A DNA stretch of 58,430 nucleotides, taken from assembly GCA_024958715.1 (NCBI GenBank), contig JANWUS010000074.1, positions 1 through 58,430 of the forward strand, read 5' to 3'. A program made the position numbers and the translations under genes. Numbering within the stretch: the stretch's first letter is position 1; the number at the start of each line of letters is the position of its first letter. Below are positions 1 to 58,430 of this stretch, piece after piece. Below the pieces are notes generated by a model. It was given only the letters and a program-made list of their open reading frames with translations. It did not search any database and had not been told where the DNA came from. Origin of the DNA: Cyanobium sp. FGCU52 (GTDB lineage: Bacteria > Cyanobacteriota > Cyanobacteriia > PCC-6307 > Cyanobiaceae).

Positions 1-125
1 CCTCAGCCAGAGCGGCTGCTCAGGTCTGCGGAGCTTTATTGCTGATCAGGTATTGGGTTGGCTTGCGTGAATGTAGGGGCTTCAACCCGGCAATCGCGAA
101 ATGCTTTTTTGGAGACAATAGTTAA

Positions 126-151
126 GGCTGGCCAGGGTAAACTGACCAGCC
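126..151 (-). terminator. possible terminator hairpin downstream of psaL
   Basis: Imperfect inverted repeat GGCTGGCCAG / CTGACCAGCC with a short loop, about 45 bases past the psaL stop. Read on the minus strand it is followed only by TTAAC, so the U tract is poor. The rest of 1-197 shows no convincing gene. Confidence 0.3.
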
Positions 152-197
152 ATGCGTGGGTGGATTTGATGGTTGAAGTGCCTTGGGTGTAAACCCT

Positions 198-689
198 CTA
201 GCCAACGCTCCAGACGCCGCCCGCGATATTCACCAAGGGAGAGACGATCGCTGTGCTGCAGAGGAACCAGGCGAAGGCGGCACCACCGCAGCCGCCGAGC
301 CAGAAGCCGCTGGCGAATTCGGCCCAGCCGGCCTTGGTGAACAGATCAGCCGGAGGATTGTCGATGGTGGCATCGGCGGGCTGGACGTTCGGCCCGGTGC
401 CGGCGGTGCCGTAGATCGACAGGCAGACCGTGAGGATCGAGACCAGGCCGATGGTGGCGAGCAGACCGGCGGTGCTGGCGTACTCGGTGGCGCGTAGAGG
501 GCCGGTGATGGCGAAGGGGCCGTAGAGGAAGAAGCCGTGGGCCATCCCCACTTCCAGACCGCGGCGATTGGGGGAGAGGGAGGGCCGATAGGCCGGCAGC
601 GCGTTCAGGAAGGCCTTGGTGAAGTAGCTGCTGTTGACGGGGGTCGCCAGGTTGCCGACGGTGGGGTCGGCGACGGGGGTCACGGTCAT
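198..689 (-). CDS. psaL: Photosystem I reaction centre subunit XI (PsaL)
   Basis: 163-residue thylakoid membrane subunit of photosystem I, needed for trimer formation and chlorophyll binding at the monomer interface. The N-terminal half carries the conserved stretch [19 protein letters not shown] (about residues 41-59), followed by two clear hydrophobic spans (about residues 70-95 and 128-155). The length is normal for cyanobacterial PsaL. It lies 94 bases downstream of psaI on the same strand, the usual psaI-psaL arrangement, so the two are probably co-transcribed. The start ATG gives [13 protein letters not shown], a typical soluble PsaL N-terminus. Confidence 0.95.
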
Positions 690-783
690 GGGGTGGGGTG
701 GGACGGAGCTTGGATGAGGTGACGAGGATGAAGCGAGAGCCGTGGCGTCGCGGGGATCGCGTCTTGACGCGACCCGCAGGGCC

Positions 784-900
784 TCAGTCGCGGGCTTCGA
801 TCACGTTGAACAGCAGGGCCATGGCCACCGCCGGGCCGAGGATCCCCACCAGGGGAACGAACACCGAAGGCAACCAGGCGGCGGCGAATTCTCCAGTCAT
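784..900 (-). CDS. psaI: Photosystem I reaction centre subunit VIII (PsaI)
   Basis: Small 38-residue single-span photosystem I protein, read directly from the sequence. It begins [20 protein letters not shown] and ends FNVIEARD. The membrane helix runs from about residue 10 to 32 and the C-terminal NVIEARD is characteristic of PsaI. It packs against PsaL in the PSI trimer contact region, and psaL follows on the same strand, which supports the call. No other start codon fits. Confidence 0.93.
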
Positions 901-1022
901 GGCTTGGGCCAGTTACAACCGCCGCTACTGTACGGAGCCCTTTCCGTGGCGCTTCCGGGGGCTGGAATGGACGACATAAAAGTTCAGCAGCTCCGCTCCC
1001 GCCTGCCACATTCCTGTTCGTC

Positions 1023-2039
1023 TCAGGCCGCCGAAGATCCCCGCACGGTGGCGCGCACCCGATAGATGGGCCGACCCTGGCTCTCGTGGTACGTGCGCAT
1101 CTGCAGTTCCGCCAGCAGGCCGAAGCCGAACAACTGCACACCACTCAGGATCGCCAGCACCGCCATCAGCAGCAGGGGGCGGTTGCCGATGTCGACGCCG
1201 AGCAGCAGTTTCTCGCCCACCAGCCAGAGGGCCAGAACCAGCCCCGTGACGAGGGCCACAAGGCCGGCGTAGCCGAAGACGTGCATCGGGCGCGTGAGGA
1301 AGCGCTTCATGAACCACACGGTCAGCAGGTCCATCAGCACGCGGAAGGTGCGGTCGATCCCATACTTGCTGCTGCCGTAGCGGCGGGGATGGTGATTCAC
1401 CTTCACTTCCCCGATCCGCGCCCCCTCGATGAAGGCCAGGGCCGGCAGGAAACGGTGCAGTTCGCCGTAGAGGTTCATGTCCGCCACCACCTCGCGGCGG
1501 TAGGCCTTGAGCGAGCAGCCGTAGTCGTGCAGACGAACCCCCGTGACGCCGGCGATCAGTCGGTTGGCGATCAGGGAGGGAAGCAGGCGGCTGAGGGTGT
1601 TGTCCTGGCGGCGATGGCGCCAGCCGCTGACCAGATCGAGCTGCCGCCGTTCCATTTCCTCCAGCAGCAGGGGGATGTCGGCAGGATCGTTCTGCAGATC
1701 GCCATCCAGAGTCACGATCACCTCGCCCCGGCTGGTGTCGAAGCCTGCGGCCATCGCCGCGGTCTGCCCGTAGTTGCGGCGCAGCATCACCACCACCAGC
1801 TCCGGCACCTGGGCGGTAAGACCCCGCAGAACATCCGCTGTGCCATCCCTGGAACCGTCGTCCACAAGAATCAGCTCGAAGCTCAAGCCCAGGGGATGCA
1901 GGGCTTCCAGCAGTTTCTCCACCAGCTGCTTCACGCTGGCCTCCTCGTTGTAAAGGGGGATCACCACGGAGAGCTCCGGTGCTGCGGTGGCCGGAGCGGG
2001 TCCCCGTACGGCGACGGCCTCGGAGCTGGGGGAGGACAT
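1023..2039 (-). CDS. Family 2 glycosyltransferase, polyprenyl-phosphate sugar transferase type
   Basis: 338-residue GT2 enzyme of the dolichol-phosphate mannosyltransferase / undecaprenyl-phosphate glycosyltransferase type. The GT-A core starts at about residue 23 (ELSVVIPLYNEEASV), has the nucleotide-sugar motifs LVDDGSRDGT and TLDGDLQNDPAD (metal-binding DxD) and a conserved RRNYGQTAAMAAG segment. Two C-terminal membrane helices (about 252-276 and 287-312) anchor it. Such enzymes load a sugar onto a lipid carrier for wall, lipid or glycan assembly. The sugar and acceptor cannot be told from sequence. It is followed on the same strand by an NlpC/P60 gene, perhaps a loose envelope cluster. 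Confidence 0.85.
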   Translation of the reverse strand: MSSPSSEAVAVRGPAPATAAPELSVVIPLYNEEASVKQLVEKLLEALHPLGLSFELILVDDGSRDGTADVLRGLTAQVPELVVVMLRRNYGQTAAMAAGFDTSRGEVIVTLDGDLQNDPADIPLLLEEMERRQLDLVSGWRHRRQDNTLSRLLPSLIANRLIAGVTGVRLHDYGCSLKAYRREVVADMNLYGELHRFLPALAFIEGARIGEVKVNHHPRRYGSSKYGIDRTFRVLMDLLTVWFMKRFLTRPMHVFGYAGLVALVTGLVLALWLVGEKLLLGVDIGNRPLLLMAVLAILSGVQLFGFGLLAELQMRTYHESQGRPIYRVRATVRGSSAA

Positions 2040-2071
2040 CGGAACCGCGCACGCGGATGAGCGTTCTGAAC

Positions 2072-2788
2072 TTAGGGGGGCAGCGGACTGCCGTCGTGAG
2101 TGTGCATCACCCGCCCGGCTCCCCGCAGTTCAAGGCGGTAGTGCACCGCCACCGGGTCAGGATTGGTGGGGTGGAGGTCATCGATCCCCAGTCCGTTGCG
2201 GCCGTGTTCGCGCCCCGAGCTGTGCAGGTACCTGCCGCCACCCAGATGCAGGCCCACGTGGGTGCAGCGCCGGGCGGTGCCGAAGAAGATCAGGTCGCCT
2301 GGTCGCAGCAGGCTCGTCTCCCCGGGGTGCACGGCGACCGGCCGGCAGAAGCGCTCCTGCAGGTAGGCGTCGCGGGGGAGCCAGATGCCCGCCGCTGCGA
2401 AGGCGGTCTGCACAAGACCGGAACAGTCGTAGTCGGGGCCCAGGCTGCCTCCCCAGAGGTAGACGTTGGGCCGCTCCATGGCGCTCAGGCCGAAGGACAG
2501 CACCTGCTCCAGCCGGGCTTCGATCCCGCTGCGATCCAGCAGCAGACGGGATGGCGGCAGTGCGGGGCGGGCATGGCGCCGCAGGTCGTCGGCCTCCAGC
2601 CAGCAGGGATAGCCGTCTTCGAGCAGGCGCACCCGCAGGCGATCGCCCCCTGGCTCCAGCACCCGCAGGTGACGGCCGGCTGCCACCTGGGTGGCCAGGC
2701 CCTCCCCCCGGGGCCGGCTGTAGGCGTCCACATCCCGCTCCATCCGCCAGATCCCGGCGGGGGCCGTGGTGGTGCCTAATGTCGCCAT
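2072..2788 (-). CDS. NlpC/P60 family cell-wall peptidase with SH3-like domain
   Basis: 238-residue C40 peptidase. The N-terminal ~90 residues look like a bacterial SH3-type wall-binding segment (GRHLRVLEPGGDRLRVRLLEDGYPCWL). The catalytic domain has the nucleophile Cys122 in DYDCSGLVQTAF and the general base His177 in CTHVGLHLGGG, with H189 in YLHSSG nearby. These enzymes cut gamma-D-Glu-diaminopimelate bonds in peptidoglycan stems. No signal peptide is visible, so export or a cytoplasmic recycling role is open. Its start region overlaps that of the divergent serine hydrolase; a shorter start at the downstream Met (MERDVDAYSRP, position 2743) is possible. Confidence 0.88.
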   Translation of the reverse strand: MATLGTTTAPAGIWRMERDVDAYSRPRGEGLATQVAAGRHLRVLEPGGDRLRVRLLEDGYPCWLEADDLRRHARPALPPSRLLLDRSGIEARLEQVLSFGLSAMERPNVYLWGGSLGPDYDCSGLVQTAFAAAGIWLPRDAYLQERFCRPVAVHPGETSLLRPGDLIFFGTARRCTHVGLHLGGGRYLHSSGREHGRNGLGIDDLHPTNPDPVAVHYRLELRGAGRVMHTHDGSPLPP

Positions 2789-2807
2789 CGCTTCCGTGTC
2801 GCCGTTG

Positions 2808-3749
2808 ATGGCGTTCTACAACCCCGATCCGGGGATGGCCCAGCAGCTGGCCCGGCTGGTGGACGATCTGGAGCAGGAGGGCCGCCCCGGTCTTGCCGAG
2901 CAGCTCTCGATCACCTGGGTTCGCTATCCGGAATCGTTGCGCCGGCGCGCCGCCAGCCTGGAGCCCGAGGAGTTCTGGGGCCAGGCCCCCGCTGGCGCCA
3001 GCTGGGGTGGGGAGCGGCAGCGCTATCCCGCCAGCGTCGTGAAGCTGGTGTATCTCGTGGCCGCCGAGGCCTGGCTGCAGCTGCAGCTGATCGAGGACGA
3101 ACCGGAACTGCGTCGTGCCCTGGCGGACATGATCCGCGATTCCGGCAATGACGCCACCTCGCTGGTGGTGGATCGCCTCAGCGGCACCACCAGCGGCCCG
3201 GACCTGCCACCGGAGCGTTTCGGCGAGTGGGTGGCGCAGCGCCAGCTGGTGAACCGCTGGCTGGAGGATCTGGGCTGGCCGGAGCTGCACGGCTGCAACG
3301 CCTGTCAGAAGACCTGGGGGGATGGACCCTACGGGCGGGAGCGCGCCTTCTACGGGGATCAGCTGGAGAACCGCAACCGGCTCAGCACCGAGGCCACGGC
3401 TCGTCTGATGCATGCGGTGATCGCCGGTGCCCTGGTGTCGCCACCGGCCTGCCGGCGGATGCGTGAACTGCTGCGCCGTTCCCTGGATCTGCGGGAGCGG
3501 GCGGCCGATCCCGAGAACCAGGTGGACGGCTTCCTCGGCGCCGGTCTACCCACCGGGGCGAAGCTCTGGAGCAAGGCCGGCTGGATGAGCCAGGCCCGTC
3601 ATGACGCGGCCTACGTGGAGATCGAGGGAGCGGATCCCTTCCTTCTGGTGGTGTTCAGCGAGGGGAAGCGCTGTGCCTGCGACGAGACCCTGCTGCCGGC
3701 CATTGCCCGCGCCCTGCGCTCCCATCCGGTGGAATCGCCGCAGGGCTGA
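2808..3749 (+). CDS. Serine hydrolase, class A beta-lactamase-like fold
   Basis: 313-residue penicillin-recognising-type serine hydrolase. The active-site motif SxxK is S76-V-V-K79 in RYPASVVKLVY; the second motif SxN is S112-G-N114 in RDSGNDATSLV; KAGW stands where KTG is expected. All three are in the order of class A beta-lactamases and D,D-peptidases. No signal peptide is seen. Cyanobacteria carry many such proteins and most are not known resistance enzymes, so a role in wall turnover or an unknown esterase activity is as likely as beta-lactam hydrolysis. I chose the ATG at 2808 (MAFYNPDPGMAQQL); an in-frame start at 2766 would overlap the divergent NlpC/P60 gene by 23 bases. Confidence 0.8.
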   Translation: MAFYNPDPGMAQQLARLVDDLEQEGRPGLAEQLSITWVRYPESLRRRAASLEPEEFWGQAPAGASWGGERQRYPASVVKLVYLVAAEAWLQLQLIEDEPELRRALADMIRDSGNDATSLVVDRLSGTTSGPDLPPERFGEWVAQRQLVNRWLEDLGWPELHGCNACQKTWGDGPYGRERAFYGDQLENRNRLSTEATARLMHAVIAGALVSPPACRRMRELLRRSLDLRERAADPENQVDGFLGAGLPTGAKLWSKAGWMSQARHDAAYVEIEGADPFLLVVFSEGKRCACDETLLPAIARALRSHPVESPQG

Positions 3750-3764
3750 ACCCCGGGCCATGGA

Positions 3765-3800
3765 AAACCCCCGGACCTCAGCAGGGAGATCCGGGGGTTT
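3765..3800. terminator. Bidirectional intrinsic terminator
   Basis: Perfect 11-bp inverted repeat AAACCCCCGGA / TCCGGGGGTTT with a 14-base loop, lying between the serine hydrolase stop and the convergent tRNA-Ser gene. A and T runs on the two outer sides allow it to work in both directions. Confidence 0.85.
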
Positions 3801-3807
3801 CGGGCAA

Positions 3808-3896
3808 CGGAGAGGGAGGGATTCGAACCCTCGACAGAAGTTGCCTCCTGTAACTCCTTAGCAGGGAGCCGCTTTCAACCACTCAGCCACCTCTCC
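3808..3896 (-). tRNA. tRNA-Ser (anticodon GCU)
   Basis: 89-base class II tRNA. The acceptor arm GGAGAGG pairs with CCTCTCC, followed by discriminator G. The anticodon stem CTCC/GGAG encloses loop CTGCTAA, giving anticodon GCT (plus-strand positions 3860-3862), which reads AGC/AGU serine codons. A long variable arm and the T-loop GTTCGAA are present. CCA is not encoded. The T-run terminator at 3765-3800 lies just downstream. Confidence 0.95.
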
Positions 3897-3957
3897 AGTG
3901 GCCCGACGACTTTACCTGACCATCCCTCCCGGCTCACGGCAGGGTTCCCTGCTCTGT

Positions 3958-6462
3958 TCACTCGCCCCGGAACAGGCGCTGCACCCTGCGGCTGTCGACG
4001 TTCACCAGCAGTTCGTAGGGGATGGTGCCGGCCCGCTCGGCCACCTCCGCCAGCTCCAGCAGCTGCCCCTCGTGGGACCCGAAGATCAGCACCTCGTCGC
4101 CGACGCCGGCATCGGGCACCGGGTCGAGGTCGATGGCCATCGAATCCATCGACACCCGACCGAGCACCCTCACCCTCCGGCCATGAACCAGCACATGGCC
4201 GCGGTTGGAGCTGCGCCACGGAACGCCGTCGTTGTAGCCGGCGGCCACGATGCCGATCCGCTGCTCCTCGGCCTCCACCACATAGGTGCCGTTGTAGCCC
4301 ACCCGCTGTCCGCGCCGGCGCACCGCCACCTGGGCCAGGCGACTGACGAAGGCGACGGCAGGCTCGAGTTCGATCGCCGCCGCGACCGCCGGTGAGGGGG
4401 CGATGCCGTAGAGCCCCAGGCCCAGCCTCACCATGTCGTGGCGGGAGGAGGGGAAGCGCACTGCGCCGGACGTTGCGGCGGCATGGATCACCAGCTCCTC
4501 CTCCCCCTCGGCCCGGATCGCCTCCACGGCGGCATCGAACGTTCCCAGCTGGGAGCTGGTGAGTTCATCGGCAGCCGGGTCGTCGGCACCGGCCAGGTGG
4601 GTCATCACACCCGACAGGCGAGTCACGCCGGAGCCCCGCAGCAGCCGGGCCGCCGCCAGGGCCTCCTCCGGGGCCACCCCCAGGCGGCCCATGCCCGTGT
4701 CGATCTCGAGATGGACGTCGCAGCTGGCGTCCATGGCCCGCAGGGCCTCCACCAGCGCCTGGGCAAAGGCCAGGGAATACACCACCGGGGTGAGCCGGTA
4801 GCGCACCACCTTGTCGACTTCCTCGATGTCCATCAGCATCACCAGCACTGGCAGGTGCACCCCGGAGCGGCGCACCGTGGCCCCTTCGTCGGCGGCCGAG
4901 ACGCCGATCCAGTCCACGCCCCCCTCCTGCAGGGCGATCGCCAGTCGGGCGAGCTCGGTGCCGTAGGCCCAGGCCTTGAGCACCGCAAGGATGGCCACGT
5001 CGGGCCCGCACAGGACGCGGAACCGGGCGATGTTCTCGCGGATCGCCCCCAGATCCACCAGGAATCGCCGCGGCGCCATGGATTCCCAGACGGCGCAGGC
5101 GGCGGCGGCCAGACCCTGACGGGCCGGTCCCTTCAGCAGCAGCGTGTCGCCCCGGCGGGCCAGATCCCGCAGAGCGTTGCGCAGTTCTCTGCCGTCGGCC
5201 AGCTCCAGCGCCGGGCTCCCGGGCAGGAGCGACCGCCAGGCTTCCGCCGTCTGCCGCCGGGCCGGGTGGGGCAGCAGCAGCAGGTGGCTGAAGCCCCTCT
5301 GCGCCGCCAGGCGGCCGATGAGGGCATGTTCGCTGGCCTCCCGGCCGCCCAGCTCGCCCATGCCGCCGAACACGAAGATGCGCCGGCCCTGGGTCTGCGG
5401 ATCGGCGGCCACCGCCTCGAGGGCGGCCTGCACCGAGAGGGGATCGTCGGCGGCGGTGTCGTTGACGATCGTGATGCCGTCCGGGGTGCGCCAGGTCTCC
5501 ATCCGGGTGGGTCCGAAGGAGAAGTCCTCCAGGGCGCTGAGGATGGCGTCCACCTCCACCCCAAGACGCCGGGCGGCGGTGATGGCGATCACCAGATCGT
5601 CGGCCAGGGGGCCGGAGCGGGTGCGCACCGTGAGCTGCTCGATCCGATCCCCGAAGGCCAGGGTGAGCACCTGCCCGGCGGGAACAAGCCGCCGGCCGAT
5701 CTCCCGGGGATCTTCGCGCCCCGCGAACAGGCGGGGACAGGGCAGGGGATGGGCCGCCACGAGCGGGTCGTCCGGCACGATCACCCAGCCGCTGGCGGGA
5801 ACATCCCGGAACAGGCGCATCTTCTCCCGCGCGGTGACCTCCCGGCTGCCGAAGCCGGCCAGGTGGGCCAGTCCCACGTTCACCAGCACCCCGTGGTCGG
5901 GTCGGAGGATCGCGGCGATGCGGGCCATCTCCCCGGGCGCCGAGACCCCCGCCTCGAACACGCCGATCTCGGTGCCGGCCGGGGCCGCGAGCACCGCCAG
6001 CGGCACCCCCACCTGGCTGTTCCAGCTGCCCGGACTCGCCGAGACGCGCCAGCGGCTGGCCAGCAGGGTGGTGAGGGCGTTCTTGACCACGGTCTTGCCG
6101 TTGCTGCCCGTGATCGCCACCACCCGTGGGATGTGGTGCTGGCGATGCCAGGCAGCGAGGCTCTGCAGGGCCTCCAGGGGATCGTCAACCGCCAGCAACG
6201 CCCCCCGGACGTCCCCGGCCAGAGCGCCGAGCCGGTCGCGGCGCACCACGGCGACACCGGCCCCTGCCTCCAGGGCGGCGGCGGCGAAGGCATGGCCATC
6301 GTGCAGGCGGCCGCCCAGGGCGACGAACACGTCGCCGGGCTGGACGCGGCGGGAATCGAGGCTCACCCCCCGCAGAGGGGTCTGCCGAGCCTCAGGGGTG
6401 TCCGCGCCCAGGAGCTGTCCTCCGAGCAGGGCGGCCAGCGTGGAGAGGGTGGGGAGCGCCAT
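3958..6462 (-). CDS. Fused MurF ligase - alanine racemase
   Basis: 834-residue fusion of two peptidoglycan enzymes. Residues 1 to about 460 are UDP-MurNAc-tripeptide:D-Ala-D-Ala ligase (MurF): ATP loop ITGSNGKTVVK (117-127), GSWNSQVGVPLAVL (145-158). Residues about 465-834 are PLP-dependent alanine racemase (Alr): PLP lysine K496 in AVLKAWAYG, catalytic Tyr743 in AGYNDGVPWR, and GRVSMDS (768-774). One polypeptide could therefore make D-Ala and add D-Ala-D-Ala to the precursor. The usual MurF DDSYNANP motif is replaced by NDTAADDPLS (334-343), and the PLP-lysine motif is KAWAYG rather than KANAYG. MurF-Alr fusions are known from Bacteroidetes. The reading frame is continuous with no break between the domains. 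Confidence 0.9.
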   Translation of the reverse strand: MALPTLSTLAALLGGQLLGADTPEARQTPLRGVSLDSRRVQPGDVFVALGGRLHDGHAFAAAALEAGAGVAVVRRDRLGALAGDVRGALLAVDDPLEALQSLAAWHRQHHIPRVVAITGSNGKTVVKNALTTLLASRWRVSASPGSWNSQVGVPLAVLAAPAGTEIGVFEAGVSAPGEMARIAAILRPDHGVLVNVGLAHLAGFGSREVTAREKMRLFRDVPASGWVIVPDDPLVAAHPLPCPRLFAGREDPREIGRRLVPAGQVLTLAFGDRIEQLTVRTRSGPLADDLVIAITAARRLGVEVDAILSALEDFSFGPTRMETWRTPDGITIVNDTAADDPLSVQAALEAVAADPQTQGRRIFVFGGMGELGGREASEHALIGRLAAQRGFSHLLLLPHPARRQTAEAWRSLLPGSPALELADGRELRNALRDLARRGDTLLLKGPARQGLAAAACAVWESMAPRRFLVDLGAIRENIARFRVLCGPDVAILAVLKAWAYGTELARLAIALQEGGVDWIGVSAADEGATVRRSGVHLPVLVMLMDIEEVDKVVRYRLTPVVYSLAFAQALVEALRAMDASCDVHLEIDTGMGRLGVAPEEALAAARLLRGSGVTRLSGVMTHLAGADDPAADELTSSQLGTFDAAVEAIRAEGEEELVIHAAATSGAVRFPSSRHDMVRLGLGLYGIAPSPAVAAAIELEPAVAFVSRLAQVAVRRRGQRVGYNGTYVVEAEEQRIGIVAAGYNDGVPWRSSNRGHVLVHGRRVRVLGRVSMDSMAIDLDPVPDAGVGDEVLIFGSHEGQLLELAEVAERAGTIPYELLVNVDSRRVQRLFRGE

Positions 6463-6550
6463 CGCGCCGCAACGCTAGCCAGCCGGTCGCGGCCGACACC
6501 GTCGGGACCGGGGATCCTGCCTAGCATGGCGCCCAACCGGGCGAACGGGC

Positions 6551-7051
6551 ATGGGCCACGTTCTCGTACTCAACGCCTCCTACGAGCCCCTGAACATCAC
6601 CACCTGGCGGCGGGCGATGGGCCTGCTGCTCAAGGGCAAGGCCGAGGGCCTCGAGCACGACCGCAGCCGGCCGATCCGCCCCGATCATCTGCTTCCCACG
6701 GTGATCCGCCTGCGCCAGTTCGTGCGGGTGCCCTACAAGCCCCTGCCCCTCACCCGCCGCAACGTGTTCCAGCGGGATGGTCATGTGTGTCAGTACTGCG
6801 GCAGCGCCGGCGAGCCGCTCTCGATCGACCATGTCTTCCCCCGCAGCCGCGGCGGCGGCGACGTCTGGGAGAACGTGACCACCGCCTGCCTGCCCTGCAA
6901 TGTGAGCAAGGGCAACCGCACGCCCCGGGAGGCCGGCATGCGCCTGCGGCGGGAGCCCCGCCGCCCGGTGAGCGGTCTGGCCTTCGAGGCCCGGCGCCAG
7001 ATCCACGCCGGTCGCCACCAGGAGTGGGCCAAGTACGTGATCGGGTTCTGA
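6551..7051 (+). CDS. HNH endonuclease family protein
   Basis: 166-residue stand-alone HNH protein. The nuclease core spans about residues 75-125: zinc CQYC pair, the HNH signature with DHVFPRSRGGGDVWEN, and the second pair in CLPCNVSKG. The N-terminal segment MGHVLVLNASYEPLNITTWRRA recurs in a widespread cyanobacterial and bacterial HNH family. No intron, intein or phage gene is adjacent, so it is a resident gene rather than a homing element. Its biological substrate is unknown. It diverges from murF-alr across an 88-base gap. Confidence 0.88.
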   Translation: MGHVLVLNASYEPLNITTWRRAMGLLLKGKAEGLEHDRSRPIRPDHLLPTVIRLRQFVRVPYKPLPLTRRNVFQRDGHVCQYCGSAGEPLSIDHVFPRSRGGGDVWENVTTACLPCNVSKGNRTPREAGMRLRREPRRPVSGLAFEARRQIHAGRHQEWAKYVIGF

Positions 7052-7088
7052 TTCCGGCCGATCCGGTGTCGCCTCGGGAGGCGCTTGC

Positions 7089-8204
7089 TCAGGGGGCGAT
7101 GCCGCTGGCCTGCTCCGCCATCTCCTCCAGCAGGCGGTTCTGCTCGGCGGCCACGCAGGCACCGATGACATCGTCGAGCTGGCCGTTGAGAACGGTTTCC
7201 AGGGAAAAGTTCCTGCCCAGCCGGTGATCGGTGACCCGGTTGTCCTTGACGTTGTAGGTGCGGATCTTCTCGCTGCGGTCACCGGAGCCCACCTGGGCCC
7301 GGCGCTGGGAACTCTCCGCCGCGGCGGCGGCGGCCCGTTCCCGCTCGTAGAGCTTGGCCCGCAGGATCTCCAGGGCCCGCTCCCGGTTCTGCAGCTGGGA
7401 GCGTTCCTCGGTGCAGAACACGCGGATGCCCGTCGGCTTGTGGAGCAGGTCCACCGCCGTTTCCACCTTGTTCACGTTCTGGCCGCCGGCTCCGCCGGAG
7501 CGGGCCGTGCTGATCTCCAGATCGCCCGGCTCGATGCGGACCTCCACCGGATCGGCCTCCGGCATCACCGCCACGGTGGCGGTGGAGGTGTGCACCCGGC
7601 CCTGGGACTCGGTGGAGGGCACCCGCTGCACCCGGTGAACGCCCGCCTCGAACTTGAGCTGGCTGTAGACCCCCTCCCCCTGGATCGAGAGGATCAGTTC
7701 GCGGAAGCCGCCCAGTTCGGCTTCGGAGGCACTCACCACCTGCACCCGCCAGCCCTTGGTCTGGCCATGGCGTTCATACATGCGGGCCAGATCGCCCGCC
7801 CACAGGCAGGCCTCATCGCCACCGGCGCCAGCGCGAATCTCCAGCATCACGCTGCGCTCGTCGCGGGGATCGCGGGGAAGCAGGGCGAGGGTGAGCCGCT
7901 GGCGCAGGGTGGCGAGCTGATCGGCCAGGCTCACCAGCTCCTCGGCGGCGAGCTGGCTGATCTCCTCCATGGCGGGATCGCCCCGATGCTCCCGCAGCAG
8001 CGACTGGGCCTCCTCCTCCTCCCGCTCCAGCCGCTGCAGCTGCCGGTAGTCGGCTACCAGGGGCTCCAGGCGTGCCCGCTCGCGGGCGAGGCTCTGCAGC
8101 CGCCCGGGGTCGGAGGCCAGGGCAGGGTCGGCGAGCTGGCGCTCCAGCGTTTCGAAGGTGCGGCAGGCGGTGTCCAGCCGTTCGCTCAGCAGGGCGCGGT
8201 CCAT
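7089..8204 (-). CDS. prfA: Peptide chain release factor 1
   Basis: 371-residue class I release factor that ends translation at UAA and UAG. The catalytic GGQ tripeptide is at about 240-242 ([14 protein letters not shown]) and the codon-reading PxT motif is P196-S-T198 in [13 protein letters not shown], typical of RF1. RF2 would have SPF. The N-terminal coiled-coil region (about 10-110) is complete. The gene is the last of the minus-strand run after rpmE, separated from it by a strong terminator. Confidence 0.96.
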
Positions 8205-8231
8205 GGCGGTGGCGGAGGGCAGGAGGACATC

Positions 8232-8264
8232 AAAAAGGGCCGGATGCCCTGCGGCATCCGGCCC
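8232..8264 (-). terminator. Intrinsic terminator after rpmE
   Basis: 12-bp perfect stem GGGCCGGATGCC / GGCATCCGGCCC with a 4-base loop, followed on the minus strand by TTTTT. It lies between the rpmE stop and the prfA start, so prfA probably depends on read-through or its own promoter. Confidence 0.9.
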
Positions 8265-8282
8265 CCTGCAATCCAGAACGGA

Positions 8283-8567
8283 TCAGGCCTGAGCGGCTTC
8301 GGTGGCCTCGGCGGCTGCTTCGCTCTTGGCGGCTTTCTTGGCTCCGGAAGCCGATTCGCCCGTTGCCATGCCGTACTTGCGCATGAAGCGATCGACGCGA
8401 CCCTCGGTGTCGAGGATCTTCTGGGTACCGGTGTAGAAGGGGTGGTTGCCGCTCCAGACGTCGACGTGGATCTCGGGCTGGGTGGAGCCGGTGGTCATCA
8501 CCACCTCTCCGTTGCAGATCACCTTGGCTTCGGGATACCAGGTGGGGTGGATGTCGGGCTTCGGCAT
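8283..8567 (-). CDS. rpmE: 50S ribosomal protein L31
   Basis: 94-residue L31 (bL31). It starts MPKPDIHPTWYPEAKVICNG and has VDVWSGNHPFYTGTQKILDTEGRVDRFMRKYG. Only one cysteine (in KVICNG) is visible, so it lacks the zinc CxxC pairs of C+ paralogues. The last 25 residues are an Ala/Glu/Lys-rich tail. It follows rpsI by 29 bases and ends before a strong terminator, forming the end of the rplM-rpsI-rpmE transcript. Confidence 0.95.
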   Translation of the reverse strand: MPKPDIHPTWYPEAKVICNGEVVMTTGSTQPEIHVDVWSGNHPFYTGTQKILDTEGRVDRFMRKYGMATGESASGAKKAAKSEAAAEATEAAQA

Positions 8568-8596
8568 GACGGGACTGCGGGACGAAGGGAACGCGA

Positions 8597-9004
8597 TCAG
8601 CGCTTGGAGAACTGGGGGGCCTTGCGGGCTTTCTTGAGGCCGTACTTGCGGCGTTCCTTGGCGCGGGGGTCGCGGCTGAGGTGGCCTTCGGTCTTGAGAG
8701 GTTTGCGGTTGTCGGGGGACAGGTCGCAGAGGGCACGGGCAGCACCCTGCTTGATCGCATCGGCCTGGCCGGTGAGGCCGCCACCGCGCACGTTGACCAG
8801 CAGGTCGTACTGGGACTCCAGGCCGAGGGTCTGCAGGGGAGCCTTGACCGCCGCCAGGTAGACGGGGTTGTAGTTCAGGTAGTTGTCACCGGGGCGGCCA
8901 TTGATGGTGACGCTGCCGCTGCCGGGCACCACACGGACGCGGGCGACGGCCGTTTTGCGGCGACCCGTGCCCCAGTAGACGACGCGATTGGTGGTGCTGG
9001 TCAT
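8597..9004 (-). CDS. rpsI: 30S ribosomal protein S9
   Basis: 135-residue S9 (uS9) with the conserved start region [19 protein letters not shown], the [16 protein letters not shown] segment, and the C-terminal [12 protein letters not shown], whose last Lys-Arg reaches the P-site tRNA anticodon. The start ATG at 9004 overlaps the rplM stop in an ATGA, so translation of the two is coupled. A longer in-frame ORF extending upstream is only the rplM shadow. Confidence 0.97.
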
Positions 9005-9456
9005 TTGGTGGCGGTGGTGGCGGGATCGAGGGCGAGGACCTGGGGCTTCTGGGCGGCATGGGGATGCTCGCTGCCCTTGTAGACCTTCAGCTTGCGGAAC
9101 AGCTGCCGGCCCAGAGCGTTGTGGGGAAGCATGCCCTTGATGGCGGCTTCCACGATCCGCTCCGGCAGGCGGCCCTGCAGGTGAGCGAAGGTTTCGGTCT
9201 TCATGCCGCCGGGGCGGCCGGAGTGACGCCGGTAGAGCTTCTGGGTGGGCTTGTTGCCGCTGACCCGGATCTTGTCGGCGTTGATCACCACGACGAAGTC
9301 GCCCGTGTCGAGGTGGGGGGTGTAGGAGGGCTTGTTCTTGCCGCGCAGCACCTGGGCCACTTCGCTGGCCAGGCGACCGAGGGTCTGATCGGCGGCATCC
9401 ACCAGATACCACTGGCGATCAAGCGACTCGATGGAGGGCTGGGTTGTCTTGTTCAT
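9001..9456 (-). CDS. rplM: 50S ribosomal protein L13
   Basis: 151-residue L13 (uL13), an early assembly protein of the large subunit. Conserved stretches include [34 protein letters not shown] and [11 protein letters not shown] chose [16 protein letters not shown] at 9456; an in-frame Met at 9477 adds MAAPLGA, which is not typical of the family. rplM-rpsI are paired as in most bacteria. A 207-base gap separates it from truA, with room for its own promoter. Confidence 0.96.
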
Positions 9457-9663
9457 TGCGCCTAGAGGGGCTGCCACCTACGGAGTAAGCGGCGAGGGGT
9501 CAGCGGGGGAATCACCGGCGGGCCTGGGTGGGGGCCCATCCCAGCCTGGTGGGATCGAACGGAATGTTCGAACCTACCGCGCCGCCGGTTCCGTCCTGGC
9601 CCGAGGGGCAAGGGAGGGGCGGCCGCGCCATGGCTGACCTGGGGATCCAGGGCGGGTGGGATG

Positions 9664-10524
9664 TCAGCAGGTGGGCTCCGGCGAATCGGAGCCTGCCAGC
9701 TGAAACCGCGGTTGGCAATCATACCAGGCGGCTCTGGGGAAGATCTCCTGTCCGTAGCCCACCCGCAGCAGGCACAGTCCCTGGGGAGGGGCCGCCTCCT
9801 TCACGGCGGCCCGATCGCACGAGCGCCAGCGACGCCGCAGCTCGGCTGCGCTCAGGCGCCCCTCCCCCAGGGCCACCAGCTGCCCCATCAGCAGGCGCAC
9901 CATGCCGTAGAGGAAGCCGCTGGCCTGGAGCTCCGTCACCACCAGATCGCCGCGGCGCTCCAGGGTCACCTCCTGCAGGGTGGTGCGGCTGTGGGACCTG
10001 CTGCTGCCGGCCCGCTCGAAGGCGGCGAAGTCGTGGTGGCCGAGCATCTCCTGGAGAGCAGCGGCCATGGCGGTTTCGTCGAGGCGGTGCCGGTAGCGAT
10101 GCCAGCTCCACGGGGCCAGGAACAGGTTCGGGGCCCTGCCGTTGTGGATGGTGTAGCGGTAGCGCCGGTAGCGGGCCGAGTGGCAGGCGTGCCAGTCGGG
10201 GGGCACCTCCGCGGCGGCGCGGACCCGGATCGTGGGGGGGAGCCGGCCGTTGAGCGCCTTGGGCCATCGCCCGGCGGGGATGGGCCCGGCGGCATCGAAA
10301 TGCACCACCTGGGCTGCGGCGTGCACGCCGCTGTCCGTGCGACCCGCCGCCACGGCCAGGGCCGGTCGATGGGGATCGAGGGCTTCGATCGCCGCCTCCA
10401 GCGTCTCCTGCACGCTGGGATCCCGGGGCTGCCGCTGCCAGCCGCAGAACGCCGCGCCGTCGTACTGCAGGCACAGGGCGATGCGGCGGGTCGGCAGGGC
10501 AGGTGACTTGGAGGGAGAAGCCAT
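9664..10524 (-). CDS. truA: tRNA pseudouridine(38-40) synthase TruA
   Basis: 286-residue pseudouridine synthase that modifies positions 38-40 in the anticodon stem of tRNAs. The catalytic Asp64 is in GRTDSGVHA. Other conserved segments are [14 protein letters not shown] near the N-terminus and [15 protein letters not shown] near the C-terminus. The last ~30 residues are not typical. The ATG lies 2 bases after the T run of a strong terminator hairpin, leaving no visible ribosome binding site. The gene follows rplQ as in many cyanobacteria. Confidence 0.94.
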
Positions 10525-10525
10525 G

Positions 10526-10559
10526 AAAAAAGCCGCGGGGACCTGTGGTCCTCCGCGGC
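10526..10559 (-). terminator. Intrinsic terminator between rplQ and truA
   Basis: Stem GCCGCGGAGGACC / GGTCCCCGCGGC with a 3-base loop and one mismatch, followed on the minus strand by TTTTTT. It closes the large ribosomal-protein operon after rplQ and ends two bases from the truA start codon. Confidence 0.9.
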
Positions 10560-10592
10560 GGGAAGGGTGGATCGCGACCCGGACTCGACGGA

Positions 10593-10943
10593 TCAGACCA
10601 GTTCGATGATGGCCATTTCGGCGTTGTCGCCGCGGCGCCGCACCGTGCGGATGATCCGGGTGTAGCCGCCGCTGCGGTCGCCGTAACGGTCCTGGGCCTT
10701 GTCGAACAGGGCGTGGACCAGCTGCTTGTCGTAGATGTAGCCGATGGCGCGGCGACGGGCGGCCAGGCTGCCGTCCTTGGCCAGGGTGATCATCCGCTCG
10801 GCTTCGTCACGCAGGGCCTTGGCACGGGCCTTGGTGGTGGTGACGCGACCTTCGCGGATCAGCTGGGTGGTGAGGCCACGCAGCATGGCCTTGCGTTGGT
10901 CGGCGGGGCGTCCCAGCAGGGGGACTCGGCACTGGTGTCGCAT
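10593..10943 (-). CDS. rplQ: 50S ribosomal protein L17
   Basis: 116-residue L17 (bL17): [24 protein letters not shown] start, then [28 protein letters not shown] and a C-terminal [24 protein letters not shown], all typical. It follows rpoA by 53 bases and is the last gene of the operon before a strong terminator. Confidence 0.97.
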
Positions 10944-10996
10944 GGATCGGGACGGGTCGGTACGCGGAAGAGGGAGGCTGCCTGGCGGCAGAGGGA

Positions 10997-11935
10997 TCAG
11001 GCGCCGGTACGGCTCTGGGGCAGGGAGATGCCGATGCGCTCGAGGGCCTCGATCACCTCGTCGGCCGATTTGGAGCCGAAGTTCTTGATCTCGAGCAGAT
11101 CCTCGTAGCTGAAGCCCATCAGGTCGGACACGGAGTTGACCTGGGCCCGCTTGAGGCAGTTGTAGGCCCGCACCGAGAGGTTCAGCTCCTCGAGGGGGAT
11201 CTGGGCCTCGGCGGAGGGCTCGGGCTCCAGACCCGGTTCCTCGGCCATCGTGAGGCTGGCGAGGGGCTGGAACAGGGCGATCAGCTGGTTGGCCGCCTGG
11301 GCCATGGCGTCGTCGGGGGTGACGCTGCCGTTGGTCTCGATCTCGAGGCGCAGCCGCTCGCGGGCGGAGCCGCCCTCACCCACGGCGGTTTCATCGACGG
11401 TGTAGTTCACCCGGCGCACCGGCATGAACACCGCGTCGATCTGCAGCAGGTCGATGGCGCTGGTGTCCTCGTTGTGGCGGTCCACCGGCCGGTAGCCGAT
11501 GCCCCGCTCCACGTGCACCTCCATCTCCAGGGTGTGGCCCTCGGCCACGGTGGCGATCGGACGGTCGCCGTCGATCACGGTGACCTGGGAGGAGAACTGG
11601 AGATCGGCGGCCGTGACCGTGGCCGGACCGTTGACCACCAGCCGGCCGATCTCCAGCTCGCGGCTGCGGCTGGCAACCGGCACCGATTTGCAGTTCAGCA
11701 GGATGTCGAGGACGTCCTCGCGCACACCGGGAACGGTGGCGTATTCGTGGTTGACGCCGGCGAGACGGACCGCCGTGATGGCGCTGCCTTCGAGGCCGCC
11801 GATCAACACCCGGCGCAGGGCGTTGCCCAGGGTGGTGGCCTGGCCCCGATCCAGGGGGCCGATCAGGAACGTGCCCGTCTGGGAACGGTCGTCGGCAACC
11901 TGATGCTCGACCCGATCGATCTGGTAGTGCAGCAC
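10997..11935 (-). CDS. rpoA: DNA-directed RNA polymerase subunit alpha
   Basis: 312-residue alpha subunit. The N-terminal dimerisation domain (about 1-230) includes [22 protein letters not shown], which nucleates beta and beta' assembly. The C-terminal domain (about 245-305; [36 protein letters not shown]) binds UP elements and activators. It lies between rpsK and rplQ as in most bacteria. The sequence reads through without interruption. Confidence 0.98.
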
Positions 11936-12011
11936 GGTCTGAGGAAGCGAAAGAAGGAACGGGAACCGAAGGGGGCTGGGCGGGGCCAGGAAGACTTCGG
12001 GAGGAGAGGAT

Positions 12012-12404
12012 TCAGACGCGGCGGCGCTTGGGCCGGCGGCAACCGTTGTGGGGCAGCGGGGTGACGTCGCGGATCAGGGTGATCTCGAGACCGGCCACCT
12101 GCAGGGCGCGGATGGCGGTTTCACGGCCGGATCCGGGGCCGCGCACCAGCACTTCGATCTGACGCATGCCCTGCTCGAGGGCGCGGCGTGCGGCGGCTTC
12201 GGCCGCCGTCTGGGCGGCGAAGGGGGTTCCCTTGCGGGCGCCCTTGAAGCCGGAGGCTCCGGCCGACGACCAGGCGATCACTTCGCCGGCGGTGTCGGTG
12301 ATCGAGACGATCGTGTTGTTGAACGTGCTTTGGATGTGAGCAACGCCGTTGGGCACGTTGCGCTTGGCCTTCTTCGGGCCGGTCTTCTTGGCGGGCTTGG
12401 CCAT
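12012..12404 (-). CDS. rpsK: 30S ribosomal protein S11
   Basis: 130-residue S11 (uS11), part of the small-subunit platform. Typical segments are [38 protein letters not shown] and the C-terminal [20 protein letters not shown] small terminator-like hairpin ends two bases before its ATG. rpoA follows 76 bases downstream. Confidence 0.97.
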
Positions 12405-12406
12405 GG

Positions 12407-12428
12407 AAAAAGCCCTGCGGTGGCAGGG
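12407..12428 (-). terminator. Terminator-like attenuator hairpin before rpsK
   Basis: 6-bp stem CCCTGC / GCAGGG, 4-base loop, one C, then TTTTT on the minus strand, ending two bases before the rpsK start codon. The stem is short, so it is more likely an attenuator or leaky stop than a full terminator. Confidence 0.5.
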
Positions 12429-12541
12429 AGGTGATCGGGGGACTGGGGGGACACCCTGGTGACGCCGCTCGGTGGACCGACCCCCATGAGGGGGCGGGCG
12501 ACGGGGAGCGGGCGGCAGGGTGGGGGCCGAAGGCCGGGGCC

Positions 12542-12907
12542 TTACTTCTTCTTGCCGGCGACGGTCTTGCGGGCGCCGCGGCGGGTGCGCGCATTGGTGC
12601 GGGTGCGCTGACCACGCACGGGCAGACCCATGCGGTGGCGGCGACCCCGCAGGCAGCCGATGTCCTGCAGGCGCTTGAGGGCCATGCCCTCTTCGCGGCG
12701 CAGGTCGCCCTCAAGGATGTAGGCCTCGGCGGCGCCGCGCAGCTTCTGCACGTCGGCGTCGCTGAGATCCTTCACCCGGATGTCGGGGCTGACCCCCGTC
12801 TTGGCGAGGATCTTGCGGGCACGGGTGAGCCCGATGCCGTACACGTAGGTGAGAGAGATCTCGACCCTCTTGTCACGAGGGATGTCGACACCGGCGATCC
12901 GAGCCAC
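12542..12907 (-). CDS. rpsM: 30S ribosomal protein S13
   Basis: 121-residue S13 (uS13), a head protein contacting tRNA and L5. [26 protein letters not shown] is the conserved start, [22 protein letters not shown] the conserved basic stretch and KKTVAGKKK-like residues the tail. It lies between rpmJ and rpsK. The 137-base gap to rpsK contains only short GC-rich repeats such as CCCCC ATGA GGGGG at 12481-12494. Confidence 0.97.
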
Positions 12908-12934
12908 GTCTGGAAACTGTCGAAGGGAAGGAAG

Positions 12935-12968
12935 AAAAAGGGGCTGCCCTCAGGGGGGGGGGGGCAGC
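12935..12968 (-). terminator. Terminator-like hairpin between rpmJ and rpsM with a 12-base C/G run
   Basis: Stem GCTGCCC / GGGCAGC encloses a loop that consists mostly of a 12-base G run on the plus strand (12953-12964). On the minus strand CCC then TTTTT follows. It would act on the transcript between rpmJ and rpsM. Confidence 0.55.
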
Positions 12969-12983
12969 AAGGCGTGGGGCTGA

Positions 12984-13097
12984 TCAGCCCTGACGCTGTT
13001 TGTGCTTGGGGTTGGTGCAGATCACCATCACCCGGCCGTGGCGACGAATCACCCGGCACTTGTCGCACATTCTCTTGACTGAGGCACGCACCTTCAT
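12984..13097 (-). CDS. rpmJ: 50S ribosomal protein L36
   Basis: 37-residue L36 (bL36) read directly from the sequence: starts [17 protein letters not shown] and ends NPKHKQRQG. The zinc-ribbon ligands C11, C14, C27 and H32 are all present, so this is the zinc-binding form. It sits between adk and rpsM as in many cyanobacteria. Confidence 0.96.
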
Positions 13098-13167
13098 GGG
13101 CCGTGTGCTCTCCGAATTTGCAAACAGCCACCCTATCACATGGGTCAACCACCCATGCAGGCCGGGC

Positions 13168-13716
13168 TCAGCTGAGCAGGGCCTCGATGCGGGAGCCGAT
13201 CTCCTCGACCGTGCCGCTCGCCTCCACGGCCACCAGCTGGCCGCGCTCGCGGTAGTGGTGGATCAGGGGGGCGGTCTGCTCGCGGTAGACCTCCAGCCGG
13301 TTGCGGATCACCTCCTCGTTGTCGTCGGCCCGCCCGCGGCCCAGCAGGCGCACGATCAGGACGGCGTCGTCGAGTTCCATCAGCACCACCAGTTCGATCT
13401 CCTGCCGGAGTTCGGCCAGCAGGGCATCGAGGGCCTCCGCCTGGGGCAGGTTGCGCGGGAAGCCATCGAGCAGCCAGCCACCGGTGTGGCCCTCCAGCCG
13501 GCTGCGCACGATCGCCAGCACCAGCTGGTCGCTCACCAGTTCGCCGCGGGCCATCACCGCCTCCGCCTCCTGACCCAGGGGCGTGCCGGCCTTGACCTCG
13601 GCGCGCAGCAGGTCGCCGGTGGAGAGGTGGAGCAGGCCGTGGGAGCCTGCAAGGCGCTGGGCCTGGGTGCCTTTGCCGGCACCGGGAGGACCGAGGAAGA
13701 GGAGGCGTTGCTTCAT
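13168..13716 (-). CDS. adk: Adenylate kinase
   Basis: 182-residue short-type adenylate kinase (ATP + AMP to 2 ADP). P-loop [10 protein letters not shown] at residues 8-17, AMP-site segments [13 protein letters not shown] and [13 protein letters not shown], and [21 protein letters not shown] instead of a long LID, so it lacks the extended zinc lid as is usual in cyanobacteria. I chose [12 protein letters not shown] at 13716; an upstream in-frame Met at 13785 adds 23 residues unlike the family. It follows secY by 69 bases. Confidence 0.96.
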
Positions 13717-13785
13717 GGGCGAGGGAGAGAAGGAGGGAAAGGATGCCCTGCGACAGGGCCGTTCAGGACGAGGAGCGGAGGCCAC

Positions 13786-15108
13786 TCACTGGCGCACCAT
13801 GCCCTCGTAGCGCTGGGAGATCACGTAGGTCTGCACTTGCTTGGCGGTGTCGATCGCCACGCCCACCAGGATCAGCAGCGAGGTGGCCCCCAGTCCCTGG
13901 AAGGTGCGCACCTGGATCGCACCTTCCACGGCCGACGGGATGATCGCCACGGCACCGAGGAACAGGCCCCCCAGCAGGGTCAGCCGGTTCTGCACATTCG
14001 ACAGGTAGGTGGCGGTGGCCGAGCCGGGTCGCACACCCGGCACCGCAACGCCGCTGCGCTTGAGGTTGGTGGCGATGTCCACCGGATTCACCGTGAGCGA
14101 GGCGTAGAAGTAGCCGAAACCGAGGATCAGGGCGAAGAACACCAGGGCGTAGAGCCAGGGGGTGCTGCTGTTGGGATTCAGGTAGCCGGCCGCGCGGATC
14201 AGCAGGGGATTCTTGGTGAAGTTGGCGATGGTGAGCGGCAGGAACACCACGGCCGAAGCGAAGATGATCGGCATCACGCCGCCGGCGTTGAGCTTGAGGG
14301 GCAGATAGCTCTGCCGGGCCGCCAGCATGCCGGCGCCCCCCACCTGGCGTTTGGCGCTCACGATCGGGATCCGGCGGTTGCCCTCCTGGACGAAGATGAT
14401 CCCCACGATCGTGACCAGGAACACAAGCAGCAGGATCACGATCCCGCCCACGGTGCTGCGATCGCGGCTGGTGGTGGCCAGCTGGATCGTGGCCCCGAGG
14501 GCCTTGGGCAGGGTGGCGACGATGTTCACGAAGATCACCAGCGAAGCCCCCTGGCCGATGCCCCGTTCGGTGATCACCTCGCTGATCCACATCACGACCA
14601 TCGAGCCGGCCACCAGCGCCAGGCTTGTCTGCAGCACGAACTGCCAGTCGCTGAGGCCGGGCAGGGCGTACTGGCGCAGGATCAGGGCGAAGACGATGCT
14701 CTGGATGACGCCCCAGCCCAGGGCCACGTAGCGCGTGATCTGGGCGATCTTGCGGCGGCCGGCCTCGCCCTCGTTCTTCTGCAGATCCTCCAGCTGGGGC
14801 AGGGCGGCGGTGAGCAGCTGCAGGATGATCGAGGCGTTGATGAACGGCAGGATCCCCAGGGCGAAGACCCCCAGGGTGGAGATGCCGCCGCCGGTGAAGA
14901 TGTCGAGAAAGCCCAGCAGCTGTCCGCCCTGGGCGATGAACGACTGGAAGGCCACCCGGTCGATCCCCGGCACCGGGATGTAGATGCCGAGTCGCACGAG
15001 CAGCAGCAGGCCCAGGGTGATCAGCACCCGGTCCCTGAGTCCCTTGGCCTGGACCAGCTGACTGAGGATTTCCGCGGCGCTGGGGTTGCGCCCCCGGCTG
15101 ACGACCAT
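13786..15108 (-). CDS. secY: Preprotein translocase subunit SecY
   Basis: 440-residue central channel of the Sec translocon with ten membrane helices, serving plasma and thylakoid membranes. Recognisable segments: LGIYIPVPGIDR near helix 1, the plug region with GGGISTLGVFALGILPFINASI, EVITERGIGQGASLVIFVNI, and the cytoplasmic loop PTWLALTI-region equivalent around residues 240-260. It sits between rplO and adk as in the spc operon. Confidence 0.98.
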   Translation of the reverse strand: MVVSRGRNPSAAEILSQLVQAKGLRDRVLITLGLLLLVRLGIYIPVPGIDRVAFQSFIAQGGQLLGFLDIFTGGGISTLGVFALGILPFINASIILQLLTAALPQLEDLQKNEGEAGRRKIAQITRYVALGWGVIQSIVFALILRQYALPGLSDWQFVLQTSLALVAGSMVVMWISEVITERGIGQGASLVIFVNIVATLPKALGATIQLATTSRDRSTVGGIVILLLVFLVTIVGIIFVQEGNRRIPIVSAKRQVGGAGMLAARQSYLPLKLNAGGVMPIIFASAVVFLPLTIANFTKNPLLIRAAGYLNPNSSTPWLYALVFFALILGFGYFYASLTVNPVDIATNLKRSGVAVPGVRPGSATATYLSNVQNRLTLLGGLFLGAVAIIPSAVEGAIQVRTFQGLGATSLLILVGVAIDTAKQVQTYVISQRYEGMVRQ

Positions 15109-15135
15109 GACGGCGGTGGGGGTGAGGGGAAAGAA

Positions 15136-15179
15136 AGAAAAGGGCCGACCGCGGGACTGGATGTCCGACGGCCGGCCTT
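15136..15179 (-). terminator. Possible attenuator hairpin between rplO and secY
   Basis: Imperfect hairpin built around GGAC / GTCC with outer GGCC-type pairs and two mismatches, followed on the minus strand by TTTTCTTTC. It lies in the 98-base gap between rplO and secY. Confidence 0.35.
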
Positions 15180-15206
15180 GAAGCTAGAGGGTGGCGGGCA
15201 CCGGCC

Positions 15207-15659
15207 TCAGCCGATGATCTCGACGCTGCCGCCGGCGGCCTCGATCTTCTCGCGGGCCGTGGCGGTGAAGGCAGCCGCCTTCACCGTGAGCTTGACCTTG
15301 AGATCGCCATTGCCGAGCACCTTCAGCGGATGCTTGGGGCTGGTGACCAGACCGGCCTTGACCAGGTCGTCGATGTCGACGGTGCTGCCGGCGGCCAGGT
15401 CGGCGAGCTTGCCGACATTGATCACGGTGAACTCCTTCGGATTCACCAGGGGGAAGTGCTTGAGCTTGGGCACCCGGCGGTAGAGGGGCATCTGGCCGCC
15501 CTCGAAACCGGGGCGGGTGGGGCGACCCGAGCGGGACTTCTGACCCCGCATGCCGAAACCGCAGCTGGCACCCTGACCGGCGGCGATACCGCGGCCCTTG
15601 CGGGTTTTGCGGCGGCGGGCGCCGGGGTTGGGCTGGAGGCTGTTGAGCTGGAACGTCAT
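15207..15659 (-). CDS. rplO: 50S ribosomal protein L15
   Basis: 150-residue L15 (uL15). The glycine- and arginine-rich N-terminus [20 protein letters not shown] and [31 protein letters not shown] are hallmark regions that thread into 23S rRNA. It follows rpsE directly. No rpmD (L30) gene lies between rpsE and rplO, as in other cyanobacteria. Confidence 0.97.
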
Positions 15660-15667
15660 CGGGGACC

Positions 15668-16312
15668 TCAGGAGTAGATCTGCTCGAGGGAGATGCCCCG
15701 CTCCTTGGCGGTCTCCTTGTGGGTGCGGAGGGCCGAGAGGGCCTCCATGGCGGCGCGGGCGTTGTTGAGGGGAGTCTTGGAGCCCAGGCGCTTGGCCAGC
15801 ACGTTCTTGATGCCGGCCAGTTCAAGCACGGTGCGGATCGAACCGCCCGCGATCACGCCGGTACCGGGAGCGGCCGGGCGGATCAGCACGCTGGCGGCGC
15901 CATCACGGCCGTTGCTGAGGGTGGGGATGGAGCTGTGGCGGGTGAGGGGCACCTTCACCAGGTGCTTCTTGCCATCGGCCACGCCCTTGCGGACGGCGCC
16001 GATCACGTCGCCGGCCTTGCCGACGCCCACGCCCACCTGCCCGCGCTCGTTGCCGACCACGACGATGGCCCGGAAGCTCATCTTCTTGCCGCCCTTGACG
16101 GTCTTGGAGACGCGGCGGATCTGAACCACCCGCTCCTGCCATTCGGAGTCACGCTCCTGGCCGCGACGGTTGTCGCGCCCGCGACCGCCCTTGCGGTCGC
16201 CCTTGCCCTCACCCCGGCCGCCGCGGCGCTCCTGCTGCCCTTCGGCGGCGGCGGGAACGTCGGCAGCGCCCGGAATGTCGCTGGTCTGGATCTGGTCGTT
16301 GGTTTCGGTCAT
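15668..16312 (-). CDS. rpsE: 30S ribosomal protein S5 with basic N-terminal extension
   Basis: 214-residue S5 (uS5), involved in decoding fidelity and mRNA unwinding. The core (about 57-214) has [39 protein letters not shown] and [20 protein letters not shown]. Before it is a ~55-residue low-complexity extension rich in Gly, Arg and Asp ([20 protein letters not shown]), longer than the E. coli protein. The start is the ATG giving [12 protein letters not shown] at 16312. Confidence 0.96.
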
Positions 16313-16325
16313 GGTGAGAGCAGGA

Positions 16326-16691
16326 TCAGAACTGAAGGCCCGCTTCCCGGGCGGCGTCGGCCAGGGCCTTGACCCGACCGTGGTACAGGTTGCCGCCGCG
16401 ATCGAAGACCACCTGCTGGATGCCCTTGGCCAGGGCCCGCTTGGCGACCAGTTGGCCCACGGCCACGGAGGCCTCGCAGGTGCCACCGACGGTGAGGCTG
16501 GGGCGCAGATCCTTGTCGAGGGTGGACGCCGAGCACAGGGTGTTCTGGGCGTCGTCGTCGATGACCTGGGCGTAGATGTGATTGTTGGAGCGGAAGACCG
16601 CCAGCCGGGGCCGGTCGGCGGTGCCGGAGAGATTGCGACGCAGACGGCGATGACGCTTCTGGGTCTGCAGCTTGCGGGAGAGGGAAGACAT
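16326..16691 (-). CDS. rplR: 50S ribosomal protein L18
   Basis: 121-residue L18 (uL18), which binds 5S rRNA with L5. Typical segments are the basic N-terminus [24 protein letters not shown] region, [17 protein letters not shown] and [26 protein letters not shown]. It lies between rplF and rpsE, 13 bases before the rpsE start. Confidence 0.97.
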
Positions 16692-16723
16692 GGGGGTACA
16701 GGCTAAGGGTGCAGGGCAGACCT

Positions 16724-17263
16724 CTATTTCTTGCCGGTCTTGCCGGCCTTGCGCAGGATCCGCTCGCCTTCGTACTTGATGCCCTTGCCCTTGTAGGGCT
16801 CGGGCGGACGGATGGCGCGGACCTTGGCCGCCTCGTTGCCCACCACTTCCTTGTCGGCCCCGGAGACCAGAACAGTGGTGTTGTTCTCCACAGCGAAGGT
16901 GACGCCCTCGGGGGGCACCATCTCCACCGGGTGGCTGTAGCCGGCGCTGACCACGAGCTTCTTGCCCTGGACCTGGGCGCGGTAGCCCACGCCGACGATC
17001 TCGAGCTTGCGGGTGAAGCCCTGGCTCACGCCCTCGACCATGTTGGCGACGAGGGTGCGGCTGAGGCCGTGCCGCTCACGCGAGCGGCGGTTGGTGCCGG
17101 CCGGAGCCACCACGAGCTGGGCGCCGTCCTGGCTGATGGTGACGCCATCCGGGAGGGTGCGGCTGAGTTCCCCCTTGGGTCCCTTGACGGTGACGGTGAG
17201 GCCGTCGAGGCTGACGTTCACCTTGTCGGGAACGGGGATCGGTGCTTTGCCGATACGTGACAT
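16724..17263 (-). CDS. rplF: 50S ribosomal protein L6
   Basis: 179-residue L6 (uL6) with two repeated domains. [15 protein letters not shown] is the conserved start and [28 protein letters not shown] the conserved C-terminus that lies near the sarcin-ricin loop. It follows rpsH by 18 bases. Confidence 0.97.
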
Positions 17264-17281
17264 GGATGTGACCTCCCTGGA

Positions 17282-17683
17282 TCAGTAGACGTAGCAGAGC
17301 ACTTCGCCGCCGACGCCCTGCTTGCGGGCGTCGCGGTCGCTCATCACACCCTTGGAGGTGGAGATGATCGCCACTCCGAGACCGCCGAGCACCTTGGGGA
17401 GCTGGCGGGTGTTCTTGTAGATGCGCAGACCGGGCTTGCTCACCCGCTGCACGCGGCGGATGGTGGGCTGACGGTGCTTGCCGCTGTACTTGAGCTGGAG
17501 CACCAGCTGCTTCTGGATGCCCTCGCCTTCCTCGCTGATGTCGGCGATGAAGCCCTCCTGCTGCAGCACGTTGGCGATGCTGCGCGACAGGCGGGAGGCG
17601 GGAATCCTGGTGCTCTCGTGGCGCTTCTCACTCGCATTGCGAATGCGGGTGAGCATGTCGGAAATCGGGTCGTGGTTGGCCAT
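17282..17683 (-). CDS. rpsH: 30S ribosomal protein S8
   Basis: 133-residue S8 (uS8), a 16S rRNA central-domain binder. Starts [17 protein letters not shown] and ends with the conserved [20 protein letters not shown] and GGEVLCYVY. It follows rplE by 20 bases in normal spc order (no rpsN between them). Confidence 0.97.
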
Positions 17684-17703
17684 GGTCGTGTCCGGAAGAG
17701 GGC

Positions 17704-18243
17704 TCAGTTGCTGCGGAACGGCATCCCCATTTCGCGGAGGAGGGCCCGGCCCTCTTCGTCGTTACGGGCGCTGGTCACGATCGTCACATCCATGCCCCGG
17801 ATGGCGTCGATCTTGTCGAAGGAGATTTCGGGAAAGATGATCTGCTCCCGAACCCCCAGGGTGTAGTTGCCGCGGCCGTCGAAGCTGCGGGGGCTCACGC
17901 CGCGGAAGTCGCGGATGCGCGGCAGGGCCAGGTGAATCAGGCGCTCCAGGAAGGCATACATCCGCTCGCCCCGGAGGGTGACGGTGACGCCGATCGGCAT
18001 GCCCTGGCGGATCTTGAAGCCGGCGATGGCCTTCTTGGCCCGGGTCACCACCACTTTCTGGCCGGTGATCTGGGCCAGCTCGGCGATGGAGGCCTCCAGG
18101 GCCTTGGCGTTCTGGGCGGCTTCGCCCAGGCCCCGGTTGACGGTGATCTTCACCACCTTCGGGACTTCATGGACGTTGGAGAGGTTGAGATCCTTCAGCA
18201 GCTTCGGCTGAATCGTCTCCCGGTAGCGCTGTTTCAGTGACAT
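17704..18243 (-). CDS. rplE: 50S ribosomal protein L5
   Basis: 179-residue L5 (uL5), which binds 5S rRNA and contacts the P-site tRNA. Conserved regions: [40 protein letters not shown] and the C-terminal [21 protein letters not shown] 100-base gap to rplX is the largest in this part of the operon; I see nothing convincing in it. Confidence 0.97.
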
Positions 18244-18343
18244 GACGGAGGGAGGGGGTGCGCTTCTGGACGTGGTCAGAAGGCGGACGTGAGCGGGATG
18301 GGGAAAGGGAGATGTAGGGGGAAGAAGGCTCGGGGGCTGGCGA

Positions 18344-18700
18344 TCAGTCGAGGATTTCGCCGGTCTTCTTGAGGCGGCGCTTCTTGGTGCCGTCCTTGTC
18401 GACCACGATCTCCACGCGGCTGGCCACCTTCTTGGTGGTGGAGTAGAGCATCACGTTCGAGGCGTGCAGCGAGGCTTCCTCGGTGACGATGCGGCCGGTC
18501 TCGCCCTCCTGGGTGGGCTTGACGTGGCGGGTGCGCAGGTTGACGCCCTGCACCACAACACGGTTCTGGTAGGGAAGGGTGCGCAGGACCTCACCGGTCT
18601 TGCCCTTGTCCTTGCCGCTGATCACCTGGACGGTGTCGCCCTTCTTGATGCGCATCTTGATGCGCACCTGGGCCTTGGCTTTCGGGGTGGCGGTGGCCAT
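18344..18700 (-). CDS. rplX: 50S ribosomal protein L24
   Basis: 118-residue L24 (uL24), an assembly initiator. The KOW motif is in [20 protein letters not shown], and [23 protein letters not shown] follows. The short Ala/Lys N-terminus before it ([15 protein letters not shown]) is slightly longer than usual. It follows rplN by one base. Confidence 0.97.
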
Positions 18701-18701
18701 C

Positions 18702-19067
18702 TCAGATCACCTCCGGGGCGAGGGACACGATCTTGGTGAAGTTGCGCTCGCGCAGCTCACGGGCGACCGGCCCGAAGACGCGGGTGCCCTTGGGGTTGTT
18801 GTCGTTGCCGAGGATGACGGCGGCGTTGTCGTCGAAGCGGATCGAGTTGCCGGTGTCACGGCGAAGGGTGGCCCGGGTGCGGACCACCACGGCCTTGACC
18901 ACATCCGACTTCTTGACGCCCATGTTGGGCATGGCGTCCTTGACGGCGGCCACGATCACATCGCCCACGTGGGCGTAGCGGCGGTTGGTGCCCAGCACGC
19001 GGATGCACTGGATGCGCTTGGCGCCGCTGTTGTCAGCGACGGTGAGGAAGGTTTCCTGCTGGATCAT
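18702..19067 (-). CDS. rplN: 50S ribosomal protein L14
   Basis: 121-residue L14 (uL14), part of an intersubunit bridge. Starts [20 protein letters not shown] and ends [20 protein letters not shown] and VSLAPEVI, as expected. It follows rpsQ by 13 bases. Confidence 0.98.
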
Positions 19068-19080
19068 CGGGAGTTCCTCC

Positions 19081-19332
19081 TCAGGAGCTGGTGGAGGTGG
19101 AGAGCACCTCGGCCACCGTCCAGCGCTTGGTGCGGCTGAGGGGGCGGGTTTCGGTGATGCGGACCCGGTCGCCGACGCGGCAGTTGTTCTGCTCGTCGTG
19201 GGCCTTGTAACGGGTGGTGCGGCTGACCGTCTTCTGATAGATGGGGTGAGGGAAGCGGTTCTCCACCGCGACCACCACCGTTTTGTCCATCTTGTCGCTG
19301 ACGACGGTGCCGACCCTTTCCTTGACTGCCAT
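19081..19332 (-). CDS. rpsQ: 30S ribosomal protein S17
   Basis: 83-residue S17 (uS17), an OB-fold 16S binder. [20 protein letters not shown] and [20 protein letters not shown] are the conserved segments. It follows rpmC by 17 bases. Confidence 0.97.
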
Positions 19333-19349
19333 GGGATTGGAGGGGGGGA

Positions 19350-19559
19350 TCAGGACGCGGAGGAGCGCTGGCGCTCCTGCTGCACCGACAGAAGGTGGGC
19401 CAGCTTGATGCGGGCTTCCTTGAAGCGGTGCGGATGCTCCAGGCGGCGGGTGGCCTGCTGGAAGCGGAGATCGAACAGCTCACGCCGGGTGGCGTTGATC
19501 CGTTCGGTGATCTCGCCGTCGTCGAGTTTGCGGACGTCGGCGATGGAGGGACGTGCCAT
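19350..19559 (-). CDS. rpmC: 50S ribosomal protein L29
   Basis: 69-residue L29 (uL29), a two-helix protein near the exit tunnel. [20 protein letters not shown] is the conserved stretch. The stop of rplP lies two bases upstream of its start, so the two are translationally coupled. Confidence 0.96.
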
Positions 19560-19561
19560 GG

Positions 19562-20038
19562 TCAGGACTCCACGAGAGCGGCGGGTTCAGGGATGGCTTC
19601 CGGCTCGATGCCGGCCGCTTCCTGATCCTCGAGGGTGAGGAACTTGGTTTTCACCGGAAGCTTGTACTGCGCCAGGCGCATGGCTTCACGGGCGATCTCG
19701 GGGGTGATTTCGGCACCGCCCATCTCGAACAGGATCCGACCCGGCTTGATCACCGCCACCCAGAACTCCGGGTTGCCCTTACCGGAACCCATGCGGGTTT
19801 CGGCGGGACGCATGGTGACCGGCTTGTCGGGGAAGATCCGGATCCAGATCTTTCCGCCCCGCTTGACGTGGCGGGTCATGGCCCGGCGGCTGGCCTCGAT
19901 CTGGCGGGAGGTGATCCAGCCACATTCCTGGGCCTGCAGGGCGAACTGCCCGAAGGCGATGGTGTTGCCGCGGGTGGCGATGCCGCGCATGCGGCCGCGC
20001 TGCTGTTTGCGGAACTTGACGCGTCTTGGACTCAGCAT
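19562..20038 (-). CDS. rplP: 50S ribosomal protein L16
   Basis: 158-residue L16 (uL16), which helps place tRNA in the A site. Conserved: [35 protein letters not shown]-type region and [21 protein letters not shown] 20-residue acidic tail ([21 protein letters not shown]) extends past the usual end. It lies between rpsC and rpmC. Confidence 0.97.
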
Positions 20039-20052
20039 GATTCAGGCCTCCC

Positions 20053-20778
20053 TCACTCCTCGTTGGAGCGGTCTTCGAACTGTTGGCGCTGCCGTCCGAC
20101 CCGACGACGCGGCGCGGCTTCCGCCGGCTGCTGGGTCTGTCCGGGGAGCACCTCACCCTTGAACACCCACACCTTGATCCCCAGCACCCCGTAGGTGGTG
20201 GTGGCCACCTTGGTGGCGTAGTCGATGTCGGCCCGCAGGGTGTGCAGGGGAACGCGACCCTCGCGGGTCCATTCCGTGCGGGCGATCTCAGCGCCGTTGA
20301 GGCGACCGCCCACCATGATCTTCAGGCCGAGCACGCCGGCCCGCTGGGCCCGCTGCACCGCCATGCGCATCACGCGGCGGAAGGCCACGCGCTTCTCGAG
20401 CTGCTGGGCGATGTACTCGGCCAGCAGGTAGGCGTCGGCGTCGACACGCTCCACCTCAACCACGTTGATGCGCACCTGACGGTGGGCGTCGCCGAGGGTT
20501 TTCTGGATGCCGCTGCGCAGCTCCTCGATGCCGCTGCCCTGGCGGCCGACGAGCACGCCGGGGCGTGCGGTCTTGAGTTCAACCTCGAGCTGATCGGCCT
20601 TGCGGGCGATCAGCACGTCGGAGATGCCGGCGGCGGCGTACTTCTTGTGGATGAACTTGCGAATCCGATCGTCCTCCTGGAGGAGGGTCGGGTAGGTCTT
20701 GCTGGGGGCGTACCAGCGGGACCGGTGCTCCTGGGTGATCCCCAGGCGCAGGCCGGTTGGATGGATCTTGTGTCCCAT
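20053..20778 (-). CDS. rpsC: 30S ribosomal protein S3
   Basis: 241-residue S3 (uS3) at the mRNA entry site. [20 protein letters not shown] is the start; the KH domain includes [20 protein letters not shown] with its GxxG loop; the C-terminal domain has [20 protein letters not shown] and [13 protein letters not shown]. The last ~20 residues are a Pro/Arg/Gln tail. I rejected an upstream in-frame Met because the family begins at MGHKIHP. Confidence 0.97.
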
Positions 20779-20797
20779 CGGTCGGTGTCCTCGGGGT

Positions 20798-21157
20798 TCA
20801 GGCGGAAGGAGCCGCCACACCAATGCTGATGTGGCAGGTCTGTTTTTTGATCGCGTAGGCGCGGCCCTGGGCGCGGGGGCGGAAGCGCTTCATGGAGGGA
20901 CCCATGTCGGCGCTGGCCTGGCTCACCACGAGCGTGGAGGGGTCGAGGCCGAGGTTGTTCTCGGCATTGGCCACCGCGCTGCGCAGCACCTTGGTGATGG
21001 GGCCGGTGGAGCGGTAGGGCATGAACTCGAGCATGATCAGGGCGTCGCGGTAGGTGCGACCCCGGATCTGATCGAGAACCCGGCGCACCTTCGACACGGA
21101 GCCACGGATGTAGCGGCCGTGCGCGATGGCCTGGGTGGTGGAGTTGATGTTTGCCAT
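20798..21157 (-). CDS. rplV: 50S ribosomal protein L22
   Basis: 119-residue L22 (uL22) lining the exit tunnel. Conserved segments are [22 protein letters not shown] near the start and [20 protein letters not shown] in the hairpin and C-terminus. Four bases separate it from rpsS upstream. Confidence 0.96.
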
Positions 21158-21161
21158 CGGT

Positions 21162-21437
21162 TCAGCGGCCTCCCTTCTTGTCTTTGATGTGGCCGCGGAA
21201 GGTGCGGGTGGGCGCGAATTCGCCCAGCTTGTGGCCCACCATCTGCTCCGTCACGTAGACGGGCACGTGGGCCTTGCCGTTGTGCACGGCAATGGTGTGG
21301 CCGATCATCATCGGCAGGATGGTGGAGGCCCGTGACCAGGTCTTGATCACGGTCTTGTCGTCGGCGGCGTTCTGCTTCTCGACCTTGCGGAGCAGGCTGT
21401 CGGCGACGAAGGGGCCTTTCTTGAGTGAGCGTCCCAT
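21162..21437 (-). CDS. rpsS: 30S ribosomal protein S19
   Basis: 91-residue S19 (uS19) in the small-subunit head. [20 protein letters not shown] at the start, [20 protein letters not shown] and [20 protein letters not shown] are diagnostic. It follows rplB by 35 bases. Confidence 0.98.
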
Positions 21438-21472
21438 GGCGGATCAGGCGTACAGCAGAGCGGTGTGGTTCA

Positions 21473-22336
21473 TCAGGAGTCGCGTCCGCCACGGCTCCGC
21501 TTGGAGGTGCGGCGACGTTTCCGGAGCACGAACCGGTTGCTGGGCTTGTTCCGCTTGCGGGTCTTGAGGCCCAGGGCGGGTTTGCCCCAGGGGGTGACCG
21601 GGCCGGAGCGGCCGATCGGGGCGCGGCCCTCACCACCACCGTGGGGGTGGTCGCAGGGGTTCATCACCGAACCGCGCACCTCGGGCCGGCGGCCGAGCCA
21701 GCGCTTGCGGCCGGCCTTGCCCAGGCTGGTGTTGCGCTGCTCGCTGTTGCCCACCTCACCGAGGGTGGCGTAGCACTCGCGGCGCACCAGGCGCACCTCG
21801 GTGGAGGGCAGCTTGAGGGCGACGTAATCCCCCTCCTTGGCCATCACCTGGGCGCTGGCACCGGCGGTGCGCACCATCTGGCCGCCCCGGCCGGCATAGA
21901 GCTCCACGTTGTGGACGCTGGAGCCGAGGGGGATGGCCGAGAGGGGCAGGGCGTTGCCGTTCTCGATCGGGGAGTCGGGGCCGGAGATCACCGTCTGGCC
22001 CACGCTCACCCCGGCCGGAGCCAGGATGTAGCGCTTCTCGCCGTCCGCGTAATAGAGGAGGGCCAGGCGGGCGTTGCGATGCGGGTCGTAGTGGATGGCG
22101 GCCACGCGGGCCTCCACGCCGTGCTTGTCGCGACGGAAGTCGACGATGCGGTAGAGGCGCTTGTGGCCACCGCCGCGATGGCGGCAGGTGATCACACCGC
22201 GGTTGTTGCGGCCCTTGCGGCGGTGCTTGGCCACCACCAGGCCGCGCTCGCGACCGCGCCCGGTGATCTCGCTGAAGTCGGTGACGACCAGCGTGCGGGT
22301 GCCGGGGGTGTTCGGTCGGTAGGTACGGATTGCCAT
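21473..22336 (-). CDS. rplB: 50S ribosomal protein L2
   Basis: 287-residue L2 (uL2), required for subunit joining and the peptidyl transferase centre. The conserved C-terminal histidine region reads [20 protein letters not shown] (about 231-250) and is intact, with Cys in place of the common Val/Asn residue of other species. Upstream segments include [22 protein letters not shown]. It follows rplW by 16 bases. Confidence 0.98.
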
Positions 22337-22352
22337 GTCGTTCGGGACCCCC

Positions 22353-22655
22353 TCAGGACTCAGGGAAGAGCTGGATGGCGTTGCCCTCGGCGAGACGCAC
22401 CACCGCCTTCTTCACCTGGGCACGCTTGCCGGCGAAGCGTCCCACCCGACGGGTGCGACGGGGGGGATTCATGGTGCTCACACCGACGACCTTGACGTCG
22501 AACAGCGATTCGACGGCCGCCTTGATGTCGGGCTTGGCAGCCCGGTGGTCCACCTCGAAGGTGTACTGGTTGAGTTCGAGGGCCCGGGTGGCCTTCTCCG
22601 TGATCAGCGGGCGGCGGATCACATCCGCCAGCCGCCCTGCAAAACGTTCAGCCAT
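22353..22655 (-). CDS. rplW: 50S ribosomal protein L23
   Basis: 100-residue L23 (uL23), the docking site for trigger factor and SRP at the tunnel exit. [20 protein letters not shown] and the globular core [20 protein letters not shown] are typical. Its start overlaps the end of rplD by 8 bases, indicating coupled translation. Confidence 0.97.
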
Positions 22656-23283
22656 CGCCGTAGACCTCCTGAATCTTCGCGAGTGCCTCCTCGCTCACCA
22701 CCAGCTTCCCGGCGTGGAGCAGATCGAAGACGTTGAGCTGATCAGCGGCGATCAGCTTGACCTTCTCGAGGTTGCGGACCGAAAGCTTCACAGCTTCCGA
22801 GGCGCCATCGAGGATCAGCAGCACCTTGGTGCCCGCTTCGATGCCGAAGCGGCCGAGGGCGGCCGTGATCTCCCGGGTCTTAGGGGTGTCCAGGCCGGTG
22901 CCGAAGCCCTTCACCACGATCAGGTCGTCGACGCGGGCCATCAGCGCGGTGCGCAGGGCCAGGCGACGCTCCTTGCGGTTCATGCCCAGCTCGTAGCTGC
23001 GCGGCTTCGGACCGAACACCACGCCACCGCCGGGGCGGAGCGGGGTGCGGATCGAACCCTGGCGGGCCCGGCCGGTGCCCTTCTGCTTGTAGGGCTTGCG
23101 GCCGCCGCCGGCCACTTCGGCACGGGTGAGGGTGCTGGCCGTGCCCTGACGGGCGTTGGCCAGCTGCCGCACCACGGCGCGGTGAAGCAGATCGTTGGCG
23201 GAGGTTTCCTTGGCGACCTTCAGGTCGAGAGAGGCCTTGCCGCTCTCCTTGCCCTGCCAGTCGCGAACAACACAGTGAGTCAT
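22648..23283 (-). CDS. rplD: 50S ribosomal protein L4
   Basis: 211-residue L4 (uL4). The tunnel loop reads [20 protein letters not shown] and [20 protein letters not shown], followed by [20 protein letters not shown]. In E. coli, L4 also represses its own operon through the S10 leader; whether that happens here cannot be told. It follows rplC by 11 bases. Confidence 0.97.
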
Positions 23284-23294
23284 GTCCTTCCTCC

Positions 23295-23942
23295 TTAGTT
23301 CGCGGCCTTGCCGCCCACCCGGTTGGCGGGGCGGATGTCGAGCAGGGCGCCGGGCTTGCCGGGAACCGAGCCCTTGACCACCAGCAGGTTGCGCTCCGCA
23401 TCCACCTTGAGGATGGTGAGGCCGCGGGTGGTGATCTGCTTGCCGCCGTAGCGGCCGGCCATCCGCTTGCCGGGGTAGACCCGGCCGGGGGTGGTGCCGG
23501 CGCCGGTGGAACCGGGTTCGCGGTGGTTCTTGGAACCGTGGCTCATGGGACCGCGGCTGAAGCCGTGGCGCTTCTGGTAGCCGGCGAAGCCACGGCCGAT
23601 GGTGTCGCCGCTGACGTCCACCTTCTGGCCGGCTTCGAAGGCCGCCACGGTGATCGCCGCGCCCAGCTCGAGCCCGTCGACGGCGTCGACGCGGTATTCG
23701 CGCAGGTGCCGGAGCGGTTCGCTGCCGGACTTCGCCAGGTGACCCTTGGCCGGCTTGTTCACGAGTTTCTCGCGAATGTCGCCGAAGCCGACCTGCACCG
23801 CGGTGTAGCCGTCGGTGTCTTCGCTCTTGAGCTGGGTGATGCGGCAGGGACCCGCTTCGATCACGGTGACCGGAACGGACCTGCCCTCTTCATCGAAGAA
23901 CTGGGACATGCCCAGTTTCTTCCCGAGAATGCCGATGGACAT
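23295..23942 (-). CDS. rplC: 50S ribosomal protein L3
   Basis: 215-residue L3 (uL3), an early large-subunit assembly protein, and the first gene of the cluster. [20 protein letters not shown] is the start at 23942; the peptidyl transferase loop region includes [20 protein letters not shown] and [20 protein letters not shown]. An in-frame upstream Met at 24044 gives a non-homologous extension and was rejected. rpsJ is not upstream, consistent with cyanobacteria where it sits with the elongation-factor genes. Confidence 0.97.
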
Positions 23943-24412
23943 GGGAGGGGAATGACGCCAGCTGGACAGTCGTCGGAAGGGGCCGGCGGAACTCCCCTGG
24001 GAGAGCTTCCGTGGAGACCCTGCGCACCCCGTGCCGCAAGGCACCGGGAACGCGACGATCGCTGAGTTCGGGGAATCGCAGAGGGATCGGCGGCGGGACC
24101 GCGCGACCGGGGGCTAGCGAGACGAATCAGCAGGCTGGGACTTGCGGGACTGGACGTGATCGGAGCAAGCTCCGGGCGCCGGTCTGGCAGTTTCCCGACG
24201 GTTCCGTACAGCCCCGTAAGGGCTGCCCGGGCCGTGCTGGCCGGGGGGGCCGCCGCAACGACGACCCTGCACCGAGTTCTGGAGGCCCGGCTAGCGGACG
24301 GGCACAGATCTTCGGCACAAGAGGCCACCATACCCCATGGGGTTACCCCTCCCCCAGGACCCCGATCCGGGGCAGGGCTGCCAGACTTGCCCGCACTGAC
24401 TTCGTCGCACCG
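23943..24412. other. Divergent leader region between rplC and ndhN
   Basis: 470 bases with no gene I can support. It must hold the promoter of the ribosomal-protein operon (leftward) and of ndhN-ldpA (rightward). Small hairpins are visible: GTGCC / GGCAC with a 4-base loop at 24031-24044, about 90 bases upstream of rplC, and CAGCCC / GGGCTG at 24209-24225. They could be part of an r-protein autoregulatory leader, but I cannot assign a ligand. Confidence 0.5.
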
Positions 24413-24880
24413 ATGCCCCTGCTGCTCACCGGCCGCGGTTTCCGCAACGACCTGGAGAAGGAGGGGGCCCTTGCACTGTTCGCGCCGCTGGAGGGCGGCA
24501 CCGAGACCCGCCTGCTGCGCCGCATGCGCGCTGCCGGTTATCGCACCCATCTCACCTCGGCGCGGGGACTCGGTGATCCGGAGGCCTTCCTCTTCCAGCT
24601 GCACGGAATCCGTCCGCCCCACCTCGGTCACCAGAGCGTGGGCCGCGGAGCGGCCGTGGGCGAGGTGCAGCGGGTGATGCCCCTGCTCGGCAGCGACCTC
24701 GAGGGCACGGCGCCGATCCTGCTCTGGCTGCTGGAGGGCCAGGTGCTCTCGGAGGCCGAGCTGGCCTCGCTGGTGCAGCTCTGCCGCCGGGAGGCCCGCC
24801 TCAAGATCGTGGTGGAGATGGGGGGAGCCCGGGCTCTGCGCTGGCAGCCGCTCGAGCAGCTGCTCGCCGCCACCGTCTGA
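24413..24880 (+). CDS. ndhN: NAD(P)H-quinone oxidoreductase subunit N
   Basis: 155-residue NdhN, a peripheral-arm subunit of the thylakoid NDH-1 complex specific to cyanobacteria and plants, used in cyclic electron flow, respiration and CO2 uptake. Typical start [20 protein letters not shown]; conserved [20 protein letters not shown] and [20 protein letters not shown]. It is followed after 29 bases by ldpA on the same strand, a pairing known in cyanobacteria. I chose the ATG at 24413 because the upstream open frame has no similarity to the family. Confidence 0.95.
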
Positions 24881-24909
24881 TCGGCCCGGCCGCCACCGCC
24901 GGAGACCCC

Positions 24910-25983
24910 GTGCTCGGGCCCGAAGCCGCCCTGGCGGCGGGGCGCTGGGTGAAGCTGATCGGCGGCGCCAGCAACCAGGACCTCGCCTCGATCGAGGATC
25001 TCGCCGGCATCTATGCCCTGGCCGGCGTCCACTGCATCGACGTGGCCGCGGATCCGGCCGTGGTGGCCGCAGCCCGTCGGGGCCTTCGCTGGGCGGCCGA
25101 GCGGAACCCGGACCGACCTCCTGAAGCGGCTCCCTGGCTGATGGTGAGCCTCAGTGACGGGGCCGATCCCCACTTCCGCAAGGCCTGGTTCGATCCCCGC
25201 CGCTGTCCGGCGGACTGCCCCAGGCCGTGCGAGCGGGTGTGTCCGGCCCACGCGATCGCGCCAGCCGGGGCCGGTGGGGTGCTCAGCGAGCGCTGCTATG
25301 GCTGCGGCCGCTGCCTGCCGGCCTGCCCGCTCGGGCTGATCGCGGAGCGCCCCCACACCCTGGCGCCGGAGGCGGTGGCGCCGCTGCTGGCGCAGCTGGC
25401 GCCCGATGCGGTGGAACTGCACACGCGCCTGGGCCGCTCGGCGGCCTTCGCGGCGCGGCTGGAGCAGGTGCTGGCCTCCGGCGTCCCCCTGCGGCGGCTG
25501 GCGGTGAGCTGTGGTCTGGAGCGTGACGGCGGGGGGGAGCCGCCGGGGCCGCCGGAGCTGGCTGCCGAACTTCAGGAGCGCCACCGGCAGCTGCGGCAGG
25601 CCGGGTTCCGGCCGCTCTGGCAGCTCGATGGCCGGCCGATGAGCGGTGATGTGGGCGCCGGCACGGCCCATGCCGCCGTGCGGCTGCTCCAGCGGCTGGC
25701 CCCCCTCGCCCCCCCGGGGCCCCTGCAGCTGGCGGGCGGCACCAACGACCGCACCCTGCCGCTGCTGGAGCGGCTCGGGCCCGCGGGCGGGCGGGCCTGC
25801 GGCGTGGCCTTCGGCAGCGTGGCCCGCCACCGGCTCCAACCGCTGCTGCTGGAGGCCCAGGCCCGCGGCCGGCGGCTGCTCGACCTCCCGGATCTGCTGC
25901 CCCAGGCCCTGGCGACCGCCGGTGCGCTGGTGTCGCCCTGGCTGCGGCGCCAACGCCTCTCCACCGCCATCCCGTCCGGCTAG
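24910..25983 (+). CDS. ldpA: LdpA circadian-input iron-sulfur protein
   Basis: 357-residue redox protein linked to light input of the cyanobacterial clock (light-dependent period). Start codon GTG. Two cysteine-rich clusters are visible: [18 protein letters not shown] (about 99-116) and [16 protein letters not shown] (about 129-144), matching the Fe-S sites known for LdpA. The N-terminal [20 protein letters not shown] and [14 protein letters not shown] are family features. LdpA senses redox state and affects KaiA and CikA levels in Synechococcus elongatus. No kai genes are in this window. Confidence 0.93.
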
Positions 25984-26114
25984 AACGGCCACAGCGAACG
26001 CCCCGCCCCGGCCCCCCTCCGCTGGATCCGCGTCCCACCCCCAGCGCCGACCCCGCCGGCGCGCCCCTGCCTCCCACCCAGCGGGTCACCGACGATCTCG
26101 ATCGGCTGCTTGCG

Positions 26115-27737
26115 GTGCTGCCGTCCCCGGTACGCCGGGCCCTGGAGCTGCCCGAGCGGCGCGACCAGCTGCTGGAGGTGGTGCTCGACCTCGGCCGGGT
26201 GCCGGAGGCCCGTTACCCCGGCCGGGCCGTGGCCCTCGGGGAGGCGCCGGTGGAGCGGGCGGATCTGGCGGCCGTGCTGGAGCGGCTCGGGCCGTTCGGC
26301 GGTGACAACCGGGCCGGGATCGAGCGCACGCTCCACCGCATCAGCGCGATCCGCAACCGCACCGGTGAGGTGGTGGGGCTCACCTGCCGGGTGGGTCGGG
26401 CCGTGTTCGGCACGGTGGCGATGGTGCGGGATCTGCTGGATTCGGGCCAGTCGCTGCTGCTGATGGGCCGGCCGGGGGTCGGAAAGACCACCGCCCTGCG
26501 CGAGATCGCCCGCGTGCTCGCCGACGAGCTGGAGCGGCGCGTGGTGGTGATCGACACCAGCAACGAGATCGCCGGCGACGGCGACATCCCCCATCCCGCC
26601 ATCGGCCGGGCCCGCCGCATGCAGGTGGCCCGCCCGGAGCTGCAGCACCAGGTGATGATCGAGGCGGTGGAGAACCACATGCCCGAGGTCATCGTCATCG
26701 ATGAGATCGGCACTGAACTCGAGGCCCAGGCGGCCCGCACCATCGCCGAGCGGGGCGTGATGCTGGTGGCCACCGCGCACGGCAACGCCCTCGAGAACCT
26801 GATCCGCAACCCCACCCTGAGCGACCTGGTGGGCGGCATCCAGTCGGTGACCCTGGGCGATGAGGAGGCCCGCCGGCGCCGCACCCAGAAAACGGTCCTG
26901 GAGCGGGCCGCCGAACCCACCTTCCCGCTGGCGGTGGAGATGCACAGCCGCCACCGCTGGCTCGTGCACCTTGACGTGGCCGGCACCGTGGATGCCCTGC
27001 TGCGCGGCCAGCAGGCCCGTCCCCAGATCCGCGAGCTCGCCCCCGACGGACGGCTGCTGCTGCGGGATGCGCCGCCGCCCCTCCCCGTCCCGTCGGCACC
27101 GCCACGGGGACGGGAGAGCCCGATCGCTCTGCGCGGCGGCCGGGCCCTGGTGGCCCCGCCCCTGCCGAATCCGGCGGCCGCTGGCCCCCGGGTGCTGCCG
27201 GCGGAGCCCACCCCCTCTCCTGAGGTGTCTTCCCGCCAGCCCGCGGCCCCCCTGCGGGTGTGCGGCGTGGGCATGGCCCCCCAGCTGCTGCGGGAGGCGG
27301 TCCGTGGCCGGGCCCTGCCGGTGGAGGTGGTGGAGGAGCCGGAGGCGGCGGACGTGCTGCTGAGCCTCCGCGGCCAGCTGGGACGGGATCCCGACCTGCG
27401 GCGCCGGGCGCGGGTGCGGGGCGTGCCGATCCTGGTGATCAAGTCCGACTCCCCCCACCAGCTCCAGCGGGCGCTGGAGCGGCTGGTGGAGCGGCGGTCC
27501 CCGGCGGAGCCCGATGCCGGCGATCCCGCCGGCGGCCTCGACGATGACCATGCCGCCCTGGAGGAGTGCCGGCTGGCGGTGGAGCAGGTGGTGCTGCCCC
27601 AGGGACGGCCGGTTGAACTGCTCCCCCGCAGTGAACGGGTGCGGGAGATGCAGAGCGAACTGGTGGGCCGTTACCGGCTCCGCTGCTCGGTGTTCGGACG
27701 GGGTCCGCAGCAGCGGCTGCGGGTGTTCCCGCCCTGA
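26115..27737 (+). CDS. Ycf45-type AAA ATPase with R3H domain
   Basis: 540-residue or slightly longer protein. An AAA ATPase core lies in the first ~290 residues: Walker [14 protein letters not shown] (about 118-130), Walker [17 protein letters not shown], and [21 protein letters not shown] proline-rich linker follows. The C-terminal ~60 residues ([20 protein letters not shown] region) are an R3H nucleic-acid-binding domain. This architecture matches chloroplast Ycf45 / sporulation-IIIAA-like ATPases; the function is unknown. The annotated GTG at 26115 probably truncates the protein: in-frame codons just upstream read [13 protein letters not shown], which looks like family sequence, but no ATG, GTG or TTG precedes them. 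Confidence 0.85.
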
Positions 27738-27745
27738 AGGCCCGA

Positions 27746-27778
27746 CGCCGGTGCCTCCGGTTGACGAAGGCACCGGCG
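27746..27778 (+). terminator. Hairpin after the R3H ATPase gene
   Basis: Perfect 11-bp stem CGCCGGTGCCT / AGGCACCGGCG with an 11-base loop starting 8 bases past the stop. No U tract follows. A partial copy of the same sequence (AGGCACCGGCACCGCCGGCG) occurs 17 bases further, before the tRNA. Confidence 0.55.
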
Positions 27779-27817
27779 CTGTGGGTAACTATTTAGGCAC
27801 CGGCACCGCCGGCGTGT

Positions 27818-27889
27818 TGGGCCGTCGCCAAGCGGTAAGGCAGCGGGTTTTGGTCCCGCCATTCCTAGGTTCGAATCCTAGCGGCCCAG
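27818..27889 (+). tRNA. tRNA-Gln (anticodon UUG)
   Basis: 72-base cloverleaf: acceptor TGGGCCG / CGGCCCA plus discriminator G, anticodon stem GCGGG / CCCGC with loop TTTTGGT giving anticodon TTG at 27850-27852, and T-arm CCTAGGTTCGAATCCTAG(G/C). CCA is not encoded. A TTTTTT run directly follows and may terminate the transcript. Confidence 0.96.
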
Positions 27890-27905
27890 TTTTTTCTCCC
27901 CTTCC

Positions 27906-28658
27906 TTGGCTGCGGCTCCGCTGCTGGTCTTCGACTTCGACGGCGTGCTGGTCGACGGCATGGCCGAGTACTGGTGGTCGGCGCGCCATGCCGCCCTGCG
28001 CCTCGATCCCGGGCTGACCCTGCCGGAAGCAGCGCCCCCGGGCTTCTCCCTTCTGCGCCCCCGCATCCACAAGGGCTGGGAGATGGTGCTGATGGCGGCC
28101 GAACTGGGGCGGCCCGGCTTCGACCCCGTCGCGGCCGCCGCCGATTACGACCGGGCCATGCCCGCGGCCCTGGCGGCGCGGGGCTGGCGGAGCGATCGGC
28201 TGCAGGAGGCCCTCGAGGTCGTGCGGCGCACGGCGATCGCCGAGGGGCCGGAAGCCTGGCTGGCCCTCCACCGCTTCTATCCCGGCGTGCCGGATCGGCT
28301 GCGGGCCCTGGCGGCCGAAGGGGCCGACTGGGCGGTGCTCACCACCAAGGGCGGGGCCTTCGCCGCCCGCCTGCTGGCCGCCGCCGGCCTCACGCCCTGG
28401 GCCCTCTACGGCCATGAGCAGGGCAGCAAGCCGGAGGTGCTGCTTCGGCTCCGCACCGAGGGGCGGCCCCTCTGGTTCGTGGAGGACCGCCGTCCCACGC
28501 TGGAGCTGGTGCGCGCCACCGCCGGCCTGGAGGCCGTGCGCTGCTATCTCGCCTCCTGGGGGTACCTGGCTCCCGGCGACGGGGAGGGCCTGGCGGCCGC
28601 GTGCATCCGCTGGCTCACGCCCGCCGCCTTCGCCGCCCCCCTGGCGGCCTGGCCCTGA
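27906..28658 (+). CDS. HAD superfamily hydrolase
   Basis: 250-residue haloacid-dehalogenase-type phosphatase. Motif I is DFDGVLVDG with nucleophile Asp10 and acid Asp12; motif II is the Thr in VLTTKGG; motif III the Lys in GSKPEVL; motif IV the acidic pair in WFVEDRRP. The helical cap lies between motifs I and II (about 20-135). The shape resembles phosphoglycolate phosphatase-like enzymes, but the substrate is unknown. The best start is TTG at 27906, 16 bases after tRNA-Gln; no ATG precedes motif I. recA follows on the same strand. Confidence 0.82.
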
Positions 28659-28666
28659 CGCGCTAC

Positions 28667-28680
28667 AGTACGCTCGTACT
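28667..28680 (+). promoter_or_regulatory. Putative LexA (SOS) operator upstream of recA
   Basis: Perfect dyad AGTACG-CT-CGTACT, 157 bases before the recA start. It resembles the cyanobacterial LexA site, which has RGTAC and GTWC half-sites separated by four bases. The position and symmetry make it a good SOS operator. It also sits 9 bases past the HAD stop, so recA has its own promoter here. Confidence 0.65.
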
Positions 28681-28837
28681 AACGCAATTGATACGCCGGC
28701 CCCCTGCGGTGGCACTTGCTTCCCAGAGGTCGCAGGATGGCGCCCGGCTCCGGGCCCGCTTCCCTGCCCGTCCGGTGTCTATCCGGTGCCCGCCCGGTGC
28801 CCGTCTGTCGCGGCCTGTCCCCTCGCTGATCCATTCC

Positions 28838-30028
28838 ATGCCCCTCGATCCCAAGGCCGCCTCCTCTTCCTCCGCCTCCTCCTCCGCCGGTGCCGGCGGC
28901 CCCTCCAGCGCCGAGCGCGACAAGGCCCTCGGCCTGGTGCTCAACCAGATCGAGCGCAACTTCGGCAAGGGCTCGATCATGCGCCTGGGCGACGCCTCCC
29001 GCATGCGGGTGGAAACGATCAACACCGGCGCCCTCACCCTGGATCTCGCCCTGGGCGGGGGGTATCCCAAGGGCCGGGTGGTGGAGGTCTACGGGCCGGA
29101 GAGTTCGGGTAAGACCACCCTCACCCTCCATGCCATCGCCGAGGTGCAGAAGCGCGGCGGCGTGGCTGCCTTCGTCGATGCGGAGCATGCCCTCGATCCG
29201 GTCTATGCCGCCTCCCTCGGGGTCGACATCGAGAACCTGCTCGTCTCCCAGCCGGACACCGGCGAGATGGCCCTGGAGATCGTGGATCAGCTGGTGCGCT
29301 CCGCCGCCGTCGACATCGTGGTGATCGACTCGGTGGCGGCCCTCACACCCCGGGCGGAGATCGAGGGCGAGATGGGCGATCTGGCGGTGGGCAGCCAGGC
29401 CCGGCTGATGAGCCAGGCGATGCGCAAGATCACCGGCAACATCGGCAAGTCGGGCTGCACGGTGATCTTCCTCAACCAGCTCCGCCAGAAGATCGGCGTC
29501 ACCTACGGCAACCCGGAAACCACCACGGGCGGCAACGCGCTGAAGTTCTACGCCTCGGTGCGCCTCGACATCCGCCGCATCCAGACCCTCAAGCGCGGCA
29601 CCGAGGAGTACGGCATCCGCGCCAAGGTGAAGGTGGCCAAGAACAAGGTGGCCCCTCCCTTCCGCATCGCCGAGTTCGACATCCTCTTCGGCCGCGGCAT
29701 CAGCACCCTGGGCTGCCTGCTCGACCTGGCGGAGGAAACCGGGGTGGTGACGCGCAAGGGCGCCTGGTACAGCTACGAGGGCGACAACATCGGCCAGGGC
29801 CGCGACAACACGATCACCTGGCTGGAGCAGAACCCTGATCAGGCTGAGGTGATCGAGCAGCTCACCCGGCGCCGGCTCACCGAGGGCTCCGAGGTCACGG
29901 CCAACTCGATGAAGCCCCTGGCCGCAGCAGCCCGACAGGCGGCGGCCCGTGGCACAGCCAAGCCTGCGGCGGTTGAGGAAGCTCCGATCAACCTGGCGGT
30001 GGAACGGGAGGAGGTGCCGGCGGCCTGA
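28838..30028 (+). CDS. recA: Recombinase RecA
   Basis: 396-residue RecA, the strand-exchange and SOS coprotease protein. The start at 28838 gives [20 protein letters not shown], a low-complexity Ser/Ala N-terminus of about 25 residues, then the core: Walker [30 protein letters not shown], loop with [20 protein letters not shown] and the C-terminal [17 protein letters not shown]. The acidic tail ends REEVPAA. It is intact and without intein. A longer open frame upstream is not RecA-like. Confidence 0.97.
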
Positions 30029-30052
30029 GGGCCGTCGGCGGCACCCTCAGGC
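30023..30052. terminator. Bidirectional hairpin between recA and the DUF1815 gene
   Basis: 9-bp perfect stem GCCTGAGGG / CCCTCAGGC with a 12-base loop spanning the stops of both convergent genes. There is no long T tract on either side. Confidence 0.55.
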
Positions 30053-30436
30053 GGGTTCCGCAAGAGCGGAGTCCAGGTGGGTATCGGGCCCGGCGAGGGT
30101 GGAGGCAGAGCGGGGCCAGCGGCTGGCGGGTCCGCTCTGCAGGACCGCGGCTACGCGCTGGAGTTCCTGGATCGCTTCGGCGCCCTCCAGCTTCACCAGT
30201 TCGCGGCCGTCGCGGGATTCCACCCAGCTGATCCCGAAGTCGGAGACGAGGAAGCGAACCATGTGGTTGTCCTCGAGTTCGGCCACGAAGGAGGCGCCAT
30301 GGTTGTCCTCACCGTCGCCGCAGACGTAGCAGCTGGCGGTCTGGCCCCGCTGGTCGAGGCAGTCGGCCAGGGCCTGGAGGCTCAGCACCAGGTCGTGGAC
30401 CACCGAGCGGTACTGATTGGCGAGGCGTGAGAACAC
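30047..30436 (-). CDS. DUF1815 family protein
   Basis: 129-residue cyanobacterial protein of unknown function. The conserved part is the first ~95 residues: MFSRLANQYRSVVHDLVLSL, CYVCGDGEDNHGASFVAELE and MVRFLVSDFGISWVESRDGR. The last 30 residues are a Ser/Ala/Pro-rich tail. It has no membrane segment and only the C-Y-V-C pair stands out. It is convergent with recA, an arrangement I recall from picocyanobacteria. Confidence 0.85.
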   Translation of the reverse strand: MFSRLANQYRSVVHDLVLSLQALADCLDQRGQTASCYVCGDGEDNHGASFVAELEDNHMVRFLVSDFGISWVESRDGRELVKLEGAEAIQELQRVAAVLQSGPASRWPRSASTLAGPDTHLDSALAEPA

Positions 30437-30554
30437 AGGCCCTCTGAAGAGCGATGAACCAATCCTAAGGTTTTCTTCCGATTTGTCGCGAGCCCCCTTG
30501 GGCCGGTGGGCATCCCCTCACCGGCCACCGGCCATCGGCCTGCATCACGCAGGT

Positions 30555-30806
30555 TCAGCCGTCGGCCAGGGTCCACCAGCCGGCCGCCGGCCCGATGAAC
30601 CGCACGGTCACCCAGAACGCCACCAGGGCGGCGATGCCGATCCAGGCCCCCCGGGTGCTCACGGCCACGAAGCGGTCGGCCTGGTGGCGGGTGAACGGCA
30701 GCCAGGGAATCAGCCGCGGGGAGGTGTCCGCCCCCGCGGCGGGGCGATCGACTTTCTTCTGGCGAGGCGGCAGGCCCTGGGCGGCGCGGCGCTTGGCTTC
30801 CCCCAT
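30555..30806 (-). CDS. DUF2839 family membrane protein
   Basis: 83-residue protein with the family start MGEAKRRAAQGLPPRQKK and one clear membrane helix (about 52-76: GAWIGIAALVAFWVTVRFIG). The basic N-terminal half suggests a cytosolic side. Its function is unknown. It lies between DUF1815 and the DinG-like gene on the same strand. Confidence 0.8.
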   Translation of the reverse strand: MGEAKRRAAQGLPPRQKKVDRPAAGADTSPRLIPWLPFTRHQADRFVAVSTRGAWIGIAALVAFWVTVRFIGPAAGWWTLADG

Positions 30807-30871
30807 GGGAACTCGGGTGCGGATGGCCCGAGGCTAGGGGCCAGGCCTGCCACCGGCCGCCGCGGGGATGT

Positions 30872-32335
30872 TCAATCCGGCAGCAGGCGGGTGAGCTGGA
30901 TCCAGGGCTCCAGGGCGCTGAACACCTGCCGCCCCCAGCTCCGCCCCCGCAGGCGACCGTCGAGCACCGCCAGGCGGCCGCCGCTCCGCCGCAGGCCCGC
31001 CACACCCCGCTGCAGCCGGTTGAGGGCATCGGGCAGCAGCCGTTCGCGGAACCAGTCGCGGCCCTGCTGGCGCAGGCGTGCCACCCGGGCGGCGGTGAGC
31101 GGATCCTCCAGGCTGGCGATCGGCAGCAGCGCCACCACCACCTGGCAGGGCAGGGGAAGGCGGGCCTGGTTCTCCAGCCACCAGCTCCAGCGGCAGCAGA
31201 GCACGCCGTTGCTCTCCGGGGCCGTGCACTCCTCTCCCACCCGGCTGCCGAATTCGGCGGCCAGGCCGCTGGCCAGGCCGCGGCGCAGGGCCGGGTCGTC
31301 GATCAGCACCACCGTGAGTCCGGCCTGGGCGAGCACCAGGCGGCGGGCGTGGTCGAGCAGATGCTCGGCGTAGTGGGGGCTGTTCGGCAGGGGCTGGCGC
31401 AGCGGGGCGTAGAGGGGGAGGGGATCGGCGAGCGGCGGATCGCCCAGCTCCACCACCACCTGGGGGGTGAGGCCCAGGCCGGTGATGGCGGCCCCCGGCG
31501 CCACCTCGCCACTGCCCCTGGGGATCGCCAGTTCGCCCGCGAGCACGGCGCCCCGGCCCTGGAGCAGCCCCTCCAGTTCCGCCAGGGGGTCGAGCGGCTG
31601 GCGATGCAGCTGCCACGCCAGCTGCTCGGCATCCACATGGGCCCAGCTGCTCCAGCCGGCTCCCGCGGCCTCCAGCCAGGCCCTCCAGGGATCGGGGAGC
31701 GGTTTGAGCAGGGCCAGCAGATGGCGCAGCGGGGCCTCGTCGTCGTCGGCCAGGGGCACCAGGCCGTGGGGGGTGCGCGGGTGGCGCAGCAGGCGCCGCC
31801 CCAGCCGGCCGTGCAGGCTGAGCAGGCTCTCCTCCGCGGCCGGCAGGGCGCGCCGAAGCCGGTCCCAGTCGGTGGGGTCGATCCGCACTGCCAGGGCCTC
31901 CCGCAGGGCGGTTTCCAGGCTCTCCGCCTCGGGGATCACCAGCTGGCGATCGCCCAGCCTGTCGTTGCGCCAGGCCTCGAGCAGCTCCCGGTGATTGAGC
32001 AGCCAGAGCCTGGCCTCGGCCGGAGCATCCGGACCCTCCCAGCAGGAGAGGGACAGGCCCACCCCGCGCAGCCGGGGCCATTCCACCTGGAGCAGGCGCT
32101 GGCGCAGCCCATCCCCCACCACCAGGGCCAGTCGCGTCTCCCCCAGCACCAGCGGCACCAGCAGGCTGATCCACCAGCTGGGATCGGTGCCCGGCGCCAG
32201 CCGCACCAGGGTGTGATCCGCCCGCCGCAGGCTTCGGGCCACCAGGCGGCTCAGGGTGAGATGGTGCGGCCAGCGGCGCGCCCCCTCCCCCGCCAGCAGG
32301 GCCTTGAGCTGGTGGTGGGCGCGGGCTTCCAACAT
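30872..32335 (-). CDS. DinG-like helicase-related protein lacking ATPase motifs
   Basis: 487-residue protein. The C-terminal ~130 residues resemble helicase domain 2 of DinG/XPD-type enzymes: VVVALLPIASLEDPLTAARV, RERLLPDALNRLQRGVAGLR (motif VI-like) and LAVLDGRLRGRSWGRQVF. The N-terminal region around VRLAPGTDPSWWISLL sits where Walker A would be, but GKT/S is missing, and I find no DEAH/DEAD box. It may therefore be a non-catalytic helicase relative. The start MLEARAHHQLKALLAGEG at 32335 is chosen because further upstream the frame is only the shadow of tyrA. Confidence 0.65.
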   Translation of the reverse strand: MLEARAHHQLKALLAGEGARRWPHHLTLSRLVARSLRRADHTLVRLAPGTDPSWWISLLVPLVLGETRLALVVGDGLRQRLLQVEWPRLRGVGLSLSCWEGPDAPAEARLWLLNHRELLEAWRNDRLGDRQLVIPEAESLETALREALAVRIDPTDWDRLRRALPAAEESLLSLHGRLGRRLLRHPRTPHGLVPLADDDEAPLRHLLALLKPLPDPWRAWLEAAGAGWSSWAHVDAEQLAWQLHRQPLDPLAELEGLLQGRGAVLAGELAIPRGSGEVAPGAAITGLGLTPQVVVELGDPPLADPLPLYAPLRQPLPNSPHYAEHLLDHARRLVLAQAGLTVVLIDDPALRRGLASGLAAEFGSRVGEECTAPESNGVLCCRWSWWLENQARLPLPCQVVVALLPIASLEDPLTAARVARLRQQGRDWFRERLLPDALNRLQRGVAGLRRSGGRLAVLDGRLRGRSWGRQVFSALEPWIQLTRLLPD

Positions 32336-32452
32336 CGCCGGATCGTAGGCAGCGGCCCCGGAGCGGATCGCAGCAGCGGCGACAGCGCCCCCCGGCGCGC
32401 GGCAGGCCACCGGGCATCGGGGACGATGGGGCCCAGGCGCGAGGTGGCGGGG

Positions 32453-33376
32453 ATGGCGAACCAGCGGCAGGGGGACGGGGCGGTGCCCCTGTGGCAGCAC
32501 CGGCCTGTGGGGCTGGTGGGTCTGGGGCTGATCGGCGGTTCGCTGGGCCTCGATCTGCAGGCGCTCGGTGCCGACGTGCGCGCGCTGGTGCACCGGGAGA
32601 GCACCGCCGCGCGGGCCCGGGAGCGGGGCCTGGCGGGCACGGTCTCCACCGACCCCGCGGTGCTGGACGACTGCGGCCTGGTGGTGATCGCCCTGCCCCT
32701 GGATCGCCTGCTCGCTCCCGATCCGGCCCTGCTGGCGGCCCTGCCCGGGGATGCGGTCGTCACCGATGTGGGGTCGGTGAAGGGCCCGGTGCTGGAGGCC
32801 TGGGGGCAGCGGCCGGGGATCCGCTTCGTGGCGTCCCATCCGATGGCCGGCACGGCGGCGGCGGGGGTGGAGGCCGGCGAGGCGGGGCTGTTCCGCGATC
32901 GGCCCTGGGTCGCCACCCCGGTGGCCGGCACCGACCCTGCCGCCCTGGCGGCGGTGCGGGAGCTGGCGGAGGCGGTGGGAGGCCGCTGGCTCACCTGTGC
33001 GCCGGCCGACCATGACGCGGCCGTGGCGCTGATCTCCCACCTGCCGGTGCTGGTCAGTGCCGCCCTGATCGGCACCGCCGACCGCGGCGGCGAGGGGCCC
33101 CTGGCGGCGCTGGTGCGGGGCCTGGCCTCCAGCGGCTTCGCCGACACCACCCGGGTGGGCGGCGGCAACCCCGACCTGGGCACCCTGATGGCCCGCCATA
33201 ACCGGGAGGCCCTGCTGGCGGCCCTTGCCCTCTATCGGCGGGAGATCGCCGCCCTGGAGCAGCTCGTGCAGGCCGGGGACTGGCCGGAGCTGCACCGTTT
33301 CCTGCATCGCACCCACGACCTGCGGCCGGCCTTCCTCGAACCACCCGGGCCGGCTTCTCAGGAGCTTCCCGGTTGA
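32453..33376 (+). CDS. tyrA: Prephenate/arogenate dehydrogenase
   Basis: 307-residue TyrA of tyrosine biosynthesis. The dinucleotide site is VGLVGLGLIGGSLGLDLQ (about 18-35), and SHPMAGTAAAGVEAG and DHDAAVALISHLPVLVSAAL are conserved substrate-site segments. Cyanobacterial TyrA enzymes usually use arogenate and NADP. The ATG at 32453 (MANQRQGDG) is chosen; an ATG 27 bases earlier is possible. It is divergent from the DinG-like gene. Confidence 0.93.
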   Translation: MANQRQGDGAVPLWQHRPVGLVGLGLIGGSLGLDLQALGADVRALVHRESTAARARERGLAGTVSTDPAVLDDCGLVVIALPLDRLLAPDPALLAALPGDAVVTDVGSVKGPVLEAWGQRPGIRFVASHPMAGTAAAGVEAGEAGLFRDRPWVATPVAGTDPAALAAVRELAEAVGGRWLTCAPADHDAAVALISHLPVLVSAALIGTADRGGEGPLAALVRGLASSGFADTTRVGGGNPDLGTLMARHNREALLAALALYRREIAALEQLVQAGDWPELHRFLHRTHDLRPAFLEPPGPASQELPG

Positions 33377-33441
33377 CCTCCCCGTGCCGGCAGGGCAGGG
33401 CGGTCGAATCTGATTAAAGTCCTGCCAAATGCAGCGGGCTG

Positions 33442-33672
33442 GTGGAGTTCCGGGGATCGCTGGATGAGCTCAAGGTGCTGGTGGCCCGCACCGGCCAGTC
33501 CGGCCGCTGGGTGCACGAGGGCGACTTCGAGATGTTCGTCGTCGAGGACGGCGTCTCCAACCTCCGCCTCAACTGGTGGCCCGGGAACGGCACGCTGATG
33601 GTGGTGGGGGATCCCGCCCAGCGGCGGGGCTTCACCGAATCCCTCCAGCAGGAGATCGCCCGCCTGTCATGA
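33442..33672 (+). CDS. Conserved small protein, function unknown
   Basis: 76-residue soluble ORF starting at GTG. It reads as a small alpha/beta protein: MEFRGSLDELKVLVARTGQS, then EMFVVEDGVSNLRLNWWPGN, NGTLMVVGDPAQRRGFTESL and a final helix. The balanced composition, the pattern of alternating hydrophobic residues and the tight fit between tyrA and the oxygenase gene (25 bases upstream of it) support it as real. I do not recognise the family. Confidence 0.65.
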   Translation: MEFRGSLDELKVLVARTGQSGRWVHEGDFEMFVVEDGVSNLRLNWWPGNGTLMVVGDPAQRRGFTESLQQEIARLS

Positions 33673-33697
33673 GCAGCCCCGCCGGGCCGTCGCGCTG

Positions 33698-34663
33698 ATG
33701 GGCACCTCCCCCATCCTCGACGTGGATCTGCTGGCCTTCGAGCGCGGCAGCGCCTCGGCGCGGGACGCGGTGGTGGATGGGGTGCGCCGCAGCCTGGCCA
33801 CCGGTTTCGTGTACACCCGCAGCGATCTGCCCGAGGCCCTGCTCGATGACGCCTACGGCCTGCTGGGCCGCTTCTTCGCCCTGGCGCCCGAGCGGAAGCA
33901 GGCCTTCCACGCCCCGCAGAGCGCGGGGCAGACGGGGTACACCGGCCTGCTGGTGGAGACCGCCGCCGGCAGTGCCAGGGCCGACTGGAAGGAGATGCTC
34001 AACTGGTCGGCGCCGCTGCCGGCGGCCCATCCCCTGCGGCGCCGCCATCCCCTCCTCTACCCCGAGCTGCTGCTGCCCGAGCCGGAGCTGCCCGGAATCA
34101 CCGAGGTGCTGCTGGCCTTCCACACGGCCCTGGCGGACCTGCAGCGCCGCTTCCTGCGGGTGATCGCGGTGGCGATGGGCTGCGCGGACACCTTTTTCGA
34201 CGAGATGACCCTGGAGGCCCCCACCCTCAGCCGGGCCCTGCGCTACCCGCCGATGCCCGAGGCGCCGGCGCAAGGCCACGTGTGGGCTGCGCCCCACGGC
34301 GACATCAACCTGATCACCGCCCTGCCCCGGGCCACGGCTCCGGGGCTGCAGGTGCTGGTGGAGGGCGAATGGATCGATGCCCTGCCGCCGGAGGGCCGGG
34401 TGATCATCAACAGCGGTCTGATGCTGGAGCGGCTCAGCAACGGCACGATCCCGGCGGGCTGGCATCGGGTGGTCGCTCCGGCGGGCAGCAGCGGCGAGCG
34501 CCACAGCGTGGTGCAGTTCTGCCATGCCCGGCCCTGGACCGTGCTGGCGCCGGTTGCCTCCTGCTGCACAGCGGAGACTCCCCAGCGGTGGCCGGGAATC
34601 ACGGCGGCCGATGCCCTCGAGGAGGTGCTGTACCGGATCCAGCTCCTGCCGCCCCACCCCTGA
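33698..34663 (+). CDS. 2-oxoglutarate/Fe(II)-dependent oxygenase, isopenicillin N synthase-like
   Basis: 321-residue non-haem iron dioxygenase. The iron ligands are H200 and D202 in HGDINLITALP and H256 in GWHRVVAP; R268-x-S270 in ERHSVVQF binds the 2-oxoglutarate carboxylate. The N-terminal DIOX_N-like region includes LGRFFALAPERKQAFHAPQS and TGYTGLLVE. Such enzymes hydroxylate or desaturate small molecules; the substrate here is unknown. The family is common in picocyanobacteria. The start is ATG at 33698. Confidence 0.87.
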   Translation: MGTSPILDVDLLAFERGSASARDAVVDGVRRSLATGFVYTRSDLPEALLDDAYGLLGRFFALAPERKQAFHAPQSAGQTGYTGLLVETAAGSARADWKEMLNWSAPLPAAHPLRRRHPLLYPELLLPEPELPGITEVLLAFHTALADLQRRFLRVIAVAMGCADTFFDEMTLEAPTLSRALRYPPMPEAPAQGHVWAAPHGDINLITALPRATAPGLQVLVEGEWIDALPPEGRVIINSGLMLERLSNGTIPAGWHRVVAPAGSSGERHSVVQFCHARPWTVLAPVASCCTAETPQRWPGITAADALEEVLYRIQLLPPHP

Positions 34664-34714
34664 AGGGCCCCCGCGCGCGGAGCGCTTAACGTCGTCCGCA
34701 GCCGCCCCCTGCCG

Positions 34715-35758
34715 ATGCGCCGCCCCCTCCCTCCGCTCGTGGCCGTCTGCGGTGGCCTGGCGCTGCTGCTGGGCCCGGTGCTTGTGGGTTGCGGGGAGTC
34801 CCGGGGCGGGGCGGGGGCCACGGCGGCGGAGTCGCAGCTGCGCATCCCTTCGCCTGAGGCGCCAGCCGCCCAGCCCTTGCCGCCTCCGCCGGCCGCCGCC
34901 CTGCTTCCCACCGATCCGGCCCTGCCCCGGGCCGCCGACGGCCGCCACTATCCCCTGGTGCCCACCGATCCGGCCGCAATCGCCACCCTGCTGGACCAGG
35001 TGGAGGAGCTGGTGCGCGCCCCGTCCACCCCGGAGGCCGATCTGCCGGCCCTGGGGCATCAGCAGCAGGTGCTCTACCGCACCCTCTCACGCGCGCCGGC
35101 CCTGGCCGCCCAGGTGCGCCCCCATCTGAGCGAGCGCTGGCAGTCGGTCTTCGATCGGCACCTGGCCGCCCGGCGGGAGTTCCTGGCCATGCACCGCGGC
35201 AACAAGGCGGCCGTCTTGCCGGCCTGGAGGATCATTCCCCCCGAGCCCCCCGAGAACCTCCTCCGCTACTACAAAGAGGCCGCCGCCGCCACCGGCATCG
35301 CCTGGGAGGTGCTGGCGGCGGTGAACCTGGTGGAAACGGGCATGGGCCGCATCGACGGCGTGTCGGTGGCGGATGCCCGCGGGCCGATGCAGTTCCTGCC
35401 CACCACCTGGGCCGAGCCCGGCATCGGCAAGGGAGGGGACATCCGCGATCCCCGCACCGCCATCCATGCCGCCGCCCGCTATCTGGTGCGCCGCGGTGGT
35501 CTCAAGGACATCCGCAAGGGGCTGTGGGGTTACAACAACAGCGACCACTACGGCAAGGCGGTGCTGCTCTACGCCGGCCTCCTGCGGGAGGATCCCCGCG
35601 CCTTCCGGGGCCTCTACCACTGGGAGGTCCATTTCGCCTCGGCCGCCGGCGATCTCTGGCTGCCCGTGGGCTACGACCAGCCCCGTCCGATCGCCGTGAC
35701 CACCTACCTGGCCCGCTTCCCCGCCAGCGCCCCGCCGCCGGTGCTGGCCGGGGGCTGA
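34715..35758 (+). CDS. Lytic transglycosylase domain lipoprotein
   Basis: 347-residue exported protein. Lipobox LVGC with Cys26 follows a hydrophobic signal (PLVAVCGGLALLLGPVLVGC region), then a Pro/Ala linker. The catalytic domain (about 175-300) has EVLAAVNLVETGMGRIDGVS with the putative catalytic Glu, and ADARGPMQFLPTTWAEPGIG, the SLT-type motif. It should cut MurNAc-GlcNAc bonds in peptidoglycan at the outer face. Its stop is 1 base from the stop of the convergent J-domain gene. Confidence 0.87.
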   Translation: MRRPLPPLVAVCGGLALLLGPVLVGCGESRGGAGATAAESQLRIPSPEAPAAQPLPPPPAAALLPTDPALPRAADGRHYPLVPTDPAAIATLLDQVEELVRAPSTPEADLPALGHQQQVLYRTLSRAPALAAQVRPHLSERWQSVFDRHLAARREFLAMHRGNKAAVLPAWRIIPPEPPENLLRYYKEAAAATGIAWEVLAAVNLVETGMGRIDGVSVADARGPMQFLPTTWAEPGIGKGGDIRDPRTAIHAAARYLVRRGGLKDIRKGLWGYNNSDHYGKAVLLYAGLLREDPRAFRGLYHWEVHFASAAGDLWLPVGYDQPRPIAVTTYLARFPASAPPPVLAGG

Positions 35759-35759
35759 C

Positions 35760-36152
35760 TCAGGCCTCGATCCCGCGGCCGAGCAGCAGGTCGCGGGCCG
35801 CGTTGACGGCCTGCATGGTGTCGTGCAGCCCACCGCGATCGGGGTGGTGTTCGCCGGCTGCCCGCTTCCAGGCCCGGTTCACGTCGCCCTCGCTCAGGCG
35901 TCCCGCCAGCGCCAGCCCCAGCCTGGCGCGCGCCTCCAGCGCCGCCAGATCCGGACTGCGGCCCAGAGGGGAGCGGTCGGCGGCGCTCAGACCCGAACCC
36001 CGCCGCTTGCGGCCCTTGCCCCGGGCCGCGGCAGGCTCCCGGCGCCCGCCCGCCCCGAAGCCGCGGCCCCCCTGGTCGGGCTCGGGCGTTCGTCGCCGGC
36101 GGCCCGACGGGGCGGCCTGGGGTGCCACCAGGGCACGGGCGGAGGGGGACAT
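35760..36152 (-). CDS. J-domain-like protein
   Basis: 130-residue protein. The C-terminal ~60 residues resemble a DnaJ domain: LAGRLSEGDVNRAWKRAAGE then HHPDRGGLHDTMQAVNAARD, with the HPD tripeptide that activates DnaK. The N-terminal 65 residues are basic, Pro/Gly/Arg-rich and probably disordered. No membrane helix or zinc domain is seen, so it is not a full DnaJ. It is convergent with the transglycosylase gene. Confidence 0.75.
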   Translation of the reverse strand: MSPSARALVAPQAAPSGRRRRTPEPDQGGRGFGAGGRREPAAARGKGRKRRGSGLSAADRSPLGRSPDLAALEARARLGLALAGRLSEGDVNRAWKRAAGEHHPDRGGLHDTMQAVNAARDLLLGRGIEA

Positions 36153-36180
36153 CGGTGGTCGGAGCGGTACCCCCAGCCTC

Positions 36181-37737
36181 TCAGGTGGCGGACGCGTCCC
36201 GCCAGCGCCAGCTCATTCCCCGCCCCTGCAGCAGCTGGCGGCAGGCCATCAGGGCCGAGAGGCTCACGCCGGCGGTGCCCTCGCCGGGGTGGATCGAATC
36301 GCCGCAGAGCCACAGGCCGGCCATGGGGGTACGGCTGGCGAGGCCGAAGGGTCCGAAGCGGCCGGGAGCCTGCCCCAGCCCACCGACGAACCCGAAGGGC
36401 CGGCCGGTCCAGCGCTGGAACCCCCGGGGCGTGGCCAGCTCGCCGTGGCTCCAGTGTTCCGGCTTCACGCCCAGCAGCCGCTCGAGGCCCCGGCGGATGC
36501 CGGCCTCGGCCCCCCGCTTGCGCTCCAGATAGGCGGCCTTCTCCAGAGCGAACCAGGGCCTGGCTGCCGTGAACACGCTGGCGATCACCGTCGCCTGCCC
36601 CGCCGGCGCCCGCCCATCCCCCTCCCGGCTCACCGACACGAACAGCGGGCCGGGATCGTCCCAGTCCCGCTGCAGGTGCGGATCCACGTCCGCCGGCAGC
36701 CGATCGCGCTCCACCGCCCCGTAGAACACCAGCGCCCCGCTGGGATCGCTCAGGCCCTCCAGTCGCCCCCGGTAGCCCGCCGGCAGGGCATCGCCCAGCA
36801 GGGCGGGCAGGCTCTGGGGGGGAAGGGTGAGCACCACCTCCCGGGCCCGCAGCAGGAAGCGGCCACCTGGGGCGGCCTGGCCCTCCAGCCGCCAGGGGTC
36901 GCCCGGTCGGGCCGGGGGGTGCAGCCGCTCCAGCCGGTGCCGCCGCCGCAGCCGGCCGCCCGCCTGGGCGAGCGCCTGCTCCAGGCCGGTGCTCAGGGCC
37001 TGCATCGACCCCTCGAGATGCCAGAGGCCCAGGGGCTCCTGGGCCATCTGCAGCACGGTGGCGCCGTAGAGGGCGGCCGTGCGGTCGGCCGGCTCCTGCG
37101 AGTAGAGGCGGAGCTGCAGGTCGAGGAAGCGGCGCAGCCTTGCCCCCACTGGCCCGTCGGCGCAGCCGCAGAGGCGCTGCAGGTCGGCGATGGTGGCGGT
37201 GGTCAGCAGACCGCTGGCCAGGCTGGCCGGCCGCAGGGCCGCCAGCAGCTGGCCCAGATCCCAGAGGGAGCGGGGCGGCAGCACCGGATCGCGGCCGGCG
37301 AAGGCCCAGCTGGCCCGGTGGATCGCGGCGCACAGCTCCCAGAAGCGGTCGCTGCCGGGAAACTGGCGCTCCCGCTCCGCCCGCCAGGCGCCGGGATCGC
37401 GATGCAGCCGCACCGGCGCCTGCCCATCGGCCAGGTCGACCACACAGCCGGGATCGAGTGGAGTCGCGGGCGGCGCCGCCACCCCGAGGTGGCGGAACAG
37501 CCGCTCGTGCACCCCACCCGGCTCCAGGCCCGCCACCTGGGTGGCCCCCACATCAAAGGTGTAGGGGCCGCGGCGGAAGGTGCCGGCGCATCCCCCGCTC
37601 TGGCCGTGGGCCTCGAGCAGCTCCACCTCCAACCCTTCACGGGCCAGCAGGGCCGCCGCCGTGAGGCCGGCGATGCCGGCTCCCACCACGGCCACATCGA
37701 GAGGAGCCCCCGGGCCGGGGGAAGGGTCGGGCGCCAT
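36181..37737 (-). CDS. crtD: C-3',4' carotenoid desaturase, CrtD-like FAD oxidoreductase
   Basis: 518-residue FAD enzyme of the phytoene-desaturase/CrtISO superfamily. The dinucleotide motif VAVVGAGIAGLTAAALLARE lies near residue 18, GRRGPYTFDVGATQVAG-type segments follow, and the C-terminal AGLWLCGDSIHPGEGTAGVS is the second FAD signature. The ATQ and GDSIHPGEGTAG features match CrtD, which introduces a C-3',4' double bond in myxol-type carotenoids. Other members (CrtISO, RPE65-unrelated desaturases) are possible. The start MAPDPSPGPGAPLD at 37737 is preferred. Confidence 0.78.
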   Translation of the reverse strand: MAPDPSPGPGAPLDVAVVGAGIAGLTAAALLAREGLEVELLEAHGQSGGCAGTFRRGPYTFDVGATQVAGLEPGGVHERLFRHLGVAAPPATPLDPGCVVDLADGQAPVRLHRDPGAWRAERERQFPGSDRFWELCAAIHRASWAFAGRDPVLPPRSLWDLGQLLAALRPASLASGLLTTATIADLQRLCGCADGPVGARLRRFLDLQLRLYSQEPADRTAALYGATVLQMAQEPLGLWHLEGSMQALSTGLEQALAQAGGRLRRRHRLERLHPPARPGDPWRLEGQAAPGGRFLLRAREVVLTLPPQSLPALLGDALPAGYRGRLEGLSDPSGALVFYGAVERDRLPADVDPHLQRDWDDPGPLFVSVSREGDGRAPAGQATVIASVFTAARPWFALEKAAYLERKRGAEAGIRRGLERLLGVKPEHWSHGELATPRGFQRWTGRPFGFVGGLGQAPGRFGPFGLASRTPMAGLWLCGDSIHPGEGTAGVSLSALMACRQLLQGRGMSWRWRDASAT

Positions 37738-37807
37738 CCAGGCATGGTGGCAACCGGCATGCGGCCACCGCGAGGCGTCAGGCTGGGGCGGGTCCGATTC
37801 CGGTGTG

Positions 37808-38734
37808 ATGCCGCCTGCCGCCGATCCCCTCGCCCCGTGGCTCCAGGAGCGGCTGGGCGTGGCGCTGCTGCGGCGCCAGGCGGTGGGGGGAGGCTGCATC
37901 CACCAGGCCTGGTGCCTGGAGCTGGCAGCCCGGCGGCAGGGCCAGCCGGCGCGCCTGTTCGCCAAGACCTGCCCCCCCGAGCAGCTGCCCCTGCTGGAGG
38001 CGGAGGCCGACGGCCTGCGCGCCCTGGCGGGAGCGGCCGCCGACACGGGCCTGGTGGTGCCGGAACCGCTGGCCCTGGGGCTCAGCGGAAGCCTGGCGGT
38101 GCTGGTGCTCCCCTGGCTGTCCCTCGGCGGCGGTGGCGACTGGGACGCCATGGGGGCCGCCCTGGCCCGTCTGCATCGCCGCAGCCTCGATGGCTGCCTG
38201 GCCCCCCAGGATCGGCCGGCCTGCTTCGGCTGGGGGCAGGCCAACGTCATCGGTTCCACGCCCCAGCTCAACGACTGGAGCGAGGAGTGGGGCGCGTTCT
38301 TCGCCAGCCGCCGGCTCGCCCCCCAGCTGGAGGCACTGGCCCGCCGCGGCATCGATCTGCCGGGCGCGCAGCAGCTTCTGGAGCGGGTGCCTGGCTGGCT
38401 GGCGGGTCACGGGGCCGAACCCTGCCTGGTGCACGGCGATCTCTGGAGCGGCAATGCCTCGCTGCTGGCGGGGGCCGCCGGCACCGTGTTCGATCCGGCC
38501 GTGCATCGGGCCGACCGGGAGGTGGATCTGGCCATGGCCCGCCTGTTCGGGGGCTTCCCCGCGGCCTTCTTCACCGGTTACGAGCGCGAATGGCCCCTGC
38601 CGCCGGGTCACCACAGCCGCGTGGATCTCTACAACCTGTACCACCTGCTCAACCACGCCCAGCTGTTCGGGGGCGGTTACGTGGCCCGCTCCCGGGCCTG
38701 CATCGCCAGCCTCCTCAGCCAGCCGCCCGGCTGA
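37808..38734 (+). CDS. Fructosamine kinase family protein
   Basis: 308-residue kinase-fold protein. The catalytic motif HGDLWSGNASLL (about 211-222) and the metal site TVFDPAVHRADREVDLAMAR are the FN3K signatures, and VGGGCIHQAWCLEL is the ATP-loop region. Family members phosphorylate ketosamines (ribulosamine or fructosamine) on glycated proteins so that the sugar falls off. The C-terminal YNLYHLLNHAQLFGGGY is also family-typical. It diverges from crtD across 70 bases. Confidence 0.9.
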   Translation: MPPAADPLAPWLQERLGVALLRRQAVGGGCIHQAWCLELAARRQGQPARLFAKTCPPEQLPLLEAEADGLRALAGAAADTGLVVPEPLALGLSGSLAVLVLPWLSLGGGGDWDAMGAALARLHRRSLDGCLAPQDRPACFGWGQANVIGSTPQLNDWSEEWGAFFASRRLAPQLEALARRGIDLPGAQQLLERVPGWLAGHGAEPCLVHGDLWSGNASLLAGAAGTVFDPAVHRADREVDLAMARLFGGFPAAFFTGYEREWPLPPGHHSRVDLYNLYHLLNHAQLFGGGYVARSRACIASLLSQPPG

Positions 38735-38757
38735 TGGCCCTTGCCAGGGGAGGGGGC

Positions 38758-38782
38758 AAAAAAAACCGCCCCAAGGGGGCGG
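38758..38782 (-). terminator. Intrinsic terminator of the CAAD gene
   Basis: 7-bp stem CCGCCCC / GGGGCGG with a 3-base loop, followed on the minus strand by eight T. It stands between the convergent fructosamine kinase and CAAD genes. Confidence 0.9.
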
Positions 38783-38803
38783 CACTGCGGGATGGGCTTG
38801 AGA

Positions 38804-39178
38804 TCAGCCCAGATACTCCTTCTTGATGGTCTGCACCTTGTCGACCACGGCGGCGCGCTTCTCGCTGGTGGTGAGGTTGTCCCAGCTCCACTTGCCCACC
38901 ACCACGAGGCCGAGCAGCTCCAGCAGCCCCGGCACGATCGGCAGAAGATTGATGGTGTCGAGCACACCTTTGATCAGGATCTGGGCCACGATCACCGCCA
39001 GCAGGATGCCGGCGGCCTTGCCAACCTTGCCCATCTGGGCCCAGTCGACCTTGTCGAGGGTTTCGTTGACCTTGCCGATCACCTCGCCGTAGCGCTGCTG
39101 GAAGTCGAAGCCGGCATCACTCACGGCATCGGCGGCCTTGTCCACCGTCTCCTTGGCTTCGGTGCTGAGATCGCTCAT
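38804..39178 (-). CDS. CAAD/CURT1-type thylakoid membrane protein
   Basis: 124-residue protein with an N-terminal amphipathic region, two membrane helices (about 50-71 and 79-98: AAGILLAVIVAQILIKGVLD and LPIVPGLLELLGLVVVGKWS) and a C-terminal helix (EKRAAVVDKVQTIKKEYLG). This is the CAAD layout, homologous to plant CURT1, which curves thylakoid membranes and also appears appended to some cyanobacterial aminoacyl-tRNA synthetases. Here it is stand-alone. The start MSDLSTEAKETVDKAAD at 39178 is chosen over an in-frame Met at 39232. Confidence 0.85.
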   Translation of the reverse strand: MSDLSTEAKETVDKAADAVSDAGFDFQQRYGEVIGKVNETLDKVDWAQMGKVGKAAGILLAVIVAQILIKGVLDTINLLPIVPGLLELLGLVVVGKWSWDNLTTSEKRAAVVDKVQTIKKEYLG

Positions 39179-39218
39179 GGAGAAGGCCGGACGGGAAACG
39201 CTGCCTAAGGTACCCGCT

Positions 39219-39665
39219 GTGGCCGAGTTCACGCCAGAGGCGATTTCCCTCCGTCCGCGCGCGCTGACGCTGCTTCACCACCTGCTCGCGCTGCCGGCGC
39301 CGGAGGAGGGTTGCGCCCTGCTGCTCGGCTGGCGCCAGGGCGTGCTGTGGCGCATCGAGAGGATCTGGCCCTGTCTGAATGTGTGGGAACCGCAGGCCGA
39401 GCGCAAGTGCCGTTTCGCCGTGGATCCACGGGAGCAGCTTCATGCCCAGAAGTGGGGCCGCGGCCAGGAGTTGCTGCTGCTCGGCTCGGCCCACAGCCAT
39501 CCCGCGGCGGAGCCGGTGCCCTCGGCCACCGACCGGGCCCTCACGGTGGCACCGGCCCTGATGCTCATCCGCGGCTGCTCAACCCAGGGGCGTGTGGAGC
39601 TGGCGTGCTGGTGGTTGCCGGAGGACGCTCCAGCCTGGCCGCTGCCGTGGAGAATGGAGGATTGA
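39219..39665 (+). CDS. M67 family JAMM metallopeptidase
   Basis: 148-residue JAB1/MPN-type protease. The zinc motif is complete: a Glu in EEGCALLLGW, then HSHPAAEPVPSATD with the HxH pair, the Ser and the Asp. In bacteria such enzymes release amino acids or C-terminal extensions from ubiquitin-like sulfur carriers (as Mec+ does on CysO). The neighbour 42 bases downstream encodes an E1-like enzyme, which supports that role. Start GTG at 39219. Confidence 0.85.
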   Translation: MAEFTPEAISLRPRALTLLHHLLALPAPEEGCALLLGWRQGVLWRIERIWPCLNVWEPQAERKCRFAVDPREQLHAQKWGRGQELLLLGSAHSHPAAEPVPSATDRALTVAPALMLIRGCSTQGRVELACWWLPEDAPAWPLPWRMED

Positions 39666-39707
39666 GGCGCCTCCGTCGGTGGAGGTGCCGGGTTGCCCAC
39701 CGATCCC

Positions 39708-40880
39708 ATGCTCCCTCCCGACACCAGCGGCGTTCAGCTCAGTCCCGACGAGGTGGCTCGTTTCTCCCGCCACCTGATCCTCCCCGAGGTGGGCATGGAG
39801 GGGCAGAAGCGGCTCAAGGCCGCCTCGGTGCTGTGCGTGGGCACGGGCGGGCTGGGTTCGCCGCTGCTGCTCTATCTGGCGGCCGCCGGCGTGGGCCGGA
39901 TCGGCATCGTCGACTTCGACGTGGTGGATACCAGCAACCTGCAGCGCCAGGTGATCCACGGCACCAGCTGGGTGGGCAAGCCCAAGATCGAATCCGCCAA
40001 GGCGCGGATCCTGGAGATCAACCCCCACTGCCAGGTGGATCTCTACGAAACCGCGCTCACCAGCGAGAACGCCCTCGAGATCATCCGCCCGTACGACATC
40101 GTCTGCGACGGCACCGACAACTTCCCCACCCGCTACCTGGTGAACGACGCCTGCGTGCTGCTGGGCAAGCCGAACGTGTATGGCTCGATCTTCCGCTTCG
40201 AGGGTCAGGCCACCGTGTTCAACCTGGATGCGGAAAGCCCGAACTACCGGGATCTGTTCCCCGAGCCGCCGCCGCCGGGCATGGTGCCCTCCTGCGCCGA
40301 GGGCGGCGTGGTGGGGGTGCTGCCCGGAATCATCGGCGTGATCCAGGCCACCGAGGCGGTGAAGATCATCACCGGCATCGGCACCACCCTCAGCGGCCGG
40401 CTGCTGCTGTTCGATGCGCTGAAGATGAGCTTCCGCGAGCTGAGGCTGCGGCCCAGCCCCGAGCGGCCCGTGATCGAGGAACTGGTGGACTATCAGGAGT
40501 TCTGCGGCGTGGGCGGAACCGCCCCCGGCCAGGAGGAGGCCGGTGCCGTGCCCACGATCACCGTGGCCGAACTCAAGACCGTGATCGACGGCCGCCTCGA
40601 GGACGTGCTCCTGCTCGACGTGCGCAACCCCCAGGAGGCTGAGATCGCCGTCATCCCCGGCTCGGTGCTGATGCCCCTCGACCGGATCGAGAGCGGCGAG
40701 GCGATCGAGGACGTGCGCCAGCTGGCCCGGGGCAAGAAGCTGTACGTGCACTGCAAGCTGGGTGGGCGCTCGGCCAAGGCCCTGATCGCCCTCGGCCGCC
40801 ATGGCATCGAGGGGGTGAACGTGGCCGGCGGCATCGACGCCTGGAGCCAGGAGGTGGATCCTGCCGTTCCGCGTTACTGA
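39708..40880 (+). CDS. moeB: MoeB/ThiF-type E1 enzyme fused to a rhodanese domain
   Basis: 390-residue protein. The N-terminal ~255 residues are an E1-like adenylyltransferase: GTGGLGSPLLLYLAAAG nucleotide loop, RQVIHGTSWVGKPK, and active-site region VPSCAEGGVVGVLPGIIG. The C-terminal ~105 residues are a rhodanese domain with active Cys in VHCKLGGRSAK. Such fusions activate MoaD/ThiS-like carriers and pass sulfur to them. The two zinc CxxC pairs of E. coli MoeB are not visible. ATG at 39708 is preferred; TTG at 39693 is possible. Part of its 3' end is duplicated at 41652-41771. Confidence 0.88.
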   Translation: MLPPDTSGVQLSPDEVARFSRHLILPEVGMEGQKRLKAASVLCVGTGGLGSPLLLYLAAAGVGRIGIVDFDVVDTSNLQRQVIHGTSWVGKPKIESAKARILEINPHCQVDLYETALTSENALEIIRPYDIVCDGTDNFPTRYLVNDACVLLGKPNVYGSIFRFEGQATVFNLDAESPNYRDLFPEPPPPGMVPSCAEGGVVGVLPGIIGVIQATEAVKIITGIGTTLSGRLLLFDALKMSFRELRLRPSPERPVIEELVDYQEFCGVGGTAPGQEEAGAVPTITVAELKTVIDGRLEDVLLLDVRNPQEAEIAVIPGSVLMPLDRIESGEAIEDVRQLARGKKLYVHCKLGGRSAKALIALGRHGIEGVNVAGGIDAWSQEVDPAVPRY

Positions 40881-40968
40881 GCCCCTCTCCGCCGCCAGGC
40901 AGCGGTGGCTGCAGCACCGACGCAAGGAAGTCCGGCGGCTGATCGCCCTGGAGAACCGGTTCCTGCCC

Positions 40969-41655
40969 TTGCTGCTGACGACCCTTCTGCCCATCCTGCT
41001 GATGCCCTTCACGGCGCAGCAGGGGCGGCAGGGGCTGGCACTGCTCGCTCTGCTCGTCGATCTGCTGATTCTCCAGGCGATCCTCACGTTGCCGGCGATG
41101 GGCTCGACGACCACCGCCCGGCTGCGCCAGGGGCTGTTCCTCGGCGGCGGGCTGCTGGCCGGCCTGGGGCTGTGGCTGCCGGTGGTGCTGGGCGCCTGGC
41201 CTCCCGGCATCTTCCGCCCCCTGGAGATGGTGCTGCTGAGCCTCTTCTTCCTGGGCACGTCGATGCGGTTGGTGCATGTGCTCGCCCGGGTGCCGCGCGT
41301 CAACGGCAAGGTGCTGGCCGGCGCCGCGGCGGGCTACCTGCTGCTCGGCCTCACCGGCGGCGTGCTCGCCACCGCCACCCAGGTGGTCGTGCCCGGCAGC
41401 TTCAGCCTCGGCCCCGCCGCCAGCCACCAGGTGCTGCTCGACCGTCTGATCTACTTCAGCTTCGTCACCATCGCCGGTCTGGGCATCGGCGATGTGGTGC
41501 CCAGCAACGCGGTGGGGGAGCGCTTCGTGATCCTGTTGAGCGTGGCGAGCACCCTGTACGTGACGCTGCTGGTGGGTCTGCTGCTGGGCCGCTTCATCGC
41601 CTCGGAGGAGGTGGAGATGCTCGAGGAGCAGGAACTCGATAGCGAGCAGGCGTGA
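40969..41655 (+). CDS. Ion-channel-like membrane protein with a GIGD filter
   Basis: 228-residue membrane protein with about five hydrophobic segments. The C-terminal part is a two-helix pore module: pore helix and filter in IYFSFVTIAGLGIGDVVPSN, inner helix FVILLSVASTLYVTLLVGLL, ending in an acidic tail EEVEMLEEQELDSEQA. Bacterial K+ channels have TVGYGD where this has LGIGD, so selectivity is uncertain. The best start in frame is TTG at 40969, but protein-like codons (RQRWLQHRRKEVRRLIALEN) precede it back into the end of moeB, so the true start may be upstream and non-standard. Confidence 0.7.
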   Translation: MLLTTLLPILLMPFTAQQGRQGLALLALLVDLLILQAILTLPAMGSTTTARLRQGLFLGGGLLAGLGLWLPVVLGAWPPGIFRPLEMVLLSLFFLGTSMRLVHVLARVPRVNGKVLAGAAAGYLLLGLTGGVLATATQVVVPGSFSLGPAASHQVLLDRLIYFSFVTIAGLGIGDVVPSNAVGERFVILLSVASTLYVTLLVGLLLGRFIASEEVEMLEEQELDSEQA

Positions 41656-41771
41656 TCTCTCCGCTGGAACGGAGTGAGAGCGGCGAGGCGATCGAGGCTG
41701 TGCACCTGTATCTGGCCGCCGCCATCGATGCCTGGAGTCAGGAGGTGGATCCGGCGATCACGCGCTACTGA
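41652..41771 (+). pseudogene. Truncated duplicate of the moeB rhodanese 3' end
   Basis: A 39-codon frame starting GTG that overlaps the channel stop reads like the moeB C-terminus with an internal gap: PLERSESGEAIEAV corresponds to PLDRIESGEAIEDV and AIDAWSQEVDPAITRY to GIDAWSQEVDPAVPRY. At DNA level 22 consecutive bases are identical (41676-41697 and 40689-40710), and the final 51 bases match at 43 positions. About 96 bases (32 codons, including the active cysteine) are missing. Its stop overlaps the convergent antiporter stop. Confidence 0.85.
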
Positions 41772-43126
41772 GCCGGGGTGGGTTGAGCGGCGGCAACGAC
41801 CTCCGGCTCCGGCTCGGCGGGGATCACCAGCCGCAGCAGGATCGGTGCCAGGAACGTGGTTCCGATCACCATCAGCAGGATGGCGGCCTCCAGTGCGGGC
41901 GTGAGGATGCCGGCCTGGCGGCCGAGACCCAGGAAGATCAGGCCCACCTCGCCCCGCGGCATCATCCCGAGGCCCACCACCAGACGGTTGGTGGGCTCCT
42001 TGCTCACGTAGCTCCAGCCGGCGGCGATCTTGCCGATGATCGAGACCACCAGCAGGAAGCCGGCCACGATCAGGCCCTCGCGGTTGGCGGGGTCGAGCGG
42101 GTTGAGCACCGAGAGGTCCATGCCGGTGCCGATCAGCACGAAGAACACGGTGGCGAACAGGGCCACCAGCGGCTTGACGGCCGCATCGATGTCGTGGGTG
42201 TGCTTCGAGGCGCTGAGGATCAGGCCGGCGGCGAAGGCCCCCAGGGCGGCTTCCAGGCCGATCGCCTGGGCGGCGAAGCAGCAGAGCGTGAGCACCACGA
42301 AGCTGGCCACGGCCACATCGCCGGGCGCCTTGAGCCGATCCACCACCCAGTCGAACAGCGGCGCGGCGGTGCGGCTGAGGAACAGCGCCACCGCCACGAA
42401 GGCCACGGCGGCCAGGCAGAGCTTCACCACCGGGCCGACACTGAAGGCACCGCCGCCGACCACCGCCACCACCACCGCCAGGATGACGATGCCGAGAATG
42501 TCGTCGAGCACGGCGGCACCGATCACGATCTGGCCTTCGCTGCGCTTGAGCCACTTCAGTTCGCCGAACACGCTGGCGGTGATGCCGATCGAGGTGGCCG
42601 TCATCGCCGCGCCCGCGAACACCGCCGGGATCAGCGGCACGTGGAAGAGGTAGTAGAGGCCCGCCGTGCCGAGCGCGAAGGGCAGCACCACGCCGGTGAC
42701 CGCGACGGTGCCGGCCTGTACCCCCACGGCCACCAGTTCATCGAGTTCGCTCTCCAGGCCGGTGAGGAAGAGCAGCGCGAACAGCCCCAGCTGGGAAACG
42801 GTCTGCAGGCTGGGGAAGGTTTCGTCGTAGACGTGGCGCACCGCTTCGGGAGTGATCTCCGAGAGGGTGGCCACCAGGCCGGAGGCGGCGGCGCTCAGTT
42901 CCGCCTGGGCGCCGGGCGGCACGATCAGATGCAGACCGGAGACGCCGATCACCACACCGGCGACCAGCTCGCCGAGGATCGTCGGCAGCTGCAGCCGCAC
43001 CATCAGTTCGGCGATCGCCCGCGCCGCGATGAAGATCACCAGGAACCGGCCGACCTGGAGCAGGGTTTCGGCCGTTTCCAGTTGATGGGAGCTGAACTCC
43101 ATCAACAGCGGGGGCAGCGGAGGCAT
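41765..43126 (-). CDS. CPA2-family Na+/H+ antiporter
   Basis: 453-residue cation:proton antiporter with about 12 membrane helices. The ion-binding double aspartate is in IGAAVLDDILGIVILAVVV (about 220-238), typical of electrogenic Na+/H+ exchangers. LPTILGELVAGVVIGVSGL, ALLFLTGLESELDEL and MMPRGEVGLIFLGLG are other family landmarks. A disordered Pro/Glu tail ends it. It should expel Na+ and admit protons at the plasma membrane. It diverges from the Mrp cluster, so the 170 bases 43127-43296 probably carry both promoters. An internal Met (MEFSSHQLETAE) is an alternative start. Confidence 0.88.
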   Translation of the reverse strand: MPPLPPLLMEFSSHQLETAETLLQVGRFLVIFIAARAIAELMVRLQLPTILGELVAGVVIGVSGLHLIVPPGAQAELSAAASGLVATLSEITPEAVRHVYDETFPSLQTVSQLGLFALLFLTGLESELDELVAVGVQAGTVAVTGVVLPFALGTAGLYYLFHVPLIPAVFAGAAMTATSIGITASVFGELKWLKRSEGQIVIGAAVLDDILGIVILAVVVAVVGGGAFSVGPVVKLCLAAVAFVAVALFLSRTAAPLFDWVVDRLKAPGDVAVASFVVLTLCCFAAQAIGLEAALGAFAAGLILSASKHTHDIDAAVKPLVALFATVFFVLIGTGMDLSVLNPLDPANREGLIVAGFLLVVSIIGKIAAGWSYVSKEPTNRLVVGLGMMPRGEVGLIFLGLGRQAGILTPALEAAILLMVIGTTFLAPILLRLVIPAEPEPEVVAAAQPTPAQ

Positions 43127-43296
43127 CAGATCCGTGCAGAGGTGACGGGGTTATAGGGGTGCCGCCGGGTGATCTGGGGCACTCCTGCGCGATGGACGGC
43201 TGAGGGGATCGGCGGGGCCCCAGCCGCTCGGCATTCCCCCGCCATGCTGCTGCGATCGCTACCGTCCGGGCCGCTCTCCGCCACGCGGACTGGCCC

Positions 43297-43671
43297 ATGC
43301 CTGCGATCCGACTGCTGGAGCTGCTGATCCTGCTGGCCGCCCTGGCCGGCTTCACGGGGCTGCTGCTGCGCCGCAACCTGTTTCTCAAGGTGCTGGCCAT
43401 GGATGTGACCGGCAGCGCGGTGGTGGCGCTGTTCGTGTTGCTGGGGGCCCGCTCGGGTCTGCGGACGCCGATCCTGTCGCGCCTGACAGGCCCTGCCGAT
43501 CCGGGCCTGGCCATCGCCGATCTCGCTGATCCGATCCCTCAGGCCGTGATCCTCACCGCCATCGTGATCGGCCTGTCGATCCAGGCGCTGCTGCTGGTGG
43601 TGATCACCCAGTTGGCGCGCATCGATCCCAGCCTGGATGCGTCCAGCTTCGACCCCCCCGATCGCCCATGA
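43297..43671 (+). CDS. mrpC: Mrp antiporter subunit C (NuoK-like)
   Basis: 124-residue three-helix protein of the MnhC/MrpC family: LLRRNLFLKVLAMDVTGSAV and AVILTAIVIGLSIQALLLVV are the conserved stretches. It is homologous to NuoK of complex I. It opens a run of seven genes that overlap each other by 1 to 4 bases, a tight operon for a multisubunit Na+/H+ antiporter. The insertion SGLRTPILSRLTGPADPGLA between helices 2 and 3 is longer than in Bacillus MrpC. Confidence 0.85.
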   Translation: MPAIRLLELLILLAALAGFTGLLLRRNLFLKVLAMDVTGSAVVALFVLLGARSGLRTPILSRLTGPADPGLAIADLADPIPQAVILTAIVIGLSIQALLLVVITQLARIDPSLDASSFDPPDRP

Positions 43672-45155
43672 GCGACCTCTGGAGCCCGGGCAGCCAGCAA
43701 CTGGTGATCTGGCTGCTGGCGCCCTACATCGCCGCCTTTCTGGTGGCGCTGCTGCCGGCGCTGTGCCTGCCCCTCATCCTGGTGTGCGTTCTCGCCACCG
43801 CGCTGCTCGGGGCCTGGCTGCTGCTTGATGGTGCCGGCCAGCAGCTGCTCCTGCTGCAGCAGTACGGCGTCAGCCTCAGCTTCGACCGTCTGGCCGGCTG
43901 GTTTCTGCTGCTCAACGGCCTGGTCTGCCTGGCGGTGTGGATCGAGGGCCGCAGGCAGGGCTGGGACCGCACCGGCTGGCTGCTGCTGCTGGTGCTTCTG
44001 GGAGCGCTCAACACCAGCTTCCTCACCACCGATCTGGTGAGCCTCTACGTGAGTCTGGAGGTGGTGGCGATCAGCGCCTTTCTGCTGATCCTCAAAGGCC
44101 GCACCGCCAGGGCCGACTGGATCGCCCTGCGCTACCTGCTTGTGAGCAACACGGCAATGGGGCTCTACCTGATCGGTGCGGCGCTGGTGTATTCGCAGAG
44201 CGGCAGCTTCCAGTTCGCCGCCCTTGCGGCCCTGCCGCCCGGGGCCCCGCTGGCCCTGGTCCTGGTGGGGCTGCTCACCAAGTCGGGCGTGTTCCTCAAT
44301 GGGCTCTGGCTGCCGCGCACCCATGCCGAAGCTCCTGCGGAGGTGTCGGCCCTGCTCTCGGGTGTGGTGGTGAGCGCCGGCGCGCTGCCACTGCTGCGCC
44401 TCGAGCAGTTCAGCACCGCCGTGATCGCTCTGCTCACCCCGATCGCCCTGGCCAGCGCCGCGCTGGGGGTGGTGTACGCCCTGGTGGTCGACGATGCCAA
44501 ACGCCTCCTGGCCTGGAGCACCCTGGCCCAGATGGGGCTGGTGATCCTCTCCCCAGCGGCCGGCGGGGCGATGGCGCTCAGCCATGGCCTGGCCAAGGCG
44601 GGGCTCTTTCTCACTGCTCGCCACTGGCCGAGCCGCTCGCTGCAGGGCTGGTCGGGGAGGCCGCTGGCCTGGAACCTGCAGCTGCCGCTTTGGCTGGGCG
44701 CCCTCTCGATCGCCGGTGTGCCACCGCTGATCGGTTTCTCCGCCAAGAAGCAATTGGAGACGGCCCTGACCCCGCCGCTGGCCTGGGCGGTGCTGCTGCT
44801 CTCGATCGGCAGCGTGGCCCTCTACGCGCGCCTGTGCCGGGCACCCTGGGACCTGAGCCCGCGAGCGCCCCTGTCCTGGGGAGCCCTGCTGCTCAGCCTG
44901 CCGCTGCTGATCACCGGTGTGGCCTTCAGCGCCGGAGGCTTGACGGCCGACGGCCTGCTGAAGTCCGTCACCGTGCTGCTCCTCGGCGTGGTGCTGGATC
45001 AGTCCCTCGAGCGGCTGCGCTGGCGCGAGCGGATCTCCCTGCCCCAGCTCGATCGCCTGCCCGACCTGCTGGGGGGTCTGGGACTGATCGGGGCCGGCCT
45101 GGTGGTGGCGATTCGCAGCGGCTTCCTGCCTCTGGTCACGGAGGGAGCGCTCTGA
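43668..45155 (+). CDS. mrpD: Mrp antiporter subunit D (NuoN/L-like, proton channel)
   Basis: 495-residue polytopic protein with about 14 helices, the only large antiporter-like subunit in this cluster. Proton-path residues are visible: the TM5 Glu in YVSLEVVAISAFLLIL, the TM7 Lys in LVGLLTKSGVFLNGLWLPRT followed by HAEAPAEVSALLSGVVV, and a Lys in MALSHGLAKAGLF. These match complex-I NuoL/M/N and MrpD. It overlaps mrpC by 4 bases and its stop overlaps the mrpE start (TGATG). Confidence 0.88.
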   Translation: MSDLWSPGSQQLVIWLLAPYIAAFLVALLPALCLPLILVCVLATALLGAWLLLDGAGQQLLLLQQYGVSLSFDRLAGWFLLLNGLVCLAVWIEGRRQGWDRTGWLLLLVLLGALNTSFLTTDLVSLYVSLEVVAISAFLLILKGRTARADWIALRYLLVSNTAMGLYLIGAALVYSQSGSFQFAALAALPPGAPLALVLVGLLTKSGVFLNGLWLPRTHAEAPAEVSALLSGVVVSAGALPLLRLEQFSTAVIALLTPIALASAALGVVYALVVDDAKRLLAWSTLAQMGLVILSPAAGGAMALSHGLAKAGLFLTARHWPSRSLQGWSGRPLAWNLQLPLWLGALSIAGVPPLIGFSAKKQLETALTPPLAWAVLLLSIGSVALYARLCRAPWDLSPRAPLSWGALLLSLPLLITGVAFSAGGLTADGLLKSVTVLLLGVVLDQSLERLRWRERISLPQLDRLPDLLGGLGLIGAGLVVAIRSGFLPLVTEGAL

Positions 45156-45586
45156 TGGGGTTTCTGCTCAGCTGCCTGCTGCGGCTGGTGCTGTGGGGCC
45201 TGCTCACGGCCGAAACCAGTGCCATCAACCTGCTGATCGGTCTGGCCCTGGCCGTGCTGTTGCCCCATGCCAGGGGGCCCCGCCAACCGCTCGCCCCGCT
45301 GCTGCGAGCGCTGTGGGGCGCCCTGGTGGCGATTCCGGTGTCCTACGGCGAAGCCCTGTCCCTGATCCGCGGCGGCGGTGACGAGGAGCGCTGGCTGGAG
45401 CAGCCGGCCAGCGCTCCAAGCCAGCGGCTGGTGATCTTTCTGGAGGTGCTGGCGATCACCCTCACTCCCTTCACGCTCGTACTTGGCCTGAGCCGCGTGG
45501 AGGGCCGGCCGATCTACCGCATTCACCAGCTGCGGCCCCGGCCCAGCACACCCAACCCGGCCGACACGAGGAGGATTGAACCATGA
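45155..45586 (+). CDS. mrpE: Mrp antiporter subunit E
   Basis: 143-residue MnhE/MrpE-type membrane protein: two N-terminal helices (VLWGLLTAETSAINLLIGLA), then AIPVSYGEALSLIRGG and EVLAITLTPFTLVLGLSRVE. It is needed for assembly or stability of Mrp complexes in other bacteria. It overlaps mrpD by one base and mrpF by four. A longer in-frame upstream ORF is only the shadow of mrpD. Confidence 0.85.
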   Translation: MGFLLSCLLRLVLWGLLTAETSAINLLIGLALAVLLPHARGPRQPLAPLLRALWGALVAIPVSYGEALSLIRGGGDEERWLEQPASAPSQRLVIFLEVLAITLTPFTLVLGLSRVEGRPIYRIHQLRPRPSTPNPADTRRIEP

Positions 45587-45831
45587 ATGTGCTGATCTGG
45601 GGGATGCTGCTGGCCCTGCTGATTCCGATCGCTGTGGTATGCCGGCCCTGCAGCGTCTGGGACCGGATGGCCGCCTTCAGCAGCATCGCCTCGAAGGTGG
45701 CGCTGATGATGATGGTGGTGGGCGTGATGCGCAATGACTGGATGCTGGGGCTGGTGGGGGCGATCAGCCTCAGCGCCGGCAATTCCGGAATGCTGCTGCT
45801 CGCCAATGTTCTGCGGGAGGTGGAACGATGA
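45583..45831 (+). CDS. mrpF: Mrp antiporter subunit F
   Basis: 82-residue three-helix protein. CRPCSVWDRMAAFSSIASKV corresponds to the MrpF cytosolic loop (usually RGPSxxDRVVALD), with Cys in place of Gly. It is implicated in Na+ passage in Mrp complexes. It overlaps both neighbours by 4 bases. Confidence 0.82.
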   Translation: MNVLIWGMLLALLIPIAVVCRPCSVWDRMAAFSSIASKVALMMMVVGVMRNDWMLGLVGAISLSAGNSGMLLLANVLREVER

Positions 45832-46178
45832 CAACGATTCTGAAGGCGCTTGAACCCTTCGCCGACCCCGTGAGCCTGCTGCTTCTCGGAGCCGGACTGC
45901 TGCTCTGGTTCTGGGGAACCTGGCCACTGCTGGAAGCAGGCAGTTATCTCAGCAAACTCCACAAATTGTCGGTTTCCGACACACTCGGCTCCACCCTGAT
46001 GCTGCTCGGACTTCTTGTACGCATTCCAGGGCAGTGGCCCCTGCTTTGCCTGGCGCTGCTGGGCCTGCTGGTGTGGAACACCATCTTCGGCTATGTGCTG
46101 GCGCGCTGTTCTCTCCCTCCACAACAATCCGAGCCTGCGGCTGCGGCTCGGCTGGCGTCTCCCACCCTGCGTCCATGA
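45828..46178 (+). CDS. mrpG: Mrp antiporter subunit G
   Basis: 116-residue MnhG/MrpG-type protein: three helices with SYLSKLHKLSVSDTLGSTLM LLG in the middle, corresponding to the RLHAATKATTLG region of the family. A Ser/Pro/Ala-rich tail (LPPQQSEPAAAARLASPTLR) extends beyond the usual end. It overlaps mrpF and the next gene by 4 bases. Confidence 0.82.
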   Translation: MTTILKALEPFADPVSLLLLGAGLLLWFWGTWPLLEAGSYLSKLHKLSVSDTLGSTLMLLGLLVRIPGQWPLLCLALLGLLVWNTIFGYVLARCSLPPQQSEPAAAARLASPTLRP

Positions 46179-46705
46179 ACGGCGTCGTTCCGACTTTGCC
46201 GCTGAGCCTCAGCGGCGAACTCGATCTGCTGCTGCCGATCACGGCGCTGCTGCCGCTCACCGCCGTGCTGCTGGTGAGCCAGAGCAATCCGTATCAGACG
46301 CTCGTGCTGCGCGGCATCCTTGGCTCGGTGGCCACGCTTGTGTATGCCCTGCTCGGGGCGCCTGATGTGGCGATCACCGAAGCCCTGGTGGGCACGTTGC
46401 TCTCCACCACGCTCTATGCCGTGGCGCTGCGCTCGTCGATGGCGCTGCGCCTGGAGGACCGCCGCAGCAGTCCCGATCCGCAGCCGGAGCAGCGACTCTC
46501 TCAATGGATCAGTGCCCTGCATCTGCGCCTGCGGCTCGTGGAGGCCGGCGCCGATCCGGGCCGCTGCCACGGCTGGCTGGAGGATGGCGGGCGCCTGGTG
46601 CTGCGCCAGCGGGCGCTGCTGGAGCGGCTGCAGCGATACCCCGGTTATGGCCCGTGGTGCGATGCGGGCGGTGCGCTCCTCCTTGATCCGGAGCTGACGC
46701 CATGA
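46175..46705 (+). CDS. Mrp-type DUF4040 subunit (MrpA C-terminal / MbhD-like)
   Basis: 176-residue membrane protein. The first ~95 residues carry three helices with VSQSNPYQTLVLRGILGSVA and APDVAITEALVGTLLSTTLY, matching the DUF4040/MbhD domain that forms part of the C-terminus of MrpA in full Mrp systems. The last ~75 residues are soluble (LRLRLVEAGADPGRCHGWLE) with no family I recognise. It stands as a separate gene, and no NuoL-like N-terminal MrpA domain is present in the cluster. It overlaps mrpG and mrpB by 4 bases each. Confidence 0.78.
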   Translation: MNGVVPTLPLSLSGELDLLLPITALLPLTAVLLVSQSNPYQTLVLRGILGSVATLVYALLGAPDVAITEALVGTLLSTTLYAVALRSSMALRLEDRRSSPDPQPEQRLSQWISALHLRLRLVEAGADPGRCHGWLEDGGRLVLRQRALLERLQRYPGYGPWCDAGGALLLDPELTP

Positions 46706-47361
46706 CCTGGCTGTATCTGCTGGCGGCCATCGCCCTGTTCGCCGCGCCGCTGGCCAGCCCACTGCCAGGCGCGTCGGCCGTGGGGGAACTGATCCGCTCG
46801 CTGGCCGAGCAGACCCAGGTGCCCAACCTGGTCTCGGGCGTGATCCTCCAGACCCGCCTGTTCGACACCGTGGCCGAGGTGGTGGTGTTCACCCTGGCAT
46901 CCATCGGCGTGAAGCTTGTGCTGAGCGGTCAGCCGGGGCACCAGCAGATCCGGGGTCTGGAGGATCCCCCCTCCCAGGTTCTGTGTGAACTCGGCTCCAC
47001 GATCGCGGCTCTGGTGGCAGCGGAGCTGGCCCTCAGAGGGCACCTCAGCCCCGGAGGTGGCTTCGCCGCCGGCGTGGCGGGAGGCACGGCCATCGGGCTG
47101 CAGCTGATCAGCGGCGGCGCCGCACGCAGCGAGCGGCTGTTCGTCCGCTACCGGGCCGACCTGCTGGAAAAGGGTGCGGTGCTCGGCTTTCTGCTGGTGG
47201 CACTGCTGGCCTTGCTGGGGATGACCCCTGGAGCGGGATCCTTTGGCGAACTGCTCAGCGGCGGCTGGATCCCGCTGCTCAACGTTTTCGTGGCCCTGAA
47301 GGTCACCCTGGGTTCCTGGGCGATGGTGCAGCGATTGGTGCGCTACTGCGGCCTGCTCTGA
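46702..47361 (+). CDS. mrpB: Mrp antiporter subunit B
   Basis: 219-residue MnhB-domain protein: ILQTRLFDTVAEVVVFTLAS and RGHLSPGGGFAAGVAGGTAI are the conserved motifs. The N-terminal ~60 residues (SPLPGASAVGELIRSLAEQT) resemble the MbhE-like segment found at the end of MrpA. So part of MrpA may be split into this gene and the one before. It is the last gene of the operon; sbtA follows after 432 bases. Confidence 0.83.
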   Translation: MTWLYLLAAIALFAAPLASPLPGASAVGELIRSLAEQTQVPNLVSGVILQTRLFDTVAEVVVFTLASIGVKLVLSGQPGHQQIRGLEDPPSQVLCELGSTIAALVAAELALRGHLSPGGGFAAGVAGGTAIGLQLISGGAARSERLFVRYRADLLEKGAVLGFLLVALLALLGMTPGAGSFGELLSGGWIPLLNVFVALKVTLGSWAMVQRLVRYCGLL

Positions 47362-47793
47362 AAACCGTTCCCCATCTCAAGGCTTGCCGCGGGGCTGACC
47401 CAACTGTCCGTCCTCCTGCCTATGGTTCTGCGCCTACTCCCTGCTGTAGCGGTGCTTACCCCATTTGCCCCACGTCGCTCAGCGGCGCCAACGCGCTGCA
47501 CGCCGTTTGAGGAGCAGATCCGCATCACTGCGGTGCAGGAGGGCCGGGGCTCAGACCTCGGCTCCAGCGACTGACCGCCAGAGCCGATTCCAGAAAAGCA
47601 CCGGTGTTCGGAACCTCTCTCGAGGGGTGCATCCGGGCCATCGTTGCAGATGAACGTGCCTGATTTCACGGAACTGCCATGCAAGCCCAACGGGTCAACC
47701 GTGGCAGTCATCCGAATCTGGGTTCGCACCACCTTCCTGCTTCGGCACTCCACAACCCAAACACCAACCGCCTGCACACCTTGAGGATTAGAA
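47362..47793. other. Intergenic region upstream of sbtA
   Basis: 432 bases that should hold the sbtA promoter. A 50-codon plus-strand frame at 47422-47574 (starts MVLRLLPAVAVLTPFA, signal-peptide-like) is visible but has no homolog I know. An interrupted inverted repeat ACTGCCA / TGGCAGT lies near 47680-47710. No clear terminator follows mrpB. Confidence 0.4.
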
Positions 47794-48789
47794 GTGTCTG
47801 AGTTCGTCACACTCTTTGTACAACAGCTTCAGTCGCCAACGCTGGGCTTCCTGATCGGGGGCATCGTTGTCGCCTCGCTCGGCAGCCAGCTGGCCATTCC
47901 CGACTCGATCTATAAGTTCATCAGCTTCTTCCTGCTGATCAAGATCGGTCTCACGGGCGGTATCGCCATCCGGAACTCCAATCCGACCGAGATTTTCCTG
48001 CCGGCACTGGCGGCGGTGCTGATCGGCATTGTGATTGTGTTCATCAGCCGCTGGACGCTCGGCCGTCTGCCCGGCATCAAAGTGCAGGATGCCGTGGCCA
48101 CAGGCGGCCTGTTCGGAGCGGTCAGCGGCTCCACCCTGGCCGCCGTCCTGCCCGGTCTGGACGCCGCCAAGGTGCCCTACGAGGCCTGGACTGCTGCTCT
48201 TTATCCGTTCATGGACATCCCGGCGCTGGTGACGGCGATCGTGGTGGCCAGCGTGTATCTCAGCAAGAAGACCGGCCAGGCCGAGAAAGTGGAGATCTGG
48301 CCGATCATCAAGGAGAGCCTGCAGAGCTCGGCCGTGACGGCTCTGCTGATGGGCGTGGCCCTCGGCATCCTGACCCGGCCCGAACCGGTGTATGAGAGCT
48401 TCTTCAACCCTCTGTTCAAAGGCTTCCTGTCGGTGCTGATGATCATCATGGGCATGGAAGCTGCCCAGCGCATGAATGAGCTGCGCAAAGTGGCGCAATG
48501 GTTCGCCATCTACGCCTTGATCGCTCCGATCCTGCACGGTTTCATTGCCTTCGGCCTTGGCCTGATCATCCACAAGATCACCGGATTCAGCATCGGTGGC
48601 GCCGTGGTGCTGGCGGTGATCGCCGCCTCCAGCTCCGACATCTCCGGCCCGCCCACCCTGCGGGCCGGTATCCCCTCAGCGAACCCCTCTGCTTACATTG
48701 GCGCTTCAACGGCCATCGGCACGCCTGTGGCCATCGCCATCTGCATCCCGCTGTTCATCGGCATCGCCGAGATGATGCTGGGTCGCTGA
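47794..48789 (+). CDS. sbtA: Na+-dependent bicarbonate transporter SbtA
   Basis: 331-residue single-subunit symporter of the plasma membrane, importing HCO3- with Na+ for the carbon-concentrating mechanism. Two inverted five-helix halves are visible, with [20 protein letters not shown] in the first half and [20 protein letters not shown] with [20 protein letters not shown] in the second, which form the substrate site. The cytosolic loop between the halves ([20 protein letters not shown]) is short. Start GTG, with an AGGA ribosome site 8 bases before. sbtB follows after 34 bases, so both are co-expressed. Confidence 0.97.
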
Positions 48790-48823
48790 GACCTTACCAA
48801 CCAAACCATCGGACTTCCAAACC

Positions 48824-49138
48824 ATGAGTCAACAAGTCTGGAAACTGGTGATCGTCGCCGAGGAGATCCTCTCCAAGAAGCTCACCAAGCTGATCAAGGA
48901 GGCTGGGGCAACCGGCTATACCGTCAATGCTGCCGGCGGTGAAGGCAGCCGCAACGTGCGCTCGACCGGCGAGCCCAGCGTGTCGCACACCCTGTCGAAC
49001 GTGAAGATCGAGGTGCTCACCGGCACCCGCGAGTTGGCGGACAAGATCACACGCGAGATCGAAGCGAAATATTACGCCGACTATTCGATCATCACGTACA
49101 TCTACCCCGTCGAAGCACTGCGCGACCACAAGTTCTGA
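48824..49138 (+). CDS. sbtB: PII-like regulator SbtB
   Basis: 104-residue trimeric PII-like protein that binds adenine nucleotides (including cAMP) and Sbt[21 protein letters not shown] is beta1-alpha1, [13 protein letters not shown] the T-loop base, and [19 protein letters not shown] the C-terminal strand. The Cys-containing C-terminal hairpin (CGPxGC) seen in some SbtB proteins is absent. It is expected to inhibit SbtA in the dark or under high energy charge. A strong terminator lies 28 bases downstream. Confidence 0.95.
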
Positions 49139-49166
49139 TCCGTCCCTTCGCAGAGCCCCTCGTCCA

Positions 49167-49194
49167 GCAGCCGCTTCTGCGGCTGCTTTTTTTT
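49167..49194 (+). terminator. Intrinsic terminator of sbtA-sbtB
   Basis: 8-bp perfect stem GCAGCCGC / GCGGCTGC with a TTCT loop and eight T, 28 bases past the sbtB stop. Confidence 0.95.
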
Positions 49195-49391
49195 GACCTC
49201 CGGAACACCTTCGCTGGATGAGGACGAACGAACGCCTGGAATGGAGGAGGCTTCGATCACCATTGTTGATGTCAATCCTGTTCTATCCGCCACCGCCAAC
49301 TGGCTTCATTGCCTAGGTTTCACCGACCCGATGGCCGAGAGCTACCAGGCCATCGCCTCGATCCGACCTGCCAGGCCCGACGGACATTTCC

Positions 49392-49859
49392 ATGGACTTT
49401 CTCAGCGACAAGCGCTTTCTTGGTTCCATCCACAGCTACGAGCGCCAGCTCGCCAAGATTCTCGCCCTGTTGCTGGCGGTCGTCATCGGCTTTGCCACCG
49501 TCGAGCTGGTGCTCCAATCAGGCGTCAAGATCGTCCAATGGCAGACCGACTGGTTCGACGGCAGTCTGATCAAACTGCTCGATCGGCTTCTGCTGATCTT
49601 CATTGCACTGGAAGTCCTGCAGAACGTAACGGCCTACCTGCGTGATCAGGTGGTTCAGATCGAACTCGTGTTGCTGACAGCGCTCACGGCAGTGGCTCGA
49701 AAGGTGATCGTGCTGCCACCGGGTACCGAGAACAAAGCGCCGCTGATGGGCAGCTTCGGCCTGATTGTTGTGGGCCTGGCCGCCGCCTATTGGCTGATCC
49801 GCCAAGCCGGCCAGAGCGGCAATCGCGCCCATGACACCAGCACCAATCCATCGGCTTAG
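49392..49859 (+). CDS. PsiE-like membrane protein
   Basis: 155-residue protein with four membrane helices: AKILALLLAVVIGFATVELV, LLDRLLLIFIALEVLQNVTA, VELVLLTALTAVARKVIVLP and SFGLIVVGLAAAYWLIRQAG. The layout and the LEVLQNVTAYL and TAVARKVIVL segments match the phosphate-starvation-inducible PsiE family, whose function is unknown. It lies directly after sbtB but beyond its terminator, so it has its own promoter. No phosphate genes are nearby; a link with carbon uptake is only suggested by position. Confidence 0.78.
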   Translation: MDFLSDKRFLGSIHSYERQLAKILALLLAVVIGFATVELVLQSGVKIVQWQTDWFDGSLIKLLDRLLLIFIALEVLQNVTAYLRDQVVQIELVLLTALTAVARKVIVLPPGTENKAPLMGSFGLIVVGLAAAYWLIRQAGQSGNRAHDTSTNPSA

Positions 49860-49887
49860 CCCATAACTGTCGCGGCCTGAGTGGTGG

Positions 49888-49908
49888 ACTGATCAGTGGA
49901 ACTGATCA
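49888..49908 (+). promoter_or_regulatory. Palindrome pair upstream of the sigma gene
   Basis: ACTGATCAGT is a perfect 10-base palindrome (49888-49897), followed after three bases by ACTGATCA (49901-49908). It lies ~100 bases before the sigma start. Similar CTGATCAG palindromes occur upstream of the Crp-type gene and, interrupted, of cmpA. It may be an operator; chance is not excluded. Confidence 0.3.
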
Positions 49909-50006
49909 TCCCGATTCAGGCTGCTGAGCAACGGGAGGGCAGAGGCCACACCCACTCCCCAGTCTCAGTCATTAACGTTCGCCGACCCACTACAGCCAGC
50001 CATCCG

Positions 50007-50978
50007 ATGCCTGCGCCACAGAAGCGCCCCCTGGGCCGCTGCGACGCACTCAGTCTGCACATGCGCGCCATTGGGCGAATCCCCCTGCTGACAGCGTCCG
50101 AGGAAATCGCCCTGGCACGGGAGGTGCAGAAAGGCCGGCAACTGCTGGAGGCGAAGGAGGAAATGACCCTTCGCTCCGGCGGGTCCAGCCCGAGCCTTGA
50201 GGCCTGGGCGCTGGAAAGCGGCATGAGCGTGCGGCAGCTGCAACGCTGCCTGCATCGGGCGGAACGGGCCCGCAGCCGCATGGTGGTGGCCAATCTGCGC
50301 CTGGTGATCAGCATGGCCAAGCGCTATCAGCACCGACCGGCCGACCTGGAGGATCTGATCCAGGATGGAACCATCGGCCTGATCCGGGCGGTCGAGCGGT
50401 TCGACCCCAGCCGCGGCTATCGCTTCTCCACCTATGCCACCTGGTGGATTCGCGATGGCATCGGCAGTGCCCTGATCAACCGGGGCCGCACCATCCGCCT
50501 GCCCTCCACCATGGTGGACCAGCTGCACCGGTTGCGGCAGTGCCAGCAGGCCCTCGGCCAGAAACTGGGTCGTGATCCCAGTCTGTCCGAACTCGCGGAG
50601 GCGAGCGGGCTCAAAGCCCTCGACATCCGTGAGGTGCTGTTCCGCGCCCAGGAACCTCTCAGCCTCGACGCGCAGCAGGGTGCCGACAGTGAGCTGCGTC
50701 TGGTGGAAACCCTGCCATGCCGCCGCACCGATCCCCACAACGAGGTCACCACGAGCCTGATGCAGCAGGACATCGAGCGTCTGCTGGACGATCTGCCCGC
50801 GGCGGAGGCCACCCTGCTGCGCTTTCGCTACGGCCTCACCGCCGAGGAACCGCTGAGCCTGAGTGCCACGGCAAGGCGCATGGGCATCACCCGCGACACC
50901 GCCCGTGGGCTGGAGCGGCGGGCCAATGCCGCGATCCGGCAGCTCTCGCAGGGGTTCGTCGACTACCTGGAAGCCTGA
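50007..50978 (+). CDS. Alternative sigma-70 factor, divergent group 2-like
   Basis: 323-residue RNA polymerase sigma factor. Region 1.2 is LSLHMRAIGRIPLLTASEEI, region 2 runs through VVANLRLVISMAKRYQHRPA and YRFSTYATWWIRDGIGSALI, region 3 follows RTIRLPSTMVDQLHRL, and region 4 ends in SLSATARRMGITRDTARGLE. Compared with housekeeping SigA, region 2.4 has RDGIGSALI where RQAITRAIA is usual, and region 4.2 has RDTARGLERR where RERVRQIE is usual, so its promoter preference probably differs. ATG at 50007 (MPAPQKRPLG) is chosen; an in-frame GTG at 49896 is possible. It may control neighbouring genes. Confidence 0.9.
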   Translation: MPAPQKRPLGRCDALSLHMRAIGRIPLLTASEEIALAREVQKGRQLLEAKEEMTLRSGGSSPSLEAWALESGMSVRQLQRCLHRAERARSRMVVANLRLVISMAKRYQHRPADLEDLIQDGTIGLIRAVERFDPSRGYRFSTYATWWIRDGIGSALINRGRTIRLPSTMVDQLHRLRQCQQALGQKLGRDPSLSELAEASGLKALDIREVLFRAQEPLSLDAQQGADSELRLVETLPCRRTDPHNEVTTSLMQQDIERLLDDLPAAEATLLRFRYGLTAEEPLSLSATARRMGITRDTARGLERRANAAIRQLSQGFVDYLEA

Positions 50979-51902
50979 GGGCCTCCCCCTGCCAGCCTGG
51001 CCATTCGCAGCCTGGACCAAAGCTGAGCGGCTCACCCCGGACGATGCTCCAGCGGGCTGGCTGAGGCTTGCGGCGGCCTGCCGGCTGTAGCGACCGGCGT
51101 GGTCGGCCGTAGACGGGGGCCGCAGCGAGCAGATAACCGGGGGTGCCGCAACGGAAGCGCCGCCGGCTGGCCCAGCAGGGCATCCAGGCGATGGCGACGC
51201 ACCCTGATGCCTGGGCGGCAGCGCCAACGGCACGGCCAACACTGAGCCGCTGCGCAAGGCAGCGTCTGCAGGCCGCAGAACCCATGCCTTGCCGACAGAA
51301 CGGCTCCAGGTTGGCCTGAGCACTGGTGTCACGGGTCTCAGGAGGGAGAGGGAGGCTGGAGGGAAGGAAAGAATCCGCTGCGTGGCATCGCAGCGGATCC
51401 AGTTCTCCAGGAGCAGTGATGCAAGCAGGGTTTGAAAGGTGATGGGTTGAACCAGCACACCAGAGGATGTTGTCACGACAACCAGGAGTGGATTCGCGGG
51501 ATTGATTACAGGCGGCCGCACCCCGATGACAGCACTCTTGCCATTGCAGAAATCTAGTCATTGCAATGGTTCTGAGTGCATTCAGACGCCCTGATCAGAC
51601 AGTCTTATCGCCCCAATGAGAGATGGTTCGTGACGCGCGACCCAGGTGTCGCCACACACTCCCTATGGTTTGCGCACGTCACCTCACCCCCCTCCCGCAT
51701 GACATCTGGCCATCCCTAGCCACTGGCCAGGGCTTCCGATCAGGATCCCGGACAGTGGCCATTTCTGCAGGATTTCAGCCACCCGCTTGATCCTCCTCGG
51801 CAGACATTGCGAGGTTGACTCATTGCAAGAACATCCATCTGGCTTGCCAGTTGGATTCAGGCGACTGCATCCAGCCACAGCCAGCGATCGGCAGGAGCGC
51901 AC
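50979..51902. other. Long non-coding region upstream of the Crp-type gene
   Basis: 924 bases without a gene I can support, unusually long for this genome. Open frames in it have no recognisable motif. It holds repeated CATTGCA elements (51541-51569, 51805-51827) and a CTGATCAG palindrome (51591-51598). A small RNA, a long 5' leader or a decayed gene are all possible. Confidence 0.5.
51541..51569 (+). promoter_or_regulatory. CATTGCA inverted repeat
   Basis: CCATTGCA and TGCAATGG form a perfect 8-base inverted repeat with a 13-base spacer; the right arm is itself inside the 10-base palindrome CATTGCAATG (51559-51568). Two more copies in direct orientation, CATTGCG (51805) and CATTGCA (51821), occur nearer the regulator start. 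The pattern suggests cooperative binding of a dimeric regulator, possibly the Crp-type protein itself. Confidence 0.4.
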
Positions 51903-52547
51903 ATGACTCCCGCCCTTAGCACAACTGCACCCGATTCATTGCCCGCCTTCCCTGCCATGCATCCCGCCATGACAGCCCGAGATCTGCATCTGAGCCTGCA
52001 GGCCGCCGCGACGGTGCCCTGCAACCTCAATTGGCGGATTGAAGACGGCTACCTGAGAGTGGCCAGCTGGAGCGAACAGGGCGAACCCTGCACCTTCGGC
52101 CTCTGGGGACCGGGCGATCTGGTGATTTCCTCGCTGATCGCCGTGGCACCGCTGCAGCTTCTCGCCCTGTCTTCCGCACGGGTGGAGGAAGTAGATCCCA
52201 GCCCCGCGGAGCGGGAGGCCTTCCTGCTGGATCAGAGCCTGCAGACCGCCACCCTGTTGCGGCTGAGCCGCATCCGGCCAGCGGAATCACGGCTGTTTCA
52301 GCTGCTGCTCTGGATCGGCGAACGCTTCGGACGCATCAGCAGCCGGGGGGTGAGCCTCTCCTTTGATGACATGAATCTCACCCATCGCCACCTGGCGGAA
52401 ATCTCGGGGCTGACGCGGGTGACCGTGACCAAGGCCATCTCCCACTTCCGCCACGAAGGCTATCTCTGCAAGGAGGGTTCGGATGAACTCCTCCTGCGCG
52501 AGGCCCTGCCCCATCTGCAACGCCAGGCCAAAGGAGCACTGCCATGA
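51903..52547 (+). CDS. Crp/Fnr-family transcriptional regulator
   Basis: 214-residue regulator. The C-terminal winged helix-turn-helix reads LTHRHLAEISGLTRVTVTKA ISHFR (about 158-182); the recognition segment TRVTVT is the same as in NtcA (TRVTVTR). The N-terminal sensory half is shortened and lacks the glycine-rich phosphate-binding cassette of CRP, so it may sense another ligand or none. It lies 349 bases before cmpA and on the same strand, which suggests it controls the transporter. No LysR-type CmpR gene is in this window. Confidence 0.85.
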   Translation: MTPALSTTAPDSLPAFPAMHPAMTARDLHLSLQAAATVPCNLNWRIEDGYLRVASWSEQGEPCTFGLWGPGDLVISSLIAVAPLQLLALSSARVEEVDPSPAEREAFLLDQSLQTATLLRLSRIRPAESRLFQLLLWIGERFGRISSRGVSLSFDDMNLTHRHLAEISGLTRVTVTKAISHFRHEGYLCKEGSDELLLREALPHLQRQAKGALP

Positions 52548-52622
52548 CGCACAACAGCCGATGCAAGCGAGGTCCACCCACCACGCGGCGGCAGCGACGT
52601 CGTTGAACACCCGATGGCGTTC

Positions 52623-52639
52623 GATCAGGTCGACTGATC
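52623..52639 (+). promoter_or_regulatory. Candidate operator of the cmp operon
   Basis: Perfect inverted repeat GATCAG / CTGATC around GTCGA, 258 bases before the cmpA start. It shares its half-site with the palindromes upstream of the sigma and Crp-type genes. Confidence 0.3.
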
Positions 52640-52761
52640 ACCAAGGTTGATGCAGCTTCAGCAAGACCAACGCAGAGGAACTCAACCCTTCCTCCTCTGA
52701 CATCGAATCGCACCTCAGAAGCCAGGGCAGGCAACAGATCACGCTCAGCTATCTGAACAAC

Positions 52762-52784
52762 GCAGTCGCCGAACGGGCGACTGC
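52762..52784 (+). terminator. Hairpin in the cmpA leader
   Basis: Perfect 9-bp stem GCAGTCGCC / GGCGACTGC with a GAACG loop. No U tract follows (TTGGATT), so it may end the regulator transcript weakly or be a leader structure of cmpA mRNA. Confidence 0.4.
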
Positions 52785-52896
52785 TTGGATTCCAGTCACC
52801 AGATTCTCCAGGGTGCAGCCATGGTTGCCCTCTGTTGGATTGCGCTCCAGTTCCTGATTTCTTTTCCGACCCACGGTTCGTTTCCCCAACCACATC

Positions 52897-54234
52897 ATGG
52901 CCAAGCGTCGTCGTTTTCTTGCGCTTCTCAGCGGCACCCTCGCAAGCACCGTCGTGCTCACCGGCTGCCTGGGCAATCCTCAGGGAAGCACATCCGCTGG
53001 TGGTGGCTCCACTTCGGCACCAGCGGTCAGCAACGCCAACATCGAAACCAAGACGATCAGCCTTGGTTTCATCCCCATCCTTGAAGCCGCTCCTCTGGTG
53101 ATCGGGGTGGAGAAGGGGTTCTTCGCCAAGCATGGCCTGGATGTGAAACTCTCCAAGCAGGCCAACTGGGGTGCCGCCCGCGACAACGTCGTACTCGGCT
53201 CGGCCGGCGGCGGCATCGATGGCGGCCAGTGGCAGTTGCCCATGCCCCAGATGATCAGCGAAGGTGCGATCACCAACGGCAAGAAGGTGCCGATGTACAT
53301 CCTGGCGATGCTGATGAGCCAGGGGAACGGCATCGCCGCAGCTGATGCCGTCAAGGATGGCAATCTCACCGTGGATCTGGCCAAGTCGTCTCCCGGCTTC
53401 TTCGATAAGTTCAATCAGAAGGAAGGCCGCAAGTTCCGGGCCGCCTACACCTTTCCCAAGGCCAACCAGGAGTTCTGGATCCGCTGGTGGCTCGCTGCCG
53501 GTGGCGTGGACCCCGACACGCAGGTCGAACTGCTGACTGTGCCGACCCCTGAGACGCTGCAGGGGATGAAGAACGGCACGATGGAGGCCTTCTCCACCGG
53601 TGATCCCTGGCCGTCACGCATCGCCCGCGACAAGATCGGCTATCTGGCCGCCACCACCTCCCAGCTGTGGCCGGTGCACCCGGAGGAATACCTCGCAGTC
53701 CGGGCCGACTGGGTCGACAAGCATCCCAAGGCCGCCGTGGCGTTGCTCAAGGGTCTGATCGAGGCCCAGATGTGGCTCGACAAACCGGAGAACAAGGATG
53801 AAGCGGCCAAGATCCTGAGCTCGCGCAAGTGGTACAACGTGCCCCAGGAGGTGCTGGCGGAGTCGCTCAAGGGTCAGTACAAGCTCGGCGCTGAGGGAAC
53901 ACCGGTTAATGATCCCAAGCTCGGTCCGCTGTACTGGAACAGCGACCGGGGTGTGATCTCCTACCCCTACAAGAGCCTCACCCAGTGGTTCCTGATCGAG
54001 GCCTTGCGCTGGAAGTTCTACCCCGGCACGGTCGACACGATCGAGCAGGCCAAGGCGATCACCGACAAGGTAACGCGTGAGGATCTCTGGAAGCAGGCCG
54101 CCCAGGAGGTGGGCGTCCCCGCCAAGGACATCCCCACCGGCTCCAGCCGCGGCAAGGAAACCTTCTTCAACGGCATTGTCTACGACCCGGAGAATCCGCA
54201 GGCCTACCTCGATTCTCTGAAGATCAAGAAGTGA
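52897..54234 (+). CDS. cmpA: ABC transporter bicarbonate-binding lipoprotein, CmpA-like
   Basis: 445-residue substrate-binding protein of the CmpA/NrtA family. It has an N-terminal KRRRF twin-arginine-like signal, lipobox LTGC with Cys24, then a Ser/Gly linker. Substrate-site positions read W91 (ANWGAARD), Q191 (KANQEFWIRWW) and E264 (HPEEYLAVRA). From the known structures, CmpA has Gln and a Ca2+-binding Glu where nitrate-binding NrtA has His and Lys, so bicarbonate is the better call. It opens the operon for a high-affinity HCO3- transporter (BCT1). A nitrate role is less likely but not excluded. Confidence 0.8.
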   Translation: MAKRRRFLALLSGTLASTVVLTGCLGNPQGSTSAGGGSTSAPAVSNANIETKTISLGFIPILEAAPLVIGVEKGFFAKHGLDVKLSKQANWGAARDNVVLGSAGGGIDGGQWQLPMPQMISEGAITNGKKVPMYILAMLMSQGNGIAAADAVKDGNLTVDLAKSSPGFFDKFNQKEGRKFRAAYTFPKANQEFWIRWWLAAGGVDPDTQVELLTVPTPETLQGMKNGTMEAFSTGDPWPSRIARDKIGYLAATTSQLWPVHPEEYLAVRADWVDKHPKAAVALLKGLIEAQMWLDKPENKDEAAKILSSRKWYNVPQEVLAESLKGQYKLGAEGTPVNDPKLGPLYWNSDRGVISYPYKSLTQWFLIEALRWKFYPGTVDTIEQAKAITDKVTREDLWKQAAQEVGVPAKDIPTGSSRGKETFFNGIVYDPENPQAYLDSLKIKK

Positions 54235-54240
54235 ACCTCA

Positions 54241-54273
54241 GGGCCCGCCGCCCCCCAGGCCGGCGGCGGGTCC
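54241..54273 (+). other. Strong stem-loop between cmpA and cmpB
   Basis: 12-bp GC-rich stem GGGCCCGCCGCC / GGCGGCGGGTCC (one G-U pair), 6 bases past the cmpA stop, with no U tract. Such structures after binding-protein genes protect the upstream mRNA from 3' decay and raise its share over the membrane subunits. Confidence 0.7.
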
Positions 54274-54351
54274 TGACCCTGATGGCCTCAAAGCCTGGTC
54301 TGTCCCACGTCTCTGAAACACCCTGTCCTCCCGACCTCCAGGACCTGTCCC

Positions 54352-55200
54352 ATGACCACCAGCACCACACCCATCGCCAATCGCGGCGATCGCTCTGCAC
54401 CCACAGGTTTGGCACTGTGGTGGAAAAACAACCGCAAACTCATCCTTCCCCCCATTTTCGGAATCGGTGGTTTTCTGCTGTTCTGGCAGCTAAGCGCCAG
54501 CCTCGGCCTCACCAAACTGGCCGGCCCCCTCAGCCTGTTCACCGAGGAGCGCACCCGCGAACTGCTTTTCTATCCCTTCTTCGATCGCGGCGGCCTTGAC
54601 AAAGGCCTGTTCCTGCATTCGATGAGCAGCCTCAGCCGCGTGGCCCTGGGCTACACCCTGGCTGCCGTCGTCGGCATCGCCGCGGGCATCGCCGTCGGTC
54701 TGAACAAGGGCCTCGACCGCGCCTTTGATCCCCTGTTCCAGTTCCTGCGCATGGTGGCGCCGCTGGCCTGGGTGCCGATCGCGCTGGTGCTGTTCCAGAA
54801 CAACCAGCCGGCCGCCATCTTCGTGATCTTCATCACCTCGATCTGGCCGATTCTGATCAATACGGCCGAAGGTGTGCGCCAGATCCCCCAGGATTACCGC
54901 AACGTGGCGCTGGTGCTGCAGATGTCCAGCCGCCGCTTCTTCACCAAGGTGCTGATCCCCTCGGCGCTTCCCTACATCTTCACCGGCCTGCGCATCTCCA
55001 TCGGACTGGCCTGGCTGGCCATCATCGCCGCTGAGATCGTGATGCCAGGCACCCCCGGCATCGGCTTCTTCATCTGGGATGCGTATCAGAACAGCTACGT
55101 CTCCGACATCGTGCTTGGTGTGATCTGGATCGGTGCCATCGGTCTGGTTCTCGACCGCCTGATGGCCTGGCTTCAGCAGCGCATCTCCCCGGGCCAGTGA
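54352..55200 (+). CDS. cmpB: ABC transporter permease, CmpB-like
   Basis: 282-residue permease with about six helices. The cytosolic coupling loop that docks on the ATPase is in NTAEGVRQIPQDYRNVALVL, and the helix FRLASL-like region is replaced by KVLIPSALPYIFTGLRISIG LAW, both typical of NrtB/CmpB/SsuC. The N-terminal ~45 residues are cytosolic. It follows cmpA after 117 bases that contain a stem-loop. Substrate assignment rests on cmpA. Confidence 0.88.
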   Translation: MTTSTTPIANRGDRSAPTGLALWWKNNRKLILPPIFGIGGFLLFWQLSASLGLTKLAGPLSLFTEERTRELLFYPFFDRGGLDKGLFLHSMSSLSRVALGYTLAAVVGIAAGIAVGLNKGLDRAFDPLFQFLRMVAPLAWVPIALVLFQNNQPAAIFVIFITSIWPILINTAEGVRQIPQDYRNVALVLQMSSRRFFTKVLIPSALPYIFTGLRISIGLAWLAIIAAEIVMPGTPGIGFFIWDAYQNSYVSDIVLGVIWIGAIGLVLDRLMAWLQQRISPGQ

Positions 55201-55236
55201 TCTCTTCCAATCCGCCCTTCTCATGCCGAGTTCACC

Positions 55237-55407
55237 ATGCAGCGTCTCCATCTCAATCCGTTCCAGTCACTGAATCAGCGGCTGCAATCGCTTGAAGAAG
55301 CGATGGCCCGACCGGCCAACACATTCACGTTCTTATTGATTCGGTTCCTGCTGATGAGCGCCATGGTGGTGGGCTTCAGCTGGTGGGCCCTGCACCTCAG
55401 TCCCTGA
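55237..55407 (+). CDS. 56-residue single-span membrane protein inside the cmp operon
   Basis: A short ORF read directly from the gap between cmpB and cmpC. It starts MQRLHLNPFQSLNQRLQSLE (amphipathic, glutamine-rich helix), continues EAMARPANTF and then has one strong membrane helix (about 30-53: TFLLIRFLLMSAMVVGFSWW) and ends ALHLSP. It fills the 226-base gap, starting 36 bases after cmpB and ending 19 bases before cmpC. Basic and polar residues before the helix predict an N-in orientation. I know of no described subunit of this size in BCT1 or nitrate transporters. The ribosome site is weak, which lowers confidence. Confidence 0.65.
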   Translation: MQRLHLNPFQSLNQRLQSLEEAMARPANTFTFLLIRFLLMSAMVVGFSWWALHLSP

Positions 55408-55426
55408 TCCCCTTCACTGCGTACCC

Positions 55427-57430
55427 ATGACGACAGCAACCCTGGTCAACGTTCAGGAGCTTGAAAAGAATTTTCCCCTCAGCGGCGGCGGCAACTACCT
55501 GGCCCTCAAGGGCATCGATCTCGAGATCCGCAAGGGCGAATTCATCTCCCTGATCGGCCACTCCGGCTGCGGCAAGAGCACCCTGCTCAACATGATCGCC
55601 GGCCTCGATCTGCCCACCGCCGGCACCGTGCTCGTCGATGGCGAGACGGTCAAGCGCCCCGGGCCGGACAAGATGGTGGTGTTCCAGAACTACTCGCTTC
55701 TGCCCTGGCTCACAGTGGAGCAGAACATCGCCCTCGCCATCGATGAGGTGATGCCGGGCCTCTCGGGCGATGAGCGCAAGGCCATGATCGACGAGCACAT
55801 CGACATGGTGGGCCTCGGCCATGCTGGCCACAAGCTGCCCCGCGAGCTCTCCGGCGGCATGCGCCAGCGGGTGGCGATCGCCCGCGCCCTGGCGATCAAG
55901 CCGAAGCTGCTGCTGCTCGATGAACCGTTCGGGGCTCTCGATGCCCTGACCCGGGGCAACCTGCAGGAGAAGCTGATGCAGATCTGCAACGAGCACCAGC
56001 TCACCGCCGTGATGGTCACCCACGACGTGGATGAGGCGGTGCTGCTCTCGGATCGCATCGTCTGCCTCACCAACGGCCCCGGCTCGAAGATCGGCGGCAT
56101 CCTTGAGGTGGACATCCCGCGGCCGCGCCAGCGCATGACCGTGGTGCACCACCCCAGCTACTACAGCCTGCGCTCGGAGATCATCTACTTCCTCACCCGC
56201 CAGAAGCGGGTGAAGCAGTGGCAGGCCAAGCCCCACAAGGTGCTGGCCCGCCATGGCCTGGAGAAGGTGAATGTCGATCTCGGCTTCATCCCCCTGGCCG
56301 CCTGTGCCCCGATGGCAATCGCCGAGGCCAAGGGCTTCTTCAGCAAGCACGGTCTCGATGACGTGCATCTGGTGCGCGAGACCAGCTGGCGCGGCGTCAC
56401 CGACGGCTTCCTGGATCAGACCCTCGATGCGGCGCTGATGCCCTCGGGCATGCCCACCTGGATGACCGCGGGGGGGCACGGCGGTGATCCTGTGCCCATC
56501 GTCACGGCCCTGACGATCAGCCGCAACGGCAACGAGGTCACCCTGGCCAAGCGTCTGGCGGAGCAGGGCGTGCGTTCCGTGGAGGATTACCGCAACTGGC
56601 TGCAGAGCCACAACCGCGAGCCCCACACCCTGGGCATCGTGCATCCGGCCTCGATGCACAACCTGCTGCTGCGCTACTGGCTGGCCGCCAGCGGCATCGA
56701 TCCCGACAAGGATGTGCACCTGCAGACCCTGCCGCCGGCCCAGATGCTGGCCGACCTCAAGGACGGCTCGATCGACGGCTACTGCATCGGAGAGCCCTGG
56801 AACCTGCGCGCGACGCGCGAGGGCCACGGCGTGCCGATCGTCGGCGATCTGGAGATCTGGAACGGCCATCCCGGCAAGGTGCTGGGTGTGCGCGAAGACT
56901 GGGCGCTGGCCTATCCCAACACCCACATCGCCCTCACCAAGGCGCTGCTGGAGGCCTGCCAGTTCTGCGCCGATCCGGCCCACTGGGATGAGATGGCCGA
57001 GCTGCTCTCCGATCGCCGCTACCTGGGCATGAAGAGAGAGCTGATCAGCTTCGGCGGCGGCAAGGACAGCGAGGGCCAGTTCGCCCCCCACGGCGAGCCC
57101 CACCACCTGTTCTTCGGAGCGGGCGTGAACCGACCCAGCCGCACGGAGCACCTCTGGATCCTCACCCAGCTGGCCCGCTGGGCCGAGATCCCCTTCCCGC
57201 GCAACTACGTGGAGATCCTCGAGCGGATCTGCAACATCAGCGTGTTCAGCACGGCGGCGCGGGAGCTGGGCATCGAGGATGTGAGTTACCAACGCGGGCC
57301 GATCGAACTGTTCGATGGCCGCAGCTTCGATGGCAACGACCCGATCGCTTATCTCAACAGCGTCCGTGTGCACCGCGACTTCAGCGTCGCCGAAATTCCG
57401 CTCGGAGTTCCCCGCCCGCTGGCGGCCTGA
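55427..57430 (+). CDS. cmpC: ABC transporter ATPase fused to a binding-protein-like domain, CmpC-like
   Basis: 667-residue fusion typical of NrtC/CmpC. Residues 1-260 are an ATPase: Walker A GHSGCGKST (44-52), signature ELSGGMRQRVAIARA, Walker B LLLLDEPFGALDA and a switch His in VTHDVDEA. Residues about 280-667 are a CmpA-like domain (VDLGFIPLAACAPMAIAEAK, HPGKVLGVREDWALAYPNTH). This domain is cytosolic and is thought to sense the substrate and inhibit the transporter. The equivalent of the E264 site here is GKVLG, so the regulatory ligand may differ. Confidence 0.9.
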   Translation: MTTATLVNVQELEKNFPLSGGGNYLALKGIDLEIRKGEFISLIGHSGCGKSTLLNMIAGLDLPTAGTVLVDGETVKRPGPDKMVVFQNYSLLPWLTVEQNIALAIDEVMPGLSGDERKAMIDEHIDMVGLGHAGHKLPRELSGGMRQRVAIARALAIKPKLLLLDEPFGALDALTRGNLQEKLMQICNEHQLTAVMVTHDVDEAVLLSDRIVCLTNGPGSKIGGILEVDIPRPRQRMTVVHHPSYYSLRSEIIYFLTRQKRVKQWQAKPHKVLARHGLEKVNVDLGFIPLAACAPMAIAEAKGFFSKHGLDDVHLVRETSWRGVTDGFLDQTLDAALMPSGMPTWMTAGGHGGDPVPIVTALTISRNGNEVTLAKRLAEQGVRSVEDYRNWLQSHNREPHTLGIVHPASMHNLLLRYWLAASGIDPDKDVHLQTLPPAQMLADLKDGSIDGYCIGEPWNLRATREGHGVPIVGDLEIWNGHPGKVLGVREDWALAYPNTHIALTKALLEACQFCADPAHWDEMAELLSDRRYLGMKRELISFGGGKDSEGQFAPHGEPHHLFFGAGVNRPSRTEHLWILTQLARWAEIPFPRNYVEILERICNISVFSTAARELGIEDVSYQRGPIELFDGRSFDGNDPIAYLNSVRVHRDFSVAEIPLGVPRPLAA

Positions 57431-57473
57431 ACTGGGCACCCCCCACCCTTTGAACCCATCTTTCGCGAACCCG

Positions 57474-58322
57474 ATGTCTGCATCCGTTCTGCAACATCCC
57501 ACAACCACCCCCGCTTCGGCGGGGGGCTCTCCCCTGCTGCGCTTCGAGCAGCTGGGCAAGGTCTATCCCACACCCGCCGGCCCCTATCCGGTGCTGGAGA
57601 ACATCAGCTTCGAAGTCAACCAGGCTGAATTCGTTTGCGTGATCGGCCACTCCGGTTGCGGCAAGAGCACCCTGCTGAACATGGTTTCGGGCTTCGCCAA
57701 GCCCTCCTCCGGTCAGGTGCTGCTCAACGGCAGGCCGATCGAGAAGCCCGGCCCCGATCGGATGGTGGTGTTCCAGGGCTATGCGCTGCTGCCCTGGATG
57801 ACCGCCTACGAGAATGTGTATCTGGGCGTTGATTCGGTGAAGCCGGATCTGCCCGAGCACGAGAAGCGCGACATCGCCATGGAACACTTGCAAATGGTCG
57901 GCCTGAGCGCGGCGGCCGAGAAGAAGATCACTCAGATCTCCGGCGGCATGAAGCAGCGCGTGGCCATTGCCCGCGCCCTGGCGATCCGCCCGGAGGTGCT
58001 GATCCTCGATGAACCCTTCGGGGCGCTCGATGCGATCACCAAGGAGGAGCTGCAGGAGGAGCTGCTCAAGATCTGGAACACCCAGAAGTGCACGGTGCTG
58101 ATGATCACCCACGACATCGACGAGGCCCTGTTCCTCGCCGATCGTCTGGTGATGATGACCAACGGTCCCGCCGCCGGCATCGGCGAGATCCTCTCCATCG
58201 ATTTCCCTCGGCCCCGCAGCCGCGAGGACATCATGGAAGATCCCCGCTACTACGAGCTGCGCAACCAGGCCCTCGATTTCCTCTACAACCGTTTCGCCCA
58301 CGACGAAGACGAGAAGGCTTGA
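57474..58322 (+). CDS. cmpD: ABC transporter ATPase, CmpD-like
   Basis: 282-residue second ATPase, pairing with CmpC as a heterodimer. Walker A GHSGCGKSTLLNMVSG, signature QISGGMKQRVAIARALAIRP, Walker B VLILDEPFGALDAITKEEL, and ITHDIDEALFLADRLVMMTN are all intact. The start ATG at 57474 (MSASVLQHPTTTPAS) is chosen; the longer frame upstream is the shadow of cmpC. It ends the operon before a terminator. Confidence 0.9.
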   Translation: MSASVLQHPTTTPASAGGSPLLRFEQLGKVYPTPAGPYPVLENISFEVNQAEFVCVIGHSGCGKSTLLNMVSGFAKPSSGQVLLNGRPIEKPGPDRMVVFQGYALLPWMTAYENVYLGVDSVKPDLPEHEKRDIAMEHLQMVGLSAAAEKKITQISGGMKQRVAIARALAIRPEVLILDEPFGALDAITKEELQEELLKIWNTQKCTVLMITHDIDEALFLADRLVMMTNGPAAGIGEILSIDFPRPRSREDIMEDPRYYELRNQALDFLYNRFAHDEDEKA

Positions 58323-58341
58323 CCCCGTCAGTGCTGCCCGC

Positions 58342-58374
58342 AACCCCTGCACCGACAAGGCGGCAGGGGTTTTT
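58342..58374 (+). terminator. Intrinsic terminator of the cmp operon
   Basis: 9-bp perfect stem AACCCCTGC / GCAGGGGTT with a 12-base loop and a T5 run, 20 bases past the cmpD stop. The final 56 bases of the window hold nothing I can name. Confidence 0.9.
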
Positions 58375-58430
58375 GATGCTGTATGCGTTCAGGGGGCAGG
58401 ACGCTCCGTCGCAGGACTCCATGCCTGAAA

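Follow-up and report, generated by a model that had tools for sequence, protein, structure and literature searches.

Whether the interval between the permease gene cmpB and the ATPase gene cmpC of a cyanobacterial bicarbonate-transporter operon holds a gene of its own, and what its product would contribute to a transporter, BCT1, that is described as consisting of the four subunits CmpA, CmpB, CmpC and CmpD (PMC13249358, PMC11349869), is the question raised by this locus. An earlier note on the window, here the whole analysed stretch of 58,430 nucleotides, had claimed that a small frame with a membrane helix fills the cmpB-cmpC gap exactly, and this was confirmed: an ATG-started frame of 56 codons, closed by TGA, was located there on the + strand.

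The operon and its setting

The gene order in the window is crp-like gene, cmpA, cmpB, small gene, cmpC and cmpD, with the following features.

51903-52547, + strand: crp-like (Crp/Fnr-like) regulator gene upstream of cmpA; HTH_Crp_2, with weak PtrA/NtcA matches under the curated cut-offs
52897-54234, + strand: cmpA, bicarbonate-binding lipoprotein; best PDB match CmpA 2i48
54352-55200, + strand: cmpB, permease; PF00528, best PDB match CmpB 9u9z
55237-55407, + strand: small gene, 56-residue protein
55427-57430, + strand: cmpC, ATPase with a regulatory, substrate-binding-like domain fused to it; PF00005, PF13379
57474-58322, + strand: cmpD, ATPase; PF00005, domain and family matches

The host operon encodes a permease and two ATPases, of which CmpC carries the substrate-binding-like extension (PF00528, PF00005 and PF13379). 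It is assigned here as cmp (bicarbonate, BCT1) and not as nrt (nitrate), because in the PDB search both CmpA (549 bits against the solved CmpA 2i48 versus 399 bits against NrtA 2g29) and CmpB (361 bits against CmpB 9u9z versus 263 bits against the nitrate permease) score higher against the solved cmp proteins than against their nitrate counterparts.

The surroundings, from 43297 to 58322, form an inorganic-carbon island with Mrp/Mnh-like antiporter subunits, SbtA (PF05982; the gene lies at 47794, upstream of cmp), a PII-like SbtB, a PsiE-like protein, a sigma-70 family factor and the Crp-like regulator, followed by cmp. SbtA is likewise near cmp in G030, and the Crp/Fnr-like gene before cmpA is present in some of the examined loci and missing in others. 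Partial extra copies of cmpA were observed upstream of cmpA in two loci (L124 6897-7547, - strand, and L113 2148-2309), which suggests that the gene for the binding protein was duplicated in tandem and that the copies decayed. In G009, an in-frame TGA lies within a conserved stretch of cmpB (L050, about 1682, - strand), with the small frame and cmpC remaining open; this may be either a true inactivation or a sequencing error. In Synechocystis, a porin gene lies between cmpB and cmpC, so that this gap accepts inserts elsewhere too.

Coding character of the small frame

The small frame starts 36 nt past the cmpB stop codon and ends 19 nt ahead of the cmpC ATG, the latter distance being 6 nt in several relatives. 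No alternative start (ATG, GTG or TTG) was found in its phase between the cmpB stop and its own ATG, and a pattern scan of positions 54200-57500 revealed neither a promoter nor a + strand terminator.

Selection was assessed on 13 row-disjoint close pairs picked by hand (694 codons), which gave a pN/pS of 0.40 for the small frame (Fisher p 2.3e-26), with 0.25 in the membrane helix and 0.45 in the N-terminal part. The shifted reading frames of the same pairs gave 0.93 and 1.92; the freedom of frame 0 from stops is partly by construction, since the rows were chosen as open frames. In these pairs the differences at the first, second and third codon positions number 138, 85 and 215, respectively, and because substitutions concentrate at third positions the constraint acts on the protein; an RNA element as its source was rejected on this excess. 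A wider and less strict count over 286 pairs with dS under 1.5 gave a median dN/dS of 0.56, with some pairs above 1. We regard the small gene as being under purifying selection at the protein level, strongest in the membrane helix, and over longer distances the constraint appears clear but moderate. Judged from its conservation, it is near certain that the frame is a real gene, and it is likewise near certain that its product is a membrane protein of the cmp operon.

Distribution among genomes

A search of 119 relatives with the bare 56-residue protein (threshold E 0.1) matched 26 genomes, in 23 of which the match is flanked by cmpB and cmpC; one further match is an operon relic (G002), and the two others (G064 and G053) were rejected as chance, as they contain internal stops and have no cmp gene in the locus. 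All 23 Cyanobiaceae genomes of this set in which a close cmpB is nearly complete (E 7.7e-129 or better) carry an intact homologue of 49-63 residues between cmpB and cmpC, and no homologue was found in the two genomes of the set that hold only a cmpB fragment (G019 and G031). A bare-protein search of genome contigs returned one locus, in Cyanobium sp. FGCU6.

The survey was then widened to 400 Cyanobiaceae genomes, using a 23-row profile at E 0.01 and CmpB as a query at 1e-90. The profile matched 33 genomes, and a close cmpB was found in 50, of which 31 carry the homologue in the operon (27 between cmpB and cmpC and four upstream of cmpA), 17 lack it and two have cmpB off the contig. With the two genomes in which cmpB runs off the contig (G019 and G226) left out of the 50, 48 are assessable (G031, with its cmpB fragment, was kept out of the count as well), and the distribution is patchy: the small gene is in the cmp operon in 31/48 and absent in 17/48. 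Of the two remaining profile matches, one is the operon relic of G002; the other, on a different contig of G226, was rejected as chance because it has two stops and its locus (L098) has no cmp gene. The 17 gene-less loci, when rescanned with all HMMER filters off and E up to 1, again yielded no homologue. Among the 400 genomes the profile found nothing where a close cmpB is missing, except the G002 relic, in a search that caps the first-look candidates scored in each genome (at 16 in the family survey and 17 in the class survey) and could miss a divergent copy far from cmp.

Outside the family, a survey of 388 genomes of the class (a set that includes family members, and in which cmp carriers were uncounted) gave no credible match beyond Cyanobiaceae: four of its five matches belong to genomes already known from the family, and the remaining one (G628; 29 residues, one internal stop, no cmp gene in the locus) was rejected as chance. 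The claim that known BCT1 and nitrate operons have no such gene held where it was tested, namely in the seven closest non-family cmp-like loci, in which the cmpB-cmpC gaps are 3-74 nt, and in both of the nrt-like paralogue operons examined (0/2 with a match). Because 17/48 family genomes and the seven outgroup loci have the operon without the gene, BCT1 does not, as far as these genomes indicate, need the small protein everywhere.

Relocation, relics and history

In four genomes of genus g9, the small gene lies upstream of cmpA instead of between cmpB and cmpC. A sigma-factor-like gene is found further upstream in all four, 0.1 to 1.1 kb away, and in G309 a crp-like gene sits between the relocated small gene and cmpA. 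In G293, the order reads SbtA, SbtB, PsiE, two sigma-like genes, small gene and cmpA, a tandem pair of sigma-70-like genes being observed upstream of the relocated gene (L118 7521-9601, - strand).

The earlier note would have counted a frame broken in close relatives as a refutation, and this outcome did not occur: the 27 copies that lie between cmpB and cmpC are all unbroken, though that of G306 comprises only 33 residues. The sole broken relic found at this position is that of G277, whose operon also carries an intact upstream copy:

L119 3721-3807, - strand: broken small-gene relic of G277, between cmpB and cmpC
L119 6390-6545, - strand: intact small-gene copy of G277, upstream of cmpA

The relic retains a 55-nt stretch that matches the end of the small gene of the window, the rest being lost; its alignment score is 60, whereas none of 2000 plain shuffles exceeded 26, and reaches 75 against G030. 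In G277, identity to the window is 93% for the ATPase part of cmpC and 92% for cmpD, versus 77% for cmpA and 84% for cmpB. As cmpCD is nearer to the lineage of the window than cmpAB is, and as an intact copy and a relic of the small gene are both present, the locus points to an apparent recombination junction at which donor cmpCD may have brought in a redundant copy of the small gene that later decayed. In G002 (L089), the cmp operon has decayed to a fused frame of the cmpA start and the cmpB end, and the small frame is still open; no cmpC was found in the 1.7 kb behind it.

On the CmpB tree, the absence of the small gene needs seven changes, at least six of which are forced by well supported branches, so that a single early gain followed by several losses and a history involving some transfer are both possible. 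As freshwater alpha-cyanobacteria obtained cmpABCD from beta-cyanobacteria according to a comparative study (PMC9477826), we infer that the small gene was added after this acquisition.

Anatomy of the small protein

The amphipathic N-terminus and single membrane helix that had been read from the letters are predicted likewise by hydropathy and by AlphaFold. The AlphaFold model, based on a 32-row alignment, places helices at residues 8-22 and 26-53 (mean pLDDT 71, pTM 0.37; pLDDT 90 over residues 31-50), corresponding to an amphipathic helix followed by one membrane helix, and in the 32 copies the most hydrophobic stretch of 19 residues has a mean hydropathy of 1.9-2.65. The 33-residue version of G306, which lies between cmpB and cmpC, is almost the membrane helix alone, without the amphipathic helix.

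The other copies are 28-57% identical to that of the window. M1, F32, L33, R36 and M43 are invariant (for M1 this follows from the rows having been cut at a start codon), and L39 and F47 are nearly so. The conservation is helix-periodic with a best angle of 100 degrees; the permutation p is 0.0018 at that angle and 0.0096 when 85-115 degrees is searched, values obtained by permuting columns among related rows. F32, R36, L39, M40, M43 and F47 share one face of the helix. Because the net charge is more positive on the N-terminal side in 23/32 copies (four ties, five reversed), a cytoplasmic N-terminus is favoured.

Searches for known relatives gave no significant match. With 23 members scanned, the best E value was 0.11 in Pfam, with nothing over a curated cut-off, and 0.0056 in NCBIfam (three members, NADH-quinone oxidoreductase subunit M, under the curated cut-off); given that number of members, each falls below significance. 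No significant match was found in the PDB, and PHROGs gave a single match at E 0.15. NdhQ is a small subunit of cyanobacterial NDH-1, and as a single-sequence query the small protein gave a weak phmmer match between NdhQ and residues 30-54 (E 0.43); this kinship was dropped, as the family profiles A1 and A2 bring up no NdhQ entry at E values up to 10. A search of the open-access journal literature found no paper on a small cmp-operon protein. The reading in the earlier note of a small membrane protein in the BCT1 operon is supported; that the protein is conserved and tied to the cmp operon is well supported by its presence in 31/48 genomes, its pN/pS of 0.40 and the relocated copies that keep the linkage. 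We regard it as a new family among small proteins of a kind already known, within a variant of a well known transporter.

Proposed role and alternatives

We propose, with a probability of roughly 0.6, that the product of this real gene is a single-pass accessory fifth component of BCT1 in part of the Cyanobiaceae, which would either keep the complex stable or hold back transport and back-leak. That it is a functional partner of BCT1 is likely from its linkage, the relocated copies in four genomes and the relics in G277 and G002 all remaining at cmp; our confidence in the stabilise-or-throttle mechanism is moderate. The role of regulator or stabiliser, already suggested in the earlier note, is something that we infer. 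The small protein would be made with its N-terminus in the cytoplasm and its amphipathic helix along the inner leaflet, and would pack against the CmpB dimer through the face formed by F32, R36, L39/M40, M43 and F47; once docked, it may stabilise the complex, or limit transport and back-leak while the ATPases idle, in the manner of SbtC on SbtA. A bound accessory helix is suggested by the conserved face with its in-membrane arginine, by the linkage kept through rearrangement and by loss or decay along with the operon. A joined chain of CmpB, linker and small protein folded poorly (pLDDT 61, pTM 0.43, in a model that carries no contact output). Of the top 15 CmpB columns that vary with the presence of the small gene, ten lie in residues 25-58, a clustering that is not beyond that of tree-simulated labels (31/400 simulations as high) and is taken here as no more than a lead. 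A more specific version, in which BCT1 has five components and the single-helix subunit is a valve of the permease against bicarbonate leak and idle cycling, as a second and separate invention of the SbtC principle, is tentative and on present evidence rather doubtful.

The small protein might instead be a real membrane protein that is co-regulated with BCT1 and acts elsewhere, for example on SbtA-SbtB, on an Mrp-type antiporter or on the membrane under carbon limitation. The inorganic-carbon island of the window, with Mrp-like genes, SbtA and the PII-like SbtB upstream, would suit such a role, but the small gene is at the cmp genes in 31/31 of the operon-bearing genomes that have it, genomes without a close cmpB gave nothing other than the G002 relic in the 400-genome search, and 17 PF05982 loci (16 over the family cut-off, with about 1.5 kb of flank) gave five small hydrophobic frames, none of which matches the profile, the best family-profile score there being 3.7 bits for an antiporter-like frame; we consider action elsewhere unlikely. 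It is improbable that the frame serves chiefly to couple translation, as a leader or spacer by which the CmpC:CmpB ratio is set, with the peptide itself of little use. Although the tight spacing on both sides and the lack of a promoter or terminator in the scan are what such a leader would show, the protein-level constraint peaks in the membrane helix and includes invariant residues, and four genomes have the gene upstream of cmpA, where coupling to cmpC is impossible, yet still with the operon, so that it is not merely a coupling leader.

Two further readings concern the origin of the frame. A cassette recently inserted from elsewhere and conserved through a short time only would fit a gene that is found in one family, and patchily there; it is made quite improbable by the divergence of the small protein, the copies of which fall to the identities given above while the CmpB proteins of the 50 genomes remain 75-95% identical to that of the window, so that the gene appears to be old in the family, and by close pairs in which synonymous sites have changed far more than replacement sites have. 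A chance open frame, or an extension of CmpB by read-through of its stop codon, has next to no probability: in the window the small frame is in phase with cmpB and separated from it only by the cmpB TGA, but the offset to the cmpB stop spans all three phases over the 23 loci, which contradicts read-through, and protein-like selection is seen in this frame alone and in a gene of which relocated copies exist.

Implications and comparison with known systems

Transfer of BCT1 into crop chloroplasts is an engineering goal, and the native transporter is reported to be inactive in E. coli (PMC13249358). If the accessory reading is true, a fifth subunit confined to this lineage would provide a natural means of acting on the stability or activity of BCT1, and control by small proteins would extend to a second bicarbonate transporter after SbtC; if the valve reading is true, cyanobacterial bicarbonate transporters of different fold would each carry their own micro-protein brake. 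The small gene further provides a clean example on which to test how conserved linkage can reveal unannotated genes within operon gaps.

The closest parallel is SbtC of Synechocystis sp. PCC 6803, a previously unannotated small protein encoded beside SbtA that, according to a commentary (PMC13360264), lowers SbtA uptake in the light, reduces leakage in the dark and co-migrates with SbtA and SbtB. As described there, SbtC resembles the small protein in being an unannotated small frame adjoining a bicarbonate transporter, in its very small size with a single predicted membrane helix and in being patchy in cyanobacteria. The two differ in position and host, as the gene for SbtC lies upstream of sbtA-sbtB and its product acts on a sodium-dependent carrier, whereas the small gene lies inside cmp at 55237, belongs to the operon of an ABC importer and is found in one family only.

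Among ABC transporters, the small transmembrane protein LucB of a mycobacterial lipid-uptake system has been proposed as a regulator (PMC10710835), and by this description it is similar to the small protein as a small membrane protein on an ABC transporter, although the transporter and the organism differ. AcrZ, MgtS and MgtU, with 28-49 residues, are described in the same source as binding and tuning or protecting a transporter (PMC10710835); they serve other transporter types, and the likeness is one of size and role, with no homology claimed. BCT1 itself (CmpABCD; solved in 9u9z, 9ua0, 9ua1 and 2i48) has the same cmpA-cmpB-cmpC-cmpD arrangement as the operon reported here, in which a fifth gene is embedded.
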